Below are positions 1 to 35,235 of a stretch of DNA of 35,235 nucleotides, piece by piece (the first letter of the stretch is position 1; each line of letters begins with the position of its first letter). The notes under the pieces are model-generated. The model made no database searches. It was given only the letters and a program-made list of their open reading frames with translations, and was not told where the DNA came from. Source of the stretch: Thermoflexales bacterium (lineage in GTDB: Bacteria; Chloroflexota; Anaerolineae; B4-G1). Location: contig SKLM01000115.1 of assembly GCA_007123205.1 (NCBI GenBank), forward strand, positions 1 to 35,235. The letters are read 5' to 3'. A program made the translations under genes and the position numbers.

Positions 1-53
1 CGCCTGCGGCAGTCGGCGGGTCGCAGACCCGCCTCGAGCTGGTGTCGGGGGTT
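1..53. repeat. Intergenic hairpin repeat, copy 1 (stem GGCGGGTC 15-22 / GACCCGCC 26-33)
   Basis: Near-identical to 151-203 at an offset of 150 nt; perfect 8-bp inverted repeat with GCA loop. Confidence 0.85.
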
Positions 54-150
54 AGAGCAATGCCGGCGAGGGAGATGGGTCGCTCCCCTCGGGTCGGTAG
101 GAGGATGGGGGATGGGCTGCACGCAGAAACTCGGAATCGATGGGGCAGGA

Positions 151-203
151 CGCCTGCGACAGTCGGCGGGTCGCAGACCCGCCTCGAGCTGGTGTCAGGG
201 GTT
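151..203. repeat. Intergenic hairpin repeat, copy 2 (stem 165-172 / 176-183)
   Basis: CGCCTGCGACAGTCGGCGGGTCGCAGACCCGCCTCGAGCTGGTGTCAGGGGTT differs from copy 1 at only two positions. Confidence 0.85.
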
Positions 204-296
204 GGCGCGGGGGTCGGGGATCGGAGCGGTGGCAGGGACGGTGACATGGGGCCGTCTCGGTGGATGGTCGCGACCTGATGGCTGGAAAAAGTGTTG

Positions 297-325
297 TTGC
301 GACGTCAACGTCATAGGGGTATAAT
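297..325 (+). promoter_or_regulatory. Sigma70-like promoter of the rseP operon: TTGCGA - 17 nt - TATAAT
   Basis: TTGCGA 297-302, TATAAT 320-325, 17-nt spacer, upstream of a non-coding leader and rseP. Confidence 0.7.
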
Positions 326-331
326 GGAGCG

Positions 332-590
332 AGCCCCGAGGAGGAAAGGGGAGTATCGGGATTTTCCGCCTGGCGAGGAAGCCAGGAGGCCACCGAAAAG
401 GCCCCTCTATGGGTCAGCAGGTAGACACAAAGCGCATCGTCTCTGCGCTTTCTGAAGGCTGGGGCCGGAATTCCCGGTTTCCAGGCGACATAGGTGGGGC
501 GTCAGCCCTATTCTACTTTCGGAGAAGGAGGTTTTTCGGAAGCCTCCTAGGCACAATGACGGGCCGGAGAGTGCCCGTTCTTCTTTCGAC
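332..590 (+). ncRNA. Candidate structured 5' leader RNA of the rseP operon
   Basis: Serial inverted repeats: 369-374/381-386, 429-435/445-451, 526-534/540-548, and 559-564/573-578 followed by TCTTCTTTC. Confidence 0.45.
559..587 (+). terminator. Terminator-like hairpin (ACGGGC...GCCCGT + TCTTCTTTC) just upstream of the rseP start
   Basis: 6-bp stem, 8-nt loop, pyrimidine/T-rich 3' tract; could act as an attenuator. Confidence 0.4.
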
Positions 591-602
591 TGAGAGATCA
601 CT

Positions 603-1922
603 ATGGAGTGGGTTACGATTGCGTTTTGGCTGATCGGCACGGTTATTGTGATGTTGGGACCAATTCTTCTGATTCACGAGTTGGCCCACTTCATCCTCGC
701 CAAGATGGCAGGTGTGCGCGTGGAGGAGTTCGGTTTTGGTTTTCCCCCCCGGCTCATTGGCCTGTGGCGGGGAGCGGGACACTTGAGTATAGAGGGTACG
801 CGAGTGACGGTCCCGAGAGGGTTCAAGCTGCCGGCAGGATTGGAGCCCGGCGATCGAGTGGCCGCGGTCACGCGGAGGGGCGACGAGGGACACGTGCTCG
901 AGCGGGTTATCCTTCTGGCTGAGGACGAGAGTGAGACAGGTCAGGGACGGGGGCAGGTTGATGGGGGTACTCGCATGGCGGGAGCAGTCACGGGAGTGGA
1001 GCCGGGCACTCTGTACAGCCTGAATCTTCTTCCCATGGGAGCCTTCGTCAGGATGACGGGCGAAGAAGATCCCTCCGACCCCCGCAGTCTGGGCGCTCAG
1101 TCCAAGCGTTGGCGGCTGGCCGTGATGGCAGCAGGGCCGGTTATCAACCTGTTGGCCGCGCTACTGCTCCTGGTGGGGGCGTATACCAGCGGTCTGCCCA
1201 CGGAGTGGCGGGTGAAGATCACGGACGTTGGGCCGGGAACACCTGCTGCCCAGGCCGGACTGCAGCCTGACGACTTGATCCTGGCAGTCGACGGTGAGCG
1301 CATCAGCGAAGGACTGGATGAACTGCACCAGATTATCCGAGCTGCCCCGGAGGAGACCATCGAGCTTGAGGTCATGCGGGGCCCCCAAGAGCTATCGATC
1401 CTGGCAACCCCCGAACGGAGGGGAGAGGACGGTTTCCTGGGCATCATGATGGCGCCCTGGCCGGCTGACACGGGGCTGCAACGGTATTCCATCCCAGAGG
1501 CCTTCAGAGAGGGCGGTCGCGATCTGGGTTCGATTGCGAGAATGACGCTGCAGCTACCGATTATGTTGCTCCGAGGTGAGGTTAGTTCCCAGGAAGCGCG
1601 CCCGACGAGTGTAGTCGGGATCACCCAGATCATGACCTTCTCACTTCAACAGAGCTTCGAATGGGGACTGGCCTTTCCGGCGCTTCAGACGATGGCCCTC
1701 ATCAGCCTGGCGTTGGGGTTGACCAATCTGCTTCCACTGCCAGCCCTAGACGGGGGACGCATTCTGTTCGTGATAGTGGAGGCCATCCGGGGGCGCCGCA
1801 TCTCTCCGGAGCGGGAGGCCGTGGTCCACTTCATCGGGATGATGATCCTGCTTGCTCTTATGCTCTTGGTAATGCTCCAGGACTTCCTGGATCCAATCAT
1901 ACCCTGGTCTCTGCTGGAGTGA
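603..1922 (+). CDS. rseP: Site-2 protease, RseP/M50 family
   Basis: HELAHF zinc motif, YSLNLLPMGAFVRM, PDZ-like region, LLPLPALDGGR, multiple TM segments. Confidence 0.95.
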   Translation: MEWVTIAFWLIGTVIVMLGPILLIHELAHFILAKMAGVRVEEFGFGFPPRLIGLWRGAGHLSIEGTRVTVPRGFKLPAGLEPGDRVAAVTRRGDEGHVLERVILLAEDESETGQGRGQVDGGTRMAGAVTGVEPGTLYSLNLLPMGAFVRMTGEEDPSDPRSLGAQSKRWRLAVMAAGPVINLLAALLLLVGAYTSGLPTEWRVKITDVGPGTPAAQAGLQPDDLILAVDGERISEGLDELHQIIRAAPEETIELEVMRGPQELSILATPERRGEDGFLGIMMAPWPADTGLQRYSIPEAFREGGRDLGSIARMTLQLPIMLLRGEVSSQEARPTSVVGITQIMTFSLQQSFEWGLAFPALQTMALISLALGLTNLLPLPALDGGRILFVIVEAIRGRRISPEREAVVHFIGMMILLALMLLVMLQDFLDPIIPWSLLE

Positions 1923-1939
1923 GAACGACGGTGACGGGA

Positions 1940-2890
1940 ATGAACGATGCACTCGAGTTCGCCTTAGAGCCGTTGCTCGAAACGGGTGAGAGACCCGATC
2001 AGGCCGCGTTGTGGTGTCTCTCGAACCTCAACAGGGAGGAAGCGGAACGGGTGCACGACGTCTGGACGCGGTTACCGCCAGATCTTCGGGCGGAGGCGAC
2101 GTCCTGGTTGGTGAGCATGGCCGAGGCAGATTTCACCCTCGACTTCAGCGGGATCTTCCGGATGGCGATGGAAGATCAAGATGAACGAGTGCGAGAGGCC
2201 GCGATCGAAGGCCTATGGGAAGAGGAGGACGTGCGGCTGGTGCCACGCCTGGCGCAGTGCCTGCGAGAGGACGAGTCAGTCAGCGTCCGTGCTGCCGCGG
2301 CCAGGTCATTGGGACGGTTCGTGCTGCTCGGGGAACTGGAGAAGATCCGGTCGGGACCCCGTGAGATGGCATATGAAGTTCTCCTGGAAGCCCACCAGGC
2401 CGAGGACGAAGATATCGAGGTACAGCGGAGGGCACTGGAATCGCTGGCCTACGTGTCTGACGACGCGGTGGTCACATCGATCAGGGAGTCCTACAAGTCG
2501 CCGGTGGAGAAGATGCGTATCAGCGCCGTCTGCGCGATGGGTCGAAGCGCCGATACTAGCTGGGAACAAGACGTACAGCGGGAGCTGTACAGCACGAACC
2601 CCAAGATGCGGCATGAAGCCGCTCGCGCTTGCGGTGAGCTTCAGGTCTCTGAGGCGGTGTCAATGCTGGAGGAGCTGGCGGAAGACACCGACACGGAGGT
2701 GCAGCAGACTGCGATCTGGGCCCTGGGACAGATCGGTGGGGATAGGGCGCGCCAAGTCCTGGAACACTATTGCGGGGTCGACGATGAAGCTCTTCGGTCC
2801 GCTGCCGAAGCTGCCGTGAGGGAGTTCGAGTTCCTGCACGGCGACCTTGAAGAGATGTTTGCCAACCTGGACAAGGAGATCCCCTGGTAG
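1940..2890 (+). CDS. HEAT-repeat domain protein
   Basis: Repeated helical units (VRAAAARSLGRF, MRHEAARACGELQ, VQQTAIWALGQIGG); ATG 1940 or GTG 1931 start. Confidence 0.85.
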   Translation: MNDALEFALEPLLETGERPDQAALWCLSNLNREEAERVHDVWTRLPPDLRAEATSWLVSMAEADFTLDFSGIFRMAMEDQDERVREAAIEGLWEEEDVRLVPRLAQCLREDESVSVRAAAARSLGRFVLLGELEKIRSGPREMAYEVLLEAHQAEDEDIEVQRRALESLAYVSDDAVVTSIRESYKSPVEKMRISAVCAMGRSADTSWEQDVQRELYSTNPKMRHEAARACGELQVSEAVSMLEELAEDTDTEVQQTAIWALGQIGGDRARQVLEHYCGVDDEALRSAAEAAVREFEFLHGDLEEMFANLDKEIPW

Positions 2891-2901
2891 GTGGGGAGCC
2901 G

Positions 2902-4125
2902 TTGCGCAGGATCAGGCTGGTATCGGGAATCGTGATCTGCGCTGCAGCGATCGTCGGATCGCTGTCGATAGTTGCCTCTGTATCGGCCGAGGGCATGGCC
3001 GTGGTGGAGCAGGACGTGGCGTACAGCTTCGCGCAGCAGGTCACCTTCACCCTGGCGGTCACCTCCAGCGCCGAGATCTCAGAGATATACCTCTTCTTCC
3101 GCGGCAGCAAGGATCCCGACACGGAGAAGGTGGCGGTCGCGGTGGAGAACGGTGCAGGAGTGATCCGTGTCAGCTACACACGCGACGTGGGGCTGTATCC
3201 CCTACCTCCGTTTGACCAGATCACATACTGGTGGCAGATCGAAGATGTGGCAGGGAACCGGCTGCAGACGGAACCAGAGGAGTTCACGTATGCGGACAAC
3301 CGGTTTGAGTGGCGGGCACTGAGCACTCCCGGTATCTCGGTGCACTGGATTGAGACCCGGGGCGATCCAGCCTACGCGCAGACGGCACTGGATATCGCGC
3401 AGGCGAGCGTCGAGGAGATCAACGCGGAGCTTCGTGCCCCGCTTCCGGATTCCCTGGATATCTTCCTCTACGACACTGAGTACCATCTCGAAGGTGCTAT
3501 GGTCCTGGCGGGACGAGATTGGATCGGGGGGCAAGCGCGACCTGAATTGGGAGTGGTCTTGGTGGCGGTGCCACCGGAACAAGGCTATGGGTCGCGGATG
3601 AAGCGGTATCTGCCCCATGAGATCACGCATCTGCTGGTCTATGAGCTTGTCGGTTCCGAAGGCTACAGATACGTGCCCAGTTGGCTGGATGAGGGGCTAG
3701 CCACGAGCAACGAGCAGTTGCCAACCCCTGAGTACGCGCTGGCCCTGGAGGAAGCTCAACAAGCGGATGGGCTTCTCTCATTGAGAGACCTGTGTGTTCC
3801 GTTCTCGCCGGATCCGGGGAGGGCGTTTCTCTCCTATGCCCAGAGCGCCAGTGTGGTCAGGTTCATCCGCCAGCAGTACGGGGGCGACGCCGTACGTAGA
3901 CTGTTGGCAGCGTACGCCGACGGTGCCAGCTGCACAAGTGGGGTGGACGACGCGCTGGGCATCAGCTTCAGCAGGTTGGAGAGCGATTGGCTGGCGAGTC
4001 TGAGCCCGGCGACGGGGTGGCGAGTGTGGATGGACCGGGGGGGGGTCTGGATAGGACTGTGGGTGCTGACGATCCTGGTGGCCGTGCCCATGATCGGGCA
4101 TCTCCACCGTGGGGCGGGCCGTTGA
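2902..4125 (+). CDS. Membrane-anchored gluzincin metallopeptidase (peptidase MA-like)
   Basis: N-terminal signal-like segment, HEITHLLVYE and downstream WLDEGLA motifs, C-terminal TM helix; TTG start. Confidence 0.8.
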   Translation: MRRIRLVSGIVICAAAIVGSLSIVASVSAEGMAVVEQDVAYSFAQQVTFTLAVTSSAEISEIYLFFRGSKDPDTEKVAVAVENGAGVIRVSYTRDVGLYPLPPFDQITYWWQIEDVAGNRLQTEPEEFTYADNRFEWRALSTPGISVHWIETRGDPAYAQTALDIAQASVEEINAELRAPLPDSLDIFLYDTEYHLEGAMVLAGRDWIGGQARPELGVVLVAVPPEQGYGSRMKRYLPHEITHLLVYELVGSEGYRYVPSWLDEGLATSNEQLPTPEYALALEEAQQADGLLSLRDLCVPFSPDPGRAFLSYAQSASVVRFIRQQYGGDAVRRLLAAYADGASCTSGVDDALGISFSRLESDWLASLSPATGWRVWMDRGGVWIGLWVLTILVAVPMIGHLHRGAGR

Positions 4126-4156
4126 TGAAGGTGACCGGCAATGGAGAGAGAGCGGT

Positions 4157-4690
4157 ATGAACGACGTCCTCGTCTTTGATCTGGAGACACAGTATATCGC
4201 CAGTGAAGTAGGGGGTTGGAGCAACATCCGTGATATGCGACTGGCAGTCGGGGTGACCTATCACACGGCTTCGAACGAGTACCGGTCGTACCTGGAACCG
4301 GATGCAGAGGCTCTGATCGGTGCATTGCGCAAGGCAGACCTAATCGTCGGCTACAACCTGCTTGGCTTCGACTACGAAGTCCTGCGTCGCTACACAGAAG
4401 ACCCTCTTCTGGACTTGCCGACGGTGGACATGCTGGACGATCTCCACCGGGCTTTGGGGTTCAGGCTCAGACTGGACGACGTGGCCGCAGCCACGTTGGG
4501 CACTGGAAAGAGCGCCGATGGCCTGCAAGCGGTGCGGTGGTTCCGTCAGGGACAGATTGAGAAGGTGATCGATTACTGCCAGCGTGACGTGGAGGTGACC
4601 TGGAAGATCTACCGGTTCGGTCAGGATAACGGCCACGTCTTGTACCGGGACCGGCATTGGCGCACGCGGAGGGTAGCCGTGCGATGGTGA
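4157..4690 (+). CDS. RNase H-like (DEDDy) 3'-5' exonuclease, YprB-like
   Basis: VFDLETQ, VGYNLLGFDYEVL, YCQRDVEVT (YxxxD) exonuclease motifs. Confidence 0.75.
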   Translation: MNDVLVFDLETQYIASEVGGWSNIRDMRLAVGVTYHTASNEYRSYLEPDAEALIGALRKADLIVGYNLLGFDYEVLRRYTEDPLLDLPTVDMLDDLHRALGFRLRLDDVAAATLGTGKSADGLQAVRWFRQGQIEKVIDYCQRDVEVTWKIYRFGQDNGHVLYRDRHWRTRRVAVRW

Positions 4691-5643
4691 ACAAGCAGGG
4701 TCCCGAGGTCGGTTATCTGGCACTCCATCGCTCAGGCGAACTGCGCGAGCGGATGGAGCGCGCCTATGAGGAATTGCGCAGCTGCGTCTTCTGTGGTCGG
4801 GCGTGTGGAGTCAACCGCCTAGGAGACGGCGGGGAAGAAGTGGGATCCTGTGGGATCGGCAGCGGTGTCAAAGTGGCCAGCCACGGTGCGCACCTGGGCG
4901 AGGAGGATCCGCTACGGGGCTATCGCGGATCGGGGACGGTGTTCTTCTCGGGATGCAATCTAAGCTGCCAGTACTGTCAGAACTACGATATCAGCCAATA
5001 TCGGCGAGGCCGCGAGGTCGACCCAGAGGGACTGGCCGGGATGATGATGTCTCTGCAGGAACAGGGATGCCATAACGTCAACCTGGTATCGCCAACGCAC
5101 GTGGTGGCGCCGATCCTCAAGGCCCTGGTGATCGCGTCCGGGCGAGGGCTGCGGTTACCTCTGGTATGGAATACGGGGGGCTACGACTCGCTGGAGACCC
5201 TGGGACTGCTGGACGGAGTGGTCGATATCTACATGCCAGATATGAAATATGCCGATGCGGAGGTGGGGCGTCGGTATTCCAAGGTGAAGGACTATCCGGA
5301 GGTCAACCAGGCAGCCGTCAAAGAGATGCACCGTCAAGTGGGTGACCTGGTGATGGACGACCAAGGCATTGCGGAGCGAGGGTTGCTCGTCCGACATCTT
5401 GTCCTGCCTGAGGGTTTGGCCGGGACAGCCGCCGTGGCGAATTTCCTGGTGAAAGAGGTCTCGCGCCACACCTACGCAAACATCATGGATCAGTACCGGC
5501 CGTGCTACAAGGCAGGGAACATGCCGCCGCTCGATCGCCCTGTCACGCGAGCGGAGTTCGAGAAAGCCCTGGAGGAAGCTCGGGAGGCCGGCCTGTACCG
5601 CTTCGACCAACGAGAGGCCCGTTTTCTTCGCCTATTCAGGTAG
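4684..5643 (+). CDS. Radical SAM protein, PflX-like (pyruvate-formate-lyase-activating-enzyme family)
   Basis: CVFCGRACGVNR N-terminal cysteines and CNLSCQYC radical SAM motif. Confidence 0.85.
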   Translation: MVNKQGPEVGYLALHRSGELRERMERAYEELRSCVFCGRACGVNRLGDGGEEVGSCGIGSGVKVASHGAHLGEEDPLRGYRGSGTVFFSGCNLSCQYCQNYDISQYRRGREVDPEGLAGMMMSLQEQGCHNVNLVSPTHVVAPILKALVIASGRGLRLPLVWNTGGYDSLETLGLLDGVVDIYMPDMKYADAEVGRRYSKVKDYPEVNQAAVKEMHRQVGDLVMDDQGIAERGLLVRHLVLPEGLAGTAAVANFLVKEVSRHTYANIMDQYRPCYKAGNMPPLDRPVTRAEFEKALEEAREAGLYRFDQREARFLRLFR

Positions 5644-5664
5644 CAGAGAAGAAGGAGCTGCCAT

Positions 5665-5961
5665 ATGAGTGGCGACCGGAGTTCGCGAGCTCGTGTGCAC
5701 GCGAGAGTTCACGGCTACGTGCAGGGTGTTAACTTCCGCTACTACACCACCCGCACGGCCCGTCGGCTGAATCTAACGGGCTGGGTCGCGAACCGGCGAG
5801 ATGGCACGGTGGAAGCAATGGCAGAAGGAGAACGTTTGGATCTCGACGAGTTCGTAGACTTCCTGCACCGAGGGTCGCCTGCCGCATCGGTAAAGCAGGT
5901 CGATGTCGAGTGGGAAGAGCCGAAGGACGAGTTCGACGGCTTTCGGGTGCGCTATCTATGA
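5665..5961 (+). CDS. acyP: Acylphosphatase
   Basis: RVHGYVQGVNFRYYTTRTARRLNLTGWVANRRDGTVEA signature. Confidence 0.93.
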   Translation: MSGDRSSRARVHARVHGYVQGVNFRYYTTRTARRLNLTGWVANRRDGTVEAMAEGERLDLDEFVDFLHRGSPAASVKQVDVEWEEPKDEFDGFRVRYL

Positions 5962-7196
5962 GGAATAACCTGGAGCGCTCGGCCTGGATCATCCTGCTGA
6001 GCTCCTTCGGTCTCTGCGTGGCGCTGGGGGTGATGATCCCTCTGGGCATTCGCTGGTACGTGCGCAATGCGCAGATGAACCAGCACGTAAGTCTTCAGGT
6101 TCAAAGGGGGCCGCTCAGTGTCGTGTACGGCGGTCGCGGCCGGGCCTTGTCCGTCTCAGAGGATACCCGCGATCTCCCCGAGGCCAGCAGGATAACGGCT
6201 CCCAACGCTACATCCGGGCGCCTGGTGATCGAGGCGCCGGACCCCGGGACGGTTGCTCCTATAGCGACTGTTCAGCTGTACGATGAGACCGAGTGTGTCC
6301 TGTCTCTAGCGCGTTCTCCACGATTCTCGGCGAGCCCCTTGCCGCACCGACTGACACTGAAGATGGAGGCCGGGCGCGTGCGGGTCAATGTCTATGGGAC
6401 GCTTGACAGATCTACGATCGTGGAGGTGCAGACCCCTCAGGGATCAATCACGCTCACAGAGGGCAGCTACGAGGTGAAGATCAACGCGGAGAGTGAGGCC
6501 ACGGTGCGGTACGGACAAGCGGTGGTGGTCGGCGATTCGGGAGATGAGTCATCCCTAGGCCCGGGCGAGCGCGCGATCCTGAGATCCGATGGGATAGACG
6601 GCCCGCTGCCGGCAGCCCGGAATTTGGTGGCAAACGGCGACTTCCAGGATCCGTTGGAGAGCGGGTGGCAGACCTACAACAGGCAAACGGATCCGCAGCA
6701 ATCCCCGGGGAGGATTGAGCTGGTGACGAGTGTGGTTGACAACGAGGAGACGACCGCAGTCAACTTCTACCGAGACGCGGTCAACCACGCCGAGCTGGGC
6801 ATCACGCAGGCCATCAACTACGATGTGCGGGATTTTGCCTCCCTTGAACTGCAGATGGCGGTCAACATCGCGTATCAGAATATCCTGGGTTTCGGCGGAT
6901 GCGGATACCTGGGATCGGAGTGTCCGATCATCGTCCGCATCAACTACAGGGATATCCACGGCGCCGATCGGGAATGGCTACACGGCTTCTACACCGGCCG
7001 ACCAGCCGAGGACTGGCTGCTTAACTACTGGGCCGAGAGCGTGGAGATCGGAACCTGGCAAGCATATAGCTCCGGGAACCTCATGGAGGAGTTGGCGGGG
7101 ACGCCCCCTGCCGTGATCCAGAGTCTGACCGTTCACGCTTCCGGACACAGCTTCGACGCTCTGGTCACGGAAGTCGAGCTGCTCGCTCAAGAATAG
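5958..7196 (+). CDS. FecR-domain-like single-pass membrane protein
   Basis: N-terminal TM; IVEVQTPQGSITLTEGSYEVKI...GERAILR FecR-like stretch; ATGA overlap with acyP. Confidence 0.6.
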   Translation: MRNNLERSAWIILLSSFGLCVALGVMIPLGIRWYVRNAQMNQHVSLQVQRGPLSVVYGGRGRALSVSEDTRDLPEASRITAPNATSGRLVIEAPDPGTVAPIATVQLYDETECVLSLARSPRFSASPLPHRLTLKMEAGRVRVNVYGTLDRSTIVEVQTPQGSITLTEGSYEVKINAESEATVRYGQAVVVGDSGDESSLGPGERAILRSDGIDGPLPAARNLVANGDFQDPLESGWQTYNRQTDPQQSPGRIELVTSVVDNEETTAVNFYRDAVNHAELGITQAINYDVRDFASLELQMAVNIAYQNILGFGGCGYLGSECPIIVRINYRDIHGADREWLHGFYTGRPAEDWLLNYWAESVEIGTWQAYSSGNLMEELAGTPPAVIQSLTVHASGHSFDALVTEVELLAQE

Positions 7197-7429
7197 GTGA
7201 GCTAAGCCGGCGATCCATCGGCAGGCAACCGCAGGCGGCGCCTCTCAACCATCCGGTGTAGGGGCTCAGAAGGTGCTGCCTGCCACGATGAGGAGCGGAG
7301 CCTGAGAGCCGCCGCGGTCATCGTTGAGGGTCGCCGGTCGGGATTCCGATGGAAGGCACTGGCCCGATTTCTCCGACGCGAGCAGGGCGCGAGGCCCCAG
7401 GGGGCCCAGACCAGAGATCGACCCCGCCC

Positions 7430-8128
7430 CTACTCGAATCCCAATCCGCGCTCGCGCAGGCTGACGAAGCGTTGTTGACCGATGATCAAGTGATCCAAGA
7501 GGTCGATGTTGAGCAGCTGCCCCGCTGCGACCAGCTGTCGGGTCACCTCCACATCCTCCGGCGACGGTGATGGGTCACCGGAGGGGTGATTGTGGGCCAC
7601 AATGACGGCCGCGCACCCGCGTTTCACGGCGTCCCGGAAGACCTCGGCTACTCGTATGTGGGACGCGTTGAGGGTGCCGACGTAGACCGTCTCAGAGCCG
7701 AGCAGGTGGTTGCGGGTATCGAGATACAAGACCCGGAAGTTCTCCTGCTCGAGATGGGCCATCTCCGCCATTAGAAGCTGCGCCACATCGGACGGCGAAC
7801 GTACGACGAGGCGATCCTCGGGGGTGGCGAAAAGCATGCGTCGGCCGAGCTCCAGCGCCGCCTTGAGCTGCGCTGTCTTAGCGTCTCCCAGCCCCCGTTC
7901 GGCGCGCAGCTCAGCGAAGCTGGCCCGGGCCAGACCAGTCAGGCCATCGTAGGTGGAAAGCAAACGGCGGGCCATGTCCAGGGCACTCTCTCCCCCCACG
8001 CCGGTGCGCAAGATGATGGCCAGTAGCTCCGCGTTGGAGAGGGCTGCCTCACCAACTAGCACAAGCCGTTCCCGTGGCCGTTCCTCCAAGGGAAGCTCCT
8101 TCATCGTGGGCCGCATCGGTTGGTTCAT
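7430..8128 (-). CDS. radC: DNA repair protein RadC (JAB/MPN domain)
   Basis: HNHPSGDPSPSPEDVEVTRQL and LSNAELLAIILRTG motifs. Confidence 0.93.
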   Translation of the reverse strand: MNQPMRPTMKELPLEERPRERLVLVGEAALSNAELLAIILRTGVGGESALDMARRLLSTYDGLTGLARASFAELRAERGLGDAKTAQLKAALELGRRMLFATPEDRLVVRSPSDVAQLLMAEMAHLEQENFRVLYLDTRNHLLGSETVYVGTLNASHIRVAEVFRDAVKRGCAAVIVAHNHPSGDPSPSPEDVEVTRQLVAAGQLLNIDLLDHLIIGQQRFVSLRERGLGFE

Positions 8129-8314
8129 AGTGACCTCTCTAAGTTGGATCAGGCAGTGGCTCAGGGTCGAAAAGGTGCCACATCGACGGGCACTAAAGGG
8201 CTCTGCAACTTGGCCCATCCGCCATCGGGCCCCTACCCGAGGAGGCTGCCTGACGTCACTGTGTCAGGCGCCGGGAGCGACCGGCGCGAGACTGCTGAAC
8301 GGCGTGTCCGTATG

Positions 8315-9568
8315 CTAGTCGCCAATCAGAATCGTCTCGATAGTGTCCGGTTGCGGCTGATCGGGCCCGCGGGTTCTCGCGGTGAGCCTCTCGGCGACAT
8401 CCATACCTTCGACTACGCGGCCTATGATGGTGAAACTCCCCGTCATCTGAGGCTGGGGCGTGTAGGTGATGAAGAATGAGCTGCTATTCATGTCGGGAGC
8501 ACCGATGTACAGAGCAAGGAGACCGGCCTCGTCGAAGGTGAGATCATCTGTGGTCTCGTCCTCGCAGTAGTAGCCCGGGAAAGGCAACGCAGTCCCCGAA
8601 TTGCTCGGGTCCCCGCTCAGAGCAACCTGCTCGTGGTTCACGAAGAAGAAATCGAGGCCGTCATACCATCCCTGTTGGGCCAGGAAAGCGAAGCTGTTGA
8701 CGTTGGTAGGCGCCTGGTCAGCGAAGAGCTCAACCCTGATGTCGCCCTTGCTCGTGCGGATTGTCGCCGTGTAGTCCTCGGCGGGTTCGATGACCTGAGG
8801 TGGTGGCGATTGGTACATCTTGTCGCGCACGCTAACCATGCCGATGAAGCCTTCGAGTTGACCGAAGCCGCCAAACTGCTGAGTCGGATAGAAGATGTCG
8901 TTGACGACGTAGGTAGGAGTCGCCAGCTGTCCGTACTCACTATAGGCGTCATAGTCGGCCAAGATCTGATCCCGGTAGACGTGGTTCGTGAGGGCGTCTT
9001 CGAAGCGTTCGGTATCGAGCTCCAGAGCTTCAGCATAGTCGACGAGGGTCCCCAGGAGCTGGTCCTCTGAGAGGCCTCGCCATTCCTGCTGGTTCTCGTA
9101 AAGCAGGTCATGCATCTCCCAGAACTTCCCCTGAGCGGCGGCTGCCTCCGAGGCCTCGGCGGTGATGAGGGCCTTATCGTGGATGCCGGTCAAGGGAAGA
9201 TGCCGATAGACGAACCGGATGTCGTCGCCATATATGTCCCTCAGGTAATGACGCAATGTGTGCAGCCCAGAGCAGGCCGGGCACTCGAAGTCGGCGTACT
9301 CGATGAACGTGATCGCAGCGTCCTCGGGACCCACAGCGTGGTCGTCCTCGGTGATGGGCGGAACCGGCGACGCGGGCGGAAGGGTGAAGACCTGGCAGGT
9401 TGCTGCTGCGGTGGGCACCTCAGGGGTGGCTGGATCGTCAAGACTCGCATCCGGCGTCGGAGGCACGGGAGAGGGAGAGGGCGGGGGGGTGGCCTCCGGA
9501 GCGGGTTGGGCACAGCCGGCCGCGAACCCGAATAGGAACACGAGCGACATTATGAAGACTCTACGCAC
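8315..9568 (-). CDS. Lipoprotein with DsbA-like thioredoxin domain fused to a cyclophilin-like domain
   Basis: Lipobox FGFAAGC, Pro-rich linker, YADFECPACSG CxxC motif, C-terminal cyclophilin fold strings (IRTSKGDIRVELFADQAPTNVNSFAFLAQQGWYDGLDF; SSFFITYTPQPQMTGSFTIIGRVVEGMDV). Confidence 0.88.
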   Translation of the reverse strand: MRRVFIMSLVFLFGFAAGCAQPAPEATPPPSPSPVPPTPDASLDDPATPEVPTAAATCQVFTLPPASPVPPITEDDHAVGPEDAAITFIEYADFECPACSGLHTLRHYLRDIYGDDIRFVYRHLPLTGIHDKALITAEASEAAAAQGKFWEMHDLLYENQQEWRGLSEDQLLGTLVDYAEALELDTERFEDALTNHVYRDQILADYDAYSEYGQLATPTYVVNDIFYPTQQFGGFGQLEGFIGMVSVRDKMYQSPPPQVIEPAEDYTATIRTSKGDIRVELFADQAPTNVNSFAFLAQQGWYDGLDFFFVNHEQVALSGDPSNSGTALPFPGYYCEDETTDDLTFDEAGLLALYIGAPDMNSSSFFITYTPQPQMTGSFTIIGRVVEGMDVAERLTARTRGPDQPQPDTIETILIGD

Positions 9569-9814
9569 GACAACCTCCTGATCTTGGTACGACGCCAGCT
9601 AAGACGACGCTGAGTTCTGAGCCAACGAACCGCATTTGACCGGCCCGGGCGATGGGACCTCAACCTGGGCAGGACGGGGGCACTGGTCATCGCGAGGGAG
9701 AGCGGTCGAACTGCAAGACCTTTGGCCCTCTGATGACGACAACCAGTTGAGGCAGCGGTCCCGCTCGATCAGGGCGCGTCGCAGGCGCAGGATGTCTCAG
9801 GCTGAAATCAACGC

Positions 9815-9845
9815 TTAGTATAGGAACGGGATTGTACCATACAAA
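9815..9845 (-). promoter_or_regulatory. Putative promoter of the DsbA-cyclophilin lipoprotein gene (TTGTAT - 16 nt - TATACT on minus strand)
   Basis: Minus-strand TTGTATGGTACAATCCCGTTCCTATACT. Confidence 0.45.
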
Positions 9846-9994
9846 GCCGAGGTCGACCATACGATGGCGAAGCAGCGTTTGAGGATCCTTCCTAGCGGCA
9901 CGGCAATGCCGGGCCGGATCTCTCCCCAGGAGGTGAGGGGCGGATGGGCTGGAGCTGGCTGGGGTGGTCGCTTCGACCCACGAGGTCGAGGTGC

Positions 9995-10023
9995 TTGGCA
10001 GGCATTGGTATCCGAGGTACAAT
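9995..10023 (+). promoter_or_regulatory. Putative promoter upstream of pcm: TTGGCA - 17 nt - TACAAT
   Basis: TTGGCA 9995-10000, TACAAT 10018-10023. Confidence 0.5.
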
Positions 10024-10064
10024 TCGGTGACAGGTAGAGATAGGCAGCGAGAAGGTTGCCCACC

Positions 10065-10089
10065 TGATGGTGATCCTTGATGGTGATCC
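10065..10089. repeat. Tandem repeat TGATGGTGATCCT / TGATGGTGATCC
   Basis: Two adjacent copies in the long pcm upstream region. Confidence 0.7.
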
Positions 10090-10388
10090 GGGATAAGGTG
10101 GTTGCAGCCCAGTGCGGCGATTATGACAGGGCCACTGAGGCAGCCTGTATGGGTGGCGTGAAGGCAGCATTATTGCTGCTCGAAGCAGGGCCTACGCCGC
10201 GACATCCGCGCATTCGTCGTACGACAACCTCAGACGAGTGAGAAGGCTGTTACTGTGGACGACCGAGGAGAACAAGGGGGCCATACTCGGTCCAAGAGGA
10301 GTGAGATGCTTCGCGGCCATTTCTCCAGGGAGACGGGCAAGCCGGGCTCAGAGTCTGCTCTCTGTCAGTGAGCGGCCGGAATCGAACA

Positions 10389-11027
10389 ATGCGAGAGCCT
10401 ATGGTCTTTCAAGCGATCAGGAGTCGAGGTGTCACGGACGAGCGTGTTCTCCAAGCTATGGAGAACGTCCCCCGCCACTTGTTCGTGCCAGAGGATCAGC
10501 GGGACGCGGCTTATGGGGACTACCCGCTCCCGATTGGGTTTGGTCAGACCATCTCCCAGCCTTATGTCGTCGCGATGATGACGGAACTGCTGGAGTTGGC
10601 AGAGGGTGACCGCGTTCTGGAAGTGGGCACGGGCTCGGGCTATCAGGCAGCGGTGCTGGCTGAGCTCCCCGACGTGGAAGTGTACACCGTTGAGATCATC
10701 CCAGAGCTGGCGGAGAAGGCCAAGGAGACGCTGGAATCACTGGGCTACACTAATGTCCACCTGAAGCAGGGGGACGGCTACCACGGTTGGCCCGAGCACG
10801 CTCCCTTCGATGGCATCATTGTCACCGCTGCCCCAGACCACGTTCCAGCACCGTTGAAGGAACAGCTGGCCGTGGGGGGACGGATGGTGGTCCCTATTGG
10901 ACCGCGGGGGGGCTACCAGACTCTGTGGAAGTTCGTGAAGCAGCCCGACGGAGAGCTCACCGCCCACAACGAAGGTGGCGTCGCGTTCGTCCCCTTCACC
11001 GGGGAGGCCGCCCGAAGGGCCGAGTAG
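10389..11027 (+). CDS. pcm: Protein-L-isoaspartate O-methyltransferase
   Basis: VLEVGTGSGYQAAVLAEL, GQTISQPYVVAMM, VPRHLFVPE motifs. Confidence 0.95.
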   Translation: MREPMVFQAIRSRGVTDERVLQAMENVPRHLFVPEDQRDAAYGDYPLPIGFGQTISQPYVVAMMTELLELAEGDRVLEVGTGSGYQAAVLAELPDVEVYTVEIIPELAEKAKETLESLGYTNVHLKQGDGYHGWPEHAPFDGIIVTAAPDHVPAPLKEQLAVGGRMVVPIGPRGGYQTLWKFVKQPDGELTAHNEGGVAFVPFTGEAARRAE

Positions 11028-11040
11028 GGACAGGGGCCGG

Positions 11041-12246
11041 CTAGACGTCTCCCCGATTCAGCCACACGGAGCTCACAAGCAGGGTGACGGGGATCAGCAC
11101 CAGTGAGGCGACGATAGGATACGACGAATCCGCCGCGTAAAGCCAGCCGGCCGTATAGGGAGCAAGCACCTGAGCCGCAGCGATGGCTGTCTCCGTGGCC
11201 CCCAGCACCAGCCCACGATCCTCCTGATCGGCCAGAGTGGTTGCCTGGGCCTGGGTCAAGGATCGGCATCCCTGATAAGCGCCGCGCAGTAGATAAGCCA
11301 CCGCGAGGACGGGGAACGTGGCGGCAAGGAGGAGGACCAGGGCAGAGAACCAGACGAGGCCCTGACCGACCAACAATGCCCTGGACGGATGGAGGAGCGA
11401 TGATTGGGTCGTCGTCCGGACCCGAGGTGCACCCTCATCACGGAAAGGGTCCTGTCGAGCGGCGCCATCGCTCAGACGTCCGAGGAGCGGACCGAGAAAG
11501 GCGGCGCCCAGGGCTTGGAAGGAACCGAGCGCCCCGATCTGGGCTATGCTCCAGCCGCCACCGTGTTTCAGGAAGTTGGACGCGAGAGGATAGCTGAGGA
11601 ACATCGCGGCAAACATAAGCCAGACGACAGCGGCGAAGGAAAGGAAGCGTCGATTGAGCAGCGACTCCCACTGGCGACGTCGATGGGAGCGGGGTTTCGC
11701 CGGCTGGGGGGAGACGTGGAGCACGGTCAACATGGAGAGGGCAAAGACCAGAGCTGAAACGAAGTAGACCATCCGCATGCTCGTGGCCTCGGCTATCCAG
11801 CCGCCGACAGGGGGAGAGAGCACACCCCCGATAGCGTAACCAGCGAAGACAGTGGTGAAGGTCCGCGCCAGACGGCGGCCGCCTACCGAATGGGCGAGGT
11901 ATGCATTGATCACCGGGACGCAGTAGGCCGAGAGCGCGTAGATCAAGAGACCAGGGATGAGACCCTGCCAGCTGCGTGCCGCGCCCACCACCAGAACCCC
12001 CGCTACACCGACCATCCATCCGCCAACCACGAGCCGCTTGCGTGGTATCCGATCGGCCATTATGCCTCCGGGCAGATAGACGGCTGCCCGGATGACGGCA
12101 GCGGCGGAAAGAACTGTTCCAAGTTGGACAGGATCAGCGCCGAGTTGCTCGATGTACAGAGGCTCGATGTAGAAGAAGAGCCCCTCCCCGAAGCCCCAAA
12201 GGAGGAGGGCCAGTGCGATCAGACGGACGTCACGATTCATAGGCAA
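11041..12246 (-). CDS. MFS transporter
   Basis: About 12 hydrophobic segments; GGIMADRIPRKRLVVGG MFS loop motif. Confidence 0.88.
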   Translation of the reverse strand: MPMNRDVRLIALALLLWGFGEGLFFYIEPLYIEQLGADPVQLGTVLSAAAVIRAAVYLPGGIMADRIPRKRLVVGGWMVGVAGVLVVGAARSWQGLIPGLLIYALSAYCVPVINAYLAHSVGGRRLARTFTTVFAGYAIGGVLSPPVGGWIAEATSMRMVYFVSALVFALSMLTVLHVSPQPAKPRSHRRRQWESLLNRRFLSFAAVVWLMFAAMFLSYPLASNFLKHGGGWSIAQIGALGSFQALGAAFLGPLLGRLSDGAARQDPFRDEGAPRVRTTTQSSLLHPSRALLVGQGLVWFSALVLLLAATFPVLAVAYLLRGAYQGCRSLTQAQATTLADQEDRGLVLGATETAIAAAQVLAPYTAGWLYAADSSYPIVASLVLIPVTLLVSSVWLNRGDV

Positions 12247-12623
12247 TGGGCAAAGATGCGATAATTGGCGGGCGGGCCATCACGCAACGTTGGCGGCGAA
12301 CAGGATGTAGCGACGGGCTTGCCGATATGGAACTCCAGCGCCAGCGAGACCGATCCCCTGACCGAGGCGCGGCGCCGCAGCAATTCTACATCGCTGTCCC
12401 TGTTTCGACAACGGGAGTTCAAGGGTGTGGAGAGGGTGGTGTTTGGCTCGATGAGTGGGGCTGATGGGGCGAGCGGATTGATGCCCAAGGTGACGTCGCG
12501 CTGGTAGAGCCGAGGGGATCCCGGCTCACGGCCCGGCACCGCCGGGCTGGGTCTCTGTTCCAGGGGGAGAGGTGATATGCTCGGCAGATCGGTGGGGTGG
12601 GACTACTGGTATGGGAGGCGCTG

Positions 12624-13163
12624 ATGGGAAGGACACTGCTACTGACCGGGCGACCGGGCATCGGGAAGACGACGATTATCAAGGAAGTAGCGGACAGGCT
12701 GGGAGACCGGGCCGGAGGATTCTACACGGAGGAGATCCGCGATCAACGGGGGCGTCGAGAGGGCTTCCGACTGGTGACTCTGGACGGCGACGAAGCGGTG
12801 ATGGCTCACACGGATCTTCGAAGGGGGAGCCGACCAGAGGTCGGCCGCTACGGGGTGGACCTGGCGGCCGTCGACGAGGTCGGGGTAGGCGCGCTCCGGC
12901 GGGCGATGGCGTCGGATCTCGTGGTCATCGTGGACGAGGTGGGGAAGATGGAACTGTTCAGCGAGGCCTTCAGGATGGTCGTCCGTGAAGCCGTGGTAGG
13001 CCCTAATCCGGTTCTGGGCACGGTTATGACGGGGACGCACTCCTGGGTTGACGAACTGAGGAGAAGACCAGAGGTAGAGGTGTGGGTCATCACGCCCGAG
13101 AACCGAGACGCATTAGCTAAGCGAATCTGGAGATGGCTTGGCGTTGACGCTGGGTCCAAATGA
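12624..13163 (+). CDS. THEP1-like nucleoside-triphosphatase
   Basis: LLLTGRPGIGKTTIIKEVADRL Walker A; GFYTEEIRDQRGRREGFRLVTLDG; VIVDEVGKMELFS. Confidence 0.85.
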   Translation: MGRTLLLTGRPGIGKTTIIKEVADRLGDRAGGFYTEEIRDQRGRREGFRLVTLDGDEAVMAHTDLRRGSRPEVGRYGVDLAAVDEVGVGALRRAMASDLVVIVDEVGKMELFSEAFRMVVREAVVGPNPVLGTVMTGTHSWVDELRRRPEVEVWVITPENRDALAKRIWRWLGVDAGSK

Positions 13164-13172
13164 CGGTACAAT
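13144..13172 (+). promoter_or_regulatory. Putative promoter TTGACG - 17 nt - TACAAT overlapping the 3' end of the THEP1-like gene
   Basis: TTGACG 13144-13149, TACAAT 13167-13172. Confidence 0.6.
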
Positions 13173-13328
13173 GATGTCGAGGAAGGGTCTGCCGACCGGG
13201 GGTTCGTGACACGGCACGCAAGGATGTGATGAGCTTCCGGAGGCTGAAGTCTGGGCAGGGCACGCGGTCGGCAGACGAGTTGATGTCAAGGGATCGAGTT
13301 TCCAGACGTTCAGCAGCTGACGCAAGAT

Positions 13329-14915
13329 ATGGTTGACGAAAGAGATCATCTGTATAACCACATAACTGACAATCTGGATGCGATGATGGGCATCCTTCCG
13401 GACGACATTCGAGCTGTTCTGGAGAAGAAAGGCCGGCGCGATGACCTATTGGAGGTCATCCTAGACCTTGGACGTGTGCCCACGGCGCGTTATACGGACG
13501 GCGAGATCGTGCTTCGGGAGATGGAGGTGAACCGGGGCGAGATCCAGCAGGTCGTAGAACGGATCGGGGAGTTTGACGAGGACAATCGCGCCGGGATTGC
13601 TCGGACGCTGCACCGGATCGCCGCGATCCGCAATCGGAAAGGCGACGTGGTGGGGTTGACGTGCCGCGTGGGAAGGGCCGTGTTCGGCACCATCTCGATC
13701 ATCCAGGACATCGTTGAGAGCGGCAGCAGTATCCTGCTGCTGGGACGCCCGGGCGTTGGGAAGACGACGATGCTGCGTGAGGCAGCTCGTGTTCTGGCGG
13801 AGAAGAAGCGGGTTGTCATCGTAGACACGTCCAACGAGATCGGAGGGGACGGCGATATCCCCCATCCGGCCATAGGTCGAGCGCGGCGAATGCAGGTGGA
13901 GGCTCCTGCGCTGCAGCACGAGGTGATGATCGAGGCCGTGGAGAACCACAATCCCGAAGTGATCGTCATCGACGAGATCGGTCGGGAGCTGGAAGCCGTG
14001 GCAGCGCGAACCATCGCGGAGCGGGGCGTGCAGCTTATCGGAACCGCTCACGGGAACACGCTGGACAATCTGCTCATGAATCCAACGTTGTCTGACCTGG
14101 TCGGCGGTGTCGAGAGTGTGACCCTATCGGATGAGGAGGCGCGCCGACGCAAGACACAGAAGACGATCTTGGAGCGGCGCGCGCCCCCGACGTTTGACGT
14201 CTTGATTGAGTTGGAGGCACGACAGCGGCTGATCGTCCACGAGAGTGTGGCCCATTCTGTGGATGCCCTGCTGAGAGGGCAGGCGCGTCTGCAGGTTGAG
14301 CGGCGGTACCGGGATGCGTCGGGACAGATCGCGAGCGAGAGGACGACACCCGTGTCCTTGCAGGACCGTGAGCGGGGGCAGAGAGGCCTACGCGGAGAGT
14401 CGATGGTCGGGCAGCCGGTGGTGTCCGAAGCACAGACGATACTCGCCGCAGGCGAAGAACCAATCCACGTCTACTCATACGGGATCAACCGGAATCGGCT
14501 GCAGAGAGCGGCGAAGCGTGTGCACGCGCCGATCCACTTGGTGAAGGATATGGCGGAGGCGGATCTGATGGTCACGACGAAGGAGTTCTACGGCCACCGC
14601 ACCAAGGTGATCCAGGAGGCAGAGCAGCGAGACCTGCCAATCTACGTATTGCGCAGCGACACCATCGGTCAGATGCAGAGCTGTCTCGGGGAGGTTTTCC
14701 ACATCGAGAGCGGGGATGCCAAGCTGCTGGATCAGGCGCTGGCAGAGGCCGAGAGGGCCATCGACCAGGTACTGGGCGGTGAGGTGGAAGCCATCCTCTC
14801 TCCACAGAATGCGTACGTTCGGCGCCGGCAGCACGAACTGGCGAGGGCAGCGGATCTCGCGTCGATGTCCCGGGGCAAAGAGCCTCATCGGCGCGTGCGC
14901 ATCTCTCAGAGGTAG
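13329..14915 (+). CDS. SpoIIIAA/Ycf45-like AAA ATPase with C-terminal R3H motif
   Basis: GRPGVGKTTMLREAARVLAEKKRVVIVDTSNEIGGDGD; C-terminal YVRRRQHELARAADLASMSRGKEPHRRVRIS (RxxxH). Confidence 0.85.
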   Translation: MVDERDHLYNHITDNLDAMMGILPDDIRAVLEKKGRRDDLLEVILDLGRVPTARYTDGEIVLREMEVNRGEIQQVVERIGEFDEDNRAGIARTLHRIAAIRNRKGDVVGLTCRVGRAVFGTISIIQDIVESGSSILLLGRPGVGKTTMLREAARVLAEKKRVVIVDTSNEIGGDGDIPHPAIGRARRMQVEAPALQHEVMIEAVENHNPEVIVIDEIGRELEAVAARTIAERGVQLIGTAHGNTLDNLLMNPTLSDLVGGVESVTLSDEEARRRKTQKTILERRAPPTFDVLIELEARQRLIVHESVAHSVDALLRGQARLQVERRYRDASGQIASERTTPVSLQDRERGQRGLRGESMVGQPVVSEAQTILAAGEEPIHVYSYGINRNRLQRAAKRVHAPIHLVKDMAEADLMVTTKEFYGHRTKVIQEAEQRDLPIYVLRSDTIGQMQSCLGEVFHIESGDAKLLDQALAEAERAIDQVLGGEVEAILSPQNAYVRRRQHELARAADLASMSRGKEPHRRVRISQR

Positions 14916-14928
14916 GCTTGAGGGCAGC

Positions 14929-15567
14929 GTGTCGAGGGGCACTTTCATCACCTTTGAGGGCCCGGACGGTAGCGGCAAGACCACACAGGCCCGGCTTCTG
15001 GTAGAGTGGCTTGGGGATCAGGGCTATGAGGCGCTCCTTACGCGGGAACCGGGGGGCACCGCGATAGGCGACCAGATCCGGAACGTACTGCACCGCCCCG
15101 ACAACGTGGGGATGGACCCCCGGACTGAGTTTCTGCTCTATTCGGCTTCGCGCGCCCAGCACGTCTCACAGGTCATCCTGCCGGCCCTGGCGGCCGGCAA
15201 CGTCGTGGTCTGCGATCGATACGCAGACAGCTCCCGCGCCTATCAAGGATATGGTCGGGGCCTCGCTCTGGAGATGGTGGAGATGATCACCGGTTTTGCG
15301 ACGCAGAGCTTGACACCCGATATCACATTGTACCTCGATATCCCCCCACGTGAAGGGCTAGAGCGGCGGGTGCTGGGCGGGGAAGAATGGAACCGGATGG
15401 ACGCGGAGGCTCTTGCCTTCCATCAACGCGTCCGCTCAGGCTACCTGGAGCTAGCCGGTGCGGACCCAGCCCGTTGGAGCGTGCTCAGCGCCAATCGCCC
15501 ATTGGAAGAGCTACAGGCTGAGGTTCGAGCCGTGGTTTCCGCGCATCGGAAACTGGTCGCGAAGTAG
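14929..15567 (+). CDS. tmk: Thymidylate kinase
   Basis: FITFEGPDGSGKTTQARLL, LTREPGGT, DRYADSSRAYQG motifs; GTG start. Confidence 0.95.
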   Translation: MSRGTFITFEGPDGSGKTTQARLLVEWLGDQGYEALLTREPGGTAIGDQIRNVLHRPDNVGMDPRTEFLLYSASRAQHVSQVILPALAAGNVVVCDRYADSSRAYQGYGRGLALEMVEMITGFATQSLTPDITLYLDIPPREGLERRVLGGEEWNRMDAEALAFHQRVRSGYLELAGADPARWSVLSANRPLEELQAEVRAVVSAHRKLVAK

Positions 15568-15624
15568 CGAGATGCGGGTGGTGGGTTGTCCACGAAGGCC
15601 CGGCGCAGAGTGCTCTCCAGGGGC

Positions 15625-16029
15625 TCAGAAATCGTACGGCTCCGATCCAAACCCCTCATCCCCTTCGCCCATAAGGTCCGGCATAGACTTCTCGATATCC
15701 TCCGGACTCTCACCTGATTCAAGCCGACCTACCACTTCATCGAACTCGGGGCCGAGATCTTCGCCAGCCTCATCGCTCATCTTGCGCATCCAGCGCCCGA
15801 GGCTCTGGGGGTCGTTCTCGTCGAAATCGGGCAGGCTAGCGGGGTCGGCCAGGTCGTCCAGCCGGCTCTCCTCGGACCTGACAACAAGGACGCGGGACAT
15901 CAGGCGTGTGAGACGTGTCCCCTGGCAATGAGGACAGGCGGGCTCCGCCTCTCGCGCCTGGGTGAAAGTGCGCCAGTAGATCGAGATGCGGCGTTGGCAC
16001 TCGTGACAGAAGTATTCGTAGATTGGCAT
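15625..16029 (-). CDS. FmdB-family zinc-ribbon protein with acidic C-terminal tail
   Basis: MPIYEYFCHECQRRISIYW...CPHCQG zinc ribbon. Confidence 0.88.
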   Translation of the reverse strand: MPIYEYFCHECQRRISIYWRTFTQAREAEPACPHCQGTRLTRLMSRVLVVRSEESRLDDLADPASLPDFDENDPQSLGRWMRKMSDEAGEDLGPEFDEVVGRLESGESPEDIEKSMPDLMGEGDEGFGSEPYDF

Positions 16030-16248
16030 GATCACCTCCCACTTTTCTCGCACCTTGACGATCCGGTTGCCCGTCTGCGGACAGCTCACCGGCTCCCAAT
16101 CCTTTACGTCTCACTAGACGAACGGCTCTTGGCCAGGTCCGAAATTCGGGGCTCGCGACAGACTCAGCAGGACGGGCCGAGCGAGATTCGGTCCACTAAG
16201 ACTACGAATATACCAACTTAACCGACAGACTGCAAGTGGAGGGCAACT

Positions 16249-16869
16249 GTGGACAGAGAGTCCCTGTATGATTTCGAGTCCGAGCCGTTGCTGGTGGTGA
16301 TCTCCGGCCCCTCTGGGGTGGGGAAGGATAGCCTGTTGCAAAGCGTGCAGGAACGCGGCTTTCCGTTCCACTTCGTCGTTACCGTCACGGATCGCCCTCC
16401 CCGCTCGAATGAGGTGCATGGGGAGGATTACTTCTTTGTCTCGACCGCGGAGTTCGAGAAGATGATCGAGGCGGATGAACTGATCGAACACGCAGTGGTC
16501 TACGGGCAGTACAAAGGGGTCCCGAGACAGCAAGTTAGGAAGGCGATAGCCTCGGGCAAGGATGTCATCATGCGGGTGGACGTGCAGGGGGCAGCGACTA
16601 TTGGTGAGATAGCTCCGGAGGCCGTGTTGATCTTCTTGAGCGCGTGTTCAGAGGAGGAGTTGGAGGAGCGATTGCGCGGTCGAGGCGGTGACACGCCGAA
16701 ACAGATCGAGCGCAGGATGGCAACCGCCCGAGAGGAGATGAAGAGACTACCAGAGTTTGACTACGTCGTCATCAACCGGAGTGGAAAGCTGGGCTCCGCG
16801 GTCGATGACGTACTCGCTATCATCAGAGCGGAGCATTGTCGGGTTGACCATCGGAAGGTGACGGTATGA
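16249..16869 (+). CDS. gmk: Guanylate kinase
   Basis: [16 protein letters not shown]-loop, [31 protein letters not shown]-loop has GKDS rather than the common GKGT/GKST. Confidence 0.88.
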
Positions 16870-17072
16870 CGACGGGGGAACCGGTTCGGGACGTACGAGT
16901 CGGGGATCAGGCACGTCTACGCAAGCCACATCCTTGCGGCGGCGACGAGTGGCAGGTGACCCGGATCGGAGCGGACATCGGCCTCCGTTGCCTCACCTGC
17001 GGTCGTCGAGTGATGCTGGCGCGCTCTACGTTCGAGAAACGGGCGAGGTCTGTGTCCAGGCATGATGACTAG
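16866..17072 (+). CDS. DUF951 family protein
   Basis: [40 protein letters not shown] is a DUF951-type string. Confidence 0.88.
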
Positions 17073-18231
17073 GCGGGTCATACGAGTATTGGTGGTATTC
17101 CTCAACACAGGCGGAGGCCACCGAAGCGCAGCGGATGCTACAGCCGAGGCGCTGCGAGATCTCTATGGAGACCGCGTTCGTGTGGACGTGGTGGATGTGA
17201 CGCGGGAGTACTTCTCGTGGCCGGTGAGCAAGTTGGATGAGATGTATGAGTGGTTGATCCGAATGCGCGCCTGGCCGTGGGCGATCGTGTACCATCTGAC
17301 CGATGGGGCTCGCCGCTTTGGGTTGGTGGGGCGTGGCGTGGGCTGGTTGACCGGACGCTCGATCGGCCATCTCCTGGCGGAGCATCCTGCTGAGTTAGTG
17401 GTCTGCTGCCATCCTCTCTTGAGGGCACCACTGGCGCGGGGGTTGCGGAGAGCGGGAAAGGGTAGAGGGCTGATCACCCTGGTCACCGACCTGGCCTCAG
17501 GGCACGCGGCATGGTTTGTACCTCCCGGAGAACGGTGGGTCGTGGCCACGGAGGGGACCCGGGGCCGTGCCGCAGCTATGGGGATACCGACGGAGTGCAT
17601 AGAGGTGAGCGGACTGCCAGTAAGGCGCTGCTTCGTCAACGGCGCCCGGAGAGACCCGGTGGCTGCCCGGAGGAGACTGGGGTTGGATCCCGATTCTCCA
17701 GTCGTGCTTCTGATGGGAGGCGCGATGGGGACGGGACCGCTTCTCCAGTTGGTGAGAGCGATGGCCAACAGCGGCCTGTGGGCAGAGTTGGTGGTGATCA
17801 CCGGCCGGAACAAGAGCGTGTATGAGAAGCTGAATTCCTACAAGTGGTCGCTGCCGGTCCATGTTGCGGGCTTCGTCAGCAACCTTCACGAATGGATGGA
17901 GGCAGCAGATATACTGGTGACCAAAGCGGGGCCGGGCACCCTGAGTGAGGCACTGGTGATGGGCCTGCCGATGGTCTTATGCGGTGCGCTTCCGGGCCAG
18001 GAGCGGCCCAACGTGGACTACGTGGTCGCCAACGGCGCCGGCGTGTGGGCACCGACGCCGGCCGAAGCGGCTGAGAGAGTGCAAGAGCTTCTGGAACGGG
18101 ACCGGTCGTCGCTGATGCGGATGGAGGAGCGCGCGCGAATCCTGGCTCAGCCCGATGCGGCACGGCGGGCGGCTCGGGTCATATGGGGAGCAGCCGAGGA
18201 ATGCTCGCTTGACGGGTCATCTGTGATATAA
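17062..18231 (+). CDS. MGDG-synthase / diacylglycerol-glucosyltransferase-like glycosyltransferase (GT28 type)
   Basis: [12 protein letters not shown] motif, C-terminal [20 protein letters not shown]. Confidence 0.85.
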
Positions 18232-18232
18232 T
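18224..18232 (+). promoter_or_regulatory. Extended -10 element TGATATAAT at the end of the glycosyltransferase gene
   Basis: TGnTATAAT with weak -35 at standard spacing; about 40 nt before the next start codon. Confidence 0.4.
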
Positions 18233-18270
18233 CGCTCAACGGCAAACAATCCAGCATCGGGAGGGAGTCC

Positions 18271-18633
18271 ATGGAGAGGAAGTTTCGAGTTCTTCGCATC
18301 GTCGGTACACTGTGGAAGGTCGTGGCCTGGGTCGTTCTTATCGGCGGAATCCTGACCGCCATCGGCGTCCTGCTGGCAGGAATCCTGGGCGGCGGAGGGA
18401 TCCTTCTGCGGGAGTTGGGGGTGGGACCTGGCACCCTGTCGGCAGCAGGGATATTGGGGGGGATCGCCGGCTTCGTCGTGGCCGTAATCGGAGCTGTGAT
18501 CACATTCTTCCTGTACTACGCGGTAGGCGAGCTGATCTATTTACTGCTCGCCATCGAGGAGAATACTCGTCAGTGGCGGCAAGGAGGAGAGCGCCAAGCC
18601 CGGGCGCAAGCTCCACCCCCCTCACCAGAATAG
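18271..18633 (+). CDS. Small membrane protein, unknown function
   Basis: Two hydrophobic helices plus a soluble C-terminal tail; ATG start after GGGAGGG. Confidence 0.65.
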   Translation: MERKFRVLRIVGTLWKVVAWVVLIGGILTAIGVLLAGILGGGGILLRELGVGPGTLSAAGILGGIAGFVVAVIGAVITFFLYYAVGELIYLLLAIEENTRQWRQGGERQARAQAPPPSPE

Positions 18634-18697
18634 CCAGCGCGGTAGTCCACACCGCCGTCAGGCCTGAGTACCAGGACTGATGACCAAAGAGGTGAAG

Positions 18698-18733
18698 GCG
18701 TGGCCCCCTCCGCCTCTCGAGCAGGGGCCACGC
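18698..18733. terminator. Bidirectional terminator-like hairpin between convergent genes
   Basis: GCGTGGCCCC 18698-18707 / GGGGCCACGC 18724-18733, perfect 10-bp stem. Confidence 0.6.
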
Positions 18734-18762
18734 GCCGGTGGGAGATCGCGCCTACCCGCCGA

Positions 18763-20040
18763 CTAGACGACGGCTTGTTCACGCCTAGGGCCGACCCCGA
18801 TGAAGGTGATGGGCACGCCGCTCCAGCCCTCTACCAGGGCCACATAATCGCGCGCCGCTTTGGGCAGGTCCGCCCTGCGGCGGACGTCGGAAATATCCGC
18901 CTCCCAGCCGGGGAGATCCTCATAGACCGGTTCCCAATGGGCCAGCGACTCAGCCCCGAACTCCGCCGGGAAGTGGTCGACCTGAGCCCCATCTCGAGCA
19001 TAAGCAACCGCCACTTTGAGGTTCTCCAACCCGCTGAGCACATCCAGCTTGGTCAACGCGAGCTCATCCAGACCGTTGACACGTGCTGCGTAACGCACAA
19101 TGGGCAGGTCGAGCCAGCCACAGCGGCGGGGGCGACCGGTCGTCGTTCCAAACTCGTTGCCCACCTCCCGTATCCTATCACCGGTTTCGTCCAACAGCTC
19201 GGTGGGGAAGGGGCCCTGACCGACGCGAGTGGTGTATGCCTTGACAACGCCAACAACACGGGAGATCTGCTTGGGCCCGAAACCCAGACCGGTGGTGGCG
19301 CCCCCTGCGATGGTCGAGGAGCTGGTGACGAAGGGGTATGTGCCGTGGTCGAGATCGAGGAGCAGCCCTTGGGCTCCTTCACATAGCACGCTGGCCCCGG
19401 CCTCCAACGCCTCGCCGATCAAAGCGGATCCATCGACAAGGTGGGGCGCGAGTCTTTCGGCATACCGTCTGTACGTGCGCGCGGTCTCATCGACGGAGAG
19501 GGGCTGGACATCGAACTGAGCCAGGCGCCGATTATGGTCTGCGACGCGCTCGGTCACCCGGCTGGCGAATTCGACTGGATCCGACATCTCTCCTGCGCGC
19601 AGGTTGACCCGTTTAGCCTTATCGGCATAGGTGGGCCCGATACCGCGCTTGGTGGTACCGATGGCTTCCTCCCCCAGGGAGGCCTCGCGCGCGCCGTCCA
19701 GAGCACGATGGGTGGGGAGTATGATGTGCGCGGCAGCACTGATCTTGAGGCGAGATGGGCCCACGTCGGCGCCGATGGCGTTGAGTTGATCCATCTCGGA
19801 GATCAGACGCTCCGGATTAAGGACCACGCCGGCCCCTATGAGGAGCTTCAGATGGGAGTACAGGACACCCGAGGGTACGAGATGCAGCTGCAGCGTGTAC
19901 CCTTCAGCCACTACGGTGTGCCCGGCATTGTCCCCCCCGTTGAAGCGGGCGACGATGCTGGCGCTCCCCGCTAGACCGTCGACCACACGCCCCTTGCCCT
20001 CGTCACCCCATTGAGTCCCAACCACGACAGTAGCCGCCAT
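18763..20040 (-). CDS. purA: Adenylosuccinate synthetase
   Basis: VVVGTQWGDEGKGRVVDGLA, FNGGDNAGHTVV, GTTKRGIGPTYADK motifs. Confidence 0.97.
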   Translation of the reverse strand: MAATVVVGTQWGDEGKGRVVDGLAGSASIVARFNGGDNAGHTVVAEGYTLQLHLVPSGVLYSHLKLLIGAGVVLNPERLISEMDQLNAIGADVGPSRLKISAAAHIILPTHRALDGAREASLGEEAIGTTKRGIGPTYADKAKRVNLRAGEMSDPVEFASRVTERVADHNRRLAQFDVQPLSVDETARTYRRYAERLAPHLVDGSALIGEALEAGASVLCEGAQGLLLDLDHGTYPFVTSSSTIAGGATTGLGFGPKQISRVVGVVKAYTTRVGQGPFPTELLDETGDRIREVGNEFGTTTGRPRRCGWLDLPIVRYAARVNGLDELALTKLDVLSGLENLKVAVAYARDGAQVDHFPAEFGAESLAHWEPVYEDLPGWEADISDVRRRADLPKAARDYVALVEGWSGVPITFIGVGPRREQAVV

Positions 20041-20106
20041 CAGATATCCTCCTCGGATCGTGTCAAGCCAGGATGAACGCCCTGAAGCCAGGGACGCCCG
20101 AGGCCA

Positions 20107-20135
20107 ATAATACAGTAATCGGAGGATGCCGTCAA
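20107..20135 (-). promoter_or_regulatory. purA promoter: TTGACG - 17 nt - TATTAT (minus strand)
   Basis: Minus strand CGAGATTGACGGCATCCTCCGATTACTGTATTATTGG. Confidence 0.6.
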
Positions 20136-20154
20136 TCTCGATGCGCCGATGAAG

Positions 20155-20182
20155 TTGACGGTGTAGGGGAGCACGGTATACT
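20155..20182 (+). promoter_or_regulatory. Promoter of the ATP-grasp gene: TTGACG - 16 nt - TATACT
   Basis: TTGACG 20155-20160, TATACT 20177-20182. Confidence 0.6.
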
Positions 20183-20222
20183 CCGAGCTGAAAAAGAAAG
20201 GCGGTCGGCAGGAGTGAATGGG

Positions 20223-22544
20223 ATGGATCCTCAACCAGCGAAGATACCAGAAGTCCTCGAGCTGTACCTGCAGCTTTCCCAATATCCGATCTTGTCGCAT
20301 CGCATACGCGATCGGATGCGGCAAGAGCTGTTCCGGCGCGGGGTTATCAGCCGGGAGGCCTTTGAGGAAGAGGCGAAGCAGAAGGCCGTGGTTTCGCAGA
20401 GGCGAGAAGGGCTGCAGGATCCGTTTGCTGAGGAATCGATGGATGTGTGGAAGGCGCGATTGGAGCAGATCCGGGATCACCTGACAGACTTCTATTTCGC
20501 CTACAACCTCCCACACAGCCTGTTCGAGGAGATCGTCCGCGACGTGGTCGCGCAAGAGGCTCCACTCCCGCCAGGATCACTCTCCTTCAATCCGGAGCTT
20601 GCGCCTCAAAGTATGCTGCTGGCACAGGCCAAGGAGTACGCCGCGCTTCCCACCGATCAGCAACAGGAGATCTTCCATCATCTGAAGGAGATCACGGTGG
20701 TGTTGACCAAGAGCATGGTCAGCGATCAGATGGCGTTTGTCGGTCTCGCGAAGGACTACTTCGAGCCGGCCGACTTTGAGCAGATAGCTGAGCGGCGGAT
20801 TGGCCGGGGCAAGATCGGTGGTAAAGCGGCAGGGATGATGCTGGCCTGGAAGATGCTGCAGTGCGAGCTGACGGGGGATCTGCGGGACTTGGTCCAGCGG
20901 GTGGTGATACCTGACTCCTACTTCGTCGGCGCAGATGTCTTCTACGACTTTCTTGCCGTCAATGAGCTCGCCGAGTCGGTGAATCAGAAGTACAAGACGG
21001 AGGAGGAAGTCCGATCGGACTACCCGCACATCCAAGAGGCCTATGTGAGAGGAAGGTTTCCCGACCACGTGGTGTTGGGCCTGCAGGCACTGATGGATGA
21101 GGTGGGGCGTGCGCCGCTTGTCGTGCGGTCCTCTAGTCTTCTGGAGGACAACTTCGGCTTCTCGTTCGCGGGCAAGTACGATAGCTTCTTCTGCCCCAAC
21201 CAAGGCACTCGGGAGGAGAATCGGGAAGCGTTGACCGGGGCTATTCGACGCGTGTACGCCAGCGTTTTCAGTCCCGATGCTCTCCTGTATCGGAAGCGGA
21301 TGGGGCTGGTAGACTATGACGAGCGAATGGCCATTCTTATCCAGAAGGTACAGGGGGAGCGGTATGGTGACTACTTCTTCCCGATGGTGGCCGGCGTCGG
21401 CCTAAGCCGGAATCCGTACCGCTGGAGCAGGCGGATTCGACCGGAAGATGGGTTGCTGCGCCTGGTGTGGGGATTGGGAACGCGCGCGGTGGATCGCGTT
21501 GCCCGGGATCATCCGCGAATGGTGGCGCTGAGCCATCCGAACCTCAGACCTGAGACCAATGCCGAGGAGATCCGCAAGTACTCACAGCACTTCGTAGATC
21601 TGATCGACCTTGAGGGGAATGCTTTCAGAACCCTTCCGGTGGGGGATCTGCTGCAGCACGGTTATCCACATATACGATTGGTGGCATCAGAGGACAAGGG
21701 GAGCTATCTCCAGCCTGTTTACGCGCCGGGGGGTATGAACAACCCGCGATTCGTGCTCACCTTCGCTGAGCTGCTTAAGAATCAGGAGTTCGTGTCGCTG
21801 ATGCAGGGGGTGGTTCAGAAGCTGGAGGAGCACTACGGGAGACCCGTAGACATAGAATTCACGGTTGAGGCCTCGCGGGAGACAGGAGGGGGATTCACGC
21901 TCCACCTGCTCCAGTGCCGCCCGCAAAGCTGGTTCGAGGGGGGAATCTCGATAGATGTTCCGGTGGAGGACGTACCAGAGAGTGATATCCTCTTCTTCAG
22001 CCAGCGAATGGTACCGCACGGAAAAGTCACCAGGATCCGCTACATCGTGTACGTAGACCCAGCTCAATACGATCGGGCCCCGGATCACAGCACCAGACTG
22101 GAAGTCGCGCGAGCGGTGGGGCGACTGAACAGGCGGCTGGCAGGCGAGAGGTTCATCCTGATGGGCCCTGGACGCTGGGGGACAAGCAACGTTGAACTGG
22201 GACTCAAGGTCAGCTACTCCGAGATACATAACGCCCGGGCGCTGGTTGAGATCGCTCGGACCGGCAGAGAGGGCGCCCCAGAAGTCTCCTACGGCACCCA
22301 CTTCTTCCAGGATCTGGTTGAGTCTCAGATCTACCCCATGCCCCTCTATCTGGGTGACCCGGCTACGATGTTTAACCGCCGGTTGCTGGACGAGGCTCCG
22401 AATCTCCTGGCGGAGCTGCTGCCCGAGGACGCTGCACTGTCGCAGTATGTCAAGGTGATAGACGTTCCGGCGATAGCAGACGGGCGCCACGTTGACCTGC
22501 TGATGGACAGCATCGAGGACAAAGGGCTGGCGTACCTGCGGTAG
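20223..22544 (+). CDS. PEP/pyruvate-binding (PPDK_N-type ATP-grasp) protein lacking the phosphohistidine and PEP-binding modules
   Basis: GRGKIGGKAAGMMLAWKM, APLVVRSSSLLEDNFGFSFAGKYDS, LLQCRPQSW; no GG-T-SHAA swivel motif. Confidence 0.8.
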   Translation: MDPQPAKIPEVLELYLQLSQYPILSHRIRDRMRQELFRRGVISREAFEEEAKQKAVVSQRREGLQDPFAEESMDVWKARLEQIRDHLTDFYFAYNLPHSLFEEIVRDVVAQEAPLPPGSLSFNPELAPQSMLLAQAKEYAALPTDQQQEIFHHLKEITVVLTKSMVSDQMAFVGLAKDYFEPADFEQIAERRIGRGKIGGKAAGMMLAWKMLQCELTGDLRDLVQRVVIPDSYFVGADVFYDFLAVNELAESVNQKYKTEEEVRSDYPHIQEAYVRGRFPDHVVLGLQALMDEVGRAPLVVRSSSLLEDNFGFSFAGKYDSFFCPNQGTREENREALTGAIRRVYASVFSPDALLYRKRMGLVDYDERMAILIQKVQGERYGDYFFPMVAGVGLSRNPYRWSRRIRPEDGLLRLVWGLGTRAVDRVARDHPRMVALSHPNLRPETNAEEIRKYSQHFVDLIDLEGNAFRTLPVGDLLQHGYPHIRLVASEDKGSYLQPVYAPGGMNNPRFVLTFAELLKNQEFVSLMQGVVQKLEEHYGRPVDIEFTVEASRETGGGFTLHLLQCRPQSWFEGGISIDVPVEDVPESDILFFSQRMVPHGKVTRIRYIVYVDPAQYDRAPDHSTRLEVARAVGRLNRRLAGERFILMGPGRWGTSNVELGLKVSYSEIHNARALVEIARTGREGAPEVSYGTHFFQDLVESQIYPMPLYLGDPATMFNRRLLDEAPNLLAELLPEDAALSQYVKVIDVPAIADGRHVDLLMDSIEDKGLAYLR

Positions 22545-22803
22545 CGGTAGGAACCCCTTGGACCCAGCGCACAGCCCTGCTTGGAGGTCTTCTCGGTCAC
22601 TCTGTCGGGAGGCCGTGTGCGCGAAGGCGTGGGCTCGACAGATGGGAAGGTGATGAGATGTCGCTGCCCTGTTCGACACTGCCGGGGGTTGAGAGCCTCG
22701 CGGGCTGTCCGTTGACCGATCCCGGCACGGGTGCCAGGGTTCCTCAGCTGTTCGGACGGAGGCCTGCTGCTGAGACACTCCAGCCGCAGCGCGAGCGACC
22801 CGC

Positions 22804-22848
22804 ATTCTGAGTGGGGCGCGGCCTGGCTGGGCACCCTGGGCAGCGTGG
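22804..22848. repeat. 45-bp direct repeat, copy 1
   Basis: ATTCTGAGTGGGGCGCGGCCTGGCTGGGCACCCTGGGCAGCGTGG identical to 23059-23103. Confidence 0.95.
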
Positions 22849-22933
22849 CTACCTGGGGATGACGGGAATGCGAGAGCTGGTTGGCGTGCGGCCGATGGGC
22901 CCGCGTTCAGAGACCGGGGCATCGGCCCAGCCG

Positions 22934-22969
22934 GCTGCCTGCGGCAGCGGGCGGGTCACAGACCCGCCC
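22934..22969. repeat. Intergenic hairpin repeat, copy 3 (double hairpin)
   Basis: GCTGCC-TGC-GGCAGC (22934-22948) followed by GGGCGGGTC-ACA-GACCCGCCC (22949-22969). Confidence 0.85.
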
Positions 22970-23058
22970 GAAGCGAGGGTCGGGGGTTGGCGGGCGGCCA
23001 ACGATGGAGATCCCTCGTCGCTGCCGCTCCTCGGGATGACAGGTGGGGCGGGTCTTGG

Positions 23059-23103
23059 ATTCTGAGTGGGGCGCGGCCTGGCTGGGCACCCTGGGCAGCG
23101 TGG
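23059..23103. repeat. 45-bp direct repeat, copy 2
   Basis: Identical to 22804-22848. Confidence 0.95.
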
Positions 23104-23230
23104 TTAGCGACATCTTCGAGGAGTTCCGGGCTTGGCGGTTGTGAGGTTTCGTGAACACCAGACAGGAGGATGGAAGAGGGTGCCCAACGCCGAAGTGGAC
23201 ATCCGGGTGATCACCGGCAAGGTCTTCACC

Positions 23231-23258
23231 TTGACAAAAGGGCAGAAGGCCCTATAAT
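23231..23258 (+). promoter_or_regulatory. rpoC promoter, consensus TTGACA - 16 nt - TATAAT
   Basis: TTGACA 23231-23236, TATAAT 23253-23258. Confidence 0.85.
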
Positions 23259-23283
23259 ATAGGTTTGCGGTTAGACCGGCACT

Positions 23284-23347
23284 CTAGCGTAGACGTGTGG
23301 TGCGAAGCGCTGAAGGCTTCTGGGGCTCAGCGCTTCTTCTACGCTGG
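23284..23347 (+). ncRNA. Nested double-helix leader structure in the rpoC 5' UTR
   Basis: Outer AGCGTAGA 23286-23293 / TCTACGCT 23338-23345; inner GAAGCGCTGA 23304-23313 / TCAGCGCTTC 23327-23336. Confidence 0.65.
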
Positions 23348-23371
23348 CGGGCTCCCTAGAAAACAGGAAGG

Positions 23372-26300
23372 GTGATGAATAACCGAAACGACAGCGGGCT
23401 AGAATCGCACGACTTCCGGAGTTTGCGCATTAAGCTGGCATCACCGGAAGACATTCATAACTGGTCCTACGGAGAGGTCACTAAGCCTGAGACGATCAAC
23501 TACCGCCGCCTTCGTCCCGAGAAGGACGGTCTCTTCTGCGAGGCCATTTTCGGCCCCACCAAAGATTACCAGTGTTACTGCGGTAAGTACAAGAACATCC
23601 GCTACAAGGGCATCATATGTGACAAGTGCGGAGTTGAGGTTACGCGTGCATCGGTGCGGCGCGAGCGGATGGGGCACATCGATCTGGCTGCTCCAGCGGC
23701 GCACACCTGGTACACGCGTCGTGTGCCCAATCACCTAAGTAAGCTGATCGGCATACGAAAGCTTGATATGGATCGGGTGCTCTACTTCGCCAAGCACATC
23801 ATCATCAACGTCAACGAGGATGCACGGCAGAAGGCTCTCCACCGGCTCGAAGAGGAGTTCAAGGAAGCCCAGGAGAAGCGTGAAGGAGTATCTCAGGAGA
23901 GCATCGAGGCTCTGCAGGAACGACTGAAAGAGGAAGAGACCCGGATCCAGGAGCGGATCGACGAGATCCTCAGCGAGTTCGATAAGAGTCTGGATGCGGC
24001 GACAGGGGAGGTCGTCCAGGAAGCTCAGTCGCTGCAGCGGAAGATCGAGAACCGACACGGGGAGACGTTGTCAGCGCCGATGGTGTTCAAGCCAACGGGC
24101 GAGATCATCGCGGATCAGGGTGAAGTCGTCGGCCGCGCGCACCTGACGGCACTGAATACGACGGTTCAGGATCATCTGAGTGACGTCGAGGAGTCGCTGG
24201 AGATCCAGCGAGAGGAGAAGCTGGCACCACTGCGAGAGGATCTGGAGAGCTGGCGTGAGGCCACTCAGGACGAGATAGATCACATCGAGGAGCGAGCAGC
24301 TGCGGAGATTGAGGAGTGGCGTGCGAATCTGGATGCCGATCGCGAGGAGTTGCTGAGTCTCGCGAAGTACCAGTGCATGGGCGAGCCTCGCCTGCGAGAA
24401 TTGCGGAGCAAGTGGGGTCAGGCATTCAAAGCCGGCATGGGGGCGGAAGCCTTCCACGAGATTTTGTCCGGCCTCGATTTGGACGAGTTGGCTGAGGATC
24501 TGTGGCATCAAGTGCGTCACGACACCTCGAAGACGCGGCGCAAGGTAGCGCGGAGGCGCCTGCTCATCGTTGAGGCGCTGCGGAGGAGCGGTAACAGGCC
24601 GGAGTGGATCATCCTGACCGTGTTGCCGGTGATTCCCCCCGACCTACGCCCGATGGTGCAGCTCGACGGGGGACGGTTCGCCACCTCGGACTTGAACGAT
24701 CTCTATCGGCGGGTGATCAACCGGAACAACAGGTTAAAGCGTCTGCTGGAACTCGGCGCGCCCGACGTGATTGTGCGCAACGAGAAGCGCATGCTGCAGG
24801 AGGCGGTCGACTGCTTGATCGACAATAGCCGCGGCAAGGCTCGTTCCCGCCATGGGCACCGTGAGCTGAAGTCCCTCAGTGATATGTTGAAAGGGAAGAA
24901 GGGGCGATTCCGCCGCAATTTGCTCGGCAAGCGTGTCGACTACTCGGGTCGTTCCGTGATTATCGTCGGGCCAGAGCTCAGTATGGATCAGTGCGGTCTG
25001 CCCAAGAGCATGGCTCTTGAGCTGTACCGCCCCTTCGTGATCAGCAAATTGGTGGAGTACAACTACGCCACCAACGTGAAGGCTGCCAAGCGCCTGATCG
25101 AGCGCGAGCGACCCGAGGTCTGGGAAGTGCTTGAGGAGGTGATCGGTGATCGTCCGGTTCTTCTCAACCGCGCTCCAACTCTGCACCGCCTGGGTATTCA
25201 GGCGTTTGAGCCCACGCTAATTGAGGGCAAGGCGATTCAGCTCCATCCGTTGGTCTGCGCCGCGTTCAACGCCGACTTTGACGGGGATCAGATGGCGGTC
25301 CACGTACCGCTGTCCGACCGGGCCGTCGAAGAAGCACGGATGCTTATGCTCTCGACGCGCAATCTGCTCAAGCCAGCGAACGGGCAACCGCTGGTCGGTC
25401 CGACCAAAGACATGTGTCTGGGCATTTACTACCTGACAATGGAGGATGAGAAGTACGCCGACAAGAGCCCTAAGCCGTTCGTCGACTTGCAAGAGCTTGA
25501 GTTGGCCTACAGCCTGGGGCACGTCGACGTTCACACCCCAGTCCTCGTGGCACAGGTCTACGACGACAAACCGGCACCGGACGAGCCGATCAGGACCACG
25601 GCAGGACGATGCCTGTTCAACAGTGCTCTGCCTGACGAGATTCGCTTCATCAACCACGCACTGGACAAGGGAGCCCTCCAGGACCTAGTCGCTCTAAGCT
25701 ATCGACGGTTGGGGCGTGAGAGGACGACAGGGGTTGCAGACCGCCTGAAGGACCTCGGATTCCAGTACGCGACTCGCTCTGGGATCACGATCGGTATCTC
25801 GGACCTGGTCATACCTCAAGAGAAGGTTGAGATTCTGTCCAGGACGGAGCAGACGGTGGCCGAGGTAGATAGACAGTATCGTCGTGGCTTGCTCACGGAA
25901 GAAGAGCAATACACGCGGACGGTGGAGCTGTGGTCACGGGCGAGGGAGAAGGTGGCCGATGTGGTGGCGCGGGCCCAGCCCGACAACAGCACGGTATCGG
26001 TGATGGCTCGATCGGGCGCATCCAAGGGCGGATACGGCCCCATCTCGCAGTTGGCTGGCATGCGGGGCCTGATGGCTGATCCGTCCGGGCGGATTATCCC
26101 GTTACCCATTCGGTCCAGTCTGCGTGAGGGTCTTTCGGCGCTGGAATACTTCATCAGCACGCACGGTTCGCGGAAAGGACTGGCGGACACCGCCCTGCGC
26201 ACAGCCGATGCCGGCTATCTGACGCGTCGGTTGGTCGATGTGGCGCAGGACATCATCATCAACGCTCACGATTGCGGCACCCAGGCCGGGATAGGGATCC

Positions 26301-27703
26301 GTACCGATGATGACGTGGGCGGACAGAGCCTGGAGGAGCGGCTGGTGGGGCGGATGGCAGCCAGTCCCATAGCCGATCCCGACACCGGAGAGCTGATCGT
26401 CGATCGGAATGAGGAGATTGACGAGGATGCGGCAGGGCTCATTGAGAAGGGCGAGATCGCGCAGGTGGACGTTCGGTCGCCGCTAACCTGTGAGCTGCGG
26501 CATGGGATCTGCGCTCTGTGCTATGGACGCGATCTGGGTCGCGGTGACTTGGTAGAGGTTGGGTCGGCAGTGGGTATCGTCGCTGCCCAGTCGATCGGTG
26601 AACCGGGCACGCAGCTGACGCTGAGGACGTTCCACAGTGGTGGCGTCGCAGTGGGCCGTGACATCACCGTTGGTCTGCCGCGCGCGGAGGAGCTCTTCGA
26701 GGGGCGTAAGACCCCGAAGGGCGAGGCGCCTATATCGGAGGTGGGCGGCATCGTTCACATTCACAAGACGGACGGGCTCCGGCACATCACCGTGGTGGAC
26801 ACCAGGGTTAAGACGTATGACTATGACATCGCAGACGGGTGGACCATTCTGATCGAGGATGGCGACGATGTCCGAGCCGGCGAAGCCCTAGCTTCGCTGG
26901 ATGATGAGGAAATCGAGGCCGAGGCAGATGGTCGCGTTGTGGTGAACGACCGACAGATCACGCTGATCCACGAAGATCGACGGGAAGTCCGACATAGGCT
27001 GCCGCAGACGGGGAGGATACTGGTTGAGGAGGGGCAGGAGATCGCACCGGGCACGCAGTTGGTTGAGGGTGTCAAGAACCCGCGCCATATCCTACAGGTA
27101 CTGGGACGCAAAGCAACAGAGGAGTATCTCCTGTTGGAAGTTCAGCAGGTCTACCGATCACAGGGAGTGAATATCAACGACAAGCACTTCGAGATCATCT
27201 TCCGCAAGATGCTGAGCAAGGTGAGGGTGACTCGCTCCGGCGATACGGACCTACTGCCGGGCTTGTTGATCCGGCGGCTGGACCTCGAGGACACCAATCG
27301 CGAGGTTATGGAGCAAGGTGGACAGCCTGCGACAGCGATTCCAGTGCTGCTGGGCATCACCCAGGCAGCTCTGAATACCGAGAGCTTCCTCTCGGCGGCC
27401 TCCTTCCAACACACGATCCGGGTGTTGACCGAGGCAGCCGCGGAAGGCCGGGAGGACCCGCTGCTGGGACTGAAGGAGAACGTGATCCTAGGTAAGCTGA
27501 TTCCGGCGGGGACGGGGTACAGGGGCAACAACCCCTCCTCCGACGGTCCCATCGAGACCTACGGAGGCATCGCCCTGGAGTTGGCCGCTGAAGAGGAGGA
27601 ACTCGAACCTCCGGAGAGAGAGCCCGAGGTGGAAGAACCGGAGACAGAGAAGAAGCCAGAGGTCAGGAAGTCGGAGATCTTGGGCATCGCCACGCCGGCA
27701 TAG
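23372..27703 (+). CDS. rpoC: DNA-directed RNA polymerase subunit beta'
   Basis: [23 protein letters not shown] zinc site, [12 protein letters not shown] catalytic loop, full-length 1443 aa. Confidence 0.99.
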
Positions 27704-27742
27704 CGATCCGTAGTTAGGGCCATGCGGCTGTGAGGAAGGGGG

Positions 27743-27775
27743 ATGCGGCAGCGTGATGACGCTGCCGCATTTGCT
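27743..27775 (+). terminator. rpoC terminator hairpin
   Basis: ATGCGGCAGCGT / ACGCTGCCGCAT perfect 12-bp stem, GATG loop, followed by TTGCTTGTGT. Confidence 0.75.
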
Positions 27776-27809
27776 TGTGTGACAGCTCACCGGGGTGGTG
27801 GGGACCGGC

Positions 27810-27900
27810 GTTGCACGTTGCAGGTTGAGAGTTGAACGTTGAAAGGTTTGAAGGTTCGCCCCCCTGCTCCCGTGCCCCCGTGCGTCGGGGGGAGGGGGTT
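27810..27900. repeat. Composite intergenic repeat A: 5 x 7-mer GTTGNAN then C-rich 8-mers
   Basis: GTTGCAC GTTGCAG GTTGAGA GTTGAAC GTTGAAA GGTTTGAAGGTTCG ... TGCTCCCG TGCCCCCG TGCGTCGG. Confidence 0.85.
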
Positions 27901-28017
27901 TGGCTCCGGCCGTATTCTTGCGAGAGAGCTGTAACTGTGGTCGCATTCCTCACGACAGCACAAAAAACGCGACCGACTCCTCTCGGTATGACCAAATCCA
28001 CACCTCGGCGGGAACGG

Positions 28018-28046
28018 TTGACAACCCCTGGCTCACGTGATACGAT
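28018..28046 (+). promoter_or_regulatory. mtnA operon promoter: TTGACA - 17 nt - TACGAT
   Basis: TTGACA 28018-28023, TACGAT 28041-28046. Confidence 0.7.
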
Positions 28047-28154
28047 AGCGCGCCGCGGAGTACAAGCCGCTGTGGGGAGACTCATAGGGAGGCCACCCCG
28101 GCGGGGCGTTGGGGCTGAGAGCGGTTTAACGGGCGGTCAGACGGAGGGGGTGAC

Positions 28155-29219
28155 ATGCGAACCGTGGAGTGGTACGACGGCAGAGTGAGGATGATCGACC
28201 AACGGCTCCTTCCGGCAGAGTTCCGGGTGTTGGAGTGTGAGAGCGCTGGCGAGGTGGCTGAGGCGATTCGAGATATGGCGATCCGGGGGGCACCCGCCAT
28301 TGGTGCCGCGGCTGCCTTCGGGATGGCGCTGGCCGCGCAGCGCAGCGGGGCGACGGACCGGGACGGGTTACTATCGGATCTGAACAGGGCGGCAGAGACG
28401 CTGAAGAGTGCCCGGCCCACGGCGGCCAACCTCTTCTGGGCCGTATCACGGATGATCCAGCGTGCGGAGTCAGGTGCTGATGCTGAGGGCGTCCGCGAAG
28501 GTATGCTGGAGGAGGCGCAGGCCCTGGCCGATGAGGACGTCCTGATCAACAAGCGACTGGGTCAGCATGGTGCGGCACTGGTCCAGGATGGAGACACGAT
28601 TCTTCACCACTGCAACACTGGAGCGCTGGCCACCGTAGACTACGGCACGGCACTGGGAGTCATCCGCACCGCTCACGAGCAAGGGAAGCAGATTCACGTT
28701 CTTGTGGACGAGACACGACCGCGACTTCAGGGAGCACGCCTGACCAGCTGGGAACTACAGCAGCTGGGTATTCCATTCACGCTGATTGCCGACAATGCGG
28801 CGGGGCACTTCCTGAGAACCGGGCAGGTGGACATCGCGTTAGTGGGAGCCGATCGGGTGGCTGCGAACGGCGACGTGGCCAACAAGATAGGCACTTACAA
28901 AGTGGCGCTGGCGGCCCACGATAACGGCGTGCCCTTCTACCCGTGCGTGCCCACGTCGACAGTAGATCTTGCGCTGCCCTGCGGGGACGATATCCCGATC
29001 GAGGAACGTCCCAGCGAGGAGATCACAGAGCTCACCTACCAGGGACAGCCCGTTGTGCCGCAGGGTGTCACGGTGGCGAACCCGGCTTTCGATGTCACGC
29101 CCCATCGCTACGTGAGCGGCATCGTGACCGAGAACGGCATCGCTTACCCGCCGCTTACGCTCAATCTGAGAAGGATGGTCGAAGGGTCTATGGAGATGCA
29201 GGATGACCATGACGACTGA
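28155..29219 (+). CDS. mtnA: S-methyl-5-thioribose-1-phosphate isomerase
   Basis: [54 protein letters not shown] motifs. Confidence 0.95.
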
Positions 29220-29991
29220 GCGGATGCCCGTTGTGATTCTGTGCGGCGGGATGGGGATTCGTATGGGGGACGAACAGCCGAAGGTGCTGGTCCGCGTTGG
29301 CAAGTACCCGATCCTGTGGCACGTGATGAAGCTGTTTTCTGCGCAAGGATTTACGGAGTTCGTGCTCGCGCTGGGTTACCGGGGAAAGGACATCAAGCGG
29401 TATTTCCTGGACTACGATACGACGAATCGGGACTTCACGCTGGAGCTAGATGGGGAGCGGAGCATCACGTACCACGGCCCCAGTTCAGAGAGAGCATGGC
29501 GCATCACGTTTGCCGATACCGGGCTACCTACCAAGACCGGGGCACGAATCCGCAAAGTTGCGCATTATCTGCGGGGAGAGACCTTCTTCGCCACCTACGG
29601 AGACGGCGTTGCTGACATCGATCTGCACGCGTTGCTCGCTTTCCACCGGAAGATGGGACGAGTGGCCACCGTCACCGGCGTCAGATCCTTCTCCCGATTT
29701 GGCGTCCTGGAAACTGACGGGCAGGGTATGGCATCGCGTTTTGAGGAGAAACCTCTAGTAGACGCGACGATCAACGGAGGTTTCTTTGTCTTTGAACGGG
29801 AGATCTTCGACTACCTTGGCGATGGGGACGACGTAGTCCTTGAGAGGGAACCGCTGCGGCGGTTAGTGGCTGATGGTCAGCTTGCCGTCTACGAACACAC
29901 GGGATTCTGGCGGGCGATGGATACGTTCAAAGATGCGCGGGAGATGAACGCCGTCTGGCGCAAGAGTGCGCCGTGGAAGATCTGGGATTGA
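29203..29991 (+). CDS. rfbF: Glucose-1-phosphate cytidylyltransferase-like nucleotidyltransferase
   Basis: [12 protein letters not shown]...[21 protein letters not shown]; genomic context with rfbG/rfbH. Confidence 0.88.
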
Positions 29992-29999
29992 GAGCCGTT

Positions 30000-30986
30000 A
30001 TGCCGCCAAGATTCGACTTCTCCTGGCTTGATCGTCCGGTCTTCGTTACCGGTTGTACCGGTGTCCTGGGCTCCTGGTTGACCATGGCGCTGGTCAACAG
30101 GGGGGCTGCGGTGACCGGTCTGGTAAGGGACGAGGTGCCCTTCTCCCTACTGGTCGGTTCGGGCTACCGGGATCGGATACGCGTCGTGCATGGGAGTGTC
30201 ACGGAGTACGAGCTGCTCGAGCGTGCGCTGAACGAGTACGAGATCGACACGGTCTTCCACCTGGCGGCCCAGACCGTTGTGCCCATCGCGAACCGAGCGC
30301 CCCTTTCGACCTTCGAGACGAACATCGGGGGGACCTGGTGCTTGTTGGAGGCCGCGCGGCGGTCTCCGAAGACGAAGCGGATCGTCGTCGCATCATCGGA
30401 CAAAGCGTACGGCATCCATACTGAGTTACCCTATACTGAAGATGCTCCTCTGAGAGGTTGTCACCCGTACGACGTGTCGAAAGCGTGCGCCGATCGTATC
30501 GCGCTCAGCTACGCAGCCACCTACAATCTGCCGGTGGCCGTCACGCGGTGCGCCAATCTGTACGGGGCGGGGGATCTCAACTGGAGCCGTCTGATCCCGG
30601 GGACAATCCGCAGCGTGATCCGGCGCGAGCATCCGATCATCCGCTCGGACGGCACGCTGATACGGGACTATCTTTACATTGAGGATGCGGTCGACGCCTA
30701 CCTCCGGCTGGCTGAACGTCTCGAATCGCAGGACGTGCGAGGTCAGGCGTTCAACGTCGGCATGGATGATCCGAAGAGTGTGATGGAAGTGGTACAGGCG
30801 ATCATTGAAGCTGCGGATCAGCCCACGCTGAAGCCTCGGGTGCTGGCAGAGGCACTTAATGAGATTCCGGCGCAGTATCTCAAGAGCGAGAAGGCCAAGC
30901 GGGTGTTGGGTTGGGCCCCTCAGTACTCGCTCAGAGAGGGACTGCGGGAGACGATGACGTGGTACCGTGCGTTCCTTGACCAGTAG
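30000..30986 (+). CDS. rfbG: CDP-glucose 4,6-dehydratase-like NAD-dependent dehydratase
   Basis: VFVTGCTGVLGSWL Rossmann motif, YDVSK catalytic motif, context. Confidence 0.82.
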   Translation: MPPRFDFSWLDRPVFVTGCTGVLGSWLTMALVNRGAAVTGLVRDEVPFSLLVGSGYRDRIRVVHGSVTEYELLERALNEYEIDTVFHLAAQTVVPIANRAPLSTFETNIGGTWCLLEAARRSPKTKRIVVASSDKAYGIHTELPYTEDAPLRGCHPYDVSKACADRIALSYAATYNLPVAVTRCANLYGAGDLNWSRLIPGTIRSVIRREHPIIRSDGTLIRDYLYIEDAVDAYLRLAERLESQDVRGQAFNVGMDDPKSVMEVVQAIIEAADQPTLKPRVLAEALNEIPAQYLKSEKAKRVLGWAPQYSLREGLRETMTWYRAFLDQ

Positions 30987-30994
30987 TCCCGACG

Positions 30995-31915
30995 GTGGCT
31001 GAACTCAGGGACTGGCAGGCGAAGCGCGTTCTGGTCACCGGGGCTTCGGGGTTCATCGGCAAGCACCTGTTGAGGCGGCTGCGAGACCTGGGAGCGGAGA
31101 TCTACGCCGGTACCGGGCCGGGGAGCCCGGTGTCGCACCCCTCATCCTCCGACCGCCGTTGGCTCACGTTTGACGTCTGCGACGGCGACGCCGTCCGAGC
31201 CACAGTCGAAGCAGTCGATCCGCACGTCGTGTTCCATCTCGCTGCCGCAGGTGTGATCAACTCGACCGCCGATCCGATGGAGTTGTTGATGGTAAATGGT
31301 GGTGGGGTGGTCCATCTGCTTGAGGCGATGCAAGGAAGGGACGTGAGACGGATCGTGTTAGTCGGTACGAGTCACGAGTACGGGTCTCGAAAGACAGGAG
31401 AGGGACTGGACCCTTTCAGCGCATACGCCGCTTCGAAAGTGGCTGCGTGGGCCTACGGCCGGATGTACTGGCGAGAGCACGGGCTGCCCATCATCACGGT
31501 TCGCCCTTTCCAGGTCTATGGGGCGGGACAGCCGAGGATGGCCTTGATCCCGGCCGCTATCAGGGCAGCGCTCAGCGGGGAGGACTTCGCCATGACCCCC
31601 GGTGAGCAAGAGCGGGATTTCGTCCAGGTTGGGGACGTCGCGGCCGGTCTGACGGCGGCCGCCGAAGCGCCGCAGGCTGAGGGCACAAGCCTCGATCTAG
31701 GGACTGGGGCCGGGCACACGGTCCGCCACGTGGTGGATTGGATCTGGCGGTGGACGGCGGCAAAGGGAAAGGTGCAGTACGGAGCCCTGCCGTATCGGGC
31801 CGGCGAACCTATGAGGCTGGTTGCGGACGCTGAGCGAACGGCGGCGCTCATAGGGTGGCGGGCAGAGACATCCCTGGCGGCCGGGTTGGCGGATACGATA
31901 CAGAGGCTGAGCTGA
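30995..31915 (+). CDS. NAD-dependent epimerase/reductase (candidate CDP-4-keto-3,6-dideoxyhexose reductase)
   Basis: VLVTGASGFIGKHLLRRL, YAASK motif; between rfbG and rfbH. Confidence 0.78.
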   Translation: MAELRDWQAKRVLVTGASGFIGKHLLRRLRDLGAEIYAGTGPGSPVSHPSSSDRRWLTFDVCDGDAVRATVEAVDPHVVFHLAAAGVINSTADPMELLMVNGGGVVHLLEAMQGRDVRRIVLVGTSHEYGSRKTGEGLDPFSAYAASKVAAWAYGRMYWREHGLPIITVRPFQVYGAGQPRMALIPAAIRAALSGEDFAMTPGEQERDFVQVGDVAAGLTAAAEAPQAEGTSLDLGTGAGHTVRHVVDWIWRWTAAKGKVQYGALPYRAGEPMRLVADAERTAALIGWRAETSLAAGLADTIQRLS

Positions 31916-31928
31916 CGAGGTTGATTCG

Positions 31929-33257
31929 ATGAGACCAGAGCAAGAGAGAGGCCAAGCTCTGCGGCTACGGATTCTTGAACAAGTCGCGGAATACTACCGG
32001 CTGGCCCATGCGGAACGGGAGTTCCTGCCCGGCGAATCACGCGTTCACTACGCGGCCCGCGTCTACGACGAAGAGGAGCTGGTGAGAGGCGTGGATGCGA
32101 TACTGGACTTCTGGCTCACGGTAGGCCCACGTACCGACGCATTTGAGAAGGGATTGGCCAGCTACCTGGGGCTAGAACAGACGCTGGCGGTCAACTCCGG
32201 GTCATCAGCCAACCTGCTGAGCCTGTCGGCGCTGCGTTCACCGCGTCTGGAACGGCGACTGGAGCCGGGTGATGAGGTGATCACTGCGGCGATGGGCTTC
32301 CCCACCACCACTGGGCCCATCGTGCAGAACGGATTGGTACCGGTCTTCATCGACTGCGAGTTGGGGACCTACAATCTCGATGCAGAGCAGCTTGACTTAG
32401 CGCTTTCTGATCGGACGCGAGCCATCTTCCTGGCCCACATGCTGGGCAATCCGGTGGATATTGAGGCTGTGATGGCCTTTGCTGGCGAACACGACCTGTA
32501 CGTGATAGAGGACACCTGCGAGGCGCTGGGGTCGAGGTACGACGGGCAGCTGCTGGGCAGCTTCGGAGACATGGCCACGCTCAGTTTCTACCCATCGCAT
32601 CACCTGACGACGGGAGAAGGAGGAGCGGTAGCCACCAACGACCCCTGCCTGGGCCGAATCGTGGCGAGTCTGCGGGACTGGGGACGCGACTGCCGGTGCA
32701 CCCACGAGAGCCCGGCCGCGGGCGAGTGCGGACGTCGGTTCGACTGGGAGATCCCAGGCCTTGACGAGCCCTATGATCACCGCTACCTGTACGTGGAGAT
32801 CGGTTACAACATGAAGATGACCGACGTCCAGGCCGCGATTGGGTTGGCCCAGCTCCAGAAGCTGCCGGATTTTGTCGAGGCCCGCAAGCAGAATTTCCGC
32901 AAGCTCTATGAGGGCCTGAAACCGTATGAGGAGTTTCTGATCCTGCCGAAGTGGAGTGAGCGGGCTGATCCCGCCTGGTTTGCCCTTCCGCTCACCGTCG
33001 TCGCGCGGGCTCCATTCTCGCGTCGTGATCTGGTTACCTTTCTGGAGAGCCAGAACATAGAGACACGGCTGCTTCTAGCGGGAAATCTGGTTCGGCAGCC
33101 CGGATACCGGGAGATCGAGCATCGCGCGGTGGGCGAATTGCCGAACGCCGACCAAGTGCTGCGCGCTTCCTTCTTCGTCGGTGTCTATCCGGGTCTGGAC
33201 GACGCTCGGTTGGGCTACATGCTCCAGGCCTTTGAGGACTTCTTCGGGTCGCTATGA
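31929..33257 (+). CDS. rfbH: CDP-4-dehydro-6-deoxyglucose dehydrase (E1, RfbH-type)
   Basis: SFYPSHHLTTGEGG (His in place of PLP Lys), C-X57-C-X-C cluster spacing, GYNMKMTDVQAAIG. Confidence 0.9.
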   Translation: MRPEQERGQALRLRILEQVAEYYRLAHAEREFLPGESRVHYAARVYDEEELVRGVDAILDFWLTVGPRTDAFEKGLASYLGLEQTLAVNSGSSANLLSLSALRSPRLERRLEPGDEVITAAMGFPTTTGPIVQNGLVPVFIDCELGTYNLDAEQLDLALSDRTRAIFLAHMLGNPVDIEAVMAFAGEHDLYVIEDTCEALGSRYDGQLLGSFGDMATLSFYPSHHLTTGEGGAVATNDPCLGRIVASLRDWGRDCRCTHESPAAGECGRRFDWEIPGLDEPYDHRYLYVEIGYNMKMTDVQAAIGLAQLQKLPDFVEARKQNFRKLYEGLKPYEEFLILPKWSERADPAWFALPLTVVARAPFSRRDLVTFLESQNIETRLLLAGNLVRQPGYREIEHRAVGELPNADQVLRASFFVGVYPGLDDARLGYMLQAFEDFFGSL

Positions 33258-33973
33258 AGCTATCGATCATCGTCTGCACATTCAACGAGCGAGACACGGT
33301 TCTGACCGTTCTTGATCGTGTTCGAGGAGTCGATCTGGGACCGGGTTGGGAGAAGGAGATCATCGTGGTGGACAACTTCTCCACGGATGGAACCCGGGAG
33401 CTGCTCGAGGATCTAAATCCATCGGGAGCCGACGTGATCTTCCACCCACGAAATCTGGGAAAGGGCACCTCGGTGCGGACGGCGATCCAGCATTGCGCGG
33501 GGGACTACGCCATCATTCAAGATGCCGACTTGGAGTATGATCCCGCGGACTACCGGCTGTATCTGGAGCAAGTGGAAGAGTCCCGGCCTGCCGCGATATA
33601 CGGTTCGCGTATGTTGGCTGGTCGAGCCCGCTACCAATACGTTGCGAACTACCTCGGGGTGCGGTTCCTCACGTGGCTGACGAACGTCCTCTATGGTGCT
33701 CACCTCACCGATGTGGCAACGGGGGCCAAGATGGTACGGATGGACCTCCTGAGGTCGCTCAAGCTGACTGGGTCGGGGTTTGATCTCGATTTCGAGTTGA
33801 CGAACAAGATTCTCCGTGCCGGGTACCAGATCGTCGAGATTCCAGCGTCGTATCGGCCGCGGACTGTCGCAGAAGGGAAGAAGATCCGTCCGTGGGACGG
33901 CCTGTGGGCGCTGAGGGTGATCATACGGGACCGGCTGGTCCCAATGGATCAGGTCGTACGGAGGGACGCGTGA
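33254..33973 (+). CDS. Family 2 glycosyltransferase (dolichyl-phosphate-sugar synthase-like)
   Basis: LSIIVCTFNERDTV, DNFSTDGT, IIQDADLEYDP. Confidence 0.88.
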   Translation: MKLSIIVCTFNERDTVLTVLDRVRGVDLGPGWEKEIIVVDNFSTDGTRELLEDLNPSGADVIFHPRNLGKGTSVRTAIQHCAGDYAIIQDADLEYDPADYRLYLEQVEESRPAAIYGSRMLAGRARYQYVANYLGVRFLTWLTNVLYGAHLTDVATGAKMVRMDLLRSLKLTGSGFDLDFELTNKILRAGYQIVEIPASYRPRTVAEGKKIRPWDGLWALRVIIRDRLVPMDQVVRRDA

Positions 33974-35001
33974 ACATCGTCGTCACCGGGTCCATCGCCT
34001 ACGACTATCTGATGACCTTTCCCGGTCGGTTTGCGGAGCATCTGCTGCCCGATAAGCTTGAGAAACTCTCGGTCAGTTTCCTGGTGGATGAGATGCGGAA
34101 GCAGCGCGGCGGCTGTGGGGCCAACATCGCGTACAATCTGGCGCTGCTCGGGGAGCGTCCCCGCTTGATGGGTACCGTGGGACAGGATTTTGATGCATAC
34201 CGTGGGTGGCTCGAATGGTGCGGAGTCGACACCTCCCTGGTGAAGACAGAGCCGGACCTATTCACGGCCTCCTTTTTCGTCAGCACCGATCAGGTAGGCA
34301 ATCAGATCGCCAACTTCTACACCGGTGCGATGGCTCGCGCTCGGAATCTCTCCTTGCTCAATCTGGACCCCGAGCAGATCGATCTCGTTGTCATCTCCCC
34401 CAACGATCCGCAGGCGATGGTCAAGTACGCTGCCGAGTGTCAAGCTCATGGGATCCCATACCTGTACGACCCGAGCCAGCAGATCGTGCGACTCACCGGG
34501 GAGGAACTGACCGCCGGTGTGGAGGGAGCTACGCTCCTGGTGGTCAACGAATACGAGTTCGAGATGCTACGGGAGAAGACCGGCCTCTCACGAGCAGAGG
34601 TCGAGTCAGCGCCTCAGGAAGCGTGCGTGGTCACCATGGGGGAAACCGGGTCGCGCATCTCGACCCGGTGGGGTACGTACCGTATTCCGGCCTCGAAACC
34701 GCGCTGCATCGATGATCCTACGGGGGTGGGCGACGCTTATCGGGCCGGCCTGATCAAGGGGCTGGCGCTTGAGCTACCCTGGCCTGTGGCGGGAAGGCTG
34801 GGCAGTGTGGCGGCTGCCTATGCACTGGAGCAGGCAGGGCCACAGAGCCACTCCTATAGCATGGCGGAGTTCGTGGCTCGATTGGACGCCTGTCTCAGAG
34901 CTGATGGGATGGCCTCCGAAGCGGTCCTGGCTGCACTCCGGTACGCCAAACACGCCGCCCCCTCAAGGCCCCGAGACGATCGCGATCACGAGGCTCCGTA
35001 G
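33970..35001 (+). CDS. PfkB-family carbohydrate/nucleoside kinase (adenosine kinase-like)
   Basis: GGCGANIAYNLALLGERPRLMGTVGQDF and DDPTGVGDAYRAGL; GTG start overlapping upstream stop. Confidence 0.85.
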   Translation: MNIVVTGSIAYDYLMTFPGRFAEHLLPDKLEKLSVSFLVDEMRKQRGGCGANIAYNLALLGERPRLMGTVGQDFDAYRGWLEWCGVDTSLVKTEPDLFTASFFVSTDQVGNQIANFYTGAMARARNLSLLNLDPEQIDLVVISPNDPQAMVKYAAECQAHGIPYLYDPSQQIVRLTGEELTAGVEGATLLVVNEYEFEMLREKTGLSRAEVESAPQEACVVTMGETGSRISTRWGTYRIPASKPRCIDDPTGVGDAYRAGLIKGLALELPWPVAGRLGSVAAAYALEQAGPQSHSYSMAEFVARLDACLRADGMASEAVLAALRYAKHAAPSRPRDDRDHEAP

Positions 35002-35086
35002 GGCCCCGATAAGTGTATCGTAGCTGTCTACCGCGGTCACTTTCGATCTGAGATGAAGCTCCCGGGGTAGCCAGCCTGGAGCTGGC

Positions 35087-35185
35087 GTTGCACGTTGCAG
35101 GTTGCAGGTTGCACGTTGCAGGTTGAAAGGCTTGAAGCTTCGACCCTCCGCTCCCCTGCTCCCCTGCCCCCGGGCAGGGATCACG
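35087..35185. repeat. Composite intergenic repeat B: 6 x 7-mer GTTGCAN/GTTGAAA then C-rich 8-mers
   Basis: GTTGCAC GTTGCAG GTTGCAG GTTGCAC GTTGCAG GTTGAAA GGCTTGAAGCTTCG ... CGCTCCCC TGCTCCCC TGCCCCCG. Confidence 0.88.
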
Positions 35186-35235
35186 GGACGAGATCCGACA
35201 GACGTTAGAGCCTGGCAGCAGTTGTGGGCCACGGC

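Follow-up and report, generated by a model that had tools for sequence, protein, structure and literature searches.

A conserved, covarying hairpin in the leader of stand-alone rpoC genes in the Chloroflexota class Anaerolineae

As a rule rpoB and rpoC share a transcript, and this keeps the two large subunits of RNA polymerase in balance. In the window, the whole 35,235-nucleotide stretch analysed here from a Thermoflexales bacterium (contig SKLM01000115.1), rpoC has no rpoB upstream. The nearest same-strand open reading frame of annotated size on its 5′ side encodes a PPDK_N-domain protein and ends at 22544, and the rpoB gene of the same genome lies on a separate contig with its own promoter, TTGACA-N16-TACAAT. 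What, then, precedes an rpoC gene that stands alone, and could it set the supply of beta′? A preliminary description of the window had proposed a dedicated structured leader with two nested helices. This proposal is strongly supported by the comparisons reported below, in which the inner hairpin proves to be conserved across the class, covarying, specific to rpoC and tied to a promoter of its own.

Promoter and paired segments in the window

The features of the locus are these:

23231..23258, + strand: sigma-70-type promoter of rpoC, TTGACA-N16-TATAAT, matching the consensus at 12/12 positions
23265..23371, + strand: predicted 5′ leader of the rpoC mRNA, its start inferred from the promoter, about 7 nt past the −10 box
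23284..23293, + strand: 5′ strand of the outer helix P1, CTAGCGTAGA, identified by pairing; the sister species L003 keeps CTAGCGTAG
23304..23313, + strand: 5′ strand of the inner hairpin P2, GAAGCGCTGA, with the conserved AGCGC core; perfect complement, covariation
23327..23336, + strand: 3′ strand of the inner hairpin P2, TCAGCGCTTC; perfect complement, covariation
23337..23341, + strand: UUCUA, degenerate counterpart of the U-rich tail of relatives (UUUUG..UU), from the tail profile; terminator score −19.5
23338..23347, + strand: 3′ strand of the outer helix P1, TCTACGCTGG, identified by pairing; L003 has CTACGCTAG
23365..23371, + strand: Shine-Dalgarno-like AGGAAGG, read directly in the sequence
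23372..27703, + strand: rpoC (beta′ subunit), an open reading frame with Pfam domains RNA_pol_Rpb1_1 to Rpb1_5; start codon GTG 23372 or ATG 23375

The promoter is perfect, as had been described: TTGACA (23231-23236) and TATAAT (23253-23258) are separated by a 16-nt spacer, and a 12/12 site is unique to the rpoC promoter within the 10.5 kb scanned (shuffle baseline, 2.2 sites at ≥9/12). The representative relatives analysed carry a promoter of 10-12/12 at the equivalent place, a range that is partly by design since they were selected for a score of at least 10. The pairings in the leader were likewise confirmed. The inner helix joins GAAGCGCTGA (23304-23313) to TCAGCGCTTC (23327-23336) and the outer helix joins AGCGTAGA (23286-23293) to TCTACGCT (23338-23345), both as perfect complements, and the latter can be extended to 10 pairs (23284-23293 with 23338-23347). 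From the end of the outer helix to the start codon there are 24-27 nt, depending on the choice of GTG or ATG, close to the 25 nt first estimated, and the 3′ strand of this helix overlaps the site that the U-rich tail occupies in relatives.

Taken by itself, the folding of this one sequence is unexceptional. The minimum free energy of the whole window leader has a z-score of −0.67, which is uninformative as sole evidence and was set aside as such; 10-bp hairpins number six in the window versus 1.45 in shuffles; and an outer helix of equal quality arises in shuffled flanks with P between 0.004 (8 Watson-Crick pairs) and 0.015 (10 pairs with G-U). Comparison across genomes was therefore needed, and it is conservation between genomes, not folding energy, that lifts the helices above chance.

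Other sequences near the gene were also noted. The window leader contains an open frame that begins at TTG 23265 and closes with a TGA in overlap with the rpoC start. A leader peptide was nevertheless rejected because, by eye, the first and second codon positions hold most of the differences from L003 and because hairpin lengths vary within the family by non-multiples of three. On the 5′ side of the promoter lies a 48-nt direct repeat (22804-22851 and 23059-23106, 98% identity, 255 nt apart), present in the window in two copies and no more. The rpoB leader of the same genome (L113 4237-4257, minus strand) has a 9-bp hairpin, CGGAGCTCT/AGAGTTCCG, immediately 5′ of the gene and without a U-tract.

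Conservation and covariation across the class

Regions upstream of rpoC were drawn from genomes of the class, from named GTDB contigs and from further fetched regions, and include relatives such as Thermoflexales bacterium CSSed162cmA_459R1 (RpoC identity 92%). Nearly all stand-alone rpoC genes share one arrangement, namely a TTGACA/TATAAT promoter, a hairpin with an AGCGC...GCGCU core, and a tail of the UUUUGC-UUG type. After removal of duplicates, 122 distinct leaders had a promoter of at least 10/12, and the hairpin is present in about 100 of these, falling into 67 sequence clusters. In the 21 leaders put aside by eye no comparable hairpin was found, with the proviso that some of them (L217, L234) keep a hairpin with a T-run; together with L243 these represent divergent families that retain this arrangement in unrelated sequence. 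The hairpin usually lies 30-50 nt 3′ of the −10 box, with a short, broken U-tract (UUUUG..UU) behind it. The distance of the hairpin from the promoter is fixed (median 38 nt, s.d. 7.9), and that to the start codon is loose (s.d. 35.6; 10th-90th percentile 32-116 nt).

Two further features were observed in particular groups of leaders. In those of the Anaerolineales type, a second conserved block, approximately TAGCACGNNTGTTCG, appears soon past the hairpin tail (L066, L083, L085, L086, L088, L096, L097, L099, L102 and L105). Many leaders of family f3, among them L209, L210, L212, L215, L216, L220-L223, L228, L230 and L231, have an ATG some 10-20 nt from the −10 box; it often reads ATGTC and in some cases opens a short frame across the hairpin, possibly a leaderless peptide.

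To assess covariation, 63 cluster representatives were aligned with MAFFT from sequence only. Among these diverged leaders, 9 of the 11 stem pairs change on both sides, and double-change cells number 79 versus 22.7 ± 7.2 in shuffles, with 0 of 500 shuffles as high. Sliding the partner strand out of register lowers the score from 0.341 to at most 0.211, and a smaller seed alignment agrees. Since the input had been pre-selected as hairpin-bearing, the percentage of paired cells is inflated, and the shuffles ignore relatedness; these biases weigh less on the double-change counts and on the slide control. G-U intermediates are frequent in the covarying stem, which fits RNA rather than DNA. Two pairs of the AGCGC core are constant in 62 of the 63 leaders, while the flanking pairs covary freely.

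The preliminary description had named conservation and covariation in relatives as its check, and here its two helices part company: the inner one passes, and the outer one does so in some clades only. The sister species retains the outer helix as CTAGCGTAG/CTACGCTAG. In another family, four leaders have an equivalently placed one that shows compensatory changes (CTCACGGGC/GCCCGTGAG; CACAGGCA/TGCCTGTG, twice; CAGACAAG/CTTGTCTG), and single leaders elsewhere do so as well (L070, L071, L170, L094 and L104). A class-wide outer helix was rejected by swap tests, in which leaders were exchanged between clusters: 16% of representatives reached rank ≤0.1 and 7% rank ≤0.05, near chance. The outer helix is thus a recurrent addition in some clades, real in the genus of the window and outside the conserved core.

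Specificity for rpoC and relation to gene order

A covariance model of the element (R1) finds one significant place in the genome of the window, the rpoC leader (E = 5e-5, next locus 7.7), and a second, broader model (R2) again ranks this leader first (0.009 versus 0.32), within an assembly that is 89% complete and in 454 contigs. When R1 was run on 250 genomes of the class, its top fifteen matches all fell 5′ of rpoC, some of them at loci that had contributed to the seed; weaker matches are mixed, including sites away from rpoC. In split genomes, the rpoB leaders (19 with a promoter of at least 10/12) lack the element, apart from one weak match in L257.

The element also follows the order of the genes. 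All 14 loci taken from other classes of the phylum have rpoB directly 5′ of rpoC, and their coding strands are without the element. Within the class, the 19 loci in which the two genes are adjacent (L185-L202 and L204) have no promoter above 8/12 and no R2 match. By contrast, about 31 of 40 separately fetched split-order loci have a promoter of at least 10/12. The leader accordingly accompanies the independent promoter, and comparison with the other classes identifies the split as derived. One genome, G086, has two rpoC genes (L202/L203), of which one adjoins rpoB without a promoter and the other is unlinked and has a TTGACA/TAGAAT promoter. Several of the exceptions among the split-order loci have rpoC behind a tyrosine-recombinase-like open reading frame; this apparent order, without the leader, recurs in several families of the class (L206, L208, L213, L214, L219, L226 and L236), perhaps a second arrangement that followed the separation of rpoB and rpoC.

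The element appears to be previously uncatalogued, and belongs in kind with the structured leaders of RNA polymerase subunit genes. No Rfam 15 family matched the window or eight relatives at the gathering score, nor did a permissive search give a match, and a search of the literature available to us found no account of a Chloroflexota rpoC leader. The nearest listed kind is the Lacto-rpoB RNA motif (RF01709), a candidate structured RNA from comparative genomics whose mechanism is unknown (PMC2864571). It resembles the present element in being a structured RNA at a gene for a core polymerase subunit, but it belongs to Lactobacillales and rpoB rather than to Chloroflexota and stand-alone rpoC; its covariance model gave no match, and its association with rpoB does not apply to an element that precedes rpoC.

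Possible modes of action and significance

What the hairpin does was approached through its likeness to terminators. As in an attenuator, a GC-rich hairpin stands between promoter and gene, and we scored it with our own implementation of the d'Aubenton-Carafa d (usual cut-off, d > 0). The median is −7.7 for the 67 cluster representatives, as compared with −56.6 for promoter-upstream sequence and −57.7 for shuffles; it is −11.5 over the full set of 122 leaders, nothing excluded, of which 68% lie above −20; and it is −74 for the 19 rpoB leaders with a promoter of at least 10/12, of which 10.5% lie above −20. Just 30% of the representatives exceed zero. The hairpins of the class score as borderline intrinsic terminators, U-rich for three to four bases and then interrupted. 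The lower score of the window leader (−19.5) is due to its tail, UUCUACG, which the outer helix absorbs; termination in this genus is doubtful, pausing or RNA stability being as likely. No mutually exclusive antiterminator emerged: swapped leaders pair with the hairpin arms at least as well as the upstream leader sequence itself. Such pairing defines switching attenuators only, and a fixed, leaky terminator needs none. In his-type pause sites a hairpin is followed after about 10 nt by a U/G step, as in many leader families here; the U-rich tail of the rpoC leaders is stronger, and any pausing at them is putative.

An effect on transcription is the likelier one, given that the spacing is held between promoter and hairpin but not between hairpin and start codon. 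We favour, at roughly even odds, the reading that a leaky intrinsic attenuator or a hairpin-stabilised pause sets the supply of beta′ now that rpoC has lost its rpoB partner. The hairpin with its AGCGC/GCGCU core would form 20-50 nt past the transcription start, ahead of the short interrupted U-tract, and would act on the very polymerase transcribing it, either as leaky terminator or as pause, so that a fraction rather than all of the transcripts reach rpoC. The amount of beta′ would be set thereby, perhaps adjusted by polymerase abundance or Nus factors. Autoregulation of the beta′ supply is plausible; pausing, termination and feedback are all parts that we infer. In the genus of the window the outer helix sits where the U-tract would be, so that the function may there have moved away from termination, towards pausing or a stable 5′ structure.

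The main fact that an attenuator or pause leaves unexplained is the near-invariance of the AGCGC core, which exceeds what a terminator stem needs and hints at sequence-specific recognition. It is for this reason that we retain a possible, if on balance improbable, alternative in which a protein, perhaps RNA polymerase or free beta′, binds the hairpin and the complex represses or activates rpoC in strict autogenous control. The restriction of the hairpin to rpoC in its own genome and the recurrence of the outer helix in some clades would suit such binding, as does the free covariation around the fixed core, but some families have a hairpin of unrelated sequence at the same place, and its position tracks the promoter and not the ribosome site. 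A more specific version, that the polymerase or beta′ reads the invariant stem and the leader serves as an autogenous sensor matching beta′ to the beta produced at a different locus, we regard as speculative and rather improbable; the same tentative standing attaches to its evolutionary counterpart, in which such a sensing leader would have been gained together with its promoter when the rpoBC operon split.

It is unlikely that the hairpin is just a stabiliser of the mRNA 5′ end or an RNase III processing site without regulatory input. Its 5′-proximal place would fit, as would the extended double-stranded stack formed where a clade has the outer helix, and both attenuation and processing of the E. 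coli rplJL-rpoBC RNA are reported in the title of a 1980 paper by Barry cited in PMC5371410, but neither the conserved U-rich tail right after the stem nor the absence of the hairpin from rpoB leaders would be explained. Gating of ribosome access to the rpoC start is quite unlikely: the outer helix of the window does end near the start codon, but neither helix includes the Shine-Dalgarno-like site, and the spacing between hairpin and start codon varies widely over the class. For a Nus-type antitermination site of the kind found in rRNA operons, with the hairpin and a boxA-like UUCUUU, one can point to GCUUCUUU past the hairpin in the family of the window, which resembles the order boxB-boxA. 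UUCUUU is not kept beyond this family, however, no boxA consensus is present in the 63 leaders, and the genome has no comparable copy as far as assembled, making this very improbable. Finally, pairing by chance and without function would accord with the unremarkable folding z-score of the single sequence, but is contradicted for the inner hairpin by its class-wide position, its covariation and the controls, and has hardly any probability left overall; it is possible for the outer helix beyond a few clades.

For an attenuator before rpoC, a close known counterpart is that of E. coli, which lies between rplL and rpoB, ahead of rpoBC, and at which rifampicin stimulates readthrough (PMC4670729, PMC6181997). 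The likeness would be that both decouple the expression of polymerase subunits from their surroundings, but the E. coli attenuator is intercistronic and precedes rpoB and rpoC together, whereas the element described here is promoter-proximal, precedes rpoC alone and combines an interrupted U-tract with conservation of the stem core. With intrinsic terminators and attenuators in general it shares a GC-rich hairpin, U residues directly behind it, on the 5′ side of a gene, and it differs from them in its short, interrupted U-tract, in its conserved stem core and in that an antiterminator was not detected.

The split of rpoB and rpoC in much of the class, with a leader on rpoC alone, amounts to a natural experiment in subunit balance. 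How the amount of RNA polymerase is set thereby becomes testable in a new setting, for which split and unsplit lineages and the hairpin-less rpoB leaders provide the controls.
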